Both the position numbers and the translations under genes were made by a program. From Isoptericola halotolerans (GTDB taxonomy: Bacteria > Actinomycetota > Actinomycetes > Actinomycetales > Cellulomonadaceae), in the NCBI RefSeq assembly GCF_013149785.1, contig NZ_JABEZU010000001.1:62001-126000 (forward strand): DNA of 64,000 nt. Direction: 5' to 3'. The notes beneath the pieces were generated by a model. The model was not told where the DNA came from. It saw only the letters and a list, made by a program, of their open reading frames with translations, and ran no database searches. Each line of letters begins with the position of its first letter. The stretch's first letter is position 1. Positions 1 to 64,000 of the stretch are shown piece by piece.

Positions 1-81
1 GAACACACAGGCCACCGTAGCGACCCGCGACCCGTCGTGCGCGGCACTCGATCAGGCCTTCGGGCTGCTGCAGTTCACCAG

Positions 82-612
82 CTACAGGCTGCTGAAGATC
101 CAGGTGGACGGCGCGTCGTATCCCGTGAGCCCACCCGGCTGGTTGCACGCCCCCAGGTCGAGCGACGCGAACGTGACCACCTGCGTGAGCGTCGAGCCCG
201 CAAGCGCCCCGCTGGTGATCGGCCCAGTGACGGTCAGCACGTAGGTGCCGTTGACCGTCGTCGAGGTCGAGAACCACGACCAGGCGCTCGTGACGGTCGA
301 GCCTCCGTTCCAGAAGATGGTCTGTGTCCCGCTTCCTCCGCCGAACAGCGTGGTGCGCGACTTCGTGACCTCGCCGCTGTAGTCCGCGGTGAACGACGTG
401 AGCGTCGGGTGGGTCAGGCTCACGCAGGACGCTTGGTCGTGGCCCGTGACCTCCAGGGTCTGGACGACGTTCGTGACTCCGGGGTCGTACGTGCCGACCG
501 AGTCGCCGACGCAGTTGACCACGGTCAGACTCGCTGCGGCTGGTGGCGCCGCGAGCAGGCCGGCGGCGGCCAGGAGTGCCGTGCTGGCGATGGCGTAGAG
601 GTACCTCTTCAT
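82..612 (-). CDS. Secreted hypothetical protein
   Basis: 176 aa. The first ~27 residues form a classical Sec signal peptide: Lys/Arg start, hydrophobic Ala/Leu core and a PPAAAS cleavage region. The mature part is rich in Ser, Thr and Gly with two cysteines that could pair, and looks like a beta-rich extracellular domain; I do not recognise the family. The ATG at 612 is preceded by GGGGAG, a fair ribosome binding site. It stands alone: about 130 bp separate it from the HAD gene upstream, and bases 1-81 beyond its stop hold no gene I can support. Function unknown; secretion is the only confident statement. Confidence 0.75.
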   Translation of the reverse strand: MKRYLYAIASTALLAAAGLLAAPPAAASLTVVNCVGDSVGTYDPGVTNVVQTLEVTGHDQASCVSLTHPTLTSFTADYSGEVTKSRTTLFGGGSGTQTIFWNGGSTVTSAWSWFSTSTTVNGTYVLTVTGPITSGALAGSTLTQVVTFASLDLGACNQPGGLTGYDAPSTWIFSSL

Positions 613-746
613 GGCTCACTCCCCAGGTGGCGAGCCGGCCCCGGTCGACACCGAGATGATGGCCCCGACTCGCCCATCCTCGGAGCGTCAGCCCGATCGC
701 GCAGCCATGCAGTTCCCAGCATCAGGGGTCGCCGGTGCGTGCCTGC

Positions 747-1427
747 CTAGCCCGAGAAGACCGCCGCCAGCGCGCTGCCGTCCAGGTCGGCGAGGAGCTC
801 GGCGACATCGGTGTAGGTCTCGACGGCACCGGCCTCGGTGAGCTCGTGCGCACCGACCCCGCCGCTGAGGACGCCGACGCACGGCACGCCGGCCCGCTCG
901 GCGGCGACGGCGTCCCACACCGAGTCCCCCAGGAAGACGGCCTGCGAGGCCTCGACACCTGCGGCCTCGAGCGCCACCTGCACGAGCTCGGGTTCCGGCT
1001 TGGACTCCTCGACGTCCTGCGCCGACGTCACGGCGTGCAGCAGGTCGTCCACGTCGAGCACCTCGCGCAGGCGTTCGAGCATCTCGGGGGACGCCGACGT
1101 CGCGAGCACCGGTCGCGCACCTCGTTCGCTGATGGTGCGCACGAGCTCTCGTGCGCCGTCGAACGCTCGCAGCAGGTGGGCGGACTCCGCCGCGTGCCGG
1201 GAGTGGTGCTCCTTGACCTGCTCCGCCGTCTCGTCCGACAGCTCCGCGCCGCTGAGCTCCGCCACGCGGGTCACCAGCTGTGGCCCGGCCATGCCGAGGG
1301 TCCGGTGCACGCGCCAGGCGTCGATCTCGATCCCGACGTCGCGAAAGGCGTGGACCCACGCGTCGACCTGCATGTAGTTCGAGTCGACCAGCGTCCCGTC
1401 GACGTCCAGCAGCACCGCGCCCGTCAT
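747..1427 (-). CDS. HAD-family phosphatase
   Basis: 226 aa, normal length for a subfamily IA HAD hydrolase (phosphoglycolate phosphatase/beta-phosphoglucomutase-like). All four motifs are visible: DVDGT with nucleophile Asp8 and acid/base Asp10, Thr110/Ser111, Lys143 in SKPEP, and GDSVWD with Asp168 and Asp172. A helical cap should lie at about residues 18-85. It probably dephosphorylates a small phosphorylated metabolite in the cytoplasm; the substrate cannot be read from sequence. The kinase-like gene at 1516-2004 lies upstream on the same strand, 88 bp away, so co-transcription is possible. Confidence 0.85.
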   Translation of the reverse strand: MTGAVLLDVDGTLVDSNYMQVDAWVHAFRDVGIEIDAWRVHRTLGMAGPQLVTRVAELSGAELSDETAEQVKEHHSRHAAESAHLLRAFDGARELVRTISERGARPVLATSASPEMLERLREVLDVDDLLHAVTSAQDVEESKPEPELVQVALEAAGVEASQAVFLGDSVWDAVAAERAGVPCVGVLSGGVGAHELTEAGAVETYTDVAELLADLDGSALAAVFSG

Positions 1428-1515
1428 GCGGGCCGCCGGTGCGGGGACACGGTCTGTGCGTCAGGAGTCATCTGTCGATCCTGCGGGCAGAGCCGCTATC
1501 CCGCCACCTCGGCGC

Positions 1516-2004
1516 TCAGGCGGGAGCGGCCGGGCCCAGGTGGTGCTCCAGCACCTCGAGAGGACCCTCGTCCGGCGTCGGAGGCTCGAAGGCGTCGAGG
1601 TAGCGCAGCGCGGTCTCGCGGGTGACCAGCACGTCGTCGGGCCCGGAGCCGGTACGGCGGGCGAGGCGCTCGAGGACGACCTCGCGCGGCGCAGGCAGGT
1701 AGATCGTCACCGGGACCACTCCGAGGGGGCGCAGCAGGTCCCGGTACTCGTCGCGCATGGCGCGCGACCAGAACGACAGGTCGACGACGATGTCGCATCC
1801 TGCTCTCACGAGGTCCACGCACTCGCGCTGCAGCTCCGCCTTCAGCCGGTCGGTGACGTCGTCGGGCAGGGGGTGATCCCGGAAGCCCTCGCGCCAGGCG
1901 GCGACGTCGAGGGACAGGCGTGCCCAGCCCTGGGCCTCCAGTGCGCGGGCGCGCGTGGACTTGCCGAACCCGGCGGGACCGCACAGCAGGAACACCCGGC
2001 TCAT
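1516..2004 (-). CDS. Small P-loop kinase-like ATPase
   Basis: 162 aa. Walker A is GPAGFGKST at residues 9-17, at the very N-terminus. A VDLSF strand follows mid-protein, then an Arg-rich lid-like segment (EVVLERLARRTGSG). This is the layout of the AAA_33/zeta-toxin-like small-molecule kinase group (shikimate, gluconate or aminoglycoside-type kinases). Likely a cytoplasmic ATP-dependent phosphotransferase of unknown substrate. No antitoxin-like partner precedes it, so a toxin role is unlikely. The start at 2004 puts the P-loop at the usual distance from the N-terminus. Confidence 0.75.
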   Translation of the reverse strand: MSRVFLLCGPAGFGKSTRARALEAQGWARLSLDVAAWREGFRDHPLPDDVTDRLKAELQRECVDLVRAGCDIVVDLSFWSRAMRDEYRDLLRPLGVVPVTIYLPAPREVVLERLARRTGSGPDDVLVTRETALRYLDAFEPPTPDEGPLEVLEHHLGPAAPA

Positions 2005-2041
2005 GCGCCGAGGCTAGCGCGCCGGGCGCGGGCTGCCGCGA

Positions 2042-3577
2042 TCATGCGGCTTCTCGGTGCTCTCGGTGTCCTGCACGGGCTGGCTCCCGGAGATCGTCGA
2101 ACGCGTCGCCGCGGGTCCCGTCGGTGTCGCCGATCGGGTTGCCGTGCCGGTCGCGGAACTCCCAGCAACCCTCTCGCCAGCGCATCGTGACGCCCTGTCC
2201 GTCGACCCGGTCGTGGTGGTGCCAGCACAGCAGCGCCCCGTTGTCGACGCTGGTGCTTCCGCCGTCGGCCCAGTGCGTGACGGCGTGGTGGACCTCGCAC
2301 CGGCTCGGTGGTTCCTGGCATCCGGGCCAGGTGCAGTACCGGTCTCGCGCGATCACGGCCCGACGCAGCTGTCCGGTGACGGTCCGGCGACTTCGACCGA
2401 CGTCCAGGACCTGACTGTCCGGTCCGAAGACGATCCGGGACATCTCGCTGTCACAGGCGAGCCGGCGCAGGAGCGACGACGGCAGCGGGCCGCGTCCGTC
2501 CGCGAAGACCGGGAGGTCGTTGCCGGCGAGATGGTCGTCGTCTGTCCCGTCGCGCCTCCCGTCCTCTGTGCCATCACCGGCGTGGGCGTCAAGGACCCGG
2601 TGCGGACCGACGCCGGAGGTTCCCGCCGCCGTGCGGGCGGCGTCGGCGGCTGTCGTCGTGGAGGCGTGGTCCGTGGAGGCGAGCGCCCTGCGCAGCTCGC
2701 CGAGGCCGACGGTGACGTTCAGGTGGGGGCGGACCGACGCACCGGTGCCCACGGAGGCGTTGTCGAGGGCGATCCGGGCGAGGTCGGCGATGCCCTGGGC
2801 CCTGCGCTGCGTGGAGGTCCGGGTGTCCGCAGCAGCGGGCGCCCCGACGACGCTGTCGAGCGCGGCGCGCAGTACCTGCCCGTGCTCCTCGGTGAGGAAC
2901 CCCGCCACGTGGTAGCCGTCCCAGGTGGGCGAGATCTCGAAGAACTCCTTCTCGCGGGAGCGGGCGTACCCGCGCTCGTCGGACTCGGGGTCGGCGACGT
3001 GCGCGAACCGTCGCAGCATGCGACGGAAGGGGCCGACCGGGTAGCGCGTCGCGAGACCGATCAGGAACTCCTCACCGGTCGGTGGTACCTGGTCATCGGA
3101 CGTCGCAGCCGCTCCTGGCTCGTTCGCACCGGGCGCCTCCACCGGAGCCGCCAGGGCCTCACGGCGGGCCCGAGACGTCGGGGCGACGTCCACCATCGCC
3201 CGCACGTGGTCCGCGCCGACGGTCCCTCGAGCGGCCGCGAGGGCCGTGGCGGGCAGCACGTCGCGAAGGGTCTTCGCCGTTCGCACCTCGCGGCGCGCGG
3301 TGGCCAGTGTGACGTCCTGCGTCCGGGACAGCCAGTGCGCGAACGACCGGGACCCGTCGAGAGCCCACGCCCCGGCGTCGTCGAGCTCCGCGAGCCACCG
3401 CAGACGGACGGCGTCGAGTCGCTCCTCGATCGTCCGGAGCCTCGCGGTCAGCCCGGCCAGGGCGCCGACGTCGTCGCCCTGCGTTGCGGCGGCCAGGCCG
3501 TCGGCGGCCAGGCCGTCGGCTGCCAGGGCGTCGACGGCGGAGTCGAGCGCGGCGAGCGCGTCCTGCGGCGTCGTCAT
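2042..3577 (-). CDS. DUF222/13E12-type HNH endonuclease
   Basis: 511 aa from the ATG at 3577, chosen because AGGGGGG lies 4 bases upstream; an in-frame start at 3622 would lie within the promoter. The long helical N-terminal domain is the DUF222 (REP13E12) type, with a variable Gly/Asp/Thr-rich linker around residues 290-350. The C-terminal HNH module (about residues 410-470) shows Cys415/Cys420 and Cys451/His454 as likely zinc ligands, His430-His431 and Asn446 as the catalytic signature. Such proteins are multi-copy in actinobacteria and their biological role is unsettled. A perfect SOS box in the promoter indicates DNA-damage induction. The N-terminus carries a short in-frame repeat. Confidence 0.9.
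   Translation of the reverse strand: MTTPQDALAALDSAVDALAADGLAADGLAAATQGDDVGALAGLTARLRTIEERLDAVRLRWLAELDDAGAWALDGSRSFAHWLSRTQDVTLATARREVRTAKTLRDVLPATALAAARGTVGADHVRAMVDVAPTSRARREALAAPVEAPGANEPGAAATSDDQVPPTGEEFLIGLATRYPVGPFRRMLRRFAHVADPESDERGYARSREKEFFEISPTWDGYHVAGFLTEEHGQVLRAALDSVVGAPAAADTRTSTQRRAQGIADLARIALDNASVGTGASVRPHLNVTVGLGELRRALASTDHASTTTAADAARTAAGTSGVGPHRVLDAHAGDGTEDGRRDGTDDDHLAGNDLPVFADGRGPLPSSLLRRLACDSEMSRIVFGPDSQVLDVGRSRRTVTGQLRRAVIARDRYCTWPGCQEPPSRCEVHHAVTHWADGGSTSVDNGALLCWHHHDRVDGQGVTMRWREGCWEFRDRHGNPIGDTDGTRGDAFDDLREPARAGHREHREAA
3488..3532 (-). repeat. Three in-frame 15-bp tandem units in the HNH gene
   Basis: Two identical copies of GGCGGCCAGGCCGTC (plus-strand reading) and a third with two changes lie head to tail. 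Each is five codons, so they add ADGLA-type repeats after residue 10 without breaking the frame. Copy number could vary by slippage and change the N-terminal length. Confidence 0.7.
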
Positions 3578-3626
3578 CGTCCCCCCTGGTCGTCGCGGCG
3601 GGCACTTCGGCTCCGCCTGCACGCCG

Positions 3627-3648
3627 ATCTTATCGAACAGACGTTCGA
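3627..3648 (-). promoter_or_regulatory. SOS box overlapping the HNH gene promoter
   Basis: TCGAACAGACGTTCGA (3633-3648) is a perfect match to the actinobacterial/Bacillus LexA site CGAAC-N4-GTTCG. On the minus strand it directly abuts TAAGAT (3627-3632), a good -10 box, so LexA would occlude polymerase. The start codon is 50 bp downstream with an AGGGGGG ribosome binding site. Known 13E12-repeat genes in mycobacteria also carry SOS boxes. Confidence 0.88.
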
Positions 3649-3821
3649 ACTACCAGGTCAGCAGGGGTATTCTTCGAATCTGTGGACGGCATGACGGTCC
3701 ACAGGCGCGGCCGTGGCCTCCAGGCCTTGCAACGGCTGACGGGTGACCGGCGTGGGCGGGCCGCGGCGTCCGCTCGAGCGCACCCGGCGCACGCTGGAGC
3801 GCATCCGGCGGGACGACCAGG

Positions 3822-4274
3822 TCAGCGCCGCGTCAGCCGCACCACGGGGATCTGGCGGTCCGTCTTGCGTTCGTAGCCCGCGAACTGCTTCGCCTCGGCC
3901 TTGATCCGCTCCCACGCGACGGTGCGGCCCTCGCCCTGCAGCTCGGTGGCGGAGACGGGGATCGTCTCGCCGGCGAGCTCGATGGTGACCGCGTCGGGGT
4001 GGGCGGCCAGGTTGCGGTACCAGCCGGGGTTCGCCGCGTCGCCGCCGGAGGACGCCACGACCAGCCAGGCGTCGCCGTCGGGGAACCACGCCAGCGGGGT
4101 GGAGCGCGGCTGCCCGCTCGTGCGGCCCGTCGTGGTCAGCACCAGCAGCCTGACGCCCAGCGTGCTGCCCCGCGCGCGGCGGGCACGCCAGGACGCGATC
4201 CTGTTGGCCCACTTCATGAGCGGGCCACCGGGTATGCCGGCGCCGTACGTGCCCTGCGGGTGACTGAAGGGCAT
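3822..4274 (-). CDS. Deazaflavin-type nitroreductase family protein
   Basis: 150 aa, typical for the DDN/DUF385 split-barrel family. The signature region LLVLTTTGRTSGQPRSTPL is followed by the WLVVASSGGDAANPGWYRNL segment that contacts cofactor F420 in characterised mycobacterial members. These proteins reduce quinones or nitro compounds with F420H2, or simply bind F420 or flavin; the substrate is unknown here. ATG at 4274 has AGGGAGAA upstream. The gene is monocistronic, and the ~240 bp beyond its start up to the neighbouring SDR gene carry no other signal I trust. Confidence 0.85.
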   Translation of the reverse strand: MPFSHPQGTYGAGIPGGPLMKWANRIASWRARRARGSTLGVRLLVLTTTGRTSGQPRSTPLAWFPDGDAWLVVASSGGDAANPGWYRNLAAHPDAVTIELAGETIPVSATELQGEGRTVAWERIKAEAKQFAGYERKTDRQIPVVRLTRR

Positions 4275-4344
4275 GGATGGGTTCTCCCTGGTCGGCGGTG
4301 ACGTGCTGCTCCGACGAGGCTACGCGGCCGGGGCAGAGCCACCG

Positions 4345-5241
4345 TCACTGCAGCCCGAAGCCACCGTCCGTCGTCAGCCGCTGACCCACCATCCACGACC
4401 CGGCCGGGCTCACGAGCCAGCCGATGAGCCGGGCGGGGTCGGTCGGCTCGCCCCAGCGGCCGAACGGCGTCGCCGCGCGCAGCTCCTCGAGCTCTGCCAG
4501 GGGCCGGTCGGTGGTGCCAGGGTCGAGGTAGCCGGTGTTCACCGGTCCCGGGTTCACGGTGTTGAGGACGATGCCCAGCTCGAGCAGCTCGGCCGCCACG
4601 GTCGCGGTCACCCCGGCCAGTGCCGCCTTGGAGGTCGCGTAGGCGACCTCGCCGCGCATCGGCCCGGCCTCCTGTCCCGAGGTCATCCACACCACCTTCG
4701 GCGCGGTCGCCGGGTCCGACGGCGCAGCAGGGTCCGACGGCGCGGCGCGGCCCAGGCGTTCGCCGGGACGCGACGTCGTGCCCGGCTCGTCCCGGCGAGA
4801 CTGCTGGGCGAAGCGGCGGGTCAGGAGCAGCGTGGAGCGGGTGTTCGTCGCCCAGAACGCGTCCAGGGCGGCCGCGGACATGTCGAGGATCGACCCGTCA
4901 CCGCCGCTGCGGGCGTGGTTGCACACCAGGATCTCGACCGTTCCGGTGAGCGCTCGCGCATCGTCGAAGAGCTCGTCGACCTGGGCGGGGTCGCGCAGGT
5001 CCCCGCCCTGCGCACCGCAGACGGCGTCGCCCCGCAGCGCCTCGCGGACACCATGCTCGACCGCGTCGAGGTCGTCGGCGCCCCACGGCTGGTCGGCGTC
5101 GTGCGGGGCGTAGTGGTGGGTGAACACGTTCGCGCCGAGCCCTGCGAGCTCGCGGGCCACGGCGTAGCCGATGCCCTGGCGTCGCGAGACACCCGTGACG
5201 AGCGCGGTGCGGCCGGCGAGGGGAAGGTCGTGGTGGGTCAT
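4345..5241 (-). CDS. SDR-family oxidoreductase
   Basis: 298 aa from the ATG at 5241; longer readings upstream are non-conserved Arg-rich sequence. The Rossmann nucleotide motif is TGVSRRQGIG (16-25), with Asn133, Ser188 and the YxxxK pair Tyr201/Lys205 as catalytic residues. It ends with the usual WMVGQRLTTDGGF cap of 3-oxoacyl-reductase-like SDRs. A low-complexity insertion at residues ~151-181 with a repeated PSDPA unit is unusual for the family and probably forms a surface loop. Likely an NAD(P)H-dependent reductase of unknown substrate. The regulator gene at 5336-6313 lies upstream on the same strand, 94 bp away. Confidence 0.85.
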   Translation of the reverse strand: MTHHDLPLAGRTALVTGVSRRQGIGYAVARELAGLGANVFTHHYAPHDADQPWGADDLDAVEHGVREALRGDAVCGAQGGDLRDPAQVDELFDDARALTGTVEILVCNHARSGGDGSILDMSAAALDAFWATNTRSTLLLTRRFAQQSRRDEPGTTSRPGERLGRAAPSDPAAPSDPATAPKVVWMTSGQEAGPMRGEVAYATSKAALAGVTATVAAELLELGIVLNTVNPGPVNTGYLDPGTTDRPLAELEELRAATPFGRWGEPTDPARLIGWLVSPAGSWMVGQRLTTDGGFGLQ

Positions 5242-5335
5242 GCCGGTGACCGTAGCGACGAGGCCGCCGCGCGGCCGAGCGGATATCCGACCCGGGTGGC
5301 GCGCCGTTCGCCGCACCTCGGCCCCGCCGAGCACC

Positions 5336-6313
5336 TCACCCCCCGACGAGCGCCTCGCCCAGCGGGGTGCGCACGTGCACCACGCGCGCACCCTCGCGGT
5401 GGGAGTCGACGAGCCGGGCGGCGCGCAGCCGGGACAGGTGGTGGGACGCGGTGGAGATCGCGAGCCCTTCGGCGGCGGCGACCTCGCTGGTGGACAGTGG
5501 CGCTCGCAGCGCGAGGAGCACGCCGGCCCGGCCGGCGCCCAGGACGCCGGCCAGCGCGTCCGGCGTGCCGGTCGGTTCGTCCGCCCATCGTTCGGAGATC
5601 CCGAGCGCCGGGTAGAAGAGTGTCGGCTGGGCCGGAGGTTCGGTCACGACGGCGCAGCGCGGGGCCATGACCGACGGCGCCAGGACGAGGCCGCTGCCCG
5701 CGCAGTCCAGCACCTCGCCGTGCAGCCGCAGCCGCACGTGCACCGCGTCCGTCCCCCAGGTGACGGCCTCGTGCAACGTGTCGACCATCGCGCCCAGGCC
5801 GTGCGTCGTCGTGCGGCGCGAGCGCGTACCGACGTCGGCGCGCAGGAGGCGCTCGAGCTGCAGCCAGTACGGGGCCAGGACGGCGTCCCACACCTGCTGC
5901 CAGGCGTCGGCGACGGCGGCCCGTGTCCCGACCAGGTCGTCCGCCAGGGCCTGTAGGAGCCGTTGCTCGGCGCCGCTGGTGCGGGCGACGCGCTTGAGCA
6001 GGTCCACCCGCATCGGCTCCAGGGCGGTCTCACGGAGCCGTTCGACCTCCTCGTCGGGGTCGAGGTCCCAGCCGGGCGTGGAGGTGAGGAAGTCCGGGAC
6101 GTACCCGTCGGGGCCGACCAGGAGCCGCAGGAGCCCGAGGGCGCGCGACGGGACGTCGTGGCGCGACCGTCGCACCCAGCCCCAGTGCAGCGGGTGGTAC
6201 TCCGGGCGGCCGAGCACCCGGACCGCGTGCGCGAGCTCGTGACCGGGGGAGATCCCGAACCGGATGGCGGAGAGGTCGCCCGGCGTGAGCCGGAACTCGA
6301 CGTTTCGATGCAC
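5336..6313 (-). CDS. ArsR/DUF5937-type transcriptional regulator
   Basis: 325 aa. The C-terminal ~70 residues form a winged helix (LSTSEVAAAEGLAISTASHHLSRLRAARLVDSHREG) of ArsR type. The N-terminal ~240 residues match the DUF5937 sensor region as I remember it. The start is a GTG at 6313 that appears to be the first codon of a leaderless message. A palindrome covers this start, so the protein probably represses itself and may control the divergent cupin/DUF4287 pair at 6402-7030. No metal-binding cysteine pair is evident, so the ligand is probably organic. Confidence 0.8.
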   Translation of the reverse strand: MHRNVEFRLTPGDLSAIRFGISPGHELAHAVRVLGRPEYHPLHWGWVRRSRHDVPSRALGLLRLLVGPDGYVPDFLTSTPGWDLDPDEEVERLRETALEPMRVDLLKRVARTSGAEQRLLQALADDLVGTRAAVADAWQQVWDAVLAPYWLQLERLLRADVGTRSRRTTTHGLGAMVDTLHEAVTWGTDAVHVRLRLHGEVLDCAGSGLVLAPSVMAPRCAVVTEPPAQPTLFYPALGISERWADEPTGTPDALAGVLGAGRAGVLLALRAPLSTSEVAAAEGLAISTASHHLSRLRAARLVDSHREGARVVHVRTPLGEALVGG

Positions 6314-6325
6314 ATCGAAACTCTA
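6303..6325 (-). promoter_or_regulatory. Leaderless promoter with palindromic operator on the start codon
   Basis: TTTCGATG and CATCGAAA (6303-6320) are perfect inverted arms with a 2-nt centre. On the minus strand TAGAGT (6320-6325) is a -10 box ending 6 nt before the GTG at 6313. The operator therefore spans the predicted transcription start and first codons of the ArsR-type gene, the arrangement expected for autorepression. Confidence 0.7.
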
Positions 6326-6401
6326 GGCACCGGGCGGGGCGCTCGCCAGGCTTGTCCCACCCCGGCCGCACGGACCGGGAGCAGCAGCACCTGGAGGAGC
6401 C

Positions 6402-6737
6402 ATGACCTCGGTCGTCACCGCGGACGCGATCCGCATCCCGGGCTCGCGCACCCTGCGCTTCGAGGGGCGTGACCACGGGTCGGAGGTCTCGTTCTTCCTC
6501 GTCACGAACGAGCCGGGGCAGGGACCAGGGCCGCACCGTCACCCCTATACCGAGACGTGGTCCGTGCTCGAGGGCGAGGCCACGATCACCGTCGGCGACG
6601 AGACCGTCGTCGCCCGGGCCGGGGACACCGCCGTCGTGCAGCCCGGCGTCTGGCACGGCTTCACCAGCACCGGGGCCGGCACCCTGCGCATGATCTGCAT
6701 CCACGCGTCCGCCACCATGATCCAGGAGAACCGCTGA
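6402..6737 (+). CDS. Cupin-domain protein
   Basis: 111 aa single-domain cupin. Motif 1 gives His45, His47 and Glu51 (HRHPYTETWSVLEG), and motif 2 gives His85 (PGVWHGF), the full 3-His-1-Glu metal set. Proteins of this size are small dioxygenases, isomerases or sensors; which one cannot be told. GGAGG lies 5 nt before the ATG. It is divergent from the ArsR-type regulator and overlaps the next gene by one base (TGATG), so both are probably translated from one message under that regulator. Confidence 0.85.
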   Translation: MTSVVTADAIRIPGSRTLRFEGRDHGSEVSFFLVTNEPGQGPGPHRHPYTETWSVLEGEATITVGDETVVARAGDTAVVQPGVWHGFTSTGAGTLRMICIHASATMIQENR

Positions 6738-7030
6738 TGTCCTTCCAGGCCTACCTCGACGCCGTCGAGACCAAGACCGGGCTCACCCCGCGCCAGCTCG
6801 TCGACGCCGCCACCGAGCAGGGGTTCGGCACCGGCAGCAAGGCGACCCCCGTGGCGACGTGGCTCAAGGAGACGTACGGGATCGGCCACGGCCACGCGAT
6901 GGCCATGACCCACGTGATCACCAAGGGTGACCGGATCAGCAGCAAGCACGTCGGCTCCGACGGCGCGCACCGCGACGCGAGCGACCGGCTGTGGCTCGAC
7001 GGGAAGGACTCGCGGCCCGACGACTGGTGA
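6737..7030 (+). CDS. DUF4287 domain protein
   Basis: 97 aa. It opens with the MSFQAYLDAVETKTGLTP signature of DUF4287 and continues with a second conserved patch (WLKETYGIGHGHAMAM). The family is small, cytoplasmic and uncharacterised; members often sit beside DUF5655 or cupin genes. The last ~25 residues are Asp/Arg-rich. The ATG overlaps the cupin stop codon by one base, implying translational coupling. No catalytic residues can be named. Confidence 0.85.
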   Translation: MSFQAYLDAVETKTGLTPRQLVDAATEQGFGTGSKATPVATWLKETYGIGHGHAMAMTHVITKGDRISSKHVGSDGAHRDASDRLWLDGKDSRPDDW

Positions 7031-7092
7031 GGGACCGGTCAGGCGTCGGCCCCGAGCCGGTCCTCCACCTCGAGCCCCGCGCTGTGCGGCAG

Positions 7093-8256
7093 TCACGGGT
7101 CGGGGAACGACCCGCTCCCGAACAGGATCCGGCGCGCGGCGGCCCGCCCGGGCGGCGTCCGCAGCAGCGCGATCCCCGCCGCCGCGGCCGCCGGCGTGCG
7201 CACCATCGACAGCCCCCGCCGCATCGTCAGCCGGCCGCGGAAGCGTGCCCGCAGCGCGGCGCCGTCGTAGCGACGCAGCACGTCCCGGCGTCCCGTGCGC
7301 AGGGCGTCGTCGAGGACGTCGACGGCGTGCTCGGACAGCCGCAGGCACGGGTCCAGCCCGCCGGCGGTCAGCGGCGAGACGGCCCCCGCCGCGTCCCCGA
7401 CGAGCAGCCCGTGCGGGCTCGCGATCCGGCGCAGCAGCCCGCCGACGGGGATCGGTCCGCCCCGGCGCTCCAGCTGCGCCCCCGGCCCGACGGCGGCAGG
7501 CCCGGTACCGTCACCTGCCGTCGCGGCGTGGCCCGGACGCGGCACGCCGTCGAGACCCGGTGCCGTGGCCGCGAACTCCCGCAGCGCCCGCCTCATCCCG
7601 CGGGGGTAGCGCTCGGCGTAGCCGGCGACGCCCACGTGGACCTGGTGGCCGTCGTCGAGCACCCAGGCGAGGTAGCCCGGCGCGAGGCGGGGGTCGACGA
7701 CGCAGTGGAACGCGGGCACGACGTCTCGGCGGGGCGCGGCGTAGACCTCTTCGGCCCCGACGAGCATCTCGGTGTTGCGGCCCAGGCCGAGCTCACGGGC
7801 GACCGCCGACCGTGCGCCGTCGGCCCCCACGACGAACCGTGCGTGCACCCCCGCCGGGCCGTCCGGGCCGTGCAGCACGTGGCGCCCGTCGCGGCGTCCG
7901 GCGTACCGGGTGCCGAGCAGGATGCGCACGCCGGCCGCCGCTGCCGCGCGCGCCTGGGTGACGTAGAGCGGTGCCATGTCACCCACGCGGTACTCGTCGT
8001 GGGCGCTGTCGAGGACGACGGGGCGACGGTGCGACGGCGGGTAGAGCACCATGCGGCGGATCGGCGGGCCGAGATGCTCGGGCGGCAGGTCGAAGTCCTC
8101 CAGGGTGCGGCGCACGAAGATCCCCGTCGTCCGCACGGTGCCGTCGAGGCGGGTGCGGCGCTCGGCGAGCACGACGTCGTGGCCGCGCCGGGCGAGCGCG
8201 GTGGCGGTGTGCAGCCCGGCCAGGCCGGCACCGACGACGAGCACGTCAGTCCGCAT
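7093..8256 (-). CDS. FAD-dependent geranylgeranyl-reductase-like oxidoreductase
   Basis: 387 aa from the ATG at 8256. The FAD-binding GAGLAG dinucleotide motif is at residues 9-14, GADGARS mid-protein, and the second FAD motif is VGDAAGAVSPLTAGGLDPCL. This is the p-hydroxybenzoate hydroxylase fold seen in geranylgeranyl reductases and flavin monooxygenases. Probably reduces or oxidises a hydrophobic substrate in the cytoplasm or at the membrane. Its start lies within the 3' end of the XRE gene (11-bp overlap), so it is coupled to the DUF2975-XRE pair, an unusual partner. The C-terminus is Arg-rich. Confidence 0.85.
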   Translation of the reverse strand: MRTDVLVVGAGLAGLHTATALARRGHDVVLAERRTRLDGTVRTTGIFVRRTLEDFDLPPEHLGPPIRRMVLYPPSHRRPVVLDSAHDEYRVGDMAPLYVTQARAAAAAGVRILLGTRYAGRRDGRHVLHGPDGPAGVHARFVVGADGARSAVARELGLGRNTEMLVGAEEVYAAPRRDVVPAFHCVVDPRLAPGYLAWVLDDGHQVHVGVAGYAERYPRGMRRALREFAATAPGLDGVPRPGHAATAGDGTGPAAVGPGAQLERRGGPIPVGGLLRRIASPHGLLVGDAAGAVSPLTAGGLDPCLRLSEHAVDVLDDALRTGRRDVLRRYDGAALRARFRGRLTMRRGLSMVRTPAAAAAGIALLRTPPGRAAARRILFGSGSFPDP

Positions 8257-8458
8257 CCTCGACCCACTCGAGCAGGTCACCGGGCTGGCAGTCGAGCACG
8301 CGGCACATGGCCTCGAGCGTGGAGAAGCGCACGGCCTTCGCGCGGCCGTTCTTCAGCACGGCCACGTTCGCGGGGGTGAGGCCGACGCGTTCGGCGAACT
8401 CGCCGACGCTCATCTTGCGGCGGGCGAGCTCGACGTCGAGGCGGACGACGATCGGCAT
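8246..8458 (-). CDS. Small XRE/YozG-type HTH regulator
   Basis: 70 aa, almost entirely one helix-turn-helix (VGEFAERVGLTPANVAVLKNGRAKAVRFSTL, residues ~18-48). It resembles the YozG-type Cro/C1 proteins that typically accompany a DUF2975 membrane protein, as here. The DUF2975 stop and this ATG share a base (TGATG), and the flavoprotein gene overlaps its 3' end, so the three form one operon. Likely an autoregulator whose activity may be governed by its membrane partner; that link is inferred from recurring pairing only. Confidence 0.88.
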   Translation of the reverse strand: MPIVVRLDVELARRKMSVGEFAERVGLTPANVAVLKNGRAKAVRFSTLEAMCRVLDCQPGDLLEWVEDAD

Positions 8459-8937
8459 CAGATCACCCCGTCCAGGTCGGTGCGCAGCGCGGTCGCCTGC
8501 ACGAGCAGGGCGCGCAGCACCACCATGAGCAGCCCGACGGCGGCGCCCACGAGCAGCGCCACCAGGAGCAGGGCGGCGGTGCCGGACAGGCCTTCGGCGG
8601 CGGCGACCAGCGCGCACGCGACGAGGACCAGCACCCAGGCCAGACCGACCGCCGCGAGGATGGCGTCGACCCAACGTCGCGAGCGTTCGGAGAAGATCTC
8701 GTCGTCGCGGACCATCGTCAGCAACCGCCAGGTGCACACGAGCACCACCTGCACGCAGGCGAGGACGACGACGGCGAGGGCCAGCAGGGGCCACCGGTAC
8801 GGGGCGAGGTCGGGGTTCTGCTCGGCCGTGCGACCGAGGATCGCCGGGAGCGCGGCGACCTGCGTCGTGACCAGGGTGGCGAGCACGGCGGCGAGCAGGA
8901 CGCGGAGCGGGACCACGAGGCGGGATGTGCGGGACAT
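8458..8937 (-). CDS. DUF2975 membrane protein
   Basis: 159 aa from the ATG at 8937. Four hydrophobic segments are visible, at about residues 8-30, 45-70, 92-118 and 122-145, with the DDEIFSERSRRWV stretch before segment 3 that marks the DUF2975 (YoaS-like) family. Function unknown; it is regularly encoded immediately before a YozG-type HTH gene. An upstream ATG at 9003 would add 22 polar residues and is less likely. Upstream DNA to 9104 is a divergent control region containing TTGACT (minus strand) and scattered ATCGA/TCGAT half-sites. Confidence 0.8.
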   Translation of the reverse strand: MSRTSRLVVPLRVLLAAVLATLVTTQVAALPAILGRTAEQNPDLAPYRWPLLALAVVVLACVQVVLVCTWRLLTMVRDDEIFSERSRRWVDAILAAVGLAWVLVLVACALVAAAEGLSGTAALLLVALLVGAAVGLLMVVLRALLVQATALRTDLDGVI

Positions 8938-9104
8938 AGAGGGAGACTTGCGGGCTCGACTATCGAAAGTCAATAGGTAGTGACCGTTTCTCGATATCTT
9001 CACGAGGGTGACACCGGACCCGTCGCTCCCGATCAGCTCTGCGAAGAGACGCAGAGGGAGCAGAATCGAGAGGAGTGCGTTCAGCAGAGGCGAAGGAGCC
9101 GTCG

Positions 9105-9566
9105 ATGGAGGACTGGCGCAAGGTCAAGCGGCTGGTGTTTGCGCGCCACAGCAACCCGTGGAGCATGTGGACGAGGTGGGCGAGCACCCCGCTGATGCTC
9201 GTCCCGGTGTGGCGACGCAGCCCGCGCGACGCCGCGCTGGTCGGCCTGTGGATGGCGGTCAACCCGGTGGTGTTCCGCGAACCCGCGCACGACCGGGCAT
9301 GGGCGACCCGGGCGGCGCTCGGCGAGGAGCAGTGGATCGCCGAGCGCCCGATGGACACCGCGATGGCGGTCGACGTCGCCGCGACCGCCGCCTTGCTGGC
9401 CGCGATGGTCGCCGCCCATCGACGCCGCGCGGTGCCGGCCGCGGCCGCGACAGCACTGGGGATGGGGCTGCTGATGGCGTACTGGGAGCTGATGGCCCGC
9501 TACTACGACCGTCTGCTCGATGAGAAGGCCGCCGGCATGGAGGAGCACCTGGACCCGGCCACCTGA
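9105..9566 (+). CDS. DUF6653-type membrane protein
   Basis: 153 aa, start chosen at 9105 because GGAG lies 7 nt upstream. The N-terminus contains RHSNPWSMWTRW, which I recall as the hallmark of DUF6653 proteins. Hydrophobic stretches lie at residues ~30-55 and ~88-130. Role unknown. It is divergent from the DUF2975 operon and shares its control region. Confidence 0.65.
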   Translation: MEDWRKVKRLVFARHSNPWSMWTRWASTPLMLVPVWRRSPRDAALVGLWMAVNPVVFREPAHDRAWATRAALGEEQWIAERPMDTAMAVDVAATAALLAAMVAAHRRRAVPAAAATALGMGLLMAYWELMARYYDRLLDEKAAGMEEHLDPAT

Positions 9567-9658
9567 CGACGACCCCGCTGTGCTTCTCCGGCGAGGGCCA
9601 CCCGGGGACCGTGGCTGGGTAGCATGGCGCCCCGCACGAGATCGACAGGACCGGGACG

Positions 9659-10435
9659 ATGACCGACGAACCAGAGCACCTCGTGCGGGACATCCGGGAG
9701 GCGTTGGAGGGCCTGCCTTCCCAGCTCGCCGCCGCGCTCTTCGACGTCGCCAACGACCTGAGACGGCTCGACGTGCGCCCCGACGTGGTGGAAGCCTTCT
9801 ACCTGGCCGCCATCCACCACGGGGAGAACGACTCGTACCTCAATCTCGGCAACCTCTACGCGGAGAACGACGACCACGCGAAGGCGCTGGAGGCGTATCG
9901 GGCGTCGTGGCGGCACGGCGACGCCAAGGGCGCCTTCATGGCGGCGCAGGCGCTGGAGTCGGAGGGCTCGCTCGAGGAAGCGCGAGATGCCTACACCTTC
10001 GCGGCAGTTCAGTTTCCCGAGGCGAGCTACCGGCTGGCGCGGGTTCTCGACGCGATGGGTGAGCACGAGCGGGCGGCCGAGGTGCTCGAAGGCTCCGCGG
10101 AGAGCAGCTGGGAGTCGGCGGTGGACCTGGCCCTGGGCGCCTCGAAGCCGGTCGAGGAGGCGATCGCCCTGCTGGAACGGCACCGTGACCGGGGTGAGTC
10201 GGAGGTCGCCGTCACGCTCGGGCTGCTGTACGAGCGCGCCGGTCGCGACGCCGACGCCAGGGAGACGTGGCGCCGCGCCGCCGAGACAGGAGATGCTTTC
10301 GCGGCGACCAACCTGGGACTGGCTCTCGACGACGACGGTGACCGTACCGAGGCGGTCACCTGGTGGAGGTTCGCGGCGCAGCGCGGGGACGAGAAGGCCG
10401 CTGAGCTCTTGGAGGACCTCGCCACGACCGACTGA
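9659..10435 (+). CDS. TPR/Sel1-like repeat protein
   Basis: 258 aa, acidic, no signal peptide or membrane segment. From residue ~50 on, helical repeat pairs recur (AFYLAAIHHGENDSYLNLGNLYAE, AYRASWRHGDAKGAFMAAQALES, TWRRAAETGDAFAATNLGLALDD, WWRFAAQRGDEKAAELLEDLA) with the Ala/Gly/Leu spacing of Sel1/TPR motifs. Probably a cytoplasmic protein-binding scaffold; the partner is unknown. AGGACCGGG precedes the ATG. It lies just ahead of the phzF-like gene on the same strand, which has its own promoter. Confidence 0.8.
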   Translation: MTDEPEHLVRDIREALEGLPSQLAAALFDVANDLRRLDVRPDVVEAFYLAAIHHGENDSYLNLGNLYAENDDHAKALEAYRASWRHGDAKGAFMAAQALESEGSLEEARDAYTFAAVQFPEASYRLARVLDAMGEHERAAEVLEGSAESSWESAVDLALGASKPVEEAIALLERHRDRGESEVAVTLGLLYERAGRDADARETWRRAAETGDAFAATNLGLALDDDGDRTEAVTWWRFAAQRGDEKAAELLEDLATTD

Positions 10436-10480
10436 TGCTGTCTCCGCCGCCGCCGGGCCCGACCCCGGTGGCACCCGGGC

Positions 10481-10486
10481 TACTCT
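10481..10486 (+). promoter_or_regulatory. -10 box of a leaderless promoter for the phzF-like gene
   Basis: TACTCT ends 6 nt before the ATG at 10493 and no ribosome binding site is present, the leaderless arrangement common in actinobacteria. Confidence 0.5.
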
Positions 10487-10492
10487 GCGCGG

Positions 10493-11352
10493 ATGGAGCG
10501 CAGATTCCGGCAGGTGGACGTCTTCGGCCAGGCCCCGTGCACGGGCAACCCCGTCGCGGTGGTGCTCGACGCCGACGGCCTCGACGACGAGGCGCTGCGA
10601 CGGTTCTCGGTGTGGACGAACCTCTCGGAGTGCACGTTCGTGCTGCCACCGACGGTGCCCGGTGCCGACTACCGGGTGCGGATCTTCAGCCTGCGCACCG
10701 AGCTGCCGTTCGCCGGGCACCCCACCCTGGGCACCGCGCGGGCCTGGCTGGACGCCGGCGGCACCCCGGCGGCACCCCGGCGGCACCCGGCGTGGTGGTC
10801 CAGGAGTGCGGTGCGGGACTGGTGCCGGTGCGTCTCGACGGCGACCGGCTGGCCTTCGCCGCGCCACCGCGGCTGCACTCCGGCTCGGTCGACCCCGAGC
10901 TGCTCGACACGCTGGTGCAGATCCTCGGGATCGGGCGTGAGCAGGTGTTGGACGCCGAACGGCTCGACAACGGGCCCGGCTGGGTGGGCCTGCTGCTCGA
11001 CGGCGCGAGCACCGTCCTCGACCTGCACCCGGACGCCTCCGCGCACCCGGGAAGGTGGGACATCGGGGTGATCGGTGCGCACGACCCGGGCTCTGAGTCG
11101 GCGTTCGAGCTGCGGGCGTTCTTCACCGAGGGGGACGAACCCCTGCGTGAGGACCCCGTGACGGGCAGCCTGAACGCGGCAGCGGCACAGTGGCTCCTCG
11201 CGACCGGGCGTGCGAGGGCGCCCTACGTCGCCGCCCAGGGCACCGCGATGGGACGCCGGGGCCGCGTCCACGTCGACACCGAGGACGGGCGGATCTGGGT
11301 CGGCGGCCGCGCCGAGGTGGTCCTGTCCGGCACGGCCGCGCTGCCGGCCTGA
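10493..11352 (+). pseudogene. PhzF-family isomerase gene with a frameshift
   Basis: The first ~90 codons (from ATG 10493) read as a PhzF protein: RQVDVFGQAPCTGNPVAVV, RIFSLRTELPFAGHPTLGTA. The rest of the family sequence (VVVQECGAGLVPVRL ... REDPVTGSLNAAAAQWL ... GRVHVDTEDGRIWVGG) continues in a different frame to the stop at 11352. The break lies in a tandem 11-bp repeat at 10757-10788; removing one unit restores one uninterrupted frame of about 282 codons with the conserved Glu and GHPT/DPVTGS motifs intact. As written the product is truncated. It is a recent slippage mutation, a phase-variable switch, or an assembly error. Intact PhzF proteins are diaminopimelate-epimerase-like isomerases. 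Confidence 0.85.
10757..10788 (+). repeat. 11-bp tandem repeat causing the phzF frameshift
   Basis: GGCGGCACCCC occurs twice, followed by a 10-base third copy. Eleven is not a multiple of three, so one copy more or fewer switches the reading frame. The frame-restoring state is exactly one unit shorter than the sequence given. Confidence 0.9.
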
Positions 11353-11683
11353 GCCTGCCGCTGGTTGCCGAATCCAGCGCGAGCACCCGATGCACGATGC
11401 TGTCGGAACTGACTGCTGCCAACAGCTGTCCGCGGTCGACGGGCAGGCCGACGCGTGCGTAGCTGATCTGCATCGAGGGGGCGGCCCCGGTGGAAGCGGG
11501 AGACGTGGAGCGCCCGGCTGCTCGGTCCAGCAGATCGCTGCCTCCATCAGCTCCGGCGAGCGATCCGACCACAGCTTCAGAAACGATCGTTTCTGGCGCG
11601 GTGCCGGGATCTGGCTGGAGTTGTCAGCGATCCCCGACATCCGCCCTGTGGCACCGGGCAGGTCGCCCTGCCCGGTAGCCGCG
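11353..11683. other. Gene-free stretch with an 18-bp perfect palindrome
   Basis: I find no convincing gene here; open frames on the minus strand have no recognisable product and atypical composition. CAGAAACGATCGTTTCTG (11578-11595) is a perfect palindrome with a central CG, the form of an operator for a LacI- or TetR-type dimer. It lies downstream of both flanking genes, so its target promoter is not evident and it may be left from a lost gene. Confidence 0.55.
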
Positions 11684-12334
11684 TCAGTAAGCGACGGCGA
11701 AGCGCTGCATCCGGTGCCGGGGCGTCTCGATCTCGTCGACGATCGCCAAGGCGTAGTCCTCGACCGAGATGGTGCTCTCGCCCTCGTCGTCGACGAGGAG
11801 GTCGTCGAGGGAGGTGCGGTAGGCGCCCGTGCGCTCACCGGGAGCGATGCTCGCGGCCGGGCTGACGTTGACCCAGTCCAGGTCGGTCACGGAGCGGTAG
11901 TGCTCCAGAGCGGCGCCGTGGGCGTGCATGATCTTCAGGAGGTCCTCCGGCAGCCCGGGGTTGTCCTGGACGAGCGCGCCGTCCGGGGTGCGCAGGGTGC
12001 CGGCGCCGCCCACGGCGATGAGCCGCGGTGCCTGGCCCCCGAGCGCCCGCAGGCCTTCGGTGAGAGCCTTGGCGGAGGGCTCGATCGTCGCGAGGTGGCC
12101 CTGGCCGTCGCGGCCGCCGACCGCGCTGACGAGCACGTCCTGGCCGGTTGCGGCCGAGCTGACCGACTGCGGATCCAGGACGTCACCGGGGGTGACGCTC
12201 AGGCGGGGGTGCTGGACGGTGACCTTCGCGGGATCGCGGACGACGGCGGTGACAGTGTGGCCCCGCTCGAGGGCCTCGCGGACGATGGCGGAGCCGAGGG
12301 TGCCGTTGGCGCCGAAGACGGTGATGTCTGACAA
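11684..12334 (-). CDS. NAD(P)-binding NmrA/SDR-like oxidoreductase
   Basis: 216 aa, atypical SDR. The cofactor motif GANGTLGSAIV is at residues 8-18, followed by AVVRDPAKV as the adenosine-phosphate-binding segment, typical of the NAD(P)H-binding (YwnB/BVR-B-like) subgroup. There is no classical YxxxK. Likely a cytoplasmic reductase or redox sensor. It lies 47 bp after the DsbA-family gene, upstream on the same strand, forming a two-gene operon divergent from an AraC regulator; this suggests both are controlled by it, perhaps for redox or xenobiotic stress. Confidence 0.85.
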   Translation of the reverse strand: MSDITVFGANGTLGSAIVREALERGHTVTAVVRDPAKVTVQHPRLSVTPGDVLDPQSVSSAATGQDVLVSAVGGRDGQGHLATIEPSAKALTEGLRALGGQAPRLIAVGGAGTLRTPDGALVQDNPGLPEDLLKIMHAHGAALEHYRSVTDLDWVNVSPAASIAPGERTGAYRTSLDDLLVDDEGESTISVEDYALAIVDEIETPRHRMQRFAVAY

Positions 12335-12381
12335 GGTGTAACTCCTTGGAGTGGTGGGGTCAGTGGTGGGTGTGAGGTGGG

Positions 12382-13014
12382 TCAGGCGGCGCGGTCGAGG
12401 TGCCGATCGAGCGCCTCGGTGAGCGCGGCGGCGCTGGAGACGGGACCGCCGAGACGGTGGGTGCCCGTCTCCGTGTGCAGCAGCAGGGTCGGGTAACCCT
12501 CGACGCCGAGGCGGCGGAGCTCGCGGAATTCCTCTTCAGCCTCGGCACGGGCGTCCGTCGAGCGGAACGCCTCGACGGCCGCGTCGGCATCCAGCCCGTG
12601 CTCCTCGGCGATGTCGCGGACGACCTCGACGTCGGAGAGGCTACGGCCGTCGATGTACCAGGCACGCTGCAGCGCGCTGGCGAGCACGAGAGCATTCTCC
12701 GGGGCCTGGCGGCGCAGTGCGACGAGCGCGGTGGCGGCGTCGGCCGAGTCCATGTGGGTCGTGCCCCCCTCCAGCATGCGCTGGTAGTCCTCGCCGAAGG
12801 TCACGCCGGTGAGATCGGCGATGCGCTGGTTGGCCCCCGGGATGTGGGGGTAGGCGCTGATCGGGCCCGCCTTGGCACCGGTGAACAGCCCGCCGGAGCG
12901 GACCTCGAGCGTGATGCGGTTGATGTTGTCGGCGGCGAACTGCCGCACGGCGGGGCCGAAGCCGTAGCACCAGCCGCAGTAGGCGTCGAACGCGTAGGTG
13001 AGCTTGGTGGTCAT
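12382..13014 (-). CDS. DsbA-family thioredoxin-fold oxidoreductase
   Basis: 210 aa. The CGWC active site is at residues 13-16, with a cis-Pro region near GVEGYPTLLL. The sequence between them is the alpha-helical insertion of the DsbA/FrnE group. It has no signal peptide, so unlike periplasmic DsbA it acts in the cytoplasm, like FrnE or 2-hydroxychromene-2-carboxylate-isomerase-like proteins. First gene of an operon with the NmrA-like gene; divergent from the AraC regulator across a 143-bp control region. Confidence 0.87.
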   Translation of the reverse strand: MTTKLTYAFDAYCGWCYGFGPAVRQFAADNINRITLEVRSGGLFTGAKAGPISAYPHIPGANQRIADLTGVTFGEDYQRMLEGGTTHMDSADAATALVALRRQAPENALVLASALQRAWYIDGRSLSDVEVVRDIAEEHGLDADAAVEAFRSTDARAEAEEEFRELRRLGVEGYPTLLLHTETGTHRLGGPVSSAAALTEALDRHLDRAA

Positions 13015-13145
13015 CGCTTCTCTTCTGGTCGAAGTCGGTCACGGTGGGTGTCGCCGGGTGTGGAAGAACTGTTGGCCCGTTCCTCACTGGCTGCTCCGTG
13101 ATGACAACTACTCTGTGCCGGTCCGCGATGCTGGGAAAGGTGAGC

Positions 13146-13151
13146 TACGGT
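13146..13151 (+). promoter_or_regulatory. -10 box of a leaderless promoter for the AraC gene
   Basis: TACGGT ends 6 nt before the ATG at 13158. GGTCCG and its near-complements recur around it (13128-13172), so the regulator may bind over its own start. Confidence 0.5.
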
Positions 13152-13157
13152 CCGGTT

Positions 13158-14111
13158 ATGGTGAAAAACGGTCATGAGGCGGTGGTGCCGGTCCGTTATG
13201 CGCCACCGGGGACCGAGGCAGCCGGGGTCGAAGTGCTCTCGCTCGGCGTGCTGCACGACCGCCTGCGCAATCTTCACCGCGACAGCGGGACCGCGGGCCC
13301 CGGGCGAGGGGGACGCGTCGAGCGCCTGGAGTTCCACCTCCTACTCGCGCTCGACACGGGACTGCTGTGGCACATGGTCGACTTCTCCGACTTCGCCCTC
13401 GCCCCGGGGACCTGGCTCTGGGTTAGGCCGGGGCAGGTGCAGCAGTTCAGCGACTTGAGCGAGGCGCAGGGCACGGCCGTACTGTTCCAGGCCGACCTCC
13501 TCGACCGCATCGTCGCCGCGCAGGTACGGCTCGACGACCCCTTCGCGCCGACCGTGTGGCCGGTGGCAGGAGCCTCCGGAGCCGCGGTGACCCGCATCCT
13601 GAACGAGCTGGGACGCGCCCACCGCGACGTCGGTCTGACCGCGTCGACCCGGTCGGCGATCCTCCGGCACTTGCTGAGCGCGCTCCTCCTCCGCCTCACC
13701 GATCGCAACGTGCCGGTGGGCACGGTCGCCCCGGAGCACACCGAGACCTTCCAGCGCTTCCGTGCCGCCGTCGAGAAGGACTTCGCGCGGGCCCGCGACG
13801 TCGGCCACTACGCCCATCACCTGGGGTACGCGCCGCGCACCCTGACCCGGGCGTCCCAGGCGGCCGCGGGGGTGGGGGCGAAGGCGTTCATCGACCGCCG
13901 GGTCATCCTGGAGGCGAGGCGCCTCCTCGCACATGGGGAGGATCCCGTCGTCGTCATCGCGTATCGACTGGGATTCCCGGACGCGAGCAGCTTCGGGAAG
14001 TTCTTCACCCAGCGCACGGGCAGCACGCCCGCCGCCTTCCGCCACCGGTTCCGTACCGGCCGCCGCCCTCGGCCACGGCGCGGAGGGGGCACCGAGACGG
14101 CCGGCGAATAG
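13158..14111 (+). CDS. AraC-family transcriptional regulator
   Basis: 317 aa from the ATG at 13158, chosen over an earlier in-frame ATG because a -10 box sits 6 nt upstream. The N-terminal ~170 residues look like a cupin-type sensor (LWHMVDFSDFALAPGTWLWVRPGQVQQF). The C-terminal ~100 residues contain the double HTH, with ARDVGHYAHHLGYAPRTLTRASQAAAG and the terminal signature VVIAYRLGFPDASSFGKFFTQRTGSTPAAFR. It probably regulates the divergent DsbA/NmrA operon. The last 25 residues are an Arg/Gly-rich tail outside the family core. Effector unknown. Confidence 0.9.
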   Translation: MVKNGHEAVVPVRYAPPGTEAAGVEVLSLGVLHDRLRNLHRDSGTAGPGRGGRVERLEFHLLLALDTGLLWHMVDFSDFALAPGTWLWVRPGQVQQFSDLSEAQGTAVLFQADLLDRIVAAQVRLDDPFAPTVWPVAGASGAAVTRILNELGRAHRDVGLTASTRSAILRHLLSALLLRLTDRNVPVGTVAPEHTETFQRFRAAVEKDFARARDVGHYAHHLGYAPRTLTRASQAAAGVGAKAFIDRRVILEARRLLAHGEDPVVVIAYRLGFPDASSFGKFFTQRTGSTPAAFRHRFRTGRRPRPRRGGGTETAGE

Positions 14112-14219
14112 GCGCGATGTTCTCGGAAGCCCGGAGCGACGCCCGTGACTCGTCACGGTGTGAGCCCGGCACCCCCACCGCGGTCGTGGTCATAGAAGCT
14201 AGGAGTGCGAGCCAGGGTG

Positions 14220-14325
14220 CGAGCGCTTCGCCCGTGGCAAGAGGGTTCCTCCTGCGAAGCATGCCGGCAGGTGTTCTCGGGGACTTCCGCCATGTGGCGG
14301 AGCACCCCCGCTCCGCCCGAGAAGC
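14220..14325. other. Block of nested inverted repeats (possible oriT or structured RNA)
   Basis: Several strong inverted repeats are packed into ~105 bp. GCTTCGC pairs with GCGAAGC about 26 nt later. TTCTCGGG pairs with CCCGAGAA, and the loop between them holds CTTCCGCCA-TG-TGGCGGAG. No gene covers it; the whole stretch 14112-14466 lacks a supportable CDS. Its closeness to a conjugation coupling-protein fragment makes a relic transfer origin possible, and a structured RNA is the alternative. Unproven. Confidence 0.35.
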
Positions 14326-14466
14326 GTGAGTGCCCGATGGACGCCCAGCGGAAAGGCGTGAGGGGAACAGGCCCACCATCGCCGTCCGTGCCATTCGTCA
14401 CGAACAAGACCCGCACACCTCGAAGTTACCTCGCTCACCGATCCCCATTCGGACGCGGCGACAGCC

Positions 14467-14901
14467 CTATGCAGAGGACTTCGACCACCCGTGCAGCCGA
14501 CTTCGGACCTTGACAGGGGTGGCCGCGTGCGGGCCGGCCATCCACGGCACGGTGCGCTGCCCGCGCCCGTAGGAGGTCGAGGACGACAGCCGGTCGTAGT
14601 CCCCGATCAGCTTGGACAGAGACTAGAGGAACGCCACTTCGGAGACGCCGCCGCCGTAGACCTTGACGTTCGACGCGCTCCACAGCTTCTTCATCCCGGA
14701 CTCGCCCCAGACCTCGACGCCCTGGGACCAGGACTGCAGGATCGTCATCGGCACGATCCCGCGCGAGCCGTAGTGCGAGTACAGGTTCGGCAGCTCGCGC
14801 CACCGGCAGACGTTGGCGGCCTCGTCGAGCACCCCGAGCAGCGGGGTGGCCAGGCGCCCGCCGGCAGACCGGGCGGCGAGCTCCTCAGCGGCCTCGACCA
14901 C
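14467..14901 (-). pseudogene. Fragment of a conjugative coupling protein (TraD/TraG/T4CP-like)
   Basis: The minus-strand frame reads GRLATPLLGVLDEAANVCRW (containing the Walker B-like LGVLDEAANV), then LYSHYGSRGIVPMTILQSWSQGVEVWG and MKKLWSASNVKVYGGGVSE. This is the ATPase core of actinobacterial type IV coupling proteins. An amber codon at 14623-14625 interrupts it; the same frame continues with LIGDYDRLSSSTSYGRGQRTV and then jumps to PWMAGPHA, which in intact proteins lies some 40 residues later as I remember the family. The N-terminal ~400 residues are missing, cut by an in-frame stop just ahead. It is a dead scar of an integrated conjugative element. Confidence 0.8.
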
Positions 14902-14933
14902 GGCGGGTCACACCGCTGGCGCGCCCCACCGGT

Positions 14934-15893
14934 TCACAGCACCGTCGCGAGCTGTTCCAGCGCGGCGAGCGGGTCGGGGCCGGCGGGCATCAGCACGTTC
15001 GACGTGACCCCCGCCGCCGTCAGCTCGTCGATCCGTGCACGGACCTGGGCGGGCGTCCCGGCGAGCGCGAGCTGCTGCACCCACTCCGCGGGCAGTCGCT
15101 CGGTGAACTCCTGTCGCGTGGCGCAGTCGGCGCGCAAGGCCGCGAACTCCGCCGCGAACGGCAGCGGGGCCAGGTGCGGTGCCCAGTCCGGTTCCCCGAT
15201 CCACTCGAGACCCGGCCGCGCCGTGGTGACGGCGGCGTTCGGGTCCTGGTCGACGGCAGCCAGGTTGTAGGCGACGACCCGGTGCGCGCCCGGGGCCGCG
15301 ATCTGCTCGCGCGCCGCGACCACGTACTCGGGGGTGACCGGCTCGGCCAGCACCGTCCCGTCCGCCACCCGCCCCGAGACTGCGAGGGACCGCGGCCCCC
15401 GGACGCCGAGCAGGAGCGGCGGCGAGGTCTCGGGCAGCGACGACGGTTCCAGCCGCAGGTCCTCGAGGCTCGCCCCCGCGACCGTGCCGGTCAGGGTGTC
15501 TCCCGCAAGGAGCGCGCGCACCCCTTGGGTGTACTCGTTCAGGAACGTCAGCGGCCGTTCCGGCCAGCACCCTGCCTGCCGCATCCAGCCCGGCATGCCG
15601 TGCCCGATCCCGACGACGACCCTCCCGGGGAAGAGCTGGCCGAGCGTCGCGATCTCCATCGCCGCGAAGGCGACGTTGCGCGACGCCGCGGGCAGGATCC
15701 CGATACCGACACCGATGCGCTCGGTGCTGGCCAGCACCGCCGCGGCCTGCGCGAAGCCACCACGGAAACCGAGGTCCTCGACGACCCACAGCTCGTCGAA
15801 CCCGGTGCGCTCGGCCGTCCGGGCGTAGTCCAGCACCTGGTGCGCGGGCAGGTCACGCGGCAGCATCACACTGATGCTCGGGGTAGCAGTCAT
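14934..15893 (-). CDS. LLM-class (F420/flavin-dependent) oxidoreductase
   Basis: 319 aa, usual length for luciferase-like monooxygenase family proteins. The TIM-barrel opening ISVMLPRDLPAHQVLDYARTAERTGFDELWVVED, the GVGIGILPAASRN strand and FPGRVVVGIGHGMPGWM are characteristic, and the closing LALAGTPAQVRARIDELTAAGV helix is the family C-terminal signature. Such enzymes use F420H2 or FMNH2; F420 is favoured because the group is common in actinobacteria and a DDN-type protein is also nearby. Substrate unknown. It abuts the coupling-protein scar on its 3' side, so the insertion scar ends just behind it. Confidence 0.85.
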   Translation of the reverse strand: MTATPSISVMLPRDLPAHQVLDYARTAERTGFDELWVVEDLGFRGGFAQAAAVLASTERIGVGIGILPAASRNVAFAAMEIATLGQLFPGRVVVGIGHGMPGWMRQAGCWPERPLTFLNEYTQGVRALLAGDTLTGTVAGASLEDLRLEPSSLPETSPPLLLGVRGPRSLAVSGRVADGTVLAEPVTPEYVVAAREQIAAPGAHRVVAYNLAAVDQDPNAAVTTARPGLEWIGEPDWAPHLAPLPFAAEFAALRADCATRQEFTERLPAEWVQQLALAGTPAQVRARIDELTAAGVTSNVLMPAGPDPLAALEQLATVL

Positions 15894-15936
15894 GGATAAC
15901 TTCTATCAGAGTGCTGGTGGACGAGCCGCCCAGGTC

Positions 15937-16767
15937 TCAGAACTCCTCGTAGACCGCCGGGTCCTGGTCGTTGTTGCGCCCGTCGGGCCGGGCGAGCGCG
16001 GCGATGGCGTCGACGTCGTCGTCGGTGAGCTCCAGGTCGATCGCGGCGAGGTTCTGCCGCTGGCGTTCCGGGGCGGTGGCCTTGGGCAGCGGCACGACGT
16101 CGAGGTGGGCGTGCCACGCGAGGATCACCTCGGGGACGCTCAGGCCCCGGGCGTCGGCGATCCGCGCCAGCACCGGGTCCTGCAGCATCTCGTTCGCCCG
16201 TCCGATCGGGCTCCAGGCCTCGGTGACGATGCCGCGCTTGGCGTCGTAGGACCGTTGCTCCGCCTGCGGGAAGTACGGGTGCAGCTCGACCTGGTTGACC
16301 GCGGGCACGACGCCGGTCTCCTCCAGGAGCCGGTCGATGTGCTCCGGCAGGAAGTTCGACACGCCGATTGCGCGGACCAGGCCGCGCTCGCGCGCCTCGA
16401 CGAGGGCCTGCCACGCCTCGACGTACCGGCGCTGGGCCGGGTTGGGCCAGTGGATCAGGTACAGGTCGAGGTGGTCCAGGCCCGTGCGGTAGACGCTCTC
16501 CTCGATCGCGGTGACCGCCGCGTCGTAGGTGTGGTGCCGGCCGGGCAGCTTCGAGGTGACGATCACCTCGTCGCGCGGCACGCCGCTCGCGCGGACCGCG
16601 GCGCCGACCGTGCCCTCGTTCTCATAGTTGAACGCCGAGTCGATCAGCCGGTAGCCCGCCCGCAGCGCGTTCTCGATGACCTCCGCACCGTGCCGTCCCT
16701 TGAGACTGGCGGTGCCGAACCCGATGCGGGGCAGGGTCAGGGCGCGGGTGGACGTGTACTCGGACAT
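15937..16767 (-). CDS. Aldo/keto reductase
   Basis: 276 aa from the ATG at 16767, with GGAGGA 5 nt upstream. The full catalytic tetrad is present: Asp43, Tyr48, Lys73 and His106 (LIHWPNP). GVSNF and the NADPH-binding PLPKATAPERQRQN segment are the other family marks. Closest in style to 2,5-diketo-D-gluconate reductase/AKR5-type enzymes, so it probably reduces aldehydes or ketones with NADPH in the cytoplasm. It sits 43 bp after the LLM gene, with the thioesterase gene upstream on the same strand. Confidence 0.92.
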   Translation of the reverse strand: MSEYTSTRALTLPRIGFGTASLKGRHGAEVIENALRAGYRLIDSAFNYENEGTVGAAVRASGVPRDEVIVTSKLPGRHHTYDAAVTAIEESVYRTGLDHLDLYLIHWPNPAQRRYVEAWQALVEARERGLVRAIGVSNFLPEHIDRLLEETGVVPAVNQVELHPYFPQAEQRSYDAKRGIVTEAWSPIGRANEMLQDPVLARIADARGLSVPEVILAWHAHLDVVPLPKATAPERQRQNLAAIDLELTDDDVDAIAALARPDGRNNDQDPAVYEEF

Positions 16768-16838
16768 CGGTCCTCCTCGTGCGTGGGCGGTACGGCTCCG
16801 ACAGCGACCGTACGCGCGGTCGACTCCCGTCGCTCGCC

Positions 16839-17612
16839 TCAGCTCAGCCGCCGCACCACCAGGGACTGCGCCAGCCGGCCGAACGACCCGGCCTCGTCGT
16901 GCAGGACGGCGGAGGTCACCCCGGCCCCGTCGGGACCGAACGTGACGGTGGTGTCCAGCCCCAGCCAGCCGCCGGCGGGCCGGCGGAACAGGTGCGCGGT
17001 GAGGTCGACGTTCGGGAAGGCCACCTCGCGCGGGTCGCTCCGCACGGTCATCCCGTTGGCCAGGTCCAGGAGACCGACGGTCCGGGCCAGCGTGCCGACG
17101 TCCTCGCCGTCGAGCAGCGGGACCCCGGTGCGTGCCCACACCCGCCCCCGGCCGGGGTTCTCCAGGGCGCGGCGGACCTCGATCGAGGCGACGAACCCGC
17201 CCGGCCAGTCCGCCGTGGGGTCCCACGCCGGGGTGTCCTGCGGGCCGGGCACGGCGGCCGGTGCGCCCGCCTCCAGCGTCGACGAGTCTCCCGTGGCCGT
17301 GAGCCAGGCCCGCAGCGTCACCACGCGGCGAGCACCGCAGTGCACCTCGGCCTCGACGAGCTCGACGCCGCGTCCCGGCCGCAGCACGCGCACCGCGGTG
17401 TCCATGACCTCCAGCGGGTAGGGGCCCCAGACGTCGAACGACAGGCGCGTCACGGCCAGGTCGTCGCGCCCCCGCGCGATCCGGTCGGTCTCGACGAGGT
17501 GGGCCAGGAGGCCGAACGTCGGCGCGACGTGCTGCTCGGCGGTGTTCCAGGCGCCGCCGACGGCGGAGGTCGGGTCGAACGTCGTGGCGCCGGTGCGTCG
17601 GAAGTAGCTCAT
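16839..17612 (-). CDS. Acyl-CoA thioesterase-like double hot-dog protein
   Basis: 257 aa (ATG at 17612; an ATG nine bases earlier is equally possible). Two hot-dog halves can be seen: residues ~10-110 (FGLLAHLVETDRIARGRDDLAVTRLSFDVWGPYPLEVM) and ~150-255 (TVGLLDLANGM ... NVDLTAHLFRRPAGGWLGLDTTVTFGPDGAGVTSAVLHDEAGSFGRLAQSLVVR). This matches the TesB-like thioesterase family of actinobacteria. Likely hydrolyses an acyl-CoA in the cytoplasm. Divergent from the sugar-dehydrogenase lipoprotein gene, with about 100 bp between. Confidence 0.82.
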   Translation of the reverse strand: MSYFRRTGATTFDPTSAVGGAWNTAEQHVAPTFGLLAHLVETDRIARGRDDLAVTRLSFDVWGPYPLEVMDTAVRVLRPGRGVELVEAEVHCGARRVVTLRAWLTATGDSSTLEAGAPAAVPGPQDTPAWDPTADWPGGFVASIEVRRALENPGRGRVWARTGVPLLDGEDVGTLARTVGLLDLANGMTVRSDPREVAFPNVDLTAHLFRRPAGGWLGLDTTVTFGPDGAGVTSAVLHDEAGSFGRLAQSLVVRRLS

Positions 17613-17711
17613 GGCCGCCATCCTGGCAGGACGGATCCCGTGCTCGCGCGCACCCTCGCCCCGTCGTGGGAGGCTCGAGGAGCGACCGGCCCGCGACGAT
17701 CGAGGAGCCTG

Positions 17712-18797
17712 ATGACCCTGCGCCCTGCCGCTGCCCGGGTGGCGACCGCCTCCCTGGCACTGTTCCTGATGACCGGCTGCGCCGCGGACCCCGGTCCTGG
17801 ACCCGCGTCCCCCGAGCCTGCCTCTCCGGCGGCAGCCGACCCGACGGGCACCCCCACCCCGGTCGCGACCGGCCTGGACGCACCCTGGTCGGTCGTCCTG
17901 CTCGACGGCACCGCCCTCGTCAGCGAGCGGGACAGCGCCCGGATCGTGGAGCTGGCCGACGACGGTTCGCACCGTGAGGTCGGCGTCGTCGCCGACGTCG
18001 AGCCCGCCGGGGAGGGAGGTCTGCTCGGCCTCGCCGTCGACGACGACCGCCGCCTCTACGTCTACTCGACCGGTCCGGGGGGCAACCGCATCGAGCGCTA
18101 CGAGCTGACCGGCGAGCCGGGCGCGCTGGGCCTCGGGGCGCCCACCACCCTCCTCGACGGGCTGCCGTCGGCCCGCGTCCACGACGGTGGACGCCTCGCC
18201 GTCGGCCCGGACGGGATGCTGTACGCCGCGGTCGGCGACGCGGGAGAGCCGGGCCTCGCCCAGGACCTCGACTCCCTCGGCGGCAAGATCCTGCGGATGA
18301 CGCTCGACGGCGAGGTGCCCGCCGACAACCCCTTCGAGGGGTCCCTGGTCCACAGCTACGGCCACCGCAACGTGCAGGGCATGGCGTGGGCCGACGACGG
18401 CACGATGTTCGCCACGGAGTTCGGCCAGAACACCTGGGACGAGCTCAACGTCATCACCGCGGGCGCCAACTACGGCTGGCCGGAGGTCGAGGGGATCGCC
18501 GAGCAGGAGGGGTTCGTCGACCCGGTCCAGCAGTGGGAGCCGTCGCAGGCGAGCCCGAGCGGCATGGCGCACGTCGACGGCACGCTGTTCGTCGCGAACC
18601 TGCGCGGCCAGGTCCTGCGGGCGGTCCCCGTCGACGAGCCCGGCACCTCGACCGATCTCTTCGAGGGGGAGCACGGGCGGCTGCGGGACGTCCTGCCCGG
18701 GCCGGACGGCGGGCTCTGGTTCGTCACGAACAACACCGACGGGCGGGGAGACCCGGGCGCGGACGACGACCAGGTCCTCACCGTCGACCTCCCGTGA
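17712..18797 (+). CDS. PQQ-dependent sugar dehydrogenase-like lipoprotein
   Basis: 361 aa, ATG at 17712 after GAGGAG. The signal peptide ends in the lipobox LMTG-Cys23, so the protein is lipid-anchored outside the membrane. A ~30-residue Pro/Ala linker leads to a six-bladed beta-propeller of the glucose/sorbosone dehydrogenase (Asd/YliI) family: GEGGLLGLAVDDD, VHDGGRLAVGPDGMLYAAVGD, GHRNVQGMAW, EFGQNTWDELNVI, GANYGWPEVEG. Family members oxidise aldose sugars using PQQ. No PQQ biosynthesis genes lie in the window, so cofactor supply is unknown. Confidence 0.9.
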   Translation: MTLRPAAARVATASLALFLMTGCAADPGPGPASPEPASPAAADPTGTPTPVATGLDAPWSVVLLDGTALVSERDSARIVELADDGSHREVGVVADVEPAGEGGLLGLAVDDDRRLYVYSTGPGGNRIERYELTGEPGALGLGAPTTLLDGLPSARVHDGGRLAVGPDGMLYAAVGDAGEPGLAQDLDSLGGKILRMTLDGEVPADNPFEGSLVHSYGHRNVQGMAWADDGTMFATEFGQNTWDELNVITAGANYGWPEVEGIAEQEGFVDPVQQWEPSQASPSGMAHVDGTLFVANLRGQVLRAVPVDEPGTSTDLFEGEHGRLRDVLPGPDGGLWFVTNNTDGRGDPGADDDQVLTVDLP

Positions 18798-18801
18798 GAC
18801 G

Positions 18802-20397
18802 TCACCGCAGGCCCCGGCCGGCGGCGTAGGTCGCGGCGGCCGCGCGCGAGCGCAGGCCGAGGGTCAGGTAGATGTTGGCGACGTGCCGGTGGACCGTGTG
18901 CTCGCTCAGCTGCAGTGCCACGGCGATCTCGGCGTTGGTGAGCCCGCGCGCGAGCAGGCGGAGCACCTCGGACTGCCGGGGCGTGAGCGGGTCGGAGCGT
19001 GCGCCGAGGATCGCCCGTGCTCTGTCGAGCGCGGGGCCGGACTGCAGCGTCTCCAGCGTCGTCAGGGCAGCGGCGGCGTGACGGCGCGCGGCGGACGTGT
19101 CGCCGAGCGCGAGCAGGGTCTCCGCGAGGTCGAGGCGGCACTCGGCCTCGTCGAGGGGGAGCCGGGCGTCGTGGAGGTGGCGCACCGCGGCCTGCTGGTG
19201 GGGCAGCGCCTCGACGGGCTCGCAGAGCCGGGCCTCCGCCGCGGCGGAGGTGCCTCGCAGGAAGTCCGTGCCGACCGTCGCGGCGAGCGCACGGAGCCGG
19301 GCGGCGGCCTCGCGTGCCTCGTCGTGGTGGCCGGCGGCGATGCCCGCGGCCACGGCCACGGCCAGGACGTCGACCTTCTCCCACGGGTGCCCGGGCGCAC
19401 GGAGCAGCTCGCTGATGATCGACCAGGCTCCGTCGGCGTCGCCGGCCGCGAGCCGGACCTGCGCGAGGCCGGTCATGGCGCCGGGGTAGGAGGACGCCTG
19501 CTGCAGCAGCATCTCGGCCTCGGCGAGCCGGCCCTGACGGCGGCGGAGCTCACCCAGCAGCCGGACCGCCTCGTCCCGGGTCTCCCGACGGGAGTGCTCG
19601 AGCCGGTCGAGCACTCGCGTCAGGCTCGCCTCGGCCTCGGAGATCTCTCCCTGGGCCAGCAGGACGGAGGCGTAGCGGGTGCGGCAGACGAGGAAGAGGG
19701 GCTCGAGGTCGCGCCGTTCGCAGATCTCCGCGACCCGGACGCACCACTCGCGGGCGCGGTCCAGGTCGTGGGCCTCCTGGCAGGCGGTGATGAGCCAGCA
19801 GCACACCTTGCCCATCCACATCAGGTCCTCGACGTCCCCCGCGGTGGCGGCCGCCGACGCCGCGTCGAGCAGCTCCATCCCGGCCGTCACCTCCCCGCGT
19901 CCGACGCGAGCGAGCCCGGCCAGCGCCTGCGCGACGACGACCAGGTCGCCGTCCGCCGTGCGCGTGCCGATCTGCTGCGCCGTCGTCGCGGCGTCGAGCG
20001 CCGCATCGGGGTCGTGGTCGAGCGCGAGCGCCAGCTCGGCCCGGCGGACCGCCAGCCAGCCGGCCTCGGGGACGTCCGTGCGGCCGCCGAGCAGGTCGGT
20101 GGCTCGCGCCAGCCATCCGCGCCCGACGGCGACGCCCGCGCCGAAGAGGACCGAGTCGTGCGCCAGGGCGGCGGCGGCGCGGGCCGCGCCCCGGACGTCG
20201 CCCGAGGTGCGGTAGCTGCGGTAGGCGGCCTCGCGCGCGCTGAGCGCGAGCTCGGCGTCGTCCAGCCACCAGGCGGCCTGCGCGAGCCCTTCGTGATCCT
20301 CGGCGGTGGCGTCCCCCGCCGTCAGCGCGGCGAAGCCGGTCGCTGCCTCGCGCCAGCGACCGGCCCTCAGCGCTGATCTGGCGCCGACGGGGTCCAT
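18802..20397 (-). CDS. LuxR-type regulator with TPR-like sensor region
   Basis: 531 aa. The C-terminal ~60 residues are a LuxR/GerE HTH (LTPRQSEVLRLLARGLTNAEIAVALQLSEHTVHRHVANIYLTLGLRSRAAAATYA). The first ~450 residues are Ala-rich helical repeats of TPR type, as in MalT/LAL regulators but without the N-terminal AAA ATPase and Walker motifs, so it is the short ATPase-less form. It likely binds a protein or small ligand through the superhelix. The tautomerase gene lies 38 bp upstream on the same strand. Its 3' end nearly touches that of the sugar-dehydrogenase gene (convergent). Confidence 0.87.
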   Translation of the reverse strand: MDPVGARSALRAGRWREAATGFAALTAGDATAEDHEGLAQAAWWLDDAELALSAREAAYRSYRTSGDVRGAARAAAALAHDSVLFGAGVAVGRGWLARATDLLGGRTDVPEAGWLAVRRAELALALDHDPDAALDAATTAQQIGTRTADGDLVVVAQALAGLARVGRGEVTAGMELLDAASAAATAGDVEDLMWMGKVCCWLITACQEAHDLDRAREWCVRVAEICERRDLEPLFLVCRTRYASVLLAQGEISEAEASLTRVLDRLEHSRRETRDEAVRLLGELRRRQGRLAEAEMLLQQASSYPGAMTGLAQVRLAAGDADGAWSIISELLRAPGHPWEKVDVLAVAVAAGIAAGHHDEAREAAARLRALAATVGTDFLRGTSAAAEARLCEPVEALPHQQAAVRHLHDARLPLDEAECRLDLAETLLALGDTSAARRHAAAALTTLETLQSGPALDRARAILGARSDPLTPRQSEVLRLLARGLTNAEIAVALQLSEHTVHRHVANIYLTLGLRSRAAAATYAAGRGLR

Positions 20398-20435
20398 CTC
20401 GTCAGCCTGTGCCCCGTCGGCGGGCTTGGCAACCC

Positions 20436-20666
20436 TCAGGCGTCGGCCCGGGCGCCGCGGGCGAGGGCGTGCACGTCCGCGGTCGTGAGCGGGTTGCCCG
20501 CGATGCCCCAGTCACCGCTGGTCACCTCGTGGACGACGCACCACGTGACCGGGCGCATCGCCTCGCCCTCGACGCTCACCATCGCGTCGGTGAGGCGGCT
20601 GATGATCTCCTGCTTCTGACGGGGGGTGAAGACGTCCTTGATGACGTCGACCTGGACGAGAGGCAT
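20436..20666 (-). CDS. 4-oxalocrotonate tautomerase-family protein
   Basis: 76 aa from the ATG at 20666, preceded by GAAAGGAA. Pro2 (MPLVQVDVIKDVFTPRQK) is the catalytic N-terminal proline once Met is removed, and the length matches tautomerase subunits. The C-terminal part (VHEVTSGDWGIAGNPLTTADVHALARG) is longer than in 62-aa 4-OT enzymes. Expected to be an oligomeric cytoplasmic tautomerase. No catabolic genes for aromatic compounds are nearby, so its substrate is open. Confidence 0.88.
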   Translation of the reverse strand: MPLVQVDVIKDVFTPRQKQEIISRLTDAMVSVEGEAMRPVTWCVVHEVTSGDWGIAGNPLTTADVHALARGARADA

Positions 20667-20778
20667 GGTTCGTTCCTTTCTCGGGTGCCGCTCCCGGGGT
20701 GGGATCGACTGGGTCCAGGTTCTGTCGCGAGACCCTGCGGGCGCTTCGACCGGACGGGCCAACTTCGCAGGACGGTCG

Positions 20779-20800
20779 CGGTGGCCCGATCGGGCCACCG
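20779..20800. promoter_or_regulatory. 22-bp perfect palindrome upstream of the beta-galactosidase
   Basis: An 11-bp arm CGGTGGCCCGA is followed directly by its exact complement with no spacer. It lies between the divergent tautomerase and beta-galactosidase genes, centred about 49 bp before the latter's predicted transcription start. It fits an operator better than a terminator, since no T-run follows on either strand. It does not resemble the LacI site at 24173-24197. Confidence 0.6.
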
Positions 20801-20826
20801 ACGAGATCGGCACCGCCCGGACCACG

Positions 20827-20832
20827 TACGGT
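20827..20832 (+). promoter_or_regulatory. -10 box of a leaderless promoter for the beta-galactosidase gene
   Basis: TACGGT ends 6 nt before the GTG at 20839, the same box and spacing as at the AraC gene (13146). No ribosome binding site precedes the GTG. Confidence 0.55.
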
Positions 20833-20838
20833 CGGTGC

Positions 20839-23166
20839 GTGCCACATGCAGACCACATCGACGTCGCCCTTGCCTGGATCGGACGAGCAGGCCGCCCCTG
20901 GTTCCCTGTCACGGGAGAGGTCCACTACGCCCGGCTCCCGCGCGAGCGCTGGTCCGAGGTGCTGGGCCACGCCCGCGCCGGCGGGCTGACCTCGGTGGCC
21001 ACCTACGTGTTCTGGCAGGCTCACGAGCCCACGCCGGGCGAGCTCCGCTGGGACGGGAACCTGGACCTGCGCGCCTTCGTCGAGCTGGCGGGCCGGCACG
21101 GGCTCGAGGTCGTGGTCCGGCTGGGGCCGTGGGCGCACGGGGAGGCCCGCTACGGCGGGTTCCCGGACTGGCTCGTCGAGAGCGACCTCGCGCTGCGCAC
21201 GGACGACCCGGGCTACCTCGCGCTGGTGCGGCGGTTCTACGGTGCGACGATCGACCAGCTCGCCGGCCTGACGCACGCGGACGGCGGCCCGGTGGTCGGT
21301 GCGCAGATCGAGAACGAGCTGTACGACCAGCCCGAGCACCTGGCCACGCTGCGCAAGATCGCCGAGGAGGCCGGCCTGCACCTGCCGCTGTGGACGGCGA
21401 CAGGGTGGGGTGGCGCACTTGTACCAGAGGGCCTGCTGCCGGTGTACAGCGCGTACGCCGACGGGTTCTGGGCCGAGGCCGACGAGGAGTGGCCGTCCTG
21501 GTCGCAGGTGCACTTCCGCTACTCCCCGGTGCGCGACGACCTGGGCACCGGCGCGGACGTGCGCGAGGCCCTCGACGGAGTCGTGACGGACGGCGGCGTC
21601 ACGGTGGACGACGGCGGGGCAGCGGGCGAGGTGCAGGACCCGGGCACCCCGTTCATCACCTGCGAGCTCGGCGGGGGCATGCACGTCGCCTACCACCGCC
21701 GCCCGCTCGTGCAGCCCGCGGACGTGGCCGCGCTCGCCCTGGCGAAGATCGGCAGCGGGTCCGTCTGGCAGGGCTACTACGTGTACGCCGGCGGCACGCA
21801 GCGGGTCGGGGCGCACGGCACGGAGCAGGAGTCGCAGGCCACCGGGTACCCGAACGACGTCCCGACGCTCTCCTACGACTTCGGGGCTCCCGTGGGGGAG
21901 CACGGGCAGGTGCGCCCCCACCACCACCTCCTGCGCCGCCAGCACCTGTGGCTGGCCTGCGACGGCGAGGCGCTCGCCGCGATGCCCGCCACCGTGGGCG
22001 GTGGCAGCGACGACCCGGCGGAGCTGCGGTGGGCAGTGCGGTCGGACGGACGGCGCGGCTACCTGTTCGTCACCACCTACCAACCCGCTCGTGCGCCCCT
22101 GCCGGCGCAACCTGGTGTGCAGCTCACGGTCGACCTGGACGACGGCCCGGTCATCGTCCCGACCGCGCCGGTGGACCTCCCCGCCGGGGTCTCGGTCGCC
22201 TGGCCGTTGCGCTACCCGCTCGCCGACGGGGTGGTGCTGCGCAGCGCGACGGCCCAGCTCGTCACCCGGCTCGACGACGTCGTCGTCCTCGCCGCGACCG
22301 AGGGGGTGCCGGTCGAGCTGGTCCTCGACGGCGAGGTCGCCGTCGGCGGTCCCGTCACCACGCGGGCCGCCGACGGCGCCACCGTCGTCACGCTCGACGT
22401 GCCGCCCGGCCCGGGGACGGTCGTCGAGCTGCCGGGCGTGCGGGTCATGGTGCTCGACGACGTGACCGCCGACCGGCTCTACCGGCTGGAGCTTGCCGGC
22501 CGCGAGCGCCTGGCGCTCGCCGATGCCCCGGTCTACGCGCTGGACGGAGAGCTGGTGGTGCACGGTGACCGGCCGCAGGCCGAGGTGTCACTCTTGCCCG
22601 GTACCGACGTCGCCGTGGCAGGGGCCCGCGGCGCCGCACGCGGCGGCGGCTGGGTCACCTGGGAGGTGCACCTGCCCGGGGCCGGCACGCACGAGCTGGA
22701 GGTCGACCCTCGCCCGGTGGCGCCCGCCCCGCCGGAACCGACCCGCGGCGGGCCGATGGACCGGCTGAGCGCACCCACCGACTTCTCGGGGGCGGCCCGC
22801 GTGCACCTGGAGGTCCCGGCCGAGGCGCTGGCCGGCGTCGACCGGGCGCTGCTGCGCCTGGACTGGACCGGCGACGTCGGACGTGCCCTGGTCGGCGACG
22901 AGGTGGTCGGCGACCACTTCTGGCACGGCCCGGACTGGGACGTCGACCTGACTCCCTGGCGCGAGGAGGTCGCCCGCGACGGGCTGACCCTCGAGCTGCT
23001 GCCCTGGCGGCGGGACACCGGCGTGTGGGTCGACCTGTCGGTGCGGGACGTGCCCGACGGGATCGCGGTCCGCTCGGCGAGCGTCGTGAGGGTGGCTCGG
23101 GCAGTGGTGGAGGTCGCAGCGGTCAGTCGAGCGGGGCGACAGGCCCGGTCGACTCGCGCCACATGA
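20839..23166 (+). CDS. GH35 beta-galactosidase
   Basis: 775 aa from the GTG at 20839. The N-terminal TIM barrel (about 1-330) carries GEVHYARLPRERW, TYVFWQAHEPTPGELRW and QIENE with acid/base Glu160; the nucleophile is probably Glu276 in FITCELGGGM. Beta-sandwich domains follow to the C-terminus. There is no signal peptide, so it should hydrolyse terminal beta-D-galactosyl (or related) residues on imported oligosaccharides. The last ~30 residues are Arg/Ala-rich and overlap the convergent LacI gene by 44 bp. The LacI gene and two sugar dehydrogenases next door point to one sugar-use locus. Confidence 0.92.
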   Translation: MPHADHIDVALAWIGRAGRPWFPVTGEVHYARLPRERWSEVLGHARAGGLTSVATYVFWQAHEPTPGELRWDGNLDLRAFVELAGRHGLEVVVRLGPWAHGEARYGGFPDWLVESDLALRTDDPGYLALVRRFYGATIDQLAGLTHADGGPVVGAQIENELYDQPEHLATLRKIAEEAGLHLPLWTATGWGGALVPEGLLPVYSAYADGFWAEADEEWPSWSQVHFRYSPVRDDLGTGADVREALDGVVTDGGVTVDDGGAAGEVQDPGTPFITCELGGGMHVAYHRRPLVQPADVAALALAKIGSGSVWQGYYVYAGGTQRVGAHGTEQESQATGYPNDVPTLSYDFGAPVGEHGQVRPHHHLLRRQHLWLACDGEALAAMPATVGGGSDDPAELRWAVRSDGRRGYLFVTTYQPARAPLPAQPGVQLTVDLDDGPVIVPTAPVDLPAGVSVAWPLRYPLADGVVLRSATAQLVTRLDDVVVLAATEGVPVELVLDGEVAVGGPVTTRAADGATVVTLDVPPGPGTVVELPGVRVMVLDDVTADRLYRLELAGRERLALADAPVYALDGELVVHGDRPQAEVSLLPGTDVAVAGARGAARGGGWVTWEVHLPGAGTHELEVDPRPVAPAPPEPTRGGPMDRLSAPTDFSGAARVHLEVPAEALAGVDRALLRLDWTGDVGRALVGDEVVGDHFWHGPDWDVDLTPWREEVARDGLTLELLPWRRDTGVWVDLSVRDVPDGIAVRSASVVRVARAVVEVAAVSRAGRQARSTRAT

Positions 23167-24127
23167 TGCGCTGCAAGGGGGACTCGGACGCCGGCGGGTC
23201 CTCGTCGCGCAGCGTGGCGAGCAGGAGCCGCATGGCCCGGCGGCCTCCCTCGCGGAAGTCCACGTCGATCGTCGTGAGCGACGGCATCGTGTACTCCCCG
23301 AAGTCGGCGTTGTCCCAGCCCGTCAGCACCAGGTCGCCGGGCACCGTCCAGCCCCTCTCGGCCGCCCCGCGCAGCACGCCGACGGCGAGGTGGTCGTTCG
23401 CGGCGATCACCGCCAGCGGCGGCGCGTCGTCCGGCAGCGCCAGCACGGCTTGACGGCCGGTCTCCGCGGGCCACTCGCCACCGACGACGCCGAGCGACTC
23501 GACCCCGAGACGCTCGACCGCCGCGAGGTACGTCTCGCGCCGTGCGCGTGCGGAGGCGTAGTGGTCCGGCCCCGCGACGTGCAGGAACCGACGGTGCCCC
23601 GCTTCGGCCAGCGTCGACACGAAGACGTCGAGCAGGCTGGCGTCGGCGAGCTCGCCGGTGCTGTGCATGTTCTCGTCGAAGGCGGTCGCGGCGAGCACCG
23701 GCGTCGTGCTCCGGTCGCTCGAGAGGGCAGAGGGCAGCACCGGGACGAACGTGAGGATGCCCTCGTACTGGCCGCCGACCGCCAGCTCGAGCGTGCGGTC
23801 GGTGCGCTCGGCGACGGTCTCGTCGATGCTGTGGGTCTCCGTGACGTACCCGGCGGCGTGGGCGACCTCGCTCGCACCCTGCACCATCGCGAGCTGGTTG
23901 TCGAACGTCATGCCGGTGATCACCGCGAGCCGTCCGGAACGGCGCGTGCGCATGGACCGGGCGGCGAGGTTCGGCCGGTACCCGATGGACTCGGCGACCT
24001 CCATCACGCGCTGGCGGGTGCTGGCCGAGACCGCTCCCTTGCCGGTGAGGGCGTAGGACACGGTCGTCTGCGAGACGCCGGCGATGCGCGCGACGTCGCG
24101 ACTGGTCGGCGGGGTCGAGCCACCCAT
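23123..24127 (-). CDS. LacI-family transcriptional regulator
   Basis: 334 aa from the ATG at 24127 (AGGGAGG upstream); an earlier ATG at 24166 would overlap the promoter. The HTH is at residues ~9-30 (SRDVARIAGVSQTTVSYALTG) with the hinge GYRPNLAARSMRTRRSG. A periplasmic-binding-protein-like sugar domain fills the rest (AVIAANDHLAVGVLRGA, LVLTGWDNADFGEYTMPSLTTID). It is divergent from two Gfo/Idh/MocA genes and faces a tandem palindromic operator, so it most likely represses both them and itself. Inducer: a sugar, unknown. Confidence 0.93.
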   Translation of the reverse strand: MGGSTPPTSRDVARIAGVSQTTVSYALTGKGAVSASTRQRVMEVAESIGYRPNLAARSMRTRRSGRLAVITGMTFDNQLAMVQGASEVAHAAGYVTETHSIDETVAERTDRTLELAVGGQYEGILTFVPVLPSALSSDRSTTPVLAATAFDENMHSTGELADASLLDVFVSTLAEAGHRRFLHVAGPDHYASARARRETYLAAVERLGVESLGVVGGEWPAETGRQAVLALPDDAPPLAVIAANDHLAVGVLRGAAERGWTVPGDLVLTGWDNADFGEYTMPSLTTIDVDFREGGRRAMRLLLATLRDEDPPASESPLQRIMWRESTGPVAPLD

Positions 24128-24172
24128 CGTCGGCCTCCCTCTCTTGACAGTCGATGAGTCTTTCATAGACGC

Positions 24173-24197
24173 TGATACGTATCACTGATACGTATCA
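24173..24197. promoter_or_regulatory. Tandem LacI operators
   Basis: TGATACGTATCA, a 12-bp perfect palindrome with the central CG typical of LacI-family sites, occurs twice (24173-24184 and 24186-24197) separated by one C. The centres are 13 bp apart. It lies between the divergent LacI and dehydrogenase genes, ending 15 bp before the ATG at 24212. Confidence 0.88.
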
Positions 24198-24211
24198 ACA
24201 GTGGGGGAACC

Positions 24212-25411
24212 ATGCTCAGGATCGGCATCATCGGCACCGGCGGGATCGCCGGTGCGCACCTCGACGGCTATCGGCGTTTCGCCGACGAGTGCGAGGTCGT
24301 CGCCCTGTGCGACGCCGTGCCCGGCAGGGCCGCCGCGGTGCGCGACGACAACGGACTCACGTCCGCCCGGGCGTACGAGCGGGTCGAGGACCTCCTCGAC
24401 GCCGAGGACCTCGACCTCGTCAGCATCACCACGCCACCGTCCACGCACGCCGAGCTGACCGTCGCCGCCCTGCGGGCCGGCGTCGACGTGCTCGTGGAGA
24501 AGCCGATGGCGCCGTCGCTCGAGGAGTGCGACGCCATGCTCGCCGCGGCCGCCGAGAACGACAGGCTCCTGTCCGTCGTGGCCCAGAACCGGTTCCGTGA
24601 CGACATGGCGACCCTGAAGGAGGTGCTCGAGTCGGGCCTCGTCGGCCCCGTCGCGCACGCGCAGGTCAGCTCGGCCTGGTGGCGCGGGACCGAGTACTAC
24701 GACCTGTGGTGGAGGGGGACGTGGGAGTCCGAGGGTGGTGGGTGCACCCTCAACCACGCCATCCACCACCTGGACCTCACGCTGTGGATGCTCGGCGCAC
24801 CTCGCGCGGTGACCTCGGTGCTGACCAACGCCCAGCACGAGAACTCCGAGGTCGAGGACCTGTCGGTGGCCGTCCTGCAGTACGAACGAGCCGTCGCCGA
24901 GGTGACCAGCTCGGTGGTGCACCACGGGGAGGAGCAGGCGATCGTCGTCCACGGGCGGCACGCCCGGGTCTCCCAGCCGTGGAAGGTCGCGGCGGACGTC
25001 GCGGGCCCCAACGGCTTCCCTCTCCCTGGCGGTGACGTCGCGCGGGTCGCCGAGATCGAGGAGCTCGCGGCGTCGCACCGCCCGTTGGATCACGTGGGGC
25101 ACGCCGGACAGGTCGGAGACATGCTCGGCGCGGTGCGCGACCGCCGTCGGCCGGCCGTGGACGGCACCGACGGACGCCGCGCCGTCGAGCTGGTGACCGC
25201 GATCTACCGGGCGGGGATCGAGCGGCGCACCGTGGACCTCCCCCTCGGTCCCGACGACCCGTACTACCGCGCGGGCACGCTCGTCGAGCGCGCCCCGCAC
25301 TTCTTCGAGAAGACGGCGTCGGTGGCCGACCTGCCCGGCGGGATCACCGTCGGCGCCACCGCCACCGCCACCGACGACCGACGCGACACCACGGACGAGA
25401 GGAACGGATGA
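24212..25411 (+). CDS. Gfo/Idh/MocA-family dehydrogenase (first of pair)
   Basis: 399 aa. The Rossmann motif GIIGTGGIAGAHL is at residues 5-17 and the family's catalytic EKP is at 96-98. The C-terminal half has a conserved GGGCTLNHAIHHLDLTLWMLG with the likely catalytic His pair. It should oxidise or reduce a sugar or cyclitol with NAD(P). The last ~35 residues are Thr/Asp-rich and outside the core fold. It overlaps the next dehydrogenase by ATGA, and the LacI operator lies immediately upstream. Confidence 0.92.
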   Translation: MLRIGIIGTGGIAGAHLDGYRRFADECEVVALCDAVPGRAAAVRDDNGLTSARAYERVEDLLDAEDLDLVSITTPPSTHAELTVAALRAGVDVLVEKPMAPSLEECDAMLAAAAENDRLLSVVAQNRFRDDMATLKEVLESGLVGPVAHAQVSSAWWRGTEYYDLWWRGTWESEGGGCTLNHAIHHLDLTLWMLGAPRAVTSVLTNAQHENSEVEDLSVAVLQYERAVAEVTSSVVHHGEEQAIVVHGRHARVSQPWKVAADVAGPNGFPLPGGDVARVAEIEELAASHRPLDHVGHAGQVGDMLGAVRDRRRPAVDGTDGRRAVELVTAIYRAGIERRTVDLPLGPDDPYYRAGTLVERAPHFFEKTASVADLPGGITVGATATATDDRRDTTDERNG

Positions 25412-26481
25412 CGATGATCAGCGGAGCGGCCTACGCGCCGGAACCGAGACCAGCACCGGTCGTGGGACCAGGGGACTTCGTCTTCGGTGCGGCGCGACTC
25501 GACCACGGGCACATCTACGGGATGTGCGAAGGGCTTGCCGCCGCCGGCGGGACGCTGAGATGGGTGTACGACCCGGACCCGGCGAAGGTCGAGGCGTTCC
25601 GGGCACGGTTCCCCGACGTGCGTGTCGCCCGCAGCGAGGACGAGGTGCTGGACGATGACGAGGTCCGTCTCGTCGCAGGTGCGGCGGTCACCTCGGAGCG
25701 GTGCGCGCTCGGCCTGCGGGTCATCGAGGCAGGCAAGGACTACTTCACCGACAAGGCGCCGCTGACCACCCTCGAGCAGCTCGAGGCGGCTCGTGAGGCG
25801 ACCGCGAGGACGGGGCTCAAGTACGCCGTCTACTACTCCGAGCGGATCCACGTCGAGGCCGCCGTCCTGGCCGGGCAGCTCATCGACGCCGGCGCGATCG
25901 GCCGCGTGCTGCAGGTCATGGGACTCGGTCCGCACCGCCTGGGTACCGGCCGCCCGGACTGGTTCTTCGAGAAGGAGAAGTACGGCGGCATCCTGTGCGA
26001 CATCGGCAGCCACAACTTCGAGCAGATGCTGCACTACGCCGGCGCCCAGGACGCCGAGGTCACGCACGCGGCCGTCGCCAACTACAACAACCCCGAGCAC
26101 CCTGGTCTGGACGACTTCGGCGAGGCCGGCATCGTGATGGACAACGGCGCGACCGGGTACTGCCGGGTCGACTGGTTCACCCCCGACGGCCTGAGCACCT
26201 GGGGTGACGGACGCACGTTCGTCCTGGGTACGGAGGGCTATCTGGAGATGCGCAAGTACGTCGACGTCGGCACCGGCAGGGGTGGAGGCCATGTCTTCCT
26301 CGTCGACGGCGAGGGTGAGCACCATCTCGTCACGCAGGGGGACGTGGGCTATCCGTACTTCGGCCGGCTCATCGTCGACTGCCTCGAACGCACGGAGACG
26401 GCGATGACGCAGGAGCATGCGTTCAAGGCCGCCGAGCTGAGCGTCCGGGCGCAGCAGACGGCGAGGATCCTCACGCCGTAG
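25408..26481 (+). CDS. Gfo/Idh/MocA-family dehydrogenase (second of pair)
   Basis: 357 aa. The N-terminus lacks a clean GxGxxG (DFVFGAARLDHGHIYGMCEGLAAAGG) and the EKP triad is DKA (115-117), yet Lys116 is kept and the C-terminal KYGGILCDIGSHNFEQMLHYAG block is typical. This is a divergent subfamily often paired with a canonical member, as here through an ATGA overlap. The pair may carry out successive oxidation and reduction on one sugar. Regulated with its partner by LacI. Confidence 0.88.
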   Translation: MTMISGAAYAPEPRPAPVVGPGDFVFGAARLDHGHIYGMCEGLAAAGGTLRWVYDPDPAKVEAFRARFPDVRVARSEDEVLDDDEVRLVAGAAVTSERCALGLRVIEAGKDYFTDKAPLTTLEQLEAAREATARTGLKYAVYYSERIHVEAAVLAGQLIDAGAIGRVLQVMGLGPHRLGTGRPDWFFEKEKYGGILCDIGSHNFEQMLHYAGAQDAEVTHAAVANYNNPEHPGLDDFGEAGIVMDNGATGYCRVDWFTPDGLSTWGDGRTFVLGTEGYLEMRKYVDVGTGRGGGHVFLVDGEGEHHLVTQGDVGYPYFGRLIVDCLERTETAMTQEHAFKAAELSVRAQQTARILTP

Positions 26482-26508
26482 TCACCGGGGCAGGCCACGG
26501 TGCGGACC

Positions 26509-27075
26509 TCAGCCTGCGGTGAGCGCCTCGTCGATCGCGCGGCCGAAGGCGTCGAGGTCGCCCGGGTTGCGAGAGGTGATGAGCCGCCACCCCTCGGCGT
26601 CGTCGACGACGACGGCCTCGTCGCGCCAGTCCGCCGCGCCGGCGTTGCGCAGGTCGGTGCGCAGGGACGGGTACGAGGTGAGGGTCTTGCCGGCCACCAC
26701 CCCGGCCTCGACCAGCGCCCACGGACCGTGGCAGATCGCCGCGACCGGGCGTCCGGAGCCGGTGAAGGACCGCACGATGCGCGAGGAGGCGTCCTGCAGC
26801 CGCAGCGTGTCGGCGTTGAGGGTGCCGCCGGGGACCAGCAGCAGGTCGAACCCGGCGGGGTCGACGTCGTCGAGCGCGACGTCCACGGGGACGGAGCGGC
26901 CAGGATCCTTGTCACCCACGAGGGTGGCGACGTCGTCGGTGGTGGTCGCGGCGATCGTCACGACGGCCCCGCGGTCACGCAGGTGCTCGACCGGGACGAC
27001 GAGCTCGTCCTGCTCGACGCCGTAGTTCGTCACGATGACCAGGACGGTGCGTCCGGCGAGGTCGGTGTCAGCCAT
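26509..27075 (-). CDS. DJ-1/PfpI-family protein
   Basis: 188 aa from the ATG at 27075, preceded by GGAAAGGAA. The nucleophile elbow AAICHGPW gives Cys115-His116, and Glu21 or Glu24 sits near the N-terminus as in PfpI/YhbO proteins. Family members act as stress proteins, glyoxalase/deglycase-like enzymes or proteases; I favour a general stress or glyoxalase role without proof. It is convergent with the dehydrogenase pair and separated from the copper operon upstream by a strong hairpin. Confidence 0.88.
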   Translation of the reverse strand: MADTDLAGRTVLVIVTNYGVEQDELVVPVEHLRDRGAVVTIAATTTDDVATLVGDKDPGRSVPVDVALDDVDPAGFDLLLVPGGTLNADTLRLQDASSRIVRSFTGSGRPVAAICHGPWALVEAGVVAGKTLTSYPSLRTDLRNAGAADWRDEAVVVDDAEGWRLITSRNPGDLDAFGRAIDEALTAG

Positions 27076-27125
27076 GGTCGTTCCTTTCCGTCGGGGTCTT
27101 CCGTCGGGCCGCCCACGGTAGGCAC

Positions 27126-27157
27126 GCCCCGGGCCCGACGCACGCCGGGCCCGGGGC
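27126..27157 (-). terminator. Hairpin terminator after the copper operon
   Basis: A perfect 12-bp stem (GCCCCGGGCCCG with its complement) closes an 8-nt loop 10 bp past the DUF1775 stop codon. No T-run follows, as is common in GC-rich actinobacteria. Confidence 0.65.
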
Positions 27158-27167
27158 GGGGCATCGC

Positions 27168-27782
27168 TCAGGTCCGGCGCCGGTGCCGTGCCGCACCCCA
27201 CGCCCCGACGCCCCCGGCGACCGCCGACACCGCGACCAGCACCGCGGCCAGCGGACCCAGCGGGACCGACGGCGGCGCCACGGGAGCAGGCGAGGCGGCG
27301 AGCACCGTCGCCGTGGCCACCAGGGTCGGCGCGGGGTAGGCCCCCGACGGGTCGGTGTCGGCCCAGGCGTACCCGTCGCCCGAGGTGCACTCCTGGACCG
27401 CCGGGAACACGAAGGACTGGCCGGGGGTGCCCACCATCTCGACGTCCACGGTGAGCTCGGTGACCTCCCCGTCCGGGATCGGTTCGCCCTCCCAACGGAC
27501 CTGGTCCGACGTGACCTCGGCGGACCAGCCGTCGGGCGCACCGGCGGCGAGGGCCTCGACGCCGTCCGGCAGGGTGATCCGGACGGCGTCCGTCGGCGAG
27601 CCGTCGCAGCCGTGGTCGAAGGTGAACGTGACCGCCGCCGTACCGTCGCCGTGAGGCTCGGCCCGGTCGACGATGACGTGCGCCGCGGCCGGGCCGGCGG
27701 GTGCCAGCATCACGGCCGCCACCACGGCGGCCCACGAGGCGCGGCGCAGGACCGGGCGGGCGGTGGCGCTCGTGACGCTCAT
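27168..27782 (-). CDS. DUF1775 (YcnI-like) copper-binding protein, short form
   Basis: 204 aa from the ATG at 27782, which overlaps the upstream stop (ATGA). The signal peptide ends AAA-His35, so the mature protein begins with His as in the copper-binding YcnI family. DHGCDGSPTDAVRITLP and APDGWSAEV with the conserved Trp are family marks. A C-terminal transmembrane helix (about 173-195) and a short Arg tail anchor it outside the membrane. Last gene of a four-gene operon; probably a Cu chaperone for the CopC-CopD protein. Confidence 0.87.
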   Translation of the reverse strand: MSVTSATARPVLRRASWAAVVAAVMLAPAGPAAAHVIVDRAEPHGDGTAAVTFTFDHGCDGSPTDAVRITLPDGVEALAAGAPDGWSAEVTSDQVRWEGEPIPDGEVTELTVDVEMVGTPGQSFVFPAVQECTSGDGYAWADTDPSGAYPAPTLVATATVLAASPAPVAPPSVPLGPLAAVLVAVSAVAGGVGAWGAARHRRRT

Positions 27783-29497
27783 GACGTCACCTCCACGGGG
27801 ATCTCGACGATCGGGTTGGAGAACTTCGAGGTCCGCACGCTCAGCTCGAGGACCCACTCGCCCTCGAGCGGCAGGTCGACCGTGGCCTCGTACGTCCCGG
27901 GGCCGGCGCCGACCAGGGTCTGCTCCAGCGGCCCCACGGACGGCTGGGTGAGCCTGGCGGACAGCTCCGGGTCGGTGTCCAGCGCCCACGGTGCCCCGTC
28001 GGCGTCGAGGAGCTCCAGCTGCACGGAGTTGACGCCCACCCGACCCGGGGTCACCTGGGCGCGGAGAGTGCCGTCCTCGAGGTCCCGGGTGACCTCGGTG
28101 GGCGAAGCGGGCGCCGTCGAGTCCGCAGCGCCTGGCGGGGCGGCGGACGAGGGCTCGGGGGACAGGGACACCAGGAGAGCCGTCACGCCCAGGACGAGCC
28201 CGAGGAGCGCGGCCTCCGCCGTGACCATCCGGCGCAGCTGGCGTCTGACGGCGTCGTCCCCGCCGTGGCCCGCGCGGTCCCGGACGATGCCCGGGACGAG
28301 CCGGTAGTGGTTCCAGGTGGCGATCATGACGACGTACAGCACGATCACCGTCTTGGTCAGCAGCGCGACGCCGTACGACGTCGTCCACAGGGCGTCGAGC
28401 GTGCCGAGGACGCGCCAGGCGAGGAGGATGCCGGTCAGGGCGACGGCGACCAGGAGGGTGGCGCCCAGGGCCGAGAAGCGGGCGACCGTCCGCGCGGCAC
28501 GGCGCGGGTCCACCTGGCTGGAGGGCATCAGGACGAGGGCCAGCCCCACGACGCCACCCAGCCACACCGCCCCGGCGAGCACGTGCAGCACGTCCGCGGA
28601 GACCACGAGCCACAGCGGCGTCGCGGTCCGCGTGTGCCCGACCAGTGCCAGGGCTCCCAGTGCCAGGGTCGCTCCGCCGAGCGAGACGCCGGCGGGCCAG
28701 AGAGCCCGCCGGTCACGCCCTGCCCGGGCGGCGAAGGCCGTCGCGAGGACCAGACCTGCGACGCCGATCAGGCCCGCGACCGCCGTGTCCGACGTCGCGG
28801 AGGCGGTCCACGTGCCGGCCGTGGCCAGGGCGTCCGTCCCCGCCCCGGCCTGCCACCCCTCGGTGGCCGGGGCGAGCACCACGGCCCCGACGACGGCGGC
28901 ACCCAGCGCGACGTACCGCGTGCGTTGCAGGCGACGACGCAGCACGGGGGCCGCTCCCGGCGAGACGTGCAGCACGAGCAGCTCGAAGGCGACCAGCCCC
29001 GCGACGAGGAACGTCCCGGCGTAGACCGTCACCTGGGCGGCCGTGCGGACGCCGGCCAGGTCGAGCGCGGAGGCCCGCTCGCCCGGCGCGGGCCCGACCG
29101 GTTCGGCCGTCGCGCTGGGCTCGCCGACCGAGAAGGAGAACGCGCCGGCCACCGGGTGGGTGTCCAGCGAGATGACGCGCCAGCTCACGACGTACGTGCC
29201 GTCCTCGAGCTCGGCGCCGGGGGTGACGACGAGCGTGCTGTCGGTGGCCGCGACCTCCACGTCCACGGGCAGCCCGTCCGGGGACAGCAGCGTGGTGGCC
29301 TCGGGAACCGCCTGGACGGGCTCGTTGAAGTCGAGCGTCAGGCGTTCGGGCGGGGCGTCGAGCACGGCGCCGTCCCGAGGGTCGGTCTCCTCGAGGACGG
29401 CGTGCGCCGCGGCCGGGCCGCTCGCGAGGAACGCGAGCAGGATCCCGGCCGCGGCGCCCAGCACGACCGACCGCACCCGTCGTGACGAAGGGTGCAT
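27779..29497 (-). CDS. CopC-CopD fusion copper transport/resistance protein
   Basis: 572 aa in three parts. A signal peptide (1-31) is followed by a CopC domain whose mature N-terminal His32, with Asp112 and His114 in LDTHPVAGAF, forms the usual Cu(II)-binding set. Residues ~145-430 are a CopD membrane domain with about eight helices. A C-terminal extracytoplasmic domain (about 465-570) resembles YtkA/FixH-like beta domains. CopC binds periplasmic copper and CopD is thought to import it. The start lies 7 bp after the long DUF1775 gene and its stop overlaps the short DUF1775 gene. Confidence 0.92.
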   Translation of the reverse strand: MHPSSRRVRSVVLGAAAGILLAFLASGPAAAHAVLEETDPRDGAVLDAPPERLTLDFNEPVQAVPEATTLLSPDGLPVDVEVAATDSTLVVTPGAELEDGTYVVSWRVISLDTHPVAGAFSFSVGEPSATAEPVGPAPGERASALDLAGVRTAAQVTVYAGTFLVAGLVAFELLVLHVSPGAAPVLRRRLQRTRYVALGAAVVGAVVLAPATEGWQAGAGTDALATAGTWTASATSDTAVAGLIGVAGLVLATAFAARAGRDRRALWPAGVSLGGATLALGALALVGHTRTATPLWLVVSADVLHVLAGAVWLGGVVGLALVLMPSSQVDPRRAARTVARFSALGATLLVAVALTGILLAWRVLGTLDALWTTSYGVALLTKTVIVLYVVMIATWNHYRLVPGIVRDRAGHGGDDAVRRQLRRMVTAEAALLGLVLGVTALLVSLSPEPSSAAPPGAADSTAPASPTEVTRDLEDGTLRAQVTPGRVGVNSVQLELLDADGAPWALDTDPELSARLTQPSVGPLEQTLVGAGPGTYEATVDLPLEGEWVLELSVRTSKFSNPIVEIPVEVTS

Positions 29498-29504
29498 GAT
29501 CGGC

Positions 29505-30263
29505 TCAGGCCTGGCGGGACCGGGTGCGCAGCAGCGCGACGAGCCCGAGCACGGCGCCGACCGCGCCGAGGCCGAGCGCGGTCCACGTCACCGCCGAGGT
29601 GCCGGACGAGTCGGTCGACGACGCCGACGCCGACGAATCCGTGGAGCTCGCCGTGTCGGCCCCGGTCGTCGAGGTGTCCGCTGTGTCCTCTGCCGTCTCG
29701 TCCCCGGCCTCGTCGTGCGCGTGGTCGGGCCCGTCCCCGGCTGTCACCTCGAAGGACGGCGCCGGCAGGTCGAGGTCGTGCGGGTCCTGACCGTCCTGAG
29801 CGACCTGGACCCAGGCGCTCTCGCCCTCGGTGCACGTCTGGACCGCGGGGAAGATCAGCTCGCCGGGCTCGTCCGGGAGCTTGACCGACAGCTCGAAGGC
29901 GTCGCGCAGGTCGGCGGGCAGCGGCGAGCCCGTCGTGTAGACGACCTCGGCGACCCGCTCGGTGCGCTGGCCGCCGTGACCGTCGTCCTGCGGCTCGTCG
30001 AGGTCCTCCATGACCTTCTCGACCTCCCAGCCCGCCTGGACCGACGGGGTCACCGTGGCGATCTCCTCGGGGATCTGGATGGCGACCTCGGTGGTGGGGG
30101 AGGTGCCGCAGCCGTGCGGGACGCCGAACGTCAGCAGGGCGTACGACCCGGCCGACGTCGTGTCGGGGGTGACGGAGACGTGGGCGGACGCAGCGCCCGC
30201 ACCGGCCAGGACGAGGCCGGAGGCCAGGGTGAGTGCGCCGACGGCGCGGAGGTTCTTTCGCAT
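29505..30263 (-). CDS. DUF1775 (YcnI-like) copper-binding protein, long form
   Basis: 252 aa. The signal peptide ends at Ala27, leaving His28 as mature N-terminus (AHVSVTPDTTSAGSYALLTFGVPHGC), the YcnI copper site. A Ser/Thr/Asp-rich linker of about 50 residues (about 178-222) spaces the domain from a C-terminal helix and RTRSRQA anchor. It differs from the second DUF1775 copy mainly by this long linker. AAAGGCATGAC precedes the ATG. Probably hands copper to, or takes it from, the CopC-CopD protein encoded next. Confidence 0.9.
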   Translation of the reverse strand: MRKNLRAVGALTLASGLVLAGAGAASAHVSVTPDTTSAGSYALLTFGVPHGCGTSPTTEVAIQIPEEIATVTPSVQAGWEVEKVMEDLDEPQDDGHGGQRTERVAEVVYTTGSPLPADLRDAFELSVKLPDEPGELIFPAVQTCTEGESAWVQVAQDGQDPHDLDLPAPSFEVTAGDGPDHAHDEAGDETAEDTADTSTTGADTASSTDSSASASSTDSSGTSAVTWTALGLGAVGAVLGLVALLRTRSRQA

Positions 30264-30362
30264 GTCATGCCTTTCGCCAAGAGGGGTGCGCGCCGTACGA
30301 GGGCACGACGACGTGCCGCGGGCGCGCGGGAGCGGGACGCCGGGCCGGGCGTCCGAGGGATC

Positions 30363-30911
30363 TCAGGCGATGACAGGCGGGGCGCGCCCCTGGGCGGGGC
30401 TGTGGCGCCGGGAGCATGCCGGGACGGGCAGGTCCCGGACGGCACGCCGGGCCGCGCCGACCACCCCGAGGACGCGGTCGGTGGTGGGGATGCGGTGGGA
30501 CCACCACCGCCACCACCGCCACAGCAGCGACTCGCCGTAGCGGAGCCCGAGCGCGATCACGACGTCGGCGAGGACGTGGGCAGCGAGCATCACCAGGGGC
30601 GCCGCGGGGTCGTCGTGCACATGCCCGTGGTGGTGTGCGGGGTGCGCGGTGAGGGCGGCGCCCTGCTCGAAGCCGACGTGCAGCAGGACCTGGCCGACGC
30701 CCAGCCCGGCGAGCATCCACGGCAGGCGGACCTCACGCCGGCAGAGGGGGCGGACGATCACGGCCGTCAGGGCGAGGGCCACCAGGAGAGGGACAGCCCC
30801 CGGGATGGAGCCTCCCGCCAGCACGTGGGCGCCGAGGGAGGGCAGCACGATCGCGGCGGCGAGGAGAAGTGCCCGCACCTCGCGCAGCAGTCCCGTGCCA
30901 GGCGATCTCAC
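30363..30911 (-). CDS. Histidine-loop membrane protein of the copper operon
   Basis: 182 aa from the GTG at 30911. That start is chosen because TAGGAT (30919-30924) lies 7 nt upstream as a leaderless -10 box; frames further upstream are Arg-rich noise. Four or five hydrophobic segments are visible, with a loop HPAHHHGHVHDDP (about residues 90-102) that looks metal-binding. I do not know the family name. It is the first gene of the operon with the DUF1775 and CopC-CopD genes, so a role in copper sensing or uptake is likely. Confidence 0.75.
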   Translation of the reverse strand: MRSPGTGLLREVRALLLAAAIVLPSLGAHVLAGGSIPGAVPLLVALALTAVIVRPLCRREVRLPWMLAGLGVGQVLLHVGFEQGAALTAHPAHHHGHVHDDPAAPLVMLAAHVLADVVIALGLRYGESLLWRWWRWWSHRIPTTDRVLGVVGAARRAVRDLPVPACSRRHSPAQGRAPPVIA

Positions 30912-31033
30912 GGAGGCGATCCTAGCGGCGGCGCGTCGGCCGCGGCAGAGCCGTCGTGCCGGTCCACCGGTGCTGTGGACCGCGGTGCCCGAGCACGGCA
31001 GGATGGAGAGGCACCCGACGAGCGGAGAACTTG

Positions 31034-31342
31034 ATGGGAACACCGAAGAAGACCCGCACGAAGCGCGGGGGCCCGCCCTCGCTGTTCAAGATGGTGATGT
31101 TCGCCCTCGTCGTGGCGGCCGTCACCAAGGAGCTGCAGAAGGACCCGGAGGACCGGGAGTGGCACGGCACCGTCGCCGGGTTCGTGCCGTACGAGTTCCG
31201 CGTCCCGACCCTCCAGCGCATCAAGGAGCGCGTGTGGGACCCCGCGGGGGAGCACTTCCTGAGCCCTCACGTGTTCGGGGTCGGCTGGACGGTCAACGTC
31301 GGTCGCATCGTCGCCGTCGTGCGGGAGAAGGTGACCGACTGA
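31034..31342 (+). CDS. DUF5808-type small protein
   Basis: 102 aa, ATG at 31034 after GGAGAACTTG. A basic N-terminus precedes one hydrophobic segment (about 15-32). Then comes a conserved block REWHGTVAGFVPYEFRVPTLQRIKERVWDP and HVFGVGWTVNVGRI, which I recognise as the DUF5808 pattern. Function unknown; probably membrane-associated. It is divergent from the copper operon. Confidence 0.75.
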   Translation: MGTPKKTRTKRGGPPSLFKMVMFALVVAAVTKELQKDPEDREWHGTVAGFVPYEFRVPTLQRIKERVWDPAGEHFLSPHVFGVGWTVNVGRIVAVVREKVTD

Positions 31343-31382
31343 CGCTCGGCCCGCTGACGCCCGGCCGCCGGGCGGAGCGGCC

Positions 31383-32918
31383 GTGCTGACGTTCCTCGCC
31401 GCGCTGCCGATCGCCGTGATCCTCGTGCTCATGGTGGCAGCGCGGTGGTCCGCCGCGGCCGCGGGCGCGACGGCTGCCGTCGGCACGCTGGCGCTGGCGC
31501 TGACGGTGTTCGGCTACGGCGGTCAGGAGTTCCCGTTCGGGCCGGTCGAGGGTGTCGTCGGGGTGCTGGTCCGGGCCGCCTGGGTGGCCCTGACGGTCAT
31601 GCTGATCATCGGCCCGGCCCTCGGCATCCATCACCTGCAGCAGCGCACCGGTGCCACCTCGGCCCTGGAGGCCGGGCTCGCGCGCATCACCCCGGACCCG
31701 CGGGTCGCCGCGCTGCTCATCGTGTGGTTCTTCTGCCTGCTCATCGAGGGCGCGGCCGGGTTCGGCACGCCCGTGGCGCTCGCGGCACCCTTCCTGGTGG
31801 CGGCGGGCTTCCGGCCGGTGACCGCCGTCGTCGGCGCGATGGTCGGGCACGCCTCGGCCGTGCCGTTCGCCGCCGTCGGGACGCCCACGCTCGCGCAGCT
31901 CGCGATCGTGGACTACCCGGCGCGCGAGCTGGCCTGGGCCGTCGCGCCGTACACGGCGGTGGCGGGGCTCGTGCTGGCGTTCGTCGTCGCGCGGCTGGTC
32001 GGGACACTGGTGCCCACGGCAGGGCCGCCGTACGGGTGGATGGCCGTCGCGTACGTCGCGTTCTTCGCACCGAACCTGCTCATCGCCCGGTTCGTCGGTC
32101 CCGAGCTGCCGTCGCTGGTCGGGGCGATCGTCGGCGCGGGGGCCTTCGTGCTCGCGGTGAGGGCCGTCGTCCGACGCCGGTCGCCCGCACCCGCGGAGAC
32201 CACCGCGCCCCCCGTCGAGGTGCCCGTGCGCGCGGCACCGACGATGAGCTTCCTCGCGGCGACCGCGCCCTACCTCGTGCTCGTGGTGCTGGTGCTGCTC
32301 ACCCGCCTGGTGGTGCCGGTGCGCGAGGCGGCCCGGTCCGTGGTGTGGGAGTGGGAGGTCTTCGGCCACTTCTCCGAGAGCATCGAGCCCCTCTACCACC
32401 CGGGCCTGCTGCTGGCGCTGGCCTTCGTCGCCGGGGCCCTGTGGCAGCGCGCGGCCGTCGCCGACATGGGGCTGGCCTTCCGGCGCGCGACGCTCCAGGT
32501 GGTGCCCGTCTTCGTCGCCCTGCTGGCGATGGTGACCGTGGCGTTCACGATGTCCGAGGCGGGGATGACCACCCAGCTCGCGGTCGCGGCGGCCGGCGCC
32601 GGTGCGCTGTGGCCCGTGCTCTCGCCCTTCGTCGGCGCGCTCGGCACGTTCATGACCGGCTCGGCCACGGCGTCGAACATCCTGTTCACCGAGTTCCAGG
32701 ACCAGACGGCGCTCGCGGCGGACCTGGACCCCGTGCCGCTGCTCGGCGCGCAGGGCGCGGGAGCCGCGATCGGCAACATCATCTGCCCGCACAACGTGGT
32801 CGCGGCCGCAGCGACCGTGGGGCTCGGCGGGCGCGAGGGTCAGGTGCTGCAGAAGGCGCTGCCCGTCGCGGCGGTCTGCCTCGTGCTCATCGGCGCGATG
32901 GCCTGGCTGATCGTCTGA
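31383..32918 (+). CDS. L-lactate permease (LctP family)
   Basis: 511 aa with 12 or more hydrophobic segments. Start GTG at 31383. Family hallmarks are ARITPDPRVAALLIVWFFCLLIEGAAGFGTPVA, GSATASNILFTEFQ and NIICPHNVVAAAATVGLGGREG. It should import L-lactate (or glycolate) in symport with protons. No lactate dehydrogenase genes are adjacent, so it may serve general lactate uptake. It follows the DUF5808 gene by 40 bp but probably has its own translation signal only. Confidence 0.93.
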   Translation: MLTFLAALPIAVILVLMVAARWSAAAAGATAAVGTLALALTVFGYGGQEFPFGPVEGVVGVLVRAAWVALTVMLIIGPALGIHHLQQRTGATSALEAGLARITPDPRVAALLIVWFFCLLIEGAAGFGTPVALAAPFLVAAGFRPVTAVVGAMVGHASAVPFAAVGTPTLAQLAIVDYPARELAWAVAPYTAVAGLVLAFVVARLVGTLVPTAGPPYGWMAVAYVAFFAPNLLIARFVGPELPSLVGAIVGAGAFVLAVRAVVRRRSPAPAETTAPPVEVPVRAAPTMSFLAATAPYLVLVVLVLLTRLVVPVREAARSVVWEWEVFGHFSESIEPLYHPGLLLALAFVAGALWQRAAVADMGLAFRRATLQVVPVFVALLAMVTVAFTMSEAGMTTQLAVAAAGAGALWPVLSPFVGALGTFMTGSATASNILFTEFQDQTALAADLDPVPLLGAQGAGAAIGNIICPHNVVAAAATVGLGGREGQVLQKALPVAAVCLVLIGAMAWLIV

Positions 32919-32945
32919 GGCCGGTCGAGCCCGCGCGGCGAGACC

Positions 32946-33374
32946 CTACTCGTCGATCGCGAGAGGGGCGGAGGTCAGCGTCGGGCCGTCGGTGACGGTG
33001 AGCTCAGCGGTCACCACGGTGCCGGCGGACAGGTCCGGGGGCAGGGCGACCTGCATGTCGAGGACGCCGGACTCGGACGTGAGGACGGTGCCGTCGGCGA
33101 TGGCCGGGGGCGGCCCGGCGGGCTCGCCGTCGGCGAGCAGGGCGAGCCCGGTCACGTCGAGCGGCTCCATCGTCTCGCCCTGGCCGTCGTCGCAGCCGGA
33201 CAGCAGGTTCTCCCCGTGCAGGGTGACGAGGTCACCGGCCGAGGCCGAGTCGACGGCCCAGCGCAGCTCGGGCGCCGCGCAGGCGGCCGAGCCTCCGGCG
33301 TCCTCGGCCGCGCACCCCGTCAGGGGCATCGCGAGGAGGGCGGCCAGGGCGAGGAAGGCTCTGCGGCGTGTCAT
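32946..33374 (-). CDS. Small lipoprotein, unknown function
   Basis: 142 aa. [20 protein letters not shown]-Cys21 is a clear lipoprotein signal. The mature part is acidic and beta-rich, with [24 protein letters not shown] suggesting an immunoglobulin/IPT-like fold, and two extra cysteines. Exported and membrane-anchored; role unknown. It is divergent from the mannonate dehydratase gene, and one of the operators there lies only 34 bp before its ATG, so it may be co-controlled. Confidence 0.75.
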
Positions 33375-33407
33375 GTCTCGAGCGTAGGAGGTCGACGCCT
33401 CGGAATG

Positions 33408-33478
33408 GCAAACGTTTGCTGGTTCAGCAGTGCATGGCTCCTTGACCGTTGTGCAGCAGCCATGACAACGTTTGCCAT
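33408..33478. promoter_or_regulatory. Paired LacI-type operators ahead of mannonate dehydratase
   Basis: GCAAACGTTTGC (33408-33419) is a perfect palindrome with a central CG. GACAACGTTTGCCAT (33464-33478) is a near copy in opposite orientation; both share ATGGCAAACGTT. Their centres are 56 bp apart. TTGACC at 33451-33456 is a -35 candidate, so the second operator covers the -10 region. The spacing would allow DNA looping by a tetrameric repressor encoded elsewhere. Confidence 0.75.
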
Positions 33479-33506
33479 CGACGACGGAGCGACACGGAGG
33501 ACGACG

Positions 33507-34688
33507 ATGGAGCACACCTGGCGCTGGTTCGGACCCCAGGACCCGATCACGCTGGCGGACGTCCGACAGACCGGCGCGACCGGCGTCGTCACCGCCCTGC
33601 ACCACGTCCCCAACGGCGAGGTGTGGACCGTCGAGGAGATCACCGAGCGCCGCGAGATGATCGAGGCGGCGGGCCTGCGCTGGTCGGTGGTGGAGAGCAT
33701 CCCCGTGCACGACGACGTCAAGCGCCGTGCGCCCGGGTACGAGCGGTGGCTCGAGACCTACGCGCAGAGCGTGCGCAACGTCGCCGCGTGCGGCATCGAC
33801 GTCATCTGCTACAACTTCATGCCGGTGCTGGACTGGGTGCGCACCGACCTCGCCTACCCGCTGCCGGACGGGGCGCTGGCGCTGCGGTTCGACCAGGACG
33901 CCTTCGCCGCCTTCGACCTCTTCCTGCTGGAGCGCCCCGGCGCCGAGGGCGACTACTCCGACGCGGAGATCGAGCGGGCCCGCCGCCACCTGGACGCGAT
34001 GACGCCGCCCGAGGTCGACCGGCTCGTCGCCACCGTCTCCGCGGGCCTGCCCGGGTCGGAGGAGACCTGGACCCTCGACGGGCTGCGCGCCGAGCTCGCG
34101 GCCTACGCCGAGGTGGACGACGCCGCGCTGCGGTCCGCGCTGGTCGAGTTCCTCGAGGCGATCGTCCCCGTGGCCGAGGAGTGCGGCGTGCGGCTCGGCA
34201 TCCACCCGGACGACCCGCCGCGCCCCGTGCTCGGGCTGCCGCGGATCATGTCCACCGCGGCCGACGCGCGCTGGCTGCTCGACGCCGTGCCCAGCCCCAC
34301 CAGCGGGCTGACCTTCTGCACCGGCTCCTTCGGCGTGCTGCCGGAGAACGACCTCGTCGCGATGGTCGACGAGCTCGCGCCGCGCATCCACTTCGCGCAC
34401 CTGCGCTCCACCCGTCGCGAGTCCGACCCGCGCACCTTCCACGAGGCTGCGCACCTGGGCGGCGACGTCGACATGGTGGGCGTGATCGACGCCCTCGTGC
34501 GCGAGGAGCTGCGTCGCGAGGAGCACGGCGGGGCGCGGATCCCGATGCGCCCGGACCACGGGCACCTGCTGCTCGCCGAGCAGACCTCCGAGCGGGCCTC
34601 CGCCGTCCCTGGCTACTCGCTGGTCGGGCGGCTCAAGGGGCTGGCCGAGCTGCGCGGCGTCGAGCTGGCGGTGCGGCAGCGACGCTGA
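33507..34688 (+). CDS. uxuA: Mannonate dehydratase
   Basis: 393 aa, ATG at 33507 after [46 protein letters not shown] is the family's N-terminal signature. [55 protein letters not shown] and MRPDHGH carry the metal-binding and catalytic residues. It dehydrates D-mannonate to 2-keto-3-deoxygluconate in hexuronate catabolism. No other uxu/uxa gene is in the window; paired operators upstream suggest substrate-dependent repression. Confidence 0.95.
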
Positions 34689-34697
34689 CCGGCGCCG

Positions 34698-36209
34698 TCA
34701 GCCGGACCGTCGGGGCGCGCGGACCAGCGGCTCGACGCTCGCGTAGCCGTCGTCCAGGTCGGTGGGACCGCCGGCGTCCCAGGCCCGCGTGGCGCCCGGG
34801 TCGTCGGTCCAAGCCGTCCACCCCGGGTCGAGCGTCGTGACGAACCTCGACGCCGCACCGTGCACGTCGTCCGCCAGGCGCTGCGGCGGGTCGTCCCCGG
34901 CGAGCCGACGCACCCCGGGCGCGTCGAGGACGTCGAAGAAGAACGGCACGTCGAGGCAGTGCAGCGCGATGCCGTGCGTCGGCGAGGGCCAGGTGAACCG
35001 GTACGCCCAGGTCCGGGCGGGCCCCTGCGCAGCGTCACGAGCGCTGGCGACCTCCACCACCGTGCGCCGGAAGACCATGTCGGTGACGTACCTGCCCAGC
35101 AACCGGGCGGTGCCCTGCGCGCGGAGCCCGGCGTTCGCCGCGAGGTAGGCGCGGCGACGGGAGCGCGGCACCCTGAGCGCCGCCAGCGCGAGGGTCGGCG
35201 GCACCCACCGGAGTGCTCGAGCGGCACCGTCGAGCACCATCGAGAACTCGTCGTCGGCCGTGCCGAGCACGAGCGGCTTGTCCGCGCCCGCCCCGGCGCG
35301 GAGCGACGCGACCGTCGGGCGGAGCAGCAGCTCGCCGTCGACGACGGGCCCGAGCGTCGCGCCGTGCGTCAGCTGGTCGACGGCGGCGGTGAGGCGCCCG
35401 CGTCCTGGAGGCCTGGTCGCGTCCTGCTGCAGCGCGAGCAGGCGTCCCTCGGGCACGCGTCGGAACCCGTCGACCGTGGCGTCGACGCCGGCAGCGCTCG
35501 CCAGGCGTCGCGCCACCTGGCGGGCACGGATCTCGGGAACGTCCCCGAGCGCGCCGGACAGGCACCACACGGCACGGAACAGGTGATGGGCGGCGGGCAT
35601 CCCCAGCAGGGTGAGCACCGCCCCGCCGCCGGCCGACTGCCCGGCGATCGTCACCCGGTCCGGGTCGCCGCCGAACGCCGTGATGTTCTCCTGGACCCAC
35701 TCCAGCGCGAGGAGCCAGTCCCGCACGCCCCGGTTCGACGGTGCGCCGTCGACCCACCCGAAGCCGTCGAAGCCCAGCCGGTACGACAGGGTGACGGTGA
35801 CGACGCCGTCGCGCGCGAACGCCGCGCCGTCGTACCAGGGGCTCGCGGGCGACCCGGAGGTGTAGCCACCGCCGTGGACGTAGACGAGGACGGGAAGCCG
35901 GGCGGTGCTGACAGGTGCGGGAGTGAAGACGTTGACGTTCAGCGTCGCGTCGCCCGGGACGGACGGCTCCGGGATGAGGGTGATGCCGGCGTCGCCCCGC
36001 TGCGGCGTCGGGCCGAAGGTACCGGTGTCGCGGACGCCGTCCCACCGTGCGTGCGGCACGGGTGCGGCGAAGCGGCGATCGCCCGTGGGGGGTTCGGCAT
36101 AGGGGATACCGAGGAACACCGCCGCCGACGGCGACGCGGCCGACGCCTCGCTCCAGGTGCCTCGCGCCCGGCCGGCACGAGTGCGGACCTCGGGGCGGTT
36201 GCCCTGCAT
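34698..36209 (-). CDS. Type-B carboxylesterase
   Basis: 503 aa from the ATG at 36209. Family marks: FLGIPYAEPPTGDRRFAAP near the N-terminus, LPVLVYVHGGGY as the oxyanion hole, and GQSAGGG with the nucleophile Ser in the G-x-S-x-G elbow. The acid and His residues follow later (TADDEFSMVL, WPSPTHGIALHCLDVPF). No signal peptide, so cytoplasmic. Substrates of such esterases are broad; p-nitrobenzyl-esterase-like activity is likely. Convergent with the mannonate dehydratase gene, divergent from the MFS gene. Confidence 0.92.
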   Translation of the reverse strand: MQGNRPEVRTRAGRARGTWSEASAASPSAAVFLGIPYAEPPTGDRRFAAPVPHARWDGVRDTGTFGPTPQRGDAGITLIPEPSVPGDATLNVNVFTPAPVSTARLPVLVYVHGGGYTSGSPASPWYDGAAFARDGVVTVTLSYRLGFDGFGWVDGAPSNRGVRDWLLALEWVQENITAFGGDPDRVTIAGQSAGGGAVLTLLGMPAAHHLFRAVWCLSGALGDVPEIRARQVARRLASAAGVDATVDGFRRVPEGRLLALQQDATRPPGRGRLTAAVDQLTHGATLGPVVDGELLLRPTVASLRAGAGADKPLVLGTADDEFSMVLDGAARALRWVPPTLALAALRVPRSRRRAYLAANAGLRAQGTARLLGRYVTDMVFRRTVVEVASARDAAQGPARTWAYRFTWPSPTHGIALHCLDVPFFFDVLDAPGVRRLAGDDPPQRLADDVHGAASRFVTTLDPGWTAWTDDPGATRAWDAGGPTDLDDGYASVEPLVRAPRRSG

Positions 36210-36317
36210 CTCCGCCCACCTCCTCGGCCCGGTAGGGCAAGGGTGCACCGCGCCCTGGAGGGTCGCAACGGCGCCTGGTGCTGACCGGCGGGCACGGTTG
36301 CGCGAGGATGGCTGGCG

Positions 36318-37559
36318 ATGAGCACCGAGATCACGCCGGGTGGCCCGGACCGGACGGCCCGCCGAGCGCGGGCCGCCGTCGCCGCGCTCTTCCTGACGAA
36401 CGGCGCTCTCTTCGCCAACCTGCTGCCCCGCTACCCGGAGATCAAGGCCTCCCTCGAGCTCAGCAACACGGTCTACGGTCTCGCGGTCGTCGCCTTCCCC
36501 GCGGGCGCGATGATCTCGGGGTTCGCCACCGGTGCCGCCGTCCGCCGGTTCGGGTCGGCGCGGATCGCCGCCGTCGGCACGGTCCTGACCTCTGTGGGGG
36601 TGCTGTGCGCGGGCGCCGCCCCGGTGCTGTGGGTCTTCGTCGCCGCGCTGCTGTTCGCCGGAGCGTCGGACGCCTTCACCGACGTCGGGCAGAACGCCCA
36701 CGGGCTGCGGGTCCAGCGCCGCTACGGGCGATCGATCTTCAACTCCTTCCACGCCCTGTGGTCCGTCGGCAGCGTCGTGGGCGGGGCGATGTCTGCCGGT
36801 GCGATCGCCCTCGAGGTCCCGCTCGGGGTGCACCTGGCCGTCTCGGGCACGCTGTTCTCCGCGGTGGCGCTCGTCGCGCTGCGCTTCTGTCTGCCCGGCT
36901 CCGACGGCGAGGAGCGCGCCGCGGCCCACGCTGCGGCGCCACCGGCCGGTGTCGCGTCGTCGACGGTCGGGGGTCGCCGACCGAGCGGCCGGACGGTGTT
37001 CCTGCTGGTGGCGTTCGTCGTGGTCGCGATCTCCGGGACCGTGGTGGAGGAGGCCACGAACTCCTGGGCGGCCGTCTACCTGTCCGGGTCGCTGGACACC
37101 TCGGGCGCCGTGGCCGCCACCGCGTTCATCGCGTTCATGGCCGCCGAGTTCGTCGGACGGGCCACCGGTGACCGGTTCGTCGACCGGTTCGGCCAGCGGG
37201 CCGTCGCCCGTGCCGGTGGGCTGCTGGTGGCGGCGGCGATGGGCCTGGCGCTCGCCTTCCCGTCCGTGCCGGGCACCGTCGCCGGGTTCGCCGTCGCCGG
37301 CTTCGGGGTCGCGACGGTGATCCCCGCCGCGATGCACGCGGCCGACGAGCTGCCGGGCCTGCGCCCCGGCACCGGGTTGATGGTCGTCACGTGGCTGATG
37401 CGCCTCGGGTTCCTCCTGACGCCGCCGGTCGTCGGGCTGGTCTCCGACGGGAGCAGCCTGCGCGTCGGCCTGCTGGTCGTTCCCCTGGCCGGGGTGGCGA
37501 TCGTCCTGGCCGGAGTGCTCCTGCAAGGCCGCCGCACGACCCCGAGGATCGACCTATGA
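36318..37559 (+). CDS. MFS transporter
   Basis: 413 aa with 12 predicted helices in two halves joined by a ~35-residue polar loop (about 196-225). It opens ARAAVAALFLTNGALFANLLPRYPEIKASLELSNTVYGL, the start of the FucP/YbjJ-like MFS subgroup. Substrate unknown. The downstream adenine deaminase overlaps it by ATGA, which makes purine base or nucleoside export or import the best guess. It is divergent from the carboxylesterase gene. Confidence 0.9.
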   Translation: MSTEITPGGPDRTARRARAAVAALFLTNGALFANLLPRYPEIKASLELSNTVYGLAVVAFPAGAMISGFATGAAVRRFGSARIAAVGTVLTSVGVLCAGAAPVLWVFVAALLFAGASDAFTDVGQNAHGLRVQRRYGRSIFNSFHALWSVGSVVGGAMSAGAIALEVPLGVHLAVSGTLFSAVALVALRFCLPGSDGEERAAAHAAAPPAGVASSTVGGRRPSGRTVFLLVAFVVVAISGTVVEEATNSWAAVYLSGSLDTSGAVAATAFIAFMAAEFVGRATGDRFVDRFGQRAVARAGGLLVAAAMGLALAFPSVPGTVAGFAVAGFGVATVIPAAMHAADELPGLRPGTGLMVVTWLMRLGFLLTPPVVGLVSDGSSLRVGLLVVPLAGVAIVLAGVLLQGRRTTPRIDL

Positions 37560-38542
37560 CCCACCTGCCGTTCGCCGAGCTGCACCTGCACCTCGAGGGG
37601 ACGCTGGAGCCGGAGCTCGTGATGGAGCTCGCCCGGCGCAACGACGTGACCCTCCCGTACCGCGACGTCGAGGAGCTGCGGGCGGCCTACGCGTTCCGTG
37701 ACCTGCAGTCGTTCCTGGACCTCTACTACGCGAACATGGCCGTGCTGCGGACCCGGCAGGACTTCGCCGACATGACCGCCGCCTACCTCGCCCGCGCGGC
37801 GACGGCAGGGGTGCGGCACGCGGAGATCATGTTCGACCCCCAGGCGCACCTGGTCCGCGGCGTCCCGCTGGAGGTGGTCGTCGAGGGGATCGCCTCGGTG
37901 CTCGCCACCAGCGAGGACGACCACGGGGTCTCCACGCTGCTCATCGCGGCGTTCCTGCGGGACCGACCGGAGGACGAGGCGCTCGACGTGCTCGACCGGT
38001 TGCTGGCCCGGGGGGCCCCGATCGCCGGGATCGGGCTGGACTCCGCGGAGGTGGGCAACCCGCCGGCGAGGTTCGCCCGCCTCTTCGCCCGCGCGCGGGA
38101 GGCCGGGCTGCACCTCGTGGCGCACGCGGGGGAGGAGGGACCGGCGTCGTACGTCACGGACGCGCTCGACGTGCTGGGGGTGGAACGCATCGACCACGGC
38201 ATCCGCTCGCTGGACGACGACGCGCTCGTGGCCCGGCTGGTCGCCGAGCAGGTGCCGATGACGGTGTGCCCGCTGTCGAACGTCGCCCTGCGGGCGGTCG
38301 ACACGCTCGCCGACCACCCGGTCGTGGAGATGCTGGAGCGTGGGCTGAACGTCTCGGTGCACTCCGACGACCCCGCGTACTTCGGCGGCTACCTCGACGA
38401 CAACCTCGACGCGCTCGGCTCCTCGCTCGGGCTCACGCGCGAGCAGCGGATCCGGCTCGCGGAGAACTCCGTGCGGTCGTCGTTCCTGCCCGCCGACCGG
38501 CGTGAGGAGCTGCTCGCGCAGATCGCCGCGGCGTCGGCCTGA
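37556..38542 (+). CDS. Adenine deaminase (adenosine deaminase superfamily)
   Basis: 328 aa. Metal ligands are visible as HLHLEG (His10, His12), then HAGEEG with its His and Glu, ERIDHG, and SDDPAYFGG with the catalytic Asp. FAELHLHLEGTLEPELVMELA and the PLSNVALRAVDTLADHP loop resemble the type-2 adenine deaminase (Aah1-like) branch more than true adenosine deaminases. It would convert adenine to hypoxanthine in purine salvage. Translationally coupled to the MFS gene by ATGA. Adenosine as substrate is the alternative. Confidence 0.9.
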   Translation: MTHLPFAELHLHLEGTLEPELVMELARRNDVTLPYRDVEELRAAYAFRDLQSFLDLYYANMAVLRTRQDFADMTAAYLARAATAGVRHAEIMFDPQAHLVRGVPLEVVVEGIASVLATSEDDHGVSTLLIAAFLRDRPEDEALDVLDRLLARGAPIAGIGLDSAEVGNPPARFARLFARAREAGLHLVAHAGEEGPASYVTDALDVLGVERIDHGIRSLDDDALVARLVAEQVPMTVCPLSNVALRAVDTLADHPVVEMLERGLNVSVHSDDPAYFGGYLDDNLDALGSSLGLTREQRIRLAENSVRSSFLPADRREELLAQIAAASA

Positions 38543-38554
38543 CCGCCGTCCGGC

Positions 38555-38716
38555 TCAGCGCCCGAACAGCCGGGCGAGGAACCCTCCGCTCGGTGCGTCG
38601 TCGTGCCCGCTGCACCACTGCGCGGCGGGGACGTGGCGGCGCACCTCCTCGACGTGCTGCCCGCAGCCGCTCCAGGTCGTCTTGCTGCAGGTCCGGCAGG
38701 TGGTGGGGTGACACAT
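38555..38716 (-). CDS. Small cysteine-rich protein of the rhodanese operon
   Basis: 53 aa, ATG at 38716 with AAGGAG upstream. The sequence MCHPTTCRTCSKTTWSGCGQ has four Cys plus a His in the first 18 residues, followed by a fifth Cys in QWCSGH. This looks like a small zinc ribbon. I recall near-identical small proteins in many actinobacteria, of unknown function. It lies 15 bp after the CsoR-family gene on the same strand, so it is the last gene of that operon, and is convergent with adenine deaminase (12-bp gap). Confidence 0.8.
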   Translation of the reverse strand: MCHPTTCRTCSKTTWSGCGQHVEEVRRHVPAAQWCSGHDDAPSGGFLARLFGR

Positions 38717-38731
38717 GGTGCTGCTCCTTCG

Positions 38732-39004
38732 TCAGGCGAGGGTGAGGAAGAGCTTCTCGAGCTCGGCGGCCGTCAGGCCGTCCTCGGTGGTCTGGTCGGG
38801 GTCGGACAGGCAGTCCTGCATCGCGGTGGAGATGACGGCGTAGCCGGCGCGGTCGAGGGCGCTGGAGACGGCCGAGAGCTGGGTGACGACGTCGCGGCAG
38901 GGCTTGCCGTCCTCGACGGCGGTGATGAGGGCGTCGAGCTGGCCGCGGGCACGCTTCAGCCGGTTGGCGATCTTGCGCTGGGCCGCGGGGTCCGGGGTGG
39001 CCAT
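38732..39004 (-). CDS. CsoR/CstR-family repressor, likely persulfide sensor
   Basis: 90 aa all-helical DUF156 protein. Alignment by position with M. tuberculosis CsoR keeps Cys36 and Cys65, but the copper ligand His61 is Ala61. Two conserved cysteines without the histidine is the CstR pattern, which senses sulfane sulfur rather than Cu(I). The neighbouring CoA-disulfide reductase-rhodanese fusion supports this. It lies 20 bp after that gene on the same strand and presumably binds the palindrome at 40729-40746. The functional class is inference; the family is certain. Confidence 0.85.
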   Translation of the reverse strand: MATPDPAAQRKIANRLKRARGQLDALITAVEDGKPCRDVVTQLSAVSSALDRAGYAVISTAMQDCLSDPDQTTEDGLTAAELEKLFLTLA

Positions 39005-39024
39005 GGGGGGTCCTTCCTGAGGGT

Positions 39025-40716
39025 TCAGCCGGCGAGCGCCGGGTCGTGGGTCGTGAGCAGCTCGTCGGCGACGGGGCCGAGCCCGGCGCGCAGGGTGAGC
39101 ATCCCGCCGGAGAGGGACGCGGAGTCGAAGCCCGCCTGGGCCAGGACGCGGTGTGCGATGTGCGACCGGACGCCCGAGCCGCACAGGGCGCGGACCGGTC
39201 GACCGGCGGCGGCCCCCCGGACCTCGGCGAGTCGCCCGCGCAGCTCGGTGTGCGGGACGTTCACGGACCCGGGGACGTGGCCGGTGGCGAACTCGGCTCG
39301 GCTACGGACGTCCAGCACGAGGGCCTGGGCCCGCAGGCTGTCGAGCTCCTCGGCGTGCCAGATCCGCAGCGTGCCGTCGAGCACGTTGCTCGCGGCCATC
39401 CCGGCGAGGTTGACCGGGTCCTTGGCGGCCCCGTACGGCGGGGCGTAGGCGAGGTCCAGGTCGATGAGGTCGCCCACCTCCATCCCGGCACGGATCGCGG
39501 TCGCGAGCACGTCGATGCGCTTGTCGACCCCGGCGCGGCCGACGGCCTGCGCGCCGAGGAGGAGGCCGTCGTCGGCCCGGAAGTGGATCACGAGGTGGAT
39601 CTGCTCGGCACCGGGGAACCAGCCCGCGTGGTGGCTCGGGTGCAGGTGCAGGGTGTGGAAGGCGATGCCCCCGGCGCGCAGCGCGGCACGGTTCGCGCCC
39701 GTGGTCGCGGCGGTGAGCTCACCGACGCGCACGACGGCGGTACCGACGGTCGCCGGGACGGGACGCGCCGAGCCGGGGCGCAGGATGTCGTCGGCGACGA
39801 GGCGGCCGGCGCGGTTGGCAGGCCCGGCCAGCGCGACCGGCCGGCGTGCGCCGGTGACGGCGTCGGTGCTGATGGTCGCGTCCCCGACCGCCCAGACACC
39901 GTCGGCGCTCGTGCGCCCGTGCGCGTCGACGACGATCGCGCCGCGCTCGGTCTCGATCCCGGCCGCGGCGAAGACCTCGGTGTCAGGGCGCACCCCGACG
40001 GACAGCACCACGAGGTCGGCGGGCAGCCGGGACCCGTCGGCGAGGACCACGACGTCGTCCGTGTCCCCTGCCTCGACCGCGGTGGCGGCGACGCCCGTGC
40101 GCACGGTGACACCGAGCCGTTCGAGCTCGGCGGTGACCAGGGCCGCCACCTCGCGCTCCAGCGGGGGGAGCACGTGGTCGGCGAGCTCCACGACGGTCAC
40201 CGCCAAGCCTTGCCGGGCCAGCGCCTCGGCGGCCTCCAGCCCGATGAACCCGGCGCCGAGCACGACGGCGTGACCGGCGCCGTCGTCGACCCGCTGCCGC
40301 AGCGCCGTCGCGTCGGCGACCGTGCGCAGGGTGCGCGCGCGGGGAGAGTCGAGGCCGGGGATCGGCGGCCGGACGGCCCGGGCACCGGGGGAGAGGACGA
40401 GGGCGTCGTAGCCGACGGTCTCGGTGGCCGCCGCCGACCGGACGGTGAGGGTCTGCGCGGCGGTGTCGAGGCCGATGACCTCGTGCCCGGTCCGCACGTC
40501 GAGGTCCAGGGCGGCGCGCAGGGACTCGGGAGTCTGGACGAGGAGGTCGTCGGCTTCTTCGATCTCCCCGCCGAGGTGGTACGGCAGCCCGCACCCGGCG
40601 AACGACACGTGCTCACCCCGGTCGAGGACGATGATCTCGGCGCTCTCGTCGAGCCGCCGTGCCCGGGCGGCGGCGCTCATGCCGCCGCCGACCCCACCCA
40701 CGATGACGATTCTCAT
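39025..40716 (-). CDS. CoA-disulfide reductase-like flavoprotein with C-terminal rhodanese domain
   Basis: 563 aa. GGVGGG near the N-terminus binds FAD and the single redox Cys42 lies in SFAGCGLPYHLG as in CoA disulfide reductases. GAGFIGLEAAEAL binds NAD(P)H, then a dimerisation domain runs to ~450. Residues ~460-550 are a rhodanese domain (LVLDVRSRAEFATGHVPGSVNVP) with active-site Cys in RALCGSGVRS. Characterised CoADR-RHD fusions reduce CoA or protein persulfides. First gene of a three-gene operon behind a CsoR-type operator; leaderless start at 40716. Confidence 0.92.
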   Translation of the reverse strand: MRIVIVGGVGGGMSAAARARRLDESAEIIVLDRGEHVSFAGCGLPYHLGGEIEEADDLLVQTPESLRAALDLDVRTGHEVIGLDTAAQTLTVRSAAATETVGYDALVLSPGARAVRPPIPGLDSPRARTLRTVADATALRQRVDDGAGHAVVLGAGFIGLEAAEALARQGLAVTVVELADHVLPPLEREVAALVTAELERLGVTVRTGVAATAVEAGDTDDVVVLADGSRLPADLVVLSVGVRPDTEVFAAAGIETERGAIVVDAHGRTSADGVWAVGDATISTDAVTGARRPVALAGPANRAGRLVADDILRPGSARPVPATVGTAVVRVGELTAATTGANRAALRAGGIAFHTLHLHPSHHAGWFPGAEQIHLVIHFRADDGLLLGAQAVGRAGVDKRIDVLATAIRAGMEVGDLIDLDLAYAPPYGAAKDPVNLAGMAASNVLDGTLRIWHAEELDSLRAQALVLDVRSRAEFATGHVPGSVNVPHTELRGRLAEVRGAAAGRPVRALCGSGVRSHIAHRVLAQAGFDSASLSGGMLTLRAGLGPVADELLTTHDPALAG

Positions 40717-40723
40717 GCGGCCG

Positions 40724-40752
40724 ACGCTAATACCCCCGGGGGTATTTGTCGA
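40724..40752 (-). promoter_or_regulatory. Promoter with CsoR/CstR-type operator in the spacer
   Basis: AATACCCCCGGGGGTATT (40729-40746) is an 18-bp perfect palindrome of the G/C-centred TA-flanked type bound by CsoR-family repressors. On the minus strand it fills the 17-bp spacer between TCGACA (40747-40752, -35) and TAGCGT (40724-40729, -10). The ATG at 40716 is 7 nt past the -10, so the message is leaderless and the operator blocks polymerase binding. Confidence 0.85.
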
Positions 40753-40761
40753 ACCGCGTGG

Positions 40762-41778
40762 TCAGGCCCCGGTGCGCACCACCATCTTGCCGACGTTGCC
40801 GCCCCGCATCATGTCCAGGAAGGCCTGCGGGGTGTTCTCGATGCCGTCGACGACGGTCTCGTCGTAGGCGATCTCGCCCGCGGCGAACCAGCCGGTCATC
40901 AGCTCGCGGAACCGCTCGGCGTGGTCCATGTAGCTCGGCAGCGTGAAGCCCTTGAGCATCAGGCCGCGGGTCACCGCGTTGGCGAGGTTGTCCGGCCCGG
41001 GCGTGCGCTCGGTGTCGTTGTACTGGGAGATCGCCCCGCACAGGGCGATGCGCCCGCCGGTGTTCATGCGGTCCAGCGCGGCCTCCAGGTGGTCGCCACC
41101 CACGTTGTCGAAGAACACGTCGACGCCGTCGGGGGTGACCTCGCGGAGCTGGCGGCGCACGGGAGCGTCCTTGTAGTTGAACGCGGCGTCGTACCCGTAC
41201 CGGTCGGTGAGCAGCGCGACCTTCTCGGCCGACCCGGCGGACCCGACGACGCGCCCCGCCCCGAGCAGGCGGGCGATCTGTCCGGTGGCGGTACCGACGG
41301 CACCGGCCGCGCCGGAGACGAACACCGTGTCGCCCTCGTGGAGGTCGGCGACGGCGGTCAGCCCGACGTAGGCGGTCAGGCCGGTCAGCCCGAAGATGCC
41401 GAGGTAGAGGGACAGGGGAGCCCCGGGGATCTCCGGCACGACCTGGAAGCCACGGGCGTCCTCCTGGGCGACGTCGCGCCAGCCGTGCTGGTGCAGGACC
41501 GCCGCGCCCACCGGGACGTCGTCGGACGCGGACTCGACGACGCGGCCGACGGCGCCGCCGGTCATGGTCTCGCCGAGCGCGAAGGGCGGCACATAGCTCT
41601 TGACGTCGTTCATGCGGCCGCGCATGTACGGGTCGACCGAGACGAACTCGTTGACGACGCGGACCTGACCGGGTGCGAGGTCGCCGTAGGTGACCTCGAC
41701 GGTGCGGAACGTGTCCTCGGTGGGCCAGCCGGTGGGGCGTTCGGCGAGCTGGACCTGGGTGGAGACGACGTCGGACAT
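40762..41778 (-). CDS. NADP-dependent MDR-family reductase (CurA/leukotriene-B4 dehydrogenase type)
   Basis: 338 aa from the ATG at 41778. The medium-chain dehydrogenase fold without zinc ligands is shown by FVSVDPYMRGRMND near the N-terminus. GLTGLTAYVGL, VFVSGAAGAVGTATGQIARLLGAGRVVGSAGS for NADPH, and GVDVFFDNVGGDHLEAALDRMNTGGRIALCGAISQYN are further hallmarks. It should reduce the double bond of alpha,beta-unsaturated ketones. It follows the DUF1304 gene by 50 bp in an operon facing a divergent TetR gene. Confidence 0.92.
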   Translation of the reverse strand: MSDVVSTQVQLAERPTGWPTEDTFRTVEVTYGDLAPGQVRVVNEFVSVDPYMRGRMNDVKSYVPPFALGETMTGGAVGRVVESASDDVPVGAAVLHQHGWRDVAQEDARGFQVVPEIPGAPLSLYLGIFGLTGLTAYVGLTAVADLHEGDTVFVSGAAGAVGTATGQIARLLGAGRVVGSAGSAEKVALLTDRYGYDAAFNYKDAPVRRQLREVTPDGVDVFFDNVGGDHLEAALDRMNTGGRIALCGAISQYNDTERTPGPDNLANAVTRGLMLKGFTLPSYMDHAERFRELMTGWFAAGEIAYDETVVDGIENTPQAFLDMMRGGNVGKMVVRTGA

Positions 41779-41828
41779 GAAGGGACCTGCCTTGGTTCGG
41801 TGCGGGATCTGGATCGGTGGAGCGAGGT

Positions 41829-42227
41829 TCAGACGAAGAGCCCGACGACGAGGACGACGACGGCGAGCAGCGGCACGACGCCCTGCTTCAGCGCCGCGCC
41901 GCGCTTGTCGGGCGACGAGGCGAACAGCACGAGGGCGGCGGCGACCATCGAGCCGGTACCGGCGAGGGCGAGGGCGGTGCCCGCTGCGGCGAGCGCCGAG
42001 CCGGCGGTGCCGGCTGCGGTCAGGACGATGCCGATGGCCGCGACGATCGCGAGAAAGAGGTTGTAGAAGCCCTGGTTGAACGCCATCTCGCGCGTCGACT
42101 CGGCCTCCTGCTCGGTGGTGCCGAAGACGGCGCGGGCGCGCGTGGTCCAGACGACCGACTCCAGCCAGAAGATGTAGACGTGGAGCGCGGCGGCCAGGCC
42201 GGCGAGGACGAGTCCGGTGGCGATCAC
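41829..42227 (-). CDS. DUF1304 membrane protein
   Basis: 132 aa from the GTG at 42227, preceded by GGAG; a frame extension to 42272 crosses the operator and is rejected. Four hydrophobic helices are visible, with the hallmark LHVYIFWLESVVWTTRARAVFG after helix 1 and NQGFYNLFLA in helix 2. The DUF1304 family is uncharacterised. First gene of a pair with the CurA-type reductase, both probably under the divergent TetR repressor; this suggests a response to a reactive lipophilic compound. Confidence 0.87.
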   Translation of the reverse strand: MIATGLVLAGLAAALHVYIFWLESVVWTTRARAVFGTTEQEAESTREMAFNQGFYNLFLAIVAAIGIVLTAAGTAGSALAAAGTALALAGTGSMVAAALVLFASSPDKRGAALKQGVVPLLAVVVLVVGLFV

Positions 42228-42255
42228 GGGGGCTCCAAGTGGTGGTGCGGCGTAT

Positions 42256-42297
42256 TGCAACGGTCGTTGCACAACCTATACTGGAACGACCGTTGCA
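42256..42297. promoter_or_regulatory. Two TetR operators in a divergent promoter
   Basis: TGCAACGGTCGTTGCA (42256-42271) and its inverted near-copy TGGAACGACCGTTGCA (42282-42297) flank TATACT (42277-42282). TATACT is a -10 box for the plus strand, with TTGCAA (42255-42260) as -35 at 16-bp spacing. Both DUF1304 and TetR promoters would be covered. Confidence 0.82.
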
Positions 42298-42313
42298 ACA
42301 ACTGGGGGCAGGC

Positions 42314-42892
42314 ATGGGCAGGACGCGGACCTTCGAGGCCGACCGTGTGGTGCGGGCGGCACTCGGCGTGTTTTGGCGCTCCGGCTACGAGGGTGCCTCC
42401 GTGCCCGCCCTGGAGGCGGCGACCGGGCTGAACCGGTCGAGCATCTATCACTCGTTCGGGTCCAAGCGGGGGCTCTTCGACGCCGCCGTCCAGACCTACC
42501 TCGACGACGTCGTCCGGCCCCGGCTCCGCCCGCTGCTCGCCGAACCGGTCTCGCCCGACGCCGTCGTCGACTACCTCGCCGGGCTGCGCGACGCGCTCGC
42601 GCGCACCGGCGAGATCCAGGCCGACAGCGGGTGCCTGCTCGTCAACACTTCGGTGGCGCCGATCGCCCGGGACGAGGCCGTGCGCCAGACGGTTGCGGAC
42701 TACCGGGCCGAGCTGCGCGCGGCGCTCGGCCGCGGCGTCGACGCCCGGTTCTCCGGTCGTGCGCAGGCGGAGCGGGACCAGTTGGCGGACCTGTGCACGT
42801 CGCTGGTGGTCAGCGCCTTCGCGCTGGTGCGCGTCGACCCGCCCAGTGCCGTGGGATCGCTCGACAGCGCACTGGTGCTGCTCAAGGGCTGA
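42314..42892 (+). CDS. TetR/AcrR-family repressor
   Basis: 192 aa, ATG at 42314 (GGGGGCAGGC upstream). The N-terminal HTH reads ALGVFWRSGYEGASVPALEAATGLNRSSIYHSFGSKRGLFDAAV. The ligand domain starts near residue 60, with a Cys at SGCLLVNTS as in several electrophile-sensing TetR proteins. It is divergent from DUF1304/CurA and has paired operators overlapping its own promoter. Ligand likely an enone or similar electrophile by context; inference only. Confidence 0.9.
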   Translation: MGRTRTFEADRVVRAALGVFWRSGYEGASVPALEAATGLNRSSIYHSFGSKRGLFDAAVQTYLDDVVRPRLRPLLAEPVSPDAVVDYLAGLRDALARTGEIQADSGCLLVNTSVAPIARDEAVRQTVADYRAELRAALGRGVDARFSGRAQAERDQLADLCTSLVVSAFALVRVDPPSAVGSLDSALVLLKG

Positions 42893-42909
42893 GTGAGAGC
42901 CGCCAGCGA

Positions 42910-42952
42910 CTCTGTTCATCAGGAATGCGCGCCTGGATCCTGACGAACAGAG
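42910..42952. terminator. Large inverted repeat after the TetR gene
   Basis: Fifteen-base arms (CTCTGTTCATCAGGA at 42910-42924, complement at 42938-42952) pair with one mismatch and a 13-nt loop, 17 bp past the TetR stop. No T-run follows, but a bidirectional terminator is the simplest reading. The rest of 42893-43070 holds only the hairpin at 43012. Confidence 0.55.
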
Positions 42953-43011
42953 ACGCTCGCATCTGTTGTCTCGTTGCGCTATCGATGCGGATCGAACTAG
43001 GGGGCGACGAG

Positions 43012-43033
43012 ATCTGCCCGAATCCGGGCAGAT
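43012..43033. promoter_or_regulatory. 9-bp perfect hairpin with 4-nt loop before the 86-aa gene
   Basis: ATCTGCCCG-AATC-CGGGCAGAT. It ends 37 bp before the GTG at 43071, at the place of a -35 region, so it may be an operator; it could equally act as a second terminator for the TetR gene. Confidence 0.45.
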
Positions 43034-43070
43034 TCTGGACACTCGTGCTCCTGGAGCGCATGATGAGTCG

Positions 43071-43331
43071 GTGACCGATGCCGACCTCGTCTCCCGCGTG
43101 GCCCTGACGACGGGCCTGAGCCCGTCCGAGGCCGCGCGCGTGGTCGACGACGTCCTCGCCTGGTACTCCGAGCCGGTGGAGGCCTACGTCCGACGCCGGC
43201 ACGCCGCCCTGCAGACGGCGGGCCACCGGAACGAGGAGATCTACGGGCGCATCGTCGCCGAGCTGCGCGACCGTGTCGTCGCGGCCCCGGACCTCACCGA
43301 GCGCCAGGTCCGCCGGATCGTCTACGGCTAG
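43071..43331 (+). CDS. Small helical protein upstream of glmS
   Basis: 86 aa from the GTG at 43071; upstream readings run through the hairpin and lack a start with a ribosome binding site. It is strongly helical and charged (LSPSEAARVVDDVLAWYSEPVEAYVRRRHAALQTAG, NEEIYGRIVAELRDRVVAAPDLTERQVRRIVYG), without membrane segments. Not recognised. It ends 66 bp before glmS on the same strand and may be co-transcribed with it. Third-position GC matches a real gene. Confidence 0.65.
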   Translation: MTDADLVSRVALTTGLSPSEAARVVDDVLAWYSEPVEAYVRRRHAALQTAGHRNEEIYGRIVAELRDRVVAAPDLTERQVRRIVYG

Positions 43332-43397
43332 AGCGCGAGCAGTCCAGTCGCGCCCCCAGCACCCTTCACCACCCTCACCCTCCAGGAGCAAGAGCCC

Positions 43398-45236
43398 ATG
43401 TGCGGAATCGTCGGCTACGTCGGCCCCCAGCAGGCAGCACCCGTCCTCGTCGAGGGCCTGACGCGCCTGGAGTACCGCGGCTACGACTCGGCGGGCATCG
43501 CCGTGCTGAACCCGCGCTCGAAGGCCAACCCGTCGCGCGTGGTCCGCGCCCAGGGCCGTGTCCGTGAGCTCGAGGCCGCCCTCCCGGCGCGCCTCGCGGG
43601 CACCACGGGCATCGGCCACACCCGTTGGGCGACCCACGGCGAGCCGAGCGAGCGCAACGCCCACCCGCACACCTCGGGCGACGGCCGCGTGCACGTGGTG
43701 CACAACGGGATCATCGACAACTTCGCGACGCTGCGCAGCCGGCTCTCCGAGGAGGGCGTCGAGCTCACCTCCGACACCGACACCGAGGTCGTCGCGCACC
43801 TCGTCGCACGCGAGCTCGAGACCGGGTCGAGCCTGGAGGACGCGGTCCTCGCCGCCGTCGGGCAGATCGTCGGCACCTACGCCCTGGCCGTGCTCGACGT
43901 CCAGGCCCCCGGGCGCGTGGTCGTGGCGCGCAACGGTTCCCCGCTGCTGCTCGGCGTCGGCGACGGCGAGATGTTCGTCGCGTCCGACCCGGCGGCGATC
44001 GTGCGGCACACCAGCCAGGTCGTGCTGCTCGACGACGGCGACTTCGCCTCCGTCACGGCCGACGGCTTCCACAGCTTCACCGCCGGCGAGAAGAAGACGG
44101 CGCGGGCCGCGGTCACGCTCGACCTGACGGTCGAGGAGCTGGAGCTCGGCGGCCACGACCACTTCATGCACAAGGAGATCCACGAGCAGCCGGAGTCCGT
44201 GGAGCGGATGCTCACCGGGCGCCTCGACGACCGGTTCGGCACGGCCAAGCTGGCCGGGCTCAACCTCGAGCCGCGCGACCTGCGCCGCTTCGAGCGGGTC
44301 AAGGTGCTCGGGTGCGGGTCGGCCTACTACGTCGGCCAGCTCGGCGCGTCGATGATCGAGGACCTCGCGCGCATCCCCGCCGACGCCGAGCCCGCCAGCG
44401 AGTTCCGGTACCGCAACCCCATCATCGAGCCGAGCACGCTCTACGTGGTGGTCAGCCAGTCCGGGGAGACCGCGGACACGCTCTTCGCGGTCCGTGAGGT
44501 CCAGCGCAAGGGCGGCACCGTCGTCGGGCTCGTCAACGCGGTCGGGTCGTCCATCGCCCGCGAGGTCGACGGCGGCATTTACCTGCACGCCGGGCCCGAG
44601 GTGGCCGTGGCCTCCACCAAGGCGCTGACGCACATGTCGATCGGCTTCGCGCTGCTGGCGCTGGCACTCGGCCGCGTCCACGACCTGTCCTTCGCCGACG
44701 GCCAGCGCATCATCGCGGGCTTGCGGGCGCTCCCGGCGCAGATCGCCGAGATCCTCGCGGGCGAGGAGGCGCTCGCCGCCGCGGCAGAGGAGCTCGCGAC
44801 CGCGCCGAGCCTGTTCTTCGTCGGCCGTGTCCGGGGCTACCCGGTCGCCCGCGAGGGCGCGCAGAAGTTCAAGGAGATCACCTACCGGCACGCTGAGGCA
44901 TACCCGACCAGCGAGCTCAAGCACGGGCCGCTCGCGCTGATCAGCCCGGAGCTGCCGTCGGTGGCGATCATCCCCGAGGACGACCTGGTCGAGCGGAACA
45001 TCACCGCCGCCCAGGAGATCCGTGCCCGCGGTGGTGCCGTCGTCGCGATCACGCACCCGGGCGTCGAGCTGGGGGACGCGGCGACGTCGCGCATCGAGGT
45101 GCCGCGCAACGAGGTCGAGCTCGACCCGATCCTGCTGACCATCCCCACCCAGCTCCTCGGCTACCACGCGGCCGTCGCGCTGGGCGAGGACGTCGACCGG
45201 CCGCGCAACCTCGCGAAGTCCGTCACCGTGGAGTGA
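43398..45236 (+). CDS. glmS: Glutamine-fructose-6-phosphate aminotransferase (isomerizing)
   Basis: 612 aa, full length. The N-terminal glutaminase domain starts at catalytic Cys2 (MCGIVGYVG) and has HTRWATHG and HNGIIDN. Two SIS sugar-isomerase domains follow (GCGSAYYVGQLGASMIEDLARIPADAEPASEFRYR, VSQSGETADT; VGRVRGYPVAREGAQKFKEITYRHAEAYPTSELKHGPLALI). The C-terminal LAKSVTVE loop is intact. It makes glucosamine-6-phosphate for peptidoglycan precursors. AGGAGCAAGAGCCC precedes the ATG. No glmS ribozyme is apparent in the 66-bp leader. A strong terminator hairpin follows. Confidence 0.98.
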   Translation: MCGIVGYVGPQQAAPVLVEGLTRLEYRGYDSAGIAVLNPRSKANPSRVVRAQGRVRELEAALPARLAGTTGIGHTRWATHGEPSERNAHPHTSGDGRVHVVHNGIIDNFATLRSRLSEEGVELTSDTDTEVVAHLVARELETGSSLEDAVLAAVGQIVGTYALAVLDVQAPGRVVVARNGSPLLLGVGDGEMFVASDPAAIVRHTSQVVLLDDGDFASVTADGFHSFTAGEKKTARAAVTLDLTVEELELGGHDHFMHKEIHEQPESVERMLTGRLDDRFGTAKLAGLNLEPRDLRRFERVKVLGCGSAYYVGQLGASMIEDLARIPADAEPASEFRYRNPIIEPSTLYVVVSQSGETADTLFAVREVQRKGGTVVGLVNAVGSSIAREVDGGIYLHAGPEVAVASTKALTHMSIGFALLALALGRVHDLSFADGQRIIAGLRALPAQIAEILAGEEALAAAAEELATAPSLFFVGRVRGYPVAREGAQKFKEITYRHAEAYPTSELKHGPLALISPELPSVAIIPEDDLVERNITAAQEIRARGGAVVAITHPGVELGDAATSRIEVPRNEVELDPILLTIPTQLLGYHAAVALGEDVDRPRNLAKSVTVE

Positions 45237-45242
45237 GCGGGC

Positions 45243-45276
45243 CGGGGCGCCCTGACCTGCGGGCCAGGGCGCCCCG
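45243..45276 (+). terminator. glmS terminator hairpin
   Basis: A perfect 12-bp stem (CGGGGCGCCCTG and its complement) with a 10-nt loop starts 6 bp after the glmS stop codon. Confidence 0.8.
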
Positions 45277-45303
45277 ACCCTGGTCTTCGGGGCACTCCGC
45301 AGC

Positions 45304-45326
45304 TATGGTTTCGGTATGCCGAAACC
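45304..45326 (+). promoter_or_regulatory. Leaderless promoter with metalloregulator-like operator on the start codon
   Basis: TATGGT (45304-45309) is a -10 box 6 nt before the ATG at 45316. GGTTTCGG-TATG-CCGAAACC (45307-45326) has 8-bp perfect arms with the start codon inside the spacer. The site does not resemble Zur or iron-box consensus; a manganese-dependent DtxR/MntR-type regulator is the likely binder, from the transporter's predicted metal. Confidence 0.72.
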
Positions 45327-46260
45327 TTGGACACGGATCGCCGGATCGATGCTGGCCGGCGCGCTCCTCCTCGCCGGGTGCGCGCCGTCGGCGGGTAACG
45401 AGGCCACGGACGACCGCCCCGTCGTCCTGACCACCTTCACCGTGCTGGCCGACGTCGCCGAGAACGTCGCGGGCGACCACCTGCGCGTGGAGTCGATCAC
45501 CAAGGTCGGCTCGGAGATCCACGGCTACGAACCGACTCCCGGCGACGTCCGGCGTGCCGCCGACGCGGACCTCGTCCTCGACAACGGCCTGGGGCTCGAG
45601 GCGTGGTTCTCCCGGTTCGTCCAGGACTCCGGGGCCGAGCACGTGGTCGTCTCCGACGGCGTCGAGGTCATCGACATCGCCGAGGACGCGTACGCCGGGA
45701 CACCGAACCCGCACGCCTGGATGAGCCCGCTGAACGTGCAGGTCTACGTGGACAACATGGTCGAGGCGTTCTCCGCGCTCGACCCCGAGCACGCCGACGA
45801 CTTCGCGGCCAACGGGGAGGCCTACGCGGCCGAGCTGCAGGCCGTGCAGGACGACCTCGTCGCCGAGCTCGAGACCCTGCCCGCCGAGCAGCGAGCCCTG
45901 GTCACCTGCGAGGGGGCGTTCTCCTACCTCGCCCGCGACGCCGGACTCACCGAGCAGTACCTCTGGGCCGTCAACGCCGAGCAGCAGGCCACCCCGCAGC
46001 AGGTCGCCGGGGTGATCGCGTTCGTCGAGGAGAACACCGTGCCGGCCGTGTTCTGCGAGTCCACGGTGTCCGACGCCGCGATGCAGCAGGTCGTGGACGC
46101 CACCGGCGCGCAGTTCGGCGGCACGCTGTACGTGGACTCGCTCTCGGAGCCCGACGGCCCGGTGCCCACCTACCTGGACCTCGTCCGGCACGACGCCGAC
46201 CTGATCGTCGCGGGGCTCACGGGCCGCTCGCCCGAGGTCGGGGCCGGGGCCGACCCGTGA
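45316..46260 (+). CDS. Manganese-type ABC transporter, substrate-binding lipoprotein
   Basis: 314 aa. Lipobox LLAG-Cys22. Metal ligands read His69 (SEIHGYEP), His133 (NPHAWMSP), Glu199 (TCEGAFSYL) and Asp274 (YVDSLSEPDG). The H-H-E-D set and the spacing of the last three match pneumococcal PsaA (intervals 66 and 75), which binds Mn(II); zinc-type ZnuA has His in place of Glu and a His-rich loop, absent here. It captures Mn2+ outside the membrane for the two genes that follow by 4-bp overlaps. Confidence 0.92.
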   Translation: MPKPWTRIAGSMLAGALLLAGCAPSAGNEATDDRPVVLTTFTVLADVAENVAGDHLRVESITKVGSEIHGYEPTPGDVRRAADADLVLDNGLGLEAWFSRFVQDSGAEHVVVSDGVEVIDIAEDAYAGTPNPHAWMSPLNVQVYVDNMVEAFSALDPEHADDFAANGEAYAAELQAVQDDLVAELETLPAEQRALVTCEGAFSYLARDAGLTEQYLWAVNAEQQATPQQVAGVIAFVEENTVPAVFCESTVSDAAMQQVVDATGAQFGGTLYVDSLSEPDGPVPTYLDLVRHDADLIVAGLTGRSPEVGAGADP

Positions 46261-47024
46261 GCGCCGACGCCTTCCGAGGCCCGGCGGTGGACCCCGCGAT
46301 CGAGGCCGACGGCCTCACCGTGCGGTACGGCGAGGTGCTCGCCCTGGACGGGGTCTCCCTGAGCATCGGCGCCGGAACCGTCTGCGGGCTGGTCGGCATG
46401 AACGGCTCCGGCAAGTCCACCCTGTTCAAGGCGCTCCTCGGCCTGGTCGACGTGACCCACGGCAGCGTGCGGGTCGACGGCGGCACCCCGGCCCGCGCCC
46501 GGCGCCGCGGCACGGTGGGGTACGTCCCGCAGACCGAGACCGTCGACTGGGGCTTCCCCGTGTCGGTGCGCGACGTGGTGACGATGGGACGCTACGGCCA
46601 CCTGGGCACCACCCGCCGACTGCGCCCCGCGGACCGGGACGCCGTCGACGCCGCGCTGGAGCGCGTCGGGCTCACCGACCTGGCCGACCGCCAGATCGGC
46701 AGGCTCTCCGGCGGGCAGCGCAAGCGGGCCTTCGTCGCCCGCGGGATCGCGCAGGACGCCCGCACCCTGCTGCTCGACGAGCCGTTCGCCGGGGTCGACA
46801 AGCGCTCCGAGGCCACCCTGGTCCGGCTGCTGCGTGAGCTCGCCGCCGACGGCCGCACCGTCCTGGTCTCCACCCACGACCTGCATGCGTTGCCGCAGCT
46901 CGCCGACGAGGCCGTCCTGCTGCTGCACCGCGTGCTCTTCCACGGGCCGGTCGCCGAGGCGCTGACGCCGGACAACCTGGCACGCACCTTCGGCCTGGAC
47001 GTGTCCGGCGGCGATGCCGCGTGA
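46257..47024 (+). CDS. Manganese-type ABC transporter, ATP-binding protein
   Basis: 255 aa from a GTG at 46257 overlapping the upstream stop (GTGA). Walker A GMNGSGKST, Q-loop VPQTETVDW, signature LSGGQRKR, Walker B LLLDEPF and the switch His in STHDLH are all present. It energises metal import through the permease encoded next. The order substrate-binding, ATPase, permease is standard for cluster 9 metal transporters. Confidence 0.95.
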   Translation: MSADAFRGPAVDPAIEADGLTVRYGEVLALDGVSLSIGAGTVCGLVGMNGSGKSTLFKALLGLVDVTHGSVRVDGGTPARARRRGTVGYVPQTETVDWGFPVSVRDVVTMGRYGHLGTTRRLRPADRDAVDAALERVGLTDLADRQIGRLSGGQRKRAFVARGIAQDARTLLLDEPFAGVDKRSEATLVRLLRELAADGRTVLVSTHDLHALPQLADEAVLLLHRVLFHGPVAEALTPDNLARTFGLDVSGGDAA

Positions 47025-47875
47025 ACCTCCTCGACCTGATCCTCGAACCGTTGTCCTACGACTTCATGGTGCGCGCCTTCGTCACGACGACGATCGCCGC
47101 CGTGGTGGCCGCGCTGCTGTCCTGCTGGCTGGTGCTCATCGGCTGGTCGCTCCTGGGCGACGCCGTCTCGCACGCGGTGCTGCCCGGTGTCGTGCTCGCC
47201 TACGTGGTCGGGGCGCCGTTCGCCCTGGGCGCCCTGGTGTTCGGCGGGCTGGCCGTGGTGCTCATCGGGGCGGTGCGCGAGTCCGGGCGCGTCAAGGAGG
47301 ATGCGGCGATCGGCATCGTCTTCACCACGCTCTTCGCGCTCGGGCTCGTGCTCGTCTCGGTGACCCCGAGCCAGACCGACCTCAGCCACATCATCTTCGG
47401 CAACGTCCTGGGCGTGTCGCGGGCCGAGATGGTGCAGGTGGCCGTGCTCGCCGTCGTCGGCTCCACGGTGCTGCTGGTCAAGCGTCGCGACCTCGTGCTC
47501 TTCGCCTTCGACCCCACCCACGCCCACGCCATCGGGCTGTCGACCCGACGGCTGAGCGCGCTGCTGCTGGGCGTGCTCGCGCTCACCGCTGTGGTGACGT
47601 TGCAGGTCGTCGGGGTGATCCTCGTGGTGGCGATGCTCATCATCCCGGGGGCGACGGCGTCGCTGCTGACCGACCGGTTCGGCAGGATGCTCGTGCTGGC
47701 GCCGGTGATCTCCGCCGTGTGCTCCGTCGTCGGGATCTACCTGTCGTACTGGCTCGACGCCGCGCCGGGCGGGCTGGTCGTGCTGGTGCAGGGCACCGTG
47801 TTCGCCGTCGTGCTGCTGACGAGCCCGCGGTACGGGCCGCTGCGGCGCGTCGTGCGGGCCGGCCGGTATTCCTAG
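47021..47875 (+). CDS. Manganese-type ABC transporter, permease
   Basis: 284 aa with eight or nine helices. Start GTG at 47021 (GTGA overlap). Family marks: WLVLIGWSLLGDAVSHAVLPGVVLAY, GRVKEDAAIGIVFTTLFALGLVLVS and DPTHAHAIGL with its His pair, as in the ABC-3 (MntB/ZnuB) family. Only one permease gene is present, so the channel is presumably a homodimer. It ends within the stop of the convergent TetR gene. Confidence 0.94.
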   Translation: MNLLDLILEPLSYDFMVRAFVTTTIAAVVAALLSCWLVLIGWSLLGDAVSHAVLPGVVLAYVVGAPFALGALVFGGLAVVLIGAVRESGRVKEDAAIGIVFTTLFALGLVLVSVTPSQTDLSHIIFGNVLGVSRAEMVQVAVLAVVGSTVLLVKRRDLVLFAFDPTHAHAIGLSTRRLSALLLGVLALTAVVTLQVVGVILVVAMLIIPGATASLLTDRFGRMLVLAPVISAVCSVVGIYLSYWLDAAPGGLVVLVQGTVFAVVLLTSPRYGPLRRVVRAGRYS

Positions 47876-48420
47876 TCCAGGCAGGCGCGGACGGCACGCT
47901 CGACGACGGGGCGGACCGGTGCCTCGGGGTCGACGGTGAGACGGTGGAAGACCAGCCCGTTGCCGCAGGCGAGCAGCGTGCGGGCCGCCTCGGCGGGATG
48001 GCGTGCCCCGACCTGTGCGAGGAGCGCCGTCGTCCAGGTGACGAAGGCCGCGCGCTGCTCGTGCAGGGGCGCGAGGAGCTCGTCGTCGTGCGCGGCGTCG
48101 AGGAACAGGGTGAGGCGCACGCGGGTCCGGCGGGCGTGCTCCCCGGTGAGGGCCTCGATCGTGGCGGTGAGGGTGTCGACGAGGGCGTCGGGGCTGGTGA
48201 TCTGCTCGGCGGCCCGGGTCGGGGCGGTGGTGCGCTCGCTCGCGGCGATGTGCTCGACGAGCCCGGCGAGGAGGGCTGAGCGGGTACGGAACCAGTTGGA
48301 CGTCGACCCGGGGGGAAGGCCGGCGCGGCGGTCCACGCGGGTGTGGGTCAGGGCGCGGATGCCGTGGTCGGCGACCTCGTCGACGGCAGCGTGCAGTGCT
48401 CGTTCCCGGGTGCTGGCCAC
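47872..48420 (-). CDS. TetR-family repressor
   Basis: 182 aa. The HTH is at residues ~5-50 (ERALHAAVDEVADHGIRALTHTRVDRRAGLPPGSTSNWFRTRSALLAGLV), a subgroup with PPGSTSNWF in the recognition helix. The last codons overlap the Mn permease stop. It is divergent from the small membrane protein at 48495 and faces two copies of an ACTAC/GTAGT palindrome. It most likely represses itself and that gene. Confidence 0.88.
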   Translation of the reverse strand: MASTRERALHAAVDEVADHGIRALTHTRVDRRAGLPPGSTSNWFRTRSALLAGLVEHIAASERTTAPTRAAEQITSPDALVDTLTATIEALTGEHARRTRVRLTLFLDAAHDDELLAPLHEQRAAFVTWTTALLAQVGARHPAEAARTLLACGNGLVFHRLTVDPEAPVRPVVERAVRACLD

Positions 48421-48446
48421 GCGCGCACCCTAGCCGGAAACAGTCT

Positions 48447-48487
48447 ACTACGAAAGTAGTGACACGGCACTACGTCAGTAGTACGGT
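48447..48487. promoter_or_regulatory. Two TetR operators and a -10 box
   Basis: ACTACGAAAGTAGT (48447-48460) and ACTACGTCAGTAGT (48469-48482) share the form ACTACGNNAGTAGT and are 22 bp apart centre to centre, two helical turns. TACGGT (48482-48487) ends 7 nt before the ATG at 48495 and is the -10 box of a near-leaderless promoter. Both divergent genes would be blocked. Confidence 0.82.
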
Positions 48488-48494
48488 GGGAGAC

Positions 48495-48902
48495 ATGGCA
48501 TTCGTCGTGCTCGGTGTCTGGCTCGTGCAGACGGCGGCCGGTGCAGCGCTCGTCCTGCGGGCCCGGCGCGCGTCCCCCGGCGCGTCCGCACCGCTCACGC
48601 ACGTCGCGTGCGCCGTCGTCGGCCTCGCGCTCTGGACCGGGTTCCTCGCCACCGGGGCGGTGCTCTGGGCCTGGGCGGCACTGGTGGCTCTGACCGTCGG
48701 GAACGTCCTCGGCGACCGGATGCTGATCCAGCGGCACCGGCGGATGAGCGGCACCGCTGGCCTCTGGCGGGACTACGGCGGTGCGATCGGCGATACCGTG
48801 CACGGCCGGGTGCCTCCGATCGTCGCCTTCCACGCGTGGTTCGCCGGCGTCGTCTACTTCCTGTGCCTCGGTGTCGCGCTCGCCGCGACACTCTCCGGGT
48901 AG
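48495..48902 (+). CDS. Small membrane protein under TetR control
   Basis: 135 aa with four hydrophobic segments (about 3-24, 35-52, 55-72 and 110-132) and a basic, Arg-rich loop (RMLIQRHRRMSGTAGLWRDYGG) between the third and fourth. ATG at 48495, chosen over an upstream start that would cross the operators. Not recognised. TetR control and size make it a candidate small efflux or stress membrane protein. Confidence 0.75.
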   Translation: MAFVVLGVWLVQTAAGAALVLRARRASPGASAPLTHVACAVVGLALWTGFLATGAVLWAWAALVALTVGNVLGDRMLIQRHRRMSGTAGLWRDYGGAIGDTVHGRVPPIVAFHAWFAGVVYFLCLGVALAATLSG

Positions 48903-48995
48903 CGGCGCGGTCGTCTCGAAGGTTCCGGGTGCGCCACCCGACGCCTGCTGCAAAGATCGCCGGGACGGCGACATCGGCGCTGGTGGAGGCGCGAC

Positions 48996-50441
48996 ATGGC
49001 GGATCAGGTCGGCTCGACGAGCCCGTCCAGAGCGCCCAAGGTCAACGTCCTGACGTTGACCGCCATGGTGGTCGGCTCGATGGTCGGCGCCGGGGTGTTC
49101 TCGCTCCCTCGGCGCTTCGCGCAAGAGACCGGCGTGGCCGGTGCGCTGGTCGCCTGGCTGATCGCGGGGAGCGGGATGCTCATGCTCGCTCTCGTCTTCC
49201 AGCGGCTGGCGGTCCGCAAGCCCGAGCTCGACGCCGGGGTGTACGCGTACGCCAAGGCCGGGTTCGGCGAGTACACGGGGTTCTTCTCGGCCGCGGGCTA
49301 CTGGGCCAGCGCCTGCGTCGGGAACGTCACCTACTGGGTGCTCATCACGTCGACGCTCGGGGCCTGGGTCCCGGCTCTCGGCGAGGGGGACACGCTCGTC
49401 GCCGTCGTCGTGTCCTCGGTCGGGCTGTGGCTGTTCTTCCTGCTCGTGCGGAGAGGGATCAAGGAGGCGACGGCGATCAACCGGGTCGTCACGATCGCCA
49501 AGCTCATCCCCATCATCGTCTTCGTGCTGCTGGCACTGTTCGCGCTCGATCCCGAGGTCTTCGCCGCCAACTGGGGTGGCGAGAGCTACGGCTCGCTCTT
49601 CGACCAGGTGCGGGCCACCATGCTCATCACCGTCTTCGTGTTCCTCGGCGTCGAGGGTGCCAGCGTGTACTCCCGGCACGCCCGACGGCGGGAGGACGTC
49701 GGGCGGGCGACGGTGCTGGGGTTCCTCAGCGTCCTGGCGGTCTTCGCGTCGGTGACGATCGTGTCGTATGGCATCGTGCCTGCCGAGGACCTGGCGGACC
49801 TCCGCCAGCCGTCCATGGCGGGGGTGCTCGAGGCGGCGGTCGGCACATGGGGCTCGGCGTTCGTCAGCCTCGGGCTGATCGTCTCCGTGCTCGGCGCCTA
49901 CCTCGCCTGGACGCTCATGGCGGCCGAGGTCCTGTTCGTGGCGGCCAAGGACCGGGACCTGCCGCGCTTCCTGGCCAGGTCGACGTCCGACGACGTGCCC
50001 GTGAACGCGCTGCTGCTCACCACGATGCTGTCGCAGGTCGTGCTGGTCGTGACACTGTTCTCGGCCGACGCGTTCGACTTCGCGCTCGACCTCACGGCGG
50101 CGATGTCGGTGATCCCGTTCCTGCTGGCCGCCGCCTACGCCCTCAAGCTCCGGGCGACGGGCGAGACGTACGCCGGGGCGCGGGCCGCCACGCTGCGCGG
50201 CGACCTGGCGATCACGGTCCTGGCGACGATCTACACGCTCTTCCTGGTCTTCGCGGCAGGACTGGAGTTCCTGCTCGTCTCACTCATCTTCTACGCCCCC
50301 GCCACGATCCTGTTCGCCATGACCCGTCGGGAGCAGGGCCGTCGCGTGTTCGATCCCGGCGAGCTCGTGCTGTTCGCCGCGGTCGCCGCCGGTGCGGTGG
50401 TCGGCGTCGTCGGGCTCGCCACCGGTTGGATCACCCTGTGA
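48996..50441 (+). CDS. arcD: Arginine/ornithine antiporter-type amino-acid permease
   Basis: 481 aa, 12 predicted helices, APC superfamily. [36 protein letters not shown] is the helix-1 signature of the basic amino acid/polyamine antiporter group, and [25 protein letters not shown] is seen in ArcD-type antiporters. Arginine deiminase is encoded 13 bp later, so it should import arginine in exchange for citrulline or ornithine. GGAGGCGCGAC precedes the ATG. Confidence 0.9.
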
Positions 50442-50454
50442 GAAGAGGAGAGAC

Positions 50455-51708
50455 ATGGTTGCCGACGTGACAGGGAACCCCCATGGCGTCCACTCGGAGG
50501 TGGGCCGTCTGCGCAAGGTGCTGGTGTGCTCACCCGGTCTGGCGCACGAGCGCCTCACCCCCACCAACTCGGGCGACCTGCTGTTCGACGACGTGATGTG
50601 GGTGGAGGCGGCGCAGCGCGACCATCTCGACTTCGTCAACAAGCTCGTGAACCGTGGGGTGGAGGTCGTCGAGCTGCACGACCTCCTGGCGGAGACGTTG
50701 GCGATCCCCGAGGCTCGGGACTGGCTGCTGGACCGCAAGCTCGTGCCGAACCGGGTGGGGCTGGGCCTGGTCGACGGGACACGGGCCTACCTGGACACCC
50801 TGACGCCGCGCGAGCTGGCCCGTTTCCTCGTCGGGGGACTGTCCACCGTGGACCTGCCGGGCGAGTACCGCACGGGATACCTCGCCCTGGCGCGCGAGGC
50901 GAGGGGGCAGGTCGAGTACCTGCTGCCGCCGCTGCCCAACACCCTGTACACGCGCGACACCACGTGCTGGGTCTACGGAGGGCTCACGCTCAACCCGCTG
51001 TACTGGCCGGCACGCAAGGACGAGACCCTGCTGATGAAGGCGATCTACGGGCACCACCCGGACTACGCAGGATCGACGGTGTGGTGGGGCGATCCCGAGC
51101 AGGAGTGGGGTCAGGCCAGCATCGAGGGCGGTGACGTCATGCCCGTGGGGCGCGGCGTCGTCCTGATCGGGATGAGCGAGCGCACCTCACGGCAGGGCAT
51201 CACCCAGCTCGCCCGGGCCTTGTTCGACGCCGGAGCGGCTGAGCACGTCGTCGTCGGCGTGATGCCGCGCCTGCGGGCGGCGATGCACCTCGACACGGTG
51301 TTCACCTTCGCGGACCGGGACCTCGTCACCGTGCACCCGGGGATCGTGGACGGCATGCGTGCGGTGTCGCTGCGGCCGTCGGACAAGGCGCCCGGCATCG
51401 AGGTCACGGACGAGGGAGATACCCCCTTCGTGGACGTGGTCGCGCGCGCGATGGGGCTGGACCGGCTGCGCGTGGTGGAGACCGCTGGCGACGTCTACGC
51501 CTCGGAACGTCAGCAGTGGGACTCGGGCAACAACGCCGTCGCGCTGGAGCCGGGCGTCGTGTTCACCTACGACCGGAACACCCAGACGAACGCCGCGCTG
51601 CGCCGCGAGGGCGTGGAGGTCATCACCATCGTCGGCGCCGAGCTCGGCCGCGGGCGCGGGGGAGGGCACTGCATGACGTGCCCGATCGCCCGGGACCCGC
51701 TCGACTGA
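50455..51708 (+). CDS. arcA: Arginine deiminase
   Basis: 417 aa, full length, ATG at 50455 after AAGAGGAGAG. Catalytic elements: LYTRDTTCW and EGGDVMPVG with substrate-binding Asp, MHLDTVFTF with the catalytic His, and [10 protein letters not shown] with nucleophile Cys near residue 406. It hydrolyses arginine to citrulline and ammonia. No carbamoyltransferase (arcB) or carbamate kinase (arcC) lies in the window, so the ATP-yielding steps are either elsewhere or absent; ammonia release for acid tolerance is then a possible use. Confidence 0.97.
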
Positions 51709-51724
51709 TCGGTCCGGGCGCGCC

Positions 51725-52129
51725 TCACTGCTGGAAGGCCGCCGCGAACTCCGCCGAGGGCTCGATCGGCTGGATGACGTCGACGAGGACGCCGTCGGGG
51801 GCCTCGACGATGAAGTGCCGCTGCCCGAAGTCCTCGTCGCGCAGCGACAGCACGGGCTCCAGCCCGTGCTCCTCGACGAGTCGTCGGTGCTCGGCGTCGG
51901 CGTCGTCGACCTCGAGGTTGAGCAGCAGGCCCTGGACCGGTCGGCCGAACCCGGCCGGGACCGTCGGGTGCGAGGGGTCGAGCAGGGCGAGCTCGAAGGT
52001 GCCTCGGCGCAGGCTCACGTACCAGTCCGCCTCGAACGTGGTCTCGAAGCCGAGAGCCCGGCGGTAGAAGTCGGCGGCAACGCCGACGTCGGTGGACATC
52101 AGGACGGGGTAGAAGCTGGTGGCGGTCAT
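51725..52129 (-). CDS. VOC-family (glyoxalase-like) protein
   Basis: 134 aa from the ATG at 52129 (GGAGGAACC upstream). Two beta-alpha-beta-beta-beta halves: [40 protein letters not shown], and [57 protein letters not shown]. It could be an antibiotic-binding or metal-dependent lyase protein; metal ligands are not complete enough to tell. Divergent from and probably repressed by the TetR protein at 52220. Confidence 0.87.
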
Positions 52130-52165
52130 GGTTCCTCCGTGGGCTGGTTGGCCGGCTGGGCGATA

Positions 52166-52207
52166 CATACACTGCGTATGCCAACCACTATACATACGCT
52201 GTGTATG
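52166..52207. promoter_or_regulatory. Two TetR operators between VOC and TetR genes
   Basis: CATACACTGCGTATG (52166-52180) and CATACGCTGTGTATG (52193-52207) share CATAC-N5-GTATG arms, 27 bp apart centre to centre. The second ends 12 bp before the TetR ATG. This is the shortest route to autoregulation plus control of the VOC gene. Confidence 0.82.
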
Positions 52208-52219
52208 TCAGGAGGAGCC

Positions 52220-52795
52220 ATGCCCCGCGCCACCGCCGAGGCCGCCGCCGAGACCGCCCGCCGCCTCGTGGAGATCGCCGCCGACCTCTTCGCCGAGCGG
52301 GGGTACGCCGCCGTCGCGCTCGACGACGTCGCCACCGCGGGCGGGGTCACCCGCGGCGCCGTCTACCACCACTACGGCAGCAAGAAGGGGCTGTTCCGGG
52401 CCGTGACCGCGCACCTGCAGCAGCAGGTCGCAGCCACCCTCGTCGCGGCCGCGGGGGCCGCAGACGGGCCGCACGACAGGCTGCGTGCCGGGAGCCATGC
52501 GTTCCTCGACGCCGTCACCTCGCCACGCACCGTGCGCATCCTGCTCGTCGACGCCCCCGCCGTCATCGGCTGGCAGGAGTGGCGTGCCCTGGACGCCGAC
52601 TCCTCGGCGGTGCACCTGCGCGAGGCGCTCGCCGAGGCCGGCGTCGCCCCGGAGCTGCTCGACGCGCTGACCGCCCAGCTCTCCGGAGCCATGAACGAGG
52701 CAGCCCTGTGGATCGTCGACCGTGACGGCGAGCCCGGCGCGCGCGAGGCTGCGCACCGGGCGCTGGACGTGCTGCTGGAGGCGGTGACGGGCTAG
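52220..52795 (+). CDS. TetR/AcrR-family repressor
   Basis: 191 aa, ATG at 52220 with GGAGGAG 3 nt upstream. The HTH reads LVEIAADLFAERGYAAVALDDVATAGGVTRGAVYHHYGSKKGLFRAV, a textbook AcrR-type domain. Residues 60-191 form the ligand domain. Divergent from the VOC gene with a double palindrome between. It is the last gene before the lower-GC block. Confidence 0.92.
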   Translation: MPRATAEAAAETARRLVEIAADLFAERGYAAVALDDVATAGGVTRGAVYHHYGSKKGLFRAVTAHLQQQVAATLVAAAGAADGPHDRLRAGSHAFLDAVTSPRTVRILLVDAPAVIGWQEWRALDADSSAVHLREALAEAGVAPELLDALTAQLSGAMNEAALWIVDRDGEPGAREAAHRALDVLLEAVTG

Positions 52796-53008
52796 ACGTC
52801 GGTAGGCATGCTAGCGCTCAGCATCTTCGCGTGGCTCGAGATCAACGTTGCGGCGGAGACGACGAGCGTGAATGTTGCGCAGCCCAGTTCGCACTGTTGC
52901 ATTGACGGTGGGCTCCACTTTCGCCCCCCAGGGTTCTTGGAGCCTCGTGCCTGCTGTGGGAGATTGGGATCAGCAAACAGCCGCGACTTCGAAGGTGTGT
53001 CGGCGCAG

Positions 53009-54298
53009 ATGAACCTTGCAGCGAACGAAGCGGGTCTAGCCGGACTCCGCCTTCTCCTCGACTCCCAGACTTGGCGGCTGCGCAGAGTGGACAGCGTCCG
53101 GCTTGATACCGGCAACCTGGCGCGCTGGAAGGCATCGATCGACTGCCGACCGCCGTCCGATTCGGTCATCTCGTATGGCCGCGACCAAGTCGTGCTGCCG
53201 CTGACGACGATCGCCAAACAACCGATGCGCGACCTTGACGTTACGAATGCAGCCGGTGAATCGCTGGTGATCTTGACCGCGCGCGAGGACTCCGAACTTG
53301 CGACTGCGATCCTGCGTCAGGTGTTCCGCATCGAGAACGTTCCGGACGACACCGTTGGATCCCTCCGCGAGACGCTTGAGTACCTCGTGAGCGGACCTAC
53401 AAAGGCGAGTGACGTCAAGCTGGGGAAGGGCGCTGCTGTGGTTGCAGAAGAGTTGCTACGCCGCCCGACGGGCCCACTTGCGGGCCTGAGCGACGCCGCG
53501 GCCGCCGTCGTCAACTTGTTTGCTCAGAATTTCATATTGGGCGTTGTAGTGCCGCGGGCGCAACTTGGGACCCGTCAGATTTTCAAACTCGGTTGGTACA
53601 GTGAGTCCTTGGTTCCGCACAACAATGTGCGCCGCGGGTGGCGCGCGGCGATTCGCGCGACTTGGCGGGGAGTGGTCTTCGAGCTTCCAGTTCCACAGGT
53701 TGGCGATGCAGGATCGTTCCACCTCGAAGCTCACCCGCCCGCGGGAATCGTCAGCAAGGGCCTGGCACTCCCGCTCGATCCGAACGATCCGAACGACAAC
53801 GTTTCCCGGGTCGACCTCACGACGACGCACGTGGCCCATGCGCATGGGCGCTACCCACTGCTACCGGAAGGTAACGACGCACTGCCAGTTGCACGCCTTC
53901 GTCTTCTGCTCCCTTGGGGGCTTCAACACACGATCACGCTGATGCTCAGCGTGTACACCCTTGCGTTCCTCTCCCTCGGACTGGTCCTGCCAGGGGCCAT
54001 GGGCGTGCTGCGTGGCAGCGGTGATGACGGGCCTGACCCAAGCACGCTGTTGCTCACTCTTCCCGGTGTAGTGATCGGGTTCTTGATCACCGCTCAGGAG
54101 CATGCCCTCGTCGCGAGACTCTTGTTGCCGGTGCGGTACGCGGCGGGAGCGTGTGGGGCCATGCTCCTAATTACGGCCGCCTCCCTAGCGTTCGAACTGC
54201 ACACGATCCCGTTGATGGTCCTATGGGTGAGTTCCCTGGCCATCTCTCTGTTTGTAGCTGCCGCGCTGCTCATCGGCAGGCTCGTCAGGCCCGTCTAG
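53009..54298 (+). CDS. Unknown membrane protein, probably horizontally acquired
   Basis: 429 aa from the ATG at 53009; GTG at 52997 or an ATG at 52808 are alternatives, none with a good ribosome binding site. Residues 1-~310 appear soluble, with no domain I recognise (LARWKASIDC, LETLEYLVSGP-like helix, PLAGLSDAAAAVVNLFAQNFILG). Four hydrophobic helices fill about 320-425. Third codon positions are much less G/C than in every neighbour and the text holds many AT-ending codons, a sign of recent transfer. Bases 52796-53008 before it contain no other gene. Function unknown. Confidence 0.65.
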   Translation: MNLAANEAGLAGLRLLLDSQTWRLRRVDSVRLDTGNLARWKASIDCRPPSDSVISYGRDQVVLPLTTIAKQPMRDLDVTNAAGESLVILTAREDSELATAILRQVFRIENVPDDTVGSLRETLEYLVSGPTKASDVKLGKGAAVVAEELLRRPTGPLAGLSDAAAAVVNLFAQNFILGVVVPRAQLGTRQIFKLGWYSESLVPHNNVRRGWRAAIRATWRGVVFELPVPQVGDAGSFHLEAHPPAGIVSKGLALPLDPNDPNDNVSRVDLTTTHVAHAHGRYPLLPEGNDALPVARLRLLLPWGLQHTITLMLSVYTLAFLSLGLVLPGAMGVLRGSGDDGPDPSTLLLTLPGVVIGFLITAQEHALVARLLLPVRYAAGACGAMLLITAASLAFELHTIPLMVLWVSSLAISLFVAAALLIGRLVRPV

Positions 54299-54342
54299 TA
54301 GGAAGAGGGCTATCGTGGAGTCAACGCGCAAGGAGGGACGAC

Positions 54343-54528
54343 ATGACCACGGACAAGCGCTTGGTGCGCCTCCTCGAGCTTCCCGCCTACAGGCGCACCA
54401 CCACGTTGCAGGGGCCCCGCCCGACCATCGTGCATCGCGAGGCGTTCGCCAAGAGCCTTGAGGCGCTGCGCGAGGGCGCGCGCAAGGCGTCCACGCCTGA
54501 GCCGCCTCCAGCACGCGCGAAGCGCTGA
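54343..54528 (+). CDS. Small basic protein, unknown
   Basis: 61 aa, ATG at 54343 with a strong AGGAGGG 5 nt upstream and TATCGT (54311-54316) as a possible -10. It is basic (RLVRLLELPAYRRTTTLQGPRPTIVHREAFAKSLEALREGARKA) with a Pro/Ala tail. It follows the acquired membrane protein by 44 bp. No family recognised; could be a small DNA- or partner-binding protein. Confidence 0.55.
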   Translation: MTTDKRLVRLLELPAYRRTTTLQGPRPTIVHREAFAKSLEALREGARKASTPEPPPARAKR

Positions 54529-55002
54529 CCAGCCCGCCAGCGGTCAAGGCGCCACGCGCCCACCAGTCTCGGCGGGACCGCACCTAACGGCCATCTCCGT
54601 GCTCGCGCGCCAGTTTGCGGGCGTGGCGGCGGGCTTTCGCGCCGCTGCCGGTGTCGTCGCGGCGGGTGTCGCGCCACCGTGTGGCTCTGATGATGAGGCA
54701 GGGAGCGCGTTGGCCTCGGCGCCGTTCCTCGAGCGTGTTTCCCGATGACTTGGTGCCGCTGCCCTCACCGAGTCCAGGTGCCACATGAGCGCGGCGACCG
54801 TGGGCGGCACGAACCGGAACGTGCCCGTGTAGGGCGTCGAGCCTCTACTGACAGCGACTTCGCGCAGGGCGGCGAACAGCCCGGGGGCCGAGAGGGTTGT
54901 GGTCAGCGTCAGCAGCACCTGTAGGGCTGGCCGTCAAGGGCAGCGCAGCGCGCCGAGCACGCCGCCCCGTCGTCTCCCCGATAGAGCAGAAGGTCCCCAA
55001 CA
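54529..55002. other. Gene-poor stretch with degraded coding-like fragments
   Basis: About 470 bp with no gene I can support. Minus-strand frames give protein-like pieces in different frames (TGTFRFVPPTVAALMWHLDSV, then a basic segment with RDTRRDDTGSGAKARRHARKLAREHGDG), which looks like a frame-shifted remnant, perhaps of mobile DNA. Composition is intermediate between the acquired block and the chromosome. Confidence 0.35.
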
Positions 55003-55035
55003 TTTGCTTGACAGCAAACAAAAGTCGCGTAGTGT
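55003..55035 (+). promoter_or_regulatory. Promoter and palindromic operator of the Ebo-type operon
   Basis: TTGACA (55008-55013), a 16-bp spacer, then TAGTGT (55030-55035), 7 nt before the ATG at 55043: a leaderless promoter. TTTGCT-TGAC-AGCAAA (55003-55018) is a palindrome over the -35. The first ten bases, the -35/-10 spacing and the first codons recur at 63382-63427, beside the ROK repressor gene. Confidence 0.8.
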
Positions 55036-55042
55036 GCGCGAT

Positions 55043-56233
55043 ATGGTCAATGATGACACTGCCCGTGGACCACGGCGTACCGGCATCTGGTTCATCGGCG
55101 CCCGGGGCTCGGTCGCCACCACCGCCACGATCGGCGCGCTCGCCCTGGCACGGGGCGCCGCACCCGTGACCGGTCTGGTCACCGAGCTCGACGAGATCGC
55201 CCAGGCGGACCTGCCGCCGATCGACGGCTTCGTCATCGGCGGGCACGACCTCGCCGGGAGCATGGTCGAGCGGGCCCAGGAGCTCGCGGGCTCCGGGGTG
55301 GTCCCCGCCGCGACCGTCGCCGCCGTGCTCGACGACCTCGCCGTGGTCGACTCCCGGGTCCGCCCTGGCGCCGACACCACCGACGGTCTCGCCGACCGCT
55401 CCACCACGGACCGTCTGGAGCGGGACCTGCGCGCCTTCCGCGTGGAGAACGATCTCGACCGCGTCGTCGTCGTCGACGTCTCCAGCACCGAGCCGCCGTC
55501 CCCCGAGGCCGCGCGCCTCGGCACCCTCGACGAGCTCGACCGCGCGCTCGACGCCGGGACCGCGCCGCTCCCGCCGTCGTCCCTCTACGCCTACGCCGCG
55601 TTCCGCGCGGAGTGCCCGTTCGTCGAGTTCACCCCGTCGACCGGGCCCGTCGTCCCCGCGCTGGAGGAGCTCGCCAAGTCGCAGCACCTGCCGTGGGCCG
55701 GGCGCGACGGCAAGACCGGCGAGACCCTGCTGAAGACGGCCCTCGCCCCGATGTTCGCCACGCGGGCGCTCGCGGTCCGCTCCTGGTCGGCGTTCAACAT
55801 CCTCGGCGGCGGCGACGGGCGCACCCTGGCGGACCCGGCGGCAGCCGCCAGCAAGACGGCCACCAAGGCGATGGCGCTCGAGGCGATCCTCGGCTACCCG
55901 GTCGAGGGTCCGGTGCGCATCGATCACGTCGCCGACATGGGCGACTGGAAGACCGCCTGGGACCACGTGTCCTTCGAGGGGTTCCTCGGCACCCGCATGC
56001 GCATGCAGGTCACCTGGGAGGGCTGCGACTCGGCGCTCGCCGCGCCGCTGGTCCTCGACCTCGCCCGGCTCGTCGCCCGGGCGCACGAGGTCGGCCACAG
56101 CGGCCCCGTCGCTGAGCTCGGGTTCTTCTTCAAGGAGCCCCTCGGCGGCACCACCCACGCGCTGGGTGACCAGTGGCAGGCGCTGGTGCGCTGGTGCGCG
56201 ACGCTGGGCGAGACCCCCGGCAGCGCCGCATGA
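55043..56233 (+). CDS. Inositol-3-phosphate synthase family protein
   Basis: 396 aa, ATG at 55043. WFIGARGSVATTATIGALAL (17-36) is the NAD-binding start. SSLYAYAAFRAECPFVEFTPSTG, the GRDGKTGETLLKTALAPMFATRALAVRSWSAFNILGGGDG core and the DWKTAWDHVSFEGFLGTRM segment belong to the myo-inositol-1-phosphate synthase fold, with catalytic lysines retained. Known members cyclise glucose-6-phosphate to inositol phosphate; a different sugar phosphate is possible here. It heads seven coupled genes whose other members are Ebo proteins, and takes the place of EboD, the dehydroquinate-synthase-like cyclase of other Ebo clusters. Confidence 0.9.
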   Translation: MVNDDTARGPRRTGIWFIGARGSVATTATIGALALARGAAPVTGLVTELDEIAQADLPPIDGFVIGGHDLAGSMVERAQELAGSGVVPAATVAAVLDDLAVVDSRVRPGADTTDGLADRSTTDRLERDLRAFRVENDLDRVVVVDVSSTEPPSPEAARLGTLDELDRALDAGTAPLPPSSLYAYAAFRAECPFVEFTPSTGPVVPALEELAKSQHLPWAGRDGKTGETLLKTALAPMFATRALAVRSWSAFNILGGGDGRTLADPAAAASKTATKAMALEAILGYPVEGPVRIDHVADMGDWKTAWDHVSFEGFLGTRMRMQVTWEGCDSALAAPLVLDLARLVARAHEVGHSGPVAELGFFFKEPLGGTTHALGDQWQALVRWCATLGETPGSAA

Positions 56234-57117
56234 GATGGCGTGACCTCGCCGAGCTCGTCCGGCTCCCGGCCGCCCTCACCGTGCCCGGGGACACGCTGGT
56301 CGGGGCGGCCGCCGCCGGGTGGCCGAGCGGTCGGCGCACCGCCGCGCTGCCGTTCGCCTCGGCGGCCCTGTACTGGGCGGGCATGGCCCTCAACGACTGG
56401 TCCGACCGAGAGCTGGACGCCGTGGAACGCCCGGAGCGACCCATCCCGTCGGGCCGCGTGCAGCCCGACGAGGCGCTGGCCGTCGCCGCGGGCCTCACCG
56501 GTGCCGGCCTCGCCTGCGCCGCCGTCGCCGGGCGCCGACCGCTCGCCGTCGCCACCGCGCTGGCGGCTGCCGTGTGGACGTACGACGTCGTGGCCAAGTC
56601 GACGCCGGCCGGGCCGGTCGTCATGGCCTCGACCCGGTTCCTCGACGTCATGATGGGCGCGGGCGGACGGCGTGAGGCCCTCGGACCGGCCGCGGCCCTC
56701 GGCGCTCACACCCTCGCGGTCACCGCCGTCTCCCGTGGCGAGGTGAACGGCTCGACCACCGGAACGGCCCGGGCCGCCGCAGCCACCACCGGCGCCGTCA
56801 CGCTCGCCGTCGCGGCCGACGCTCTCCTGGGGGCACCGCGCCGTGCGGCACCCACCGGAGCCTGCGCCTGGCCGCAGCAGGTCGCCGGCCCGGTGCTCGC
56901 GGCGTCGTACGCGGCGGCGGTGCTGCCCGCCCAGCTCGACGTCGTCCGTGAGCCCGACGCCGGCAACGCCCGCCGTGCGACCGGCGTCGGCATCCGGGGG
57001 ATGGTCCCGCTGCAGGCTGCGCTGCTCGCCGGGCGGGGCGCCGTCGTCGGCGCGCTCGGGGTGCTGGCGATCGGCCCGCTCGCCAAGCTCGGCGCCCGGG
57101 TGGTGAGCCCCACGTGA
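56230..57117 (+). CDS. eboC: UbiA-like prenyltransferase, EboC type
   Basis: 295 aa, start overlaps the upstream stop (ATGA). The UbiA Asp-rich motif is NDWSDRELD (55-63), followed by ERPERPIPSGRV, also typical. A second polar motif near 120-140 (YDVVAKSTPAGPVVMASTRFLDVMMG) and about eight hydrophobic helices complete the fold. UbiA enzymes join a prenyl chain to an aromatic or sugar acceptor at the membrane; EboC's acceptor is unknown in any organism. In this operon the acceptor could be a cyclitol. Confidence 0.9.
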   Translation: MRWRDLAELVRLPAALTVPGDTLVGAAAAGWPSGRRTAALPFASAALYWAGMALNDWSDRELDAVERPERPIPSGRVQPDEALAVAAGLTGAGLACAAVAGRRPLAVATALAAAVWTYDVVAKSTPAGPVVMASTRFLDVMMGAGGRREALGPAAALGAHTLAVTAVSRGEVNGSTTGTARAAAATTGAVTLAVAADALLGAPRRAAPTGACAWPQQVAGPVLAASYAAAVLPAQLDVVREPDAGNARRATGVGIRGMVPLQAALLAGRGAVVGALGVLAIGPLAKLGARVVSPT

Positions 57118-57992
57118 TCACCCTGGCCTACGGCACCAACGGGCTCGCCGACCACCGGCTCGAGGACGCCCTCGCCCTGCTGGCCGACCACGGCTACGGC
57201 GGTGTGGCGCTGACACTCGACCACATGCACCTGGACCCGCTGGCCCCCGGGCTGGCGGCCCGCACGGCGCGGGTGCGCGGGATGCTCGAACGCCACGACC
57301 TGCAGGTGGTCGTCGAGACCGGGGCCCGCTACGTGCTCGACCCACGTCGCAAGCACGAACCCACCCTGCTGTCCGACGACGGGCACGAACGCCGCCTCGA
57401 CCTGCTGCGCACCGCCGTCGACGCCGCCGTGGACCTGGGCGGGTCGGTCGTCCACCTGTGGTCCGGGGTGCTCCCTGCCGGGACGACGCCCGAGGTCGGG
57501 CGGGAACGGTTGCGGTCCGGGCTGGAGAAACTGCTCCCCGTCGCCGAGGCCGCGGGCGTGGTGCTGGCCTTCGAGCCGGAGCCCGGCATGCTCGTCGAGC
57601 GTGTCGACGACCTGGTGGACCTGCGCTGTGGGCTCGGGGACCCGGCGGCGCTGCGGCTCACCGTCGACGTGGGGCACCTGACCTGCGTGGAGGACGAGCC
57701 CGGGCCCGAGGTGATCCGACGCGTGGGTGACCTGATCGCCCACGTCCAGGTGGACGACATGGTCCGCGGCGTGCACGAGCACCTCGAGCTCGGCACCGGG
57801 ACCGTCGACCTGCCCGGCGTCCTCGCTGCCCTGCACGAGACGGGCTTCGACGGTCTTGCGGCCGTGGAGCTGCCGCGCCACTCGCACGCCGGCGCGCGGC
57901 TCGTCGCCTCGAGCGCGGCGGCGATCCGTGCCGCCGCCCGCACCGCCGACATCCCCCTCGCGCCGTCGACCAGGAGGTTGGTCCCGCAATGA
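57114..57992 (+). CDS. TIM-barrel sugar-phosphate isomerase/epimerase
   Basis: 292 aa, GTG start overlapping the eboC stop (GTGA). AP endonuclease family 2/xylose-isomerase-like barrel: GYGGVALTLDHMHLD, VVETGARYVLDPRRKHEPTL, FEPEPGMLVERVDDL with metal-binding Glu, LTVDVGHLTCVE with Asp and His, HVQVDDMVRGVHEHLELGTGTVD, and AVELPRHSH. It should isomerise or epimerise a sugar or cyclitol. This extra barrel is not one of the five core Ebo proteins, which suggests a substrate-specific adaptation of this cluster. Coupled to eboA by ATGA. Confidence 0.9.
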   Translation: MITLAYGTNGLADHRLEDALALLADHGYGGVALTLDHMHLDPLAPGLAARTARVRGMLERHDLQVVVETGARYVLDPRRKHEPTLLSDDGHERRLDLLRTAVDAAVDLGGSVVHLWSGVLPAGTTPEVGRERLRSGLEKLLPVAEAAGVVLAFEPEPGMLVERVDDLVDLRCGLGDPAALRLTVDVGHLTCVEDEPGPEVIRRVGDLIAHVQVDDMVRGVHEHLELGTGTVDLPGVLAALHETGFDGLAAVELPRHSHAGARLVASSAAAIRAAARTADIPLAPSTRRLVPQ

Positions 57993-58597
57993 TCGCTGAT
58001 ATCGACGCCAAGCTCCTGCTCGGCACCGACCAGGAGGAACGGCTCGCCCCGCTGCTGACCGAGGTCCGCCGCGACCCCGCCACGCTGACCCGGCACGTCG
58101 CCCGGGCCGCCCGCGTCGTCGGCCGCGGCCCAGGCCCGTACGGTCACCGCGTCGAGGACGTCGCCCGCGCCCGGTTGCTGCTCGCCGCCTGCGAGACGCT
58201 CGGCCCGCAGGCGGCCGCCGACGTCGTCGCGGAGCAGTACGGCAGCGGGGACGCCGACGAACGGCGTGCCGTGCTGATCGCCCTGCCCGCCCTGGACGCC
58301 GGACCCGAGGGCATCGGGGACGCCGCCGTCCCCGTCGTCCTCGACGCGCTGCGCACCAACGACACCCGTCTGGTCGCCGCGGCCATGGGGCCGTACGCCG
58401 CCGAGCACCTGCCCGACGACGCCTGGCGTCACGGGGTGCTCAAGTGCCTGTTCACCGGTGTGCCGCTGGCGGCCGTCGCCCACCTCGAGGCCCGCCGCGA
58501 CGCCGAGCTCGACCGCATGGTCCGCGCCCTCGCCGACGAACGACGGGCGGCAGGTCGCGACGTCCCCGACGACGCCACCCGGCTCCTCGCCCGCTGA
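57989..58597 (+). CDS. eboA: EboA-domain protein
   Basis: 202 aa helical, ATG overlapping the upstream stop. Diagnostic C-terminal text: DALRTNDTRLVAAAMGPYAAEHLPDDAWRHGVLKCLFTGVPLAAVAHLEARRDAELDRMVRALADERRAAGRDVP, the region that defines EboA. The biochemical role of EboA is unknown; in cyanobacteria the ebo genes are needed to move a scytonemin precursor to the periplasm. A 77-bp gap with its own ribosome binding site separates it from eboB. Confidence 0.92.
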   Translation: MIADIDAKLLLGTDQEERLAPLLTEVRRDPATLTRHVARAARVVGRGPGPYGHRVEDVARARLLLAACETLGPQAAADVVAEQYGSGDADERRAVLIALPALDAGPEGIGDAAVPVVLDALRTNDTRLVAAAMGPYAAEHLPDDAWRHGVLKCLFTGVPLAAVAHLEARRDAELDRMVRALADERRAAGRDVPDDATRLLAR

Positions 58598-58674
58598 CCC
58601 GCACCGGCTGCGCCCGACCTCGCCCGACTGAAAACCCCTCCGCACCGCCGCGGACCGACCCCGAGGAGAGCCCC

Positions 58675-59556
58675 GTGCGCATCTTCGACCCGCACATCCA
58701 CATGACCTCCCGGACCACCGACGACTACGAGGCGATGTACGCCGCCGGGGTGCGCGCCGTCGTCGAGCCCGCGTTCTGGCTCGGCCAGCCCCGCACCTCC
58801 GTCGGGTCCTTCGTCGACTACTTCGACGGCCTGCTCGGCTGGGAGAGGTTCCGCGCGAGCCAGTTCGGCATCGCGCACCACGCCACCATCGCCCTCAACC
58901 CCAAGGAGGCGAACGACCCGCGGTGCCTCGGGGTGCTCGACGTCCTGCCGCGATACCTGGAGAAGGACGGCGTCGTGGCCGTCGGCGAGATCGGGTTCGA
59001 CTCGATGACCGACGCCGAGGAGACCGTCATGGTGCGCCAGCTCGAGCTCGCCGGGGAGCACGACCTGCCGGTCATGGTGCACACCCCGCACCGCGACAAG
59101 GTGGCCGGTACGCGCCGCACCCTCGAGATCGTGCAGCAGGTCGGCCTGCCCCCCGAGCGGGTGCTCGTGGACCACCTCAACGAGAAGACCGTCGACCTGG
59201 TCGACGACGCCGGGTGCTGGGCCGGGTTCTCGGTGTACCCCGACACGAAGATGGACGAGGACCGCATGGTCGCGATCCTGGAGCGTCGCGGCCTGGACCG
59301 GGTGCTCGTCAACTCCGCCGCCGACTGGGGCCGCTCCGACCCGCTGAAGACCTACCGCACCGGGCAGGCGATGCTCGCCGGCGGGTACACCGACGACGAC
59401 GTCGATCGCGTGCTGTGGCGCAACCCGGTCGCCTTCTACGGACAGAGCGGCCGGTTGCTGCTCGACGACGGCTCCCTCGATGCCACCGTCGGTGCCTCCG
59501 CCGCGGACTTCGAGGGCAACACGCTGCAGCGCGGCGAACCGGTGGGGCTGGCCTGA
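58675..59556 (+). CDS. eboB: TatD-family metal-dependent hydrolase, EboB type
   Basis: 293 aa from the GTG at 58675, preceded by GAGGAGAG. Metal ligands are visible: HIH (His7, His9), Glu in GEIGFD, His in MVHTPHRDK, His in VLVDHLNEKT, and Asp in NSAADWG. The FDPHIHMTSRTTDDYEAMYAAGVRAVVEPAFWLGQPRTS opening is that of EboB proteins. It should hydrolyse an amide, ester or phosphoester of the pathway's intermediate. Overlaps eboE by one base (TGATG). Confidence 0.92.
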   Translation: MRIFDPHIHMTSRTTDDYEAMYAAGVRAVVEPAFWLGQPRTSVGSFVDYFDGLLGWERFRASQFGIAHHATIALNPKEANDPRCLGVLDVLPRYLEKDGVVAVGEIGFDSMTDAEETVMVRQLELAGEHDLPVMVHTPHRDKVAGTRRTLEIVQQVGLPPERVLVDHLNEKTVDLVDDAGCWAGFSVYPDTKMDEDRMVAILERRGLDRVLVNSAADWGRSDPLKTYRTGQAMLAGGYTDDDVDRVLWRNPVAFYGQSGRLLLDDGSLDATVGASAADFEGNTLQRGEPVGLA

Positions 59557-60758
59557 TGCGGTTCCGTCACCCCGACGGCACCGTCCTGCACGTCTCCTAC
59601 GGCACCAACGTCCACCCGGCGCAGGATGTGGACGGCCTGGTCGACCAGCTCCGCCGGTTCGCCGGCCCCGTGCGGCGGCGCCTCGGCGCGGACCGGCTCG
59701 GCCTGGGGCTGTGGCTGCCCGCCGAGGCCACGCACCGGCTCGCCGCCGACCCCTCCGCCGTCGGTCTGCTGCGCAAGGCGCTCGAGCACGAGGGCCTGGA
59801 GGTCGTCACCGTCAACGCCTTCCCCTACGGCAACTTCCACGCGCCGGTAGTGAAGAAGGCCGTCTACCGGCCGGACTGGACGCAGGACGCCCGCCTGGAC
59901 TACACGCTCGACTGCGCACAGGTGCTCACCGAGCTGCTGCCCGACGACGTCGCGCGCGGCAGCATCAGCACGTTGCCGCTGGGGTGGCGCGAGCCTTGGG
60001 ATGCCACCCGGTCCGCTGCCGCCCGCGACCGGCTCGACCGCCTCGCGGACGGGCTCGGGGTGCTCGAGGACCGGACCGGCCGGACGGTGCGCGTCGCGTT
60101 CGAGCCCGAGCCGGGCTGCCTCGCCGAGACGGCCACCGGCCTCGCGGACCACCTGCGCGGCGTCGACACCGACCGCCTGGGCGCCTGCGTCGACCTGTGC
60201 CACCTCGCCACGGAGTTCGAGGAGCCGACGGCGGCGCTCGCGGCGCTCCGCGGGGCCGGCCTGCCCGTGGTCAAGACGCAGGTCTCGGCCGCGCTGCACT
60301 GCGAGGACCCGCGTGACCCGGCGGCGCTGGAGGCCCTGGAGGAGTTCGCCGAGGCGCGGTTCCTGCACCAGGTGCGCGAGCGGCACGTGACCGGATCGGC
60401 CGGCACCGGTGGTACCGCCGTCGAGCGTCGCGACGACCTGCCGGACGCGCTGGGCCGGGTGGACGGCACACCCGGCCTGCCCGGAGACGGCCCCTGGCGG
60501 GTGCACGTGCACGTCCCGCTGCACGCCACCCCGCGCCCGCCGCTGCGGAGCACCCGGGACGTGCTGACCGACGCGTTGGACCTGCTCGTCGGCGGCCCGC
60601 ACCCCGTGGTGGACCACCTGGAGACCGAGACGTACACCTGGTCGGTGCTGCCCGCCCACCTGCGCCCGCGGGACGACGACGGCCTCGTGGCCGGTATCGC
60701 CGCCGAGCTGGCGTGGACCCGCGGACAGCTCGTCGACCGAGGGATGGGGGCGCTGTGA
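59556..60758 (+). CDS. eboE: EboE metabolite-traffic protein (TIM barrel)
   Basis: 400 aa. SYGTNVHPAQDVDGLVDQLR near the start, VNAFPYGNFHAPVVKKAVYRPDW, ISTLPLGWR, FEPEPGCLAET, DLCHLATEFEEP and VKTQVSAALHC form a xylose-isomerase-like barrel with the EboE pattern. YGNFH...VK.AVY.PDW is the part I trust most for the call. Activity unknown. One-base overlap with eboB and GTGA overlap with eboF show tight coupling. Confidence 0.92.
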   Translation: MRFRHPDGTVLHVSYGTNVHPAQDVDGLVDQLRRFAGPVRRRLGADRLGLGLWLPAEATHRLAADPSAVGLLRKALEHEGLEVVTVNAFPYGNFHAPVVKKAVYRPDWTQDARLDYTLDCAQVLTELLPDDVARGSISTLPLGWREPWDATRSAAARDRLDRLADGLGVLEDRTGRTVRVAFEPEPGCLAETATGLADHLRGVDTDRLGACVDLCHLATEFEEPTAALAALRGAGLPVVKTQVSAALHCEDPRDPAALEALEEFAEARFLHQVRERHVTGSAGTGGTAVERRDDLPDALGRVDGTPGLPGDGPWRVHVHVPLHATPRPPLRSTRDVLTDALDLLVGGPHPVVDHLETETYTWSVLPAHLRPRDDDGLVAGIAAELAWTRGQLVDRGMGAL

Positions 60759-62137
60759 ACCGGATGCTGGTGCTCGACGTGGTCGGGCTGACCCCGCGCC
60801 TGCTGGCGCACATGCCGCGCCTGCGGGCGTTCGCCGACGGCGGGAGCCGGGCCGAGCTCGGCACCGTGCTGCCCGCCGTGACGTGCACGGTGCAGTCGAC
60901 GTTCCTCACCGGCCTGCCGCCGTCGGAGCACGGCATCGTGGCGAACGGCTGGTTCTTCCGCGACCTGGGGGAGCCGCTGCTGTGGCGCCAGCACCACCGG
61001 CTGGTCGGCGGGGAGAAGGTGTGGGAGACGATCCGTCGCGAGCGCCCGGGGTACCGCGTGGCGAACGTGTGCTGGTGGTACGCGATGGGTTCGACGGCGG
61101 ACACGACGATCACCCCGCGGCCCGTCTACCACGCCGACGGGCGCAAGGACCCGGACTGCTGGACGTGGCCCCCGGAGCTGCACGACGAGCTGGAGGCCGA
61201 GATCGGGCCGTTCCCGCTGTTCACCTACTGGGGCCCGACGGCGGGCATCGCCTCCTCGCGGTGGATCGTCGCCGCGGCACGCAGGCTCCTGCCCGAGCAC
61301 GACATGACGCTCGTGTACGTGCCGCACCTGGACTACGACCTGCAGCGGTTCGGACCGGACGGCCCGGAGGCGGTGGCAGCGGCACGCGCGGTGGACGAGG
61401 TGCTGGCGCCGCTGCTGGACGACGCCGAGCGGTCGGGGACCACCGTCGTCGCGCTGAGCGAGTACGGCATCACGGCCGCGCGCCGACCGGTGGACGTGAA
61501 CCGCGCACTGCGCCGGGCGGGCCTGCTGCACGTGCACACCAACGCCACGGGCGAGCTGCTGGACCCGTGGACGTCGCGGGCCTTCGCGGTGGCGGACCAC
61601 CAGGTGGCGCACGTCTACGTGCACGACCCGGCCGACGTGCCCGCGGTGGCGGAGCTCCTCGGCGGTCTGCCCGGCGTCGCCGAGGTGCTGGACTCCGTAG
61701 GGAAGGCGGCCCACGACCTGGACCACGAGCGGTCCGGGGACCTGGTGCTGGTCGCGGAGCCGGACGCCTGGTTCACGTACTACTACTGGCTCGACGACGA
61801 GCGCGCACCGGACTTCGCGCGGTCGGTGGAGATCCACAAGAAGCCGGGGTTCGACCCGGCGGAGCTGTTCTGGGACCCGCAGGACCGTTGGGTGAAGGGC
61901 CGGGCGCTGCTGCACGTGCTGCGCAAGAAGACGGGGCTGCGCTCGACGATGCGGGTGGTGCCGCTGGACCCGTCCCCGGTGGGCGGGACGCACGGGCGGC
62001 TGCCGGCCGACCCGGCGGACGGTCCGGTGCTGCTGTGCTCGGAGCCGGACGCGCTGCCGGGCGAGAGCCGGGTGGAGGCGACCGAGGTGCGCGACCTGCT
62101 GCTCAGGCTGTCGCGGCAGCCGAGCCCGGTGCGGTGA
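60755..62137 (+). CDS. eboF: EboF alkaline-phosphatase/phosphodiesterase family protein
   Basis: 460 aa from a GTG at 60755 overlapping the eboE stop. Nucleotide pyrophosphatase/phosphodiesterase fold: Asp8 in VLDVVGLTPR, probable nucleophile Thr43 in PAVTCTVQSTFLTG, HGIVANGWFFRD, PHLDYDLQ with Asp/His, and SEYGIT. No signal peptide, so cytoplasmic, as for other EboF proteins. It would cleave a phosphodiester or phosphoester of the cluster's product, for example a nucleotide- or lipid-linked one. Its last 35 bp overlap the convergent ROK gene. Confidence 0.9.
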   Translation: MNRMLVLDVVGLTPRLLAHMPRLRAFADGGSRAELGTVLPAVTCTVQSTFLTGLPPSEHGIVANGWFFRDLGEPLLWRQHHRLVGGEKVWETIRRERPGYRVANVCWWYAMGSTADTTITPRPVYHADGRKDPDCWTWPPELHDELEAEIGPFPLFTYWGPTAGIASSRWIVAAARRLLPEHDMTLVYVPHLDYDLQRFGPDGPEAVAAARAVDEVLAPLLDDAERSGTTVVALSEYGITAARRPVDVNRALRRAGLLHVHTNATGELLDPWTSRAFAVADHQVAHVYVHDPADVPAVAELLGGLPGVAEVLDSVGKAAHDLDHERSGDLVLVAEPDAWFTYYYWLDDERAPDFARSVEIHKKPGFDPAELFWDPQDRWVKGRALLHVLRKKTGLRSTMRVVPLDPSPVGGTHGRLPADPADGPVLLCSEPDALPGESRVEATEVRDLLLRLSRQPSPVR

Positions 62138-63320
62138 GGGAGCCCGGTGCGGTGGCCTCCCTGACCAGCAGGGACGGTTCGGCGAACGCGTGCTCGACGG
62201 CGGCGTGGGCACCCCCGAGCACGCCCGCCCGTGCTCCGGCGAGGCTGGTGACGACCCGCAGGTGCTGGGTCGCCAGCGGCAGCGAGCGGGAGTAGACGAC
62301 CTCGCGGATCCCGGCGATCAGGTGCTCGCCGGCCCGGGACATGGATCCGCCGATGACGATGGCGGACGGGTTGAGCAGGCTGACGCAGCCGGCCAGGACG
62401 GCGCCGATCGAGCGGCCGGCGTCGCGGACGGCTGCGGCGGCGCGCAGGTCGCCGTGGCGGACCAGCTCGACGACGTCGCTGGTGGTCCGGGCGGGGACGC
62501 CTCGCTCGGTGAGCCGGGCCGCGACGGCCGCGCCGCCGGCGATCGCCTCGAGACAGCCGGTGTTGCCGCAGGTGCACCGCACGGGCTCGGCACCGGGGAC
62601 GGCGATGTGGCCGAGGTCCCCGGCGCTGCCCTGGGCGCCTCGGTGGATGCGGCCCTCGGCGACGATCCCCGAGCCGATGCCGGTCGCCACCTTGACGAAC
62701 AGCAGGTGGCCGACGTCGGGCAGGGCGGTGGCGTGCTCGCCCAGGGCCATGAGGTTGACGTCGTTGTCGACCAGGACGGCGACGTCGCCGAGGCGGTGTC
62801 GGAGCGCTCCCACGACGTCGCTGCCGTCCCAGCCGGGCATGATCGGCGGTTTCGTCGGCCGCCCGGTGGCGTGGTCGACGGGGCCGGGGAGCCCGACGCC
62901 GACGCCGACGACGTCGCTCAGGGGGCGGCCGAGGTCGCCGGCGAGCCGGCTCACGAGGGCGGCGACACGGTCGAGGACGACGTCCGGCCCGTCGGCGATG
63001 CTCAGCGACTCCAGGTGTCCGGCGAGCTCTCGGCCGGCGAGGTCGGTGAGCGCGACCCGCGCGTGGGTGGCGCCGAGGTCGACACCCGCGACCAGGCGGG
63101 CGCCGGGGGAGAGCGCGAACATCGCGGCGGGGCGGCCGCCGGTGGACTCGGCGCCTCCGACGGGGGCCACCAGGCCGAGTCGCAGCAGCTCGTCGATGCG
63201 CGTCGCGATGGTGGACCGGGAGAGCCCCGCGGTCCGGGCGAGCTCCGCGCGGGTGCGATACCGCCCGTCACGCAGCAGGTGCAGGACGGCACCGAGCTCG
63301 GGTGCCGGAACGGTGGCCAT
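62103..63320 (-). CDS. ROK-family transcriptional repressor
   Basis: 405 aa from the ATG at 63320 (a TTG at 63332 is an alternative). Winged helix at ~10-65 (TRAELARTAGLSRSTIATRIDELLRLGLV). The sugar-kinase-like ROK domain opens with AGVDLGATHARVAL, has the zinc motif CTCGNTGCLE preceded by GHIAVPG, and the sugar-binding Asn-Asp in VDNDVN. Such XylR/NagC-type repressors respond to a sugar or sugar phosphate. The gene lies between two promoters that share TTTGCTTGAC, making it the likely regulator of the Ebo-type operon and of the sugar-dehydrogenase gene. Confidence 0.92.
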   Translation of the reverse strand: MATVPAPELGAVLHLLRDGRYRTRAELARTAGLSRSTIATRIDELLRLGLVAPVGGAESTGGRPAAMFALSPGARLVAGVDLGATHARVALTDLAGRELAGHLESLSIADGPDVVLDRVAALVSRLAGDLGRPLSDVVGVGVGLPGPVDHATGRPTKPPIMPGWDGSDVVGALRHRLGDVAVLVDNDVNLMALGEHATALPDVGHLLFVKVATGIGSGIVAEGRIHRGAQGSAGDLGHIAVPGAEPVRCTCGNTGCLEAIAGGAAVAARLTERGVPARTTSDVVELVRHGDLRAAAAVRDAGRSIGAVLAGCVSLLNPSAIVIGGSMSRAGEHLIAGIREVVYSRSLPLATQHLRVVTSLAGARAGVLGGAHAAVEHAFAEPSLLVREATAPGSLTAPGSAAATA

Positions 63321-63381
63321 CCTCCGAGTCAACCACAGTTCAGGTAGGCGCTGCAGGAAGTTGTGGCTCTGATCGCCATCT

Positions 63382-63414
63382 TTTGCTTGACGGATGGCAG
63401 AAGTGGGCTAGGGT
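63382..63414 (+). promoter_or_regulatory. Second copy of the Ebo-operon promoter architecture
   Basis: TTTGCTTGAC (63382-63391) contains the -35 TTGACG (63387-63392); TAGGGT (63409-63414) is the -10 at 16-bp spacing, 6 nt before an ATG at 63421. The right arm of the palindrome is not kept. The 73-codon frame from 63421 reads like non-coding DNA, so I regard 63421-63731 as a long leader (or short upstream reading frame) of the dehydrogenase gene at 63732. Confidence 0.7.
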
Positions 63415-63731
63415 CGTGCCATGGTCAGGGAGGACCCCGCAGCACTGTCGCTGCCGAACAGACATCGCGAGCCCGGATGGCCGGGTGTCGCGACTCATCG
63501 CGGGTGGACGGGCACCGTCCGCGACGCGTCGAGCCCCACGGAGCGCAGGGCGCACCCCGGTGACGGGTGTCAGGGCTCGATGCCCGTCACCACCTCCCGC
63601 AGCACGGGACGGCAGTCCGTCCGCTGCGGGTCCCGGACGTGAGGAACCCCGCCAGGACCCGGTTCCGTCGTGCCAGCGACGGGGGTGCACGGCGGGGCAC
63701 TCACGCACCTCATCCACAGAAGGGAAGTGCG

Positions 63732-64000
63732 ATGGTCAAGTCTAGACGTCCACGGTTCACCGTGGCGCTGGCGGCGGTGTTCGCGCTGGCACTGCCAGCG
63801 GTGGCCGCGGCCCACGACGGCGTCGATCACGGCGCGGAGGAGGGCGCCGACGCGGCGCTCGACTGGTCGAACTACGAGAAGATCCTGCTCACCAAGGACG
63901 TGGGCGAGCCCATCGGGCTCTCGGTCATGCCGGACGGCAGCGTGCTCCACAGCGCGCGCACCGGCGAGATCCGGCACACCGACCCGTCGACCGGCGTCAC
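63732..64000 (+). CDS. Secreted PQQ-type sugar dehydrogenase, 5' part only
   Basis: The window holds the first ~89 codons. ATG at 63732 follows AGGGAAGTGCG. A basic start and hydrophobic core (VALAAVFALALPAVAAA) form a signal peptide ending before HDGVDHG. The mature start YEKILLTKDVGEPIGLSVMPDGSVLHSARTGEIRHTDPSTGV is the first propeller blade of the glucose/sorbosone dehydrogenase group found in long multidomain actinobacterial proteins. It would oxidise a sugar outside the cell. Placement beside the ROK gene and the shared promoter suggest co-regulation with the Ebo-type cluster. Confidence 0.8.
   Translation, partial: MVKSRRPRFTVALAAVFALALPAVAAAHDGVDHGAEEGADAALDWSNYEKILLTKDVGEPIGLSVMPDGSVLHSARTGEIRHTDPSTGV

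Follow-up and report, generated by a model that had tools for sequence, protein, structure and literature searches.

The ebo operon, eboABCDEF, occurs in Bacteroidota, Cyanobacteria, Proteobacteria and the plastids of eustigmatophyte algae. The INO1 enzymes, whose substrate is glucose-6-phosphate, are among the better understood cyclases. In the parts of a 2016 survey of ebo operons available to us (PMC5133447), the cyclase EboD is proposed to act on sedoheptulose-7-phosphate; operons that have no EboD are also listed, so EboD is not strictly defining for ebo. The same parts describe a variant in which an unrelated protein, EboG, takes the place of EboA. According to the sections of PMC6282210 at hand, the scytonemin monomer of Nostoc needs the ebo genes in order to reach the periplasmic enzyme ScyE. 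An assay of EboC against 14 aromatic acceptors saw quinoline-type aromatics farnesylated and phenols and catechols not, and the portions of that paper covered (PMC9235831) name no cyclitol among the acceptors.

Here we analyse a window of 64,000 nucleotides from Isoptericola halotolerans that carries a seven-gene ebo operon on the forward strand at 55043-62137. An earlier note on this DNA described seven genes there that overlap or nearly touch, and all seven are present. The first encodes an INO1-like cyclase of the myo-inositol-1-phosphate synthase family (INO; 55043-56233, 396 residues). It is followed by an EboC-type UbiA prenyltransferase of the SCO3242 family (56230-57117, 295 residues, with the motif NDWSDRELD at residue 55), a TIM-barrel isomerase/epimerase-like protein that partners INO (TIM; 57114-57992, 292 residues), EboA (57989-58597, 202 residues), the TatD/amidohydrolase-like EboB (58675-59556, 293 residues), the TIM-barrel protein EboE (59556-60758, 400 residues) and EboF, of the type I phosphodiesterase/nucleotide pyrophosphatase family (60755-62137, 460 residues). 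The INO/eboC, eboC/TIM, TIM/eboA and eboE/eboF junctions are overlaps of 4 bases, eboB and eboE overlap by 1 base, and 77 bases separate eboA from eboB. Since the same arrangement recurs across the class, it is not due to chance. A possible promoter read by eye, TTGACA-16-TAGTGT (55008-55035, forward strand), stops 7 bases short of the start codon of INO and would give a leaderless message; a promoter consensus scan of 54800-62400 returned no promoter-like site.

EboA (EboA_domain NF035938, 157 bits, cut-off 50) and EboE (TIM_EboE NF035939, 411 bits, cut-off 250) each mark the operon as ebo, as do EboB (TatD-like, PF01026, 52 bits) and EboF (PF01663, 210 bits). Our NCBIfam search listed no models for the latter two, and pooled actinobacterial and proteobacterial EboB and EboF queries match in most loci of both cluster types. 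The TIM protein matches PF01261 (136 bits), while EboC scores 360 bits on the NCBIfam model for the SCO3242 family prenyltransferase (cut-off 260) as against 125.5 bits on the EboC model (cut-off 250). EboD, an SPC-family cyclase, was found neither in the window nor in the whole genome, where the sole match of the DHQ-synthase family is only 35% identical to an EboD and was for this reason not counted as one.

INO belongs to the myo-inositol-1-phosphate synthases (MIPS) by both Pfam domains (PF07994, 141 bits; PF01658, 107 bits; cut-offs 25 and 27) and by its catalytic lysines; the catalytic residues retained are N252, K271, K275, K303 and K364. It resembles the Archaeoglobus fulgidus MIPS (1u1i; E 2e-67), which has the same catalytic residues but differs from ebo-type INO at some other positions. 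At 256-257, for example, 66 of 69 ebo-type INO have G-G and 1u1i has D-Y; N-R stands there in 10 of 11 generic enzymes. The catalytic residues are conserved in all 69 ebo-type INO, a count that omits the INO fragment of locus L066 and the duplicate locus L230. A relative, 6k96, makes a five-membered cyclitol phosphate, and thus the product of INO cannot be read from family membership. True MIPS residues in 69 of 69 sequences would be expected if INO were an ordinary supplier of inositol for mycothiol or phosphatidylinositol, placed in the operon by accident. However, the other INO1 in this genome is of the mycothiol type (709.7 bits on TIGR03450, cut-off 638), a model on which the window INO reaches 20.8 bits, and ebo-type INO tracks EboE in one gene order, occurring in 84 of the 97 genomes that have an EboE match versus 5 of 297 without (and scoring 222 bits at most in those five). 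We therefore judge ordinary inositol supply to be highly improbable.

The INO-type operon is the ordinary actinobacterial form of ebo and no peculiarity of I. halotolerans. The earlier note's replacement idea called for an INO1-like gene that is not rare beside ebo in relatives, and among 394 genomes of the same class INO lies upstream of 82 of 93 full-length EboE matches (in one, G372, the upstream gene is a broken fragment and a full INO lies elsewhere in the genome). The remaining 11 comprise three loci split by contig ends, two second copies in genomes that also have a complete operon, one with an INO-TIM pair elsewhere, and five lone EboE genes. The 93 full matches, the window's own included, and four others gave 97 EboE places, of which 71 were fetched, the window was read directly and 25 were left out; partial EboE matches (17 rows, plus one further row of 21 bits) were left unfetched. 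The exact gene order is kept in 61 of the 66 loci fetched or read. EboE also has matches in 48 plasmid records; we read 10 of these, and on Streptomyces plasmids the INO-type form of ebo is annotated as such.

No single locus holds both cyclases, whose frequent presence in one cluster would have told against the earlier note's idea; here too the outcome favours it. Among 167 loci (one record counted twice), 71 are INO-type, 71 EboD-type and 25 neither, and EboD is missing where INO stands, in agreement with the claim that the INO1-like cyclase occupies the place of EboD. In ebo loci from the best 80 of 550 matches, nearly all of other phyla, EboD occurs in 67 and INO in none. A search of 71 actinobacterial genomes found no EboD; at an identity of at least 49% it was present in only 4 of 79 genomes, all four being EboD-type controls, and matches elsewhere did not exceed 39%. 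The exclusion is strongly tied to phylum, so that behind these counts stand only a few evolutionary events (two on the trees described below). Generic-type MIPS (289-341 bits) lies elsewhere in the genome in 7 of 50 cross-phylum genomes searched, drawn from the same best 80 of 550; inositol is thus available to some EboD-type genomes too, which counts against the replacement. In two alphaproteobacterial clusters that lack EboD (L116 and L135) neither cyclase was found in the neighbourhood. Their genomes each carry elsewhere an INO of a stand-alone INO-TIM group, with one internal stop.

A Gemmatimonadota metagenome bin, G576, has an EboD-type piece (L108) and an INO-type piece (L199) on separate contigs. 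We considered and rejected these as one cluster with both cyclases: the eboC sequences at their ends overlap in protein position and differ in sequence, and so are two genes, not halves of one. The presence of both types is perhaps due to mixed binning (GC 72 versus 67%).

The TIM barrel, which the earlier note took to be extra, is present as described, yet it looks more like half of the replacement, since it accompanies INO and is absent from all EboD-type loci (62 of 67 actinobacterial INO-type loci versus 0 of 71). The exceptions are four INO-type loci without it and one with weak TIM pieces only; two second ebo copies have TIM but no INO. Judging by gene content, EboD looks to have been swapped for a gene pair, INO and TIM, and not for INO alone. 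Our favoured interpretation, and one that we consider probable, is that the window holds a complete ebo operon whose usual dehydroquinate-synthase-like EboD has given way to a module of two genes, one for an INO1-type cyclase and one for a TIM isomerase, that feeds the same pathway.

A different explanation is that INO and TIM are an addition, making another product from another cyclitol, and that EboD was simply lost. EboE, EboF and EboC of the actinobacterial and EboD-type clusters do form separate clades, the window EboC has an NCBIfam family of its own and falls below the EboC cut-off, and INO1 acts on glucose-6-phosphate as opposed to the sedoheptulose-7-phosphate proposed for EboD. Against this, INO-TIM recurs, in the order eboC-INO-TIM, in Gemmatimonadota loci L022 (the same as L230), L229 and L199, and the backbone that carries it there sides with the EboD type in EboF and EboE. 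In the EboF tree L022 and L229 nest inside the EboD-type clade (99/96), and a single INO-type clade is rejected (AU test, p 0.0068). For EboE a single INO-type clade is not rejected by the AU test (p 0.195), this tree having one Gemmatimonadota INO-type row, as does that of EboB; EboE of L022 shares an insertion with EboD-type EboE that is absent from the aligned actinobacterial EboE. The trees are of hand-picked subsets, with the two-piece EboE of L229 left out, and they had already been inspected when the AU tests were made. Gemmatirosa EboB groups with that of Herpetosiphon and of a Bryobacterales bin, in a tree for which the program warned of long branches, and the EboG-for-EboA and cyclase swaps may meet in one Gemmatirosa cluster; the small ORF beside its eboB had no NCBIfam match, and EboG was not identified there.

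The surroundings of the operon bear on the same question. A ROK-family regulator (62103-63332, reverse strand; PF00480) lies convergent with the operon, and is a recurrent neighbour of such operons, its BLAST group flanking 9 of 73 actinobacterial loci, among them that of the window. At 63732-64000 (forward strand) begins a gene for a GSDH-PKD-CBM6-FIMAH protein that runs past the window end (full gene at 3233-6550 of L234), with a signal-like N terminus whose start codon and leader were read by eye. Next comes a TIM-barrel gene (6593-7588 of L234) akin to the TIM barrels with Tat leaders that adjoin other ebo operons. By tblastn on fetched loci, with expectations from per-genome counts, both ebo types adjoin secreted glucose/sorbosone-dehydrogenase-like (GSDH) proteins much more often than chance would give: 32 of 66 INO-type loci (1.1 expected, or 3.4 at the density of the richest genome) and 15 of 71 EboD-type loci (1.1 expected). 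These statistics assume independent loci, an assumption that related genomes violate; counted by genus, the figure is 13 of 26. The GSDH match in Gemmatirosa was excluded from the evidence, as the query came from the same locus. A neighbourhood common to both types also argues against INO and TIM as an addition, which we regard as possible but unlikely.

Gfo/Idh/MocA, ThuA, 3-keto-disaccharide hydrolase, ROK and, by eye, sugar transporter genes recur in the actinobacterial flanks as well. Together with INO and TIM they might form a sugar-catabolic locus that degrades an external glycoside, ebo handling its cyclitol. Yet INO1 enzymes are biosynthetic and not degradative, EboC is a prenyltransferase, and Nostoc ebo mutants fail at making scytonemin (PMC6282210, in the sections at hand), making us sceptical of a catabolic locus, which we hold to be improbable.

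Returning to the replacement of EboD by INO and TIM, gene content and order, EboD exclusion, INO-TIM coupling, the second swap, the INO residues and the GSDH neighbourhood are compatible with the following scheme, of which we infer every reaction, substrate, product and product use. INO would convert glucose-6-phosphate to inositol phosphate, or release a keto intermediate, and TIM would isomerise, epimerise or dehydrate its product. The resulting cyclitol would join the pathway that EboD supplies elsewhere; EboC would prenylate it, or a derivative, in the membrane, the prenylated product would be trimmed by EboE, EboB and EboF, and EboA would aid assembly. By analogy with scytonemin and ScyE in Nostoc, the lipid might serve extracytoplasmic metabolism. 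The farnesylation of quinolines by EboC (PMC9235831, as far as covered) counts against cyclitol prenylation by EboC with processing by EboB and EboF, which the earlier note had suggested.

More speculatively, and with considerable doubt on our part, Ebo could make a prenylated, cyclitol-derived membrane cofactor, acting as a carrier or a redox lipid, that extracytoplasmic beta-propeller oxidoreductases would use (ScyE in scytonemin makers, and elsewhere GSDH), the ring coming from EboD or from INO and TIM. Perhaps the INO-TIM route passes via a keto-inositol whose dehydration might go as far as an aromatic ring; EboC does accept some aromatics for prenylation, but none of the phenols and catechols offered to it (the same parts of PMC9235831). 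What looks like an export defect in ebo mutants would on this view reflect a lack of cofactor. The cluster spans many phyla and even algal plastids, and the swap hints at what it makes: if INO and TIM can replace EboD, the Ebo product should be cyclitol-based and might be traced by giving common Streptomyces strains labelled inositol. The GSDH neighbourhood common to both types gives a second handle, on the use of that product.

Compared with described systems, the window and eboABCDEF both have EboA, EboB, EboE, EboF and a UbiA-type EboC in one operon, with GSDH neighbours at part of the eboABCDEF loci as at those of the window type. The window differs in having an INO1-like cyclase and a TIM barrel, no EboD, and an EboC of the SCO3242 family. 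That family is named after SCO3242, a putative transferase of Streptomyces coelicolor which is listed with a myo-inositol phosphate synthase, SCO3243; in the parts of PMC3610822 seen, the two are treated as belonging to the CDA antibiotic cluster, with no link to ebo. In a literature search that covered subscription journals in part, no paper brought together EboA, a prenyltransferase and inositol-3-phosphate synthase, and none used the name SCO3242 family prenyltransferase. The EDB cluster of Pseudomonas fluorescens NZ17 holds a full ebo cluster, as the window does, but of the EboD type, the interrupted genes there including an eboD homologue (as told in the sections of PMC6282210 at hand). 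Like the window, the eboG variant (PMC5133447, in the parts available) has one ebo gene swapped for an unrelated one, the small EboA there and the cyclase here. The INO1-type swap is a variant on the theme of the ebo operon, itself already known.

The window's operon consists of seven genes on the + strand (55043-62137), and gene positions and profile searches bore out the gene list and coordinates of an earlier note. In order, these genes encode an INO1-like cyclase (INO), a UbiA prenyltransferase of the SCO3242 family, which is the actinobacterial EboC, a PF01261 TIM barrel (TIM), EboA, the TatD-like EboB, EboE and the PF01663 protein EboF; neighbours overlap by 1-4 bases, except for a 77-base gap ahead of eboB. 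The second INO1 of this genome is of the mycothiol type, and its single match to the dehydroquinate synthase family shares 35% identity with an EboD, the usual SPC-family cyclase of ebo clusters. Immediately 5' of the INO start codon lies TTGACA-16-TAGTGT (55008-55043), a site that the promoter scan did not list; if used as a promoter, its message would be leaderless.

EboE is matched in 97 of the 394 genomes of the window's class, and ebo-type INO lies upstream, on the same strand and within 15 kb, of 82 of the 93 full-length EboE matches, so that the INO1-like gene is not a rare neighbour of ebo genes in relatives, as the replacement of EboD claimed in the earlier note requires. At one of these 82 (G372) INO is merely a stop-bearing fragment, the full gene being on a different contig. 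Of the 11 matches lacking an upstream INO, three lie at contig ends, INO being on a different contig; two are second copies in genomes that hold a complete operon; one is in a genome (G222) that has C-A-B-E-F (eboC, A, B, E, F) and an INO-TIM pair at separate sites; and five are lone EboE genes. Genomes with EboE match the window's INO in 84 of 97 cases, those without EboE in only 5 of 297, at no more than 222 bits. Of the 66 loci in hand that combine INO with EboE, those of the window and the plasmids among them, 61 have exactly the order INO-C-TIM-A-B-E-F; three others lack TIM, one reads INO-TIM-A-B-E-F and one INO-A-B-E. The same order is found on Streptomyces plasmids, under public gene names, and in four genomes outside the class but inside the phylum, where ebo is rarer (EboE in 10 of 198 genomes sampled). 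The window's operon is the ordinary actinobacterial form of ebo and no local oddity. Presumably, an entire ebo operon is also present around SCO3242 and SCO3243 in S. coelicolor, and these two genes look like members of this operon type. They have been described as a putative transferase and a myo-inositol phosphate synthase, respectively, and assigned to the CDA cluster (PMC3610822).

Several variants were seen alongside. In G222 a Gfo/Idh/MocA dehydrogenase (L031:11710-12888) occupies INO's place upstream of C-A-B-E-F, INO-TIM being elsewhere (L101). Two genomes carry second copies, C-TIM-A-B-E-F without INO (L027, L028), with the other EboE, INO upstream, ∼0.2 Mb off. Lone EboE-like genes (L017:8995-10173; L030, L034-L037, L151, L152) sit on stretches without other ebo genes, one of them within an aromatic polyketide cluster, and are perhaps an EboE offshoot with a different role. 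Fifteen partial EboE matches (model positions 1-242, e.g. G496:C40:148851-149516) represent a short EboE-like protein that recurs in one family of genomes (f74), for which no ebo-type INO was found within 15 kb upstream. One Streptomyces plasmid operon of INO type (L018:4425-16871) adjoins genes for FAD monooxygenases, a methyltransferase, an amidase, and glutamine-synthetase-like and adenylosuccinate-lyase-like proteins, a set which we take to be reminiscent of kinamycin-type diazo polyketide clusters.

All ebo loci in hand divide into 71 INO-type, 71 EboD-type, 25 with neither and none with both cyclases (the Gemmatirosa record being entered twice, as L022 and L230); the sharing of one cluster by both, on which the replacement idea would have foundered, was thus not seen. 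A scan of named genomes across phyla with a mixed EboE alignment gave 550 loci, and the best 80 (Proteobacteria, Cyanobacteria, Bacteroidota, Acidobacteria, Myxococcota, Verrucomicrobia, Planctomycetes, Chloroflexi and further groups, plus two lone EboE genes from actinobacteria) hold EboD in 67, INO in 0 and neither in 13, several of these 13 being solitary EboE genes or contigs that are short or cut off. Generic-type MIPS (289-341 bits) occurs somewhere in 7 of 50 of these genomes searched. In an EboD query of 79 whole genomes, matches of 49-60% identity were confined to G592, G575, G576 and G593, each of which has an EboD-type cluster; EboD was not found (best match ≤39%) in any of 71 actinobacterial genomes, nor in the Gemmatimonadota of INO type (G704, G695) or the EboD-less alphaproteobacteria G582 and G597. 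Against exclusion stands the metagenome bin G576, in which one contig carries an EboD-type piece and another, of unlike GC, an INO-type piece, with two distinct eboC genes; this may mean two clusters in one genome or a mixed bin.

Two alphaproteobacteria carry a stand-alone-type INO with one internal stop each (L200:9560-16028, with a TIM relative ∼5 kb away, and L201:1835-2590), apart from their EboD-less ebo clusters (L135, L116). In Ketogulonicigenium (L021:5768-15116) EboD comes after two Gfo/Idh/MocA dehydrogenases, and next to follow EboB is an annotated sugar phosphate isomerase, which again hints at cyclitol handling.

TIM accompanies INO, and the replacement unit appears to be INO plus TIM, because TIM scores at least 150 bits in 62 of 67 actinobacterial INO-type loci and is absent from all 71 EboD-type loci, even at 60 bits. 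Three Gemmatimonadota have the order C-INO-TIM, and four actinobacterial places (L100-L103) have an INO-TIM pair with no further ebo genes, their INO forming a separate tree group (92/97) with that of two alphaproteobacteria. INO lacks TIM at L050, L051, L070 and L073, a decayed-looking copy (L099) has weak TIM pieces only, and TIM lacks INO in two second copies. Among profiles of known structure, TIM best matches L-ribulose-5-phosphate 3-epimerase and further epimerases and isomerases of sugars, IolE and IolI being among the weaker matches; it has an EPEPG motif in common with EboE.

The Gemmatimonadota point to a second swap. INO profile matches occur in 180 of 200 genomes, of which three (G704, G576, G695) have ebo-type INO (532-598 bits); the remaining best matches listed mostly score ∼300-330 bits, and three of these (L231-L233) had no adjoining ebo genes. 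EboF of L022 (Gemmatirosa) and L229 is nested within EboD-type EboF (28-row clade, 99/96), adjoining EboD-type L108. L022 EboE lies inside an EboD-type clade of 30 rows (100/100) and has an insertion present in aligned EboD-type EboE and absent from aligned actinobacterial EboE; L022 EboB joins EboD-type L173 and L185, with a program warning of long branches. EboC of L022, L229 and L108 forms one clade beside actinobacterial EboC, with modest support (85/75). Forcing all INO-type sequences into one clade was rejected for EboF (p 0.0068) and not for EboE (p 0.195), in tests run on a smaller row set after the first trees were known; the trees of this smaller set require at least two changes of cyclase type. 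Gemmatimonadota and actinobacterial INO form their own clades (100/99, 100/100), with 48% identity in the pair aligned, and the long branch of Archaeoglobus MIPS falls beside the former with weak support.

That enzyme is INO's closest solved relative (E 2e-67). Its N255, K274, K278, K306 and K367, which we assume to have catalytic roles, have identical equivalents in 69 of 69 ebo-type INO, 11 of 11 generic MIPS (counting 1u1i) and 8 of 8 stand-alone sequences; deposited structure variants carry mutations at K278 and K367. Because these five residues are conserved, and because the positions separating ebo-type INO from generic MIPS include 256-257, directly after conserved asparagine 252, the chemistry is probably kept while the pocket may differ. 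The product is uncertain, since the family includes 6k96, which makes a five-membered ring.

Flanks of 73 actinobacterial loci were surveyed by single-linkage grouping, ABC genes and leaders being judged by eye. The commonest group, at 34 loci with the window among them, is a large protein; its representative has domains of the ThuA, glucose/sorbosone-dehydrogenase-like (GSDH), PKD, CBM6 and 3-keto-disaccharide hydrolase families. Next in frequency are a TIM barrel bearing a Tat-like leader (22), an ABC ATPase (18), another TIM barrel (18), Gfo/Idh/MocA (10) and a ROK regulator (9, window included). A GSDH domain is on the fetched stretch of 32 of 66 actinobacterial INO-type loci, where 1.1 would be expected from the density in 69 of the INO-type genomes (452 matches in 476 Mb) and 3.4 from that of the richest genome, and at 15 of 71 EboD-type loci (expected 1.1, from 42 genomes). 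G576 has a GSDH match next to TIM on its INO-type contig; L229 has none. The window fits this pattern: beyond the ROK gene, at 63732, begins a GSDH-PKD-CBM6 protein that has a signal-like start and extends past the window end, and a TIM barrel related to the Tat-leader ones comes after it. At L015 a ScyD/ScyE-family gene lies immediately upstream of INO. Because ScyE-like and GSDH proteins are both, we assume, beta-propellers, a common theme may be that ebo serves enzymes outside the membrane.

We propose that a cyclitol would be made from a sugar phosphate, via EboD or via INO and TIM, and that both routes would converge on a shared pathway, in which EboC and EboE/B/F lead to a membrane lipid that serves extracytoplasmic chemistry. 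The genomic statements alone are demonstrated; every reaction here is our inference. The names of the window operon's genes are already in public annotation, and the literature searched contained no report of the swap, the EboD exclusion, the INO-TIM pairing, the Gemmatimonadota case or the GSDH neighbourhood; 'inositol' and 'sorbosone' are absent from PMC5133447, and 'inositol' from PMC6282210 and PMC9235831. The swap opens a way to test what the Ebo product is. In Nostoc, ebo A, B, C, E and F have been deleted singly and all together, and the ebo genes are reported to be required for the scytonemin monomer to get to ScyE, an enzyme of the periplasm (PMC6282210), and an aromatic acceptor result exists for EboC (PMC9235831). 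An isoprenoid-cyclitol was proposed as the ebo product in 2016 (PMC5133447), in a paper whose accessible parts note an actinobacterial EboA fused to a xylose-isomerase-like part and give no account of the actinobacterial operon or its cyclase. Its authors were puzzled by a phosphodiesterase, EboF, without a clear substrate, SPC products being phosphate-free; the product of INO, unlike these, would bear a phosphate.
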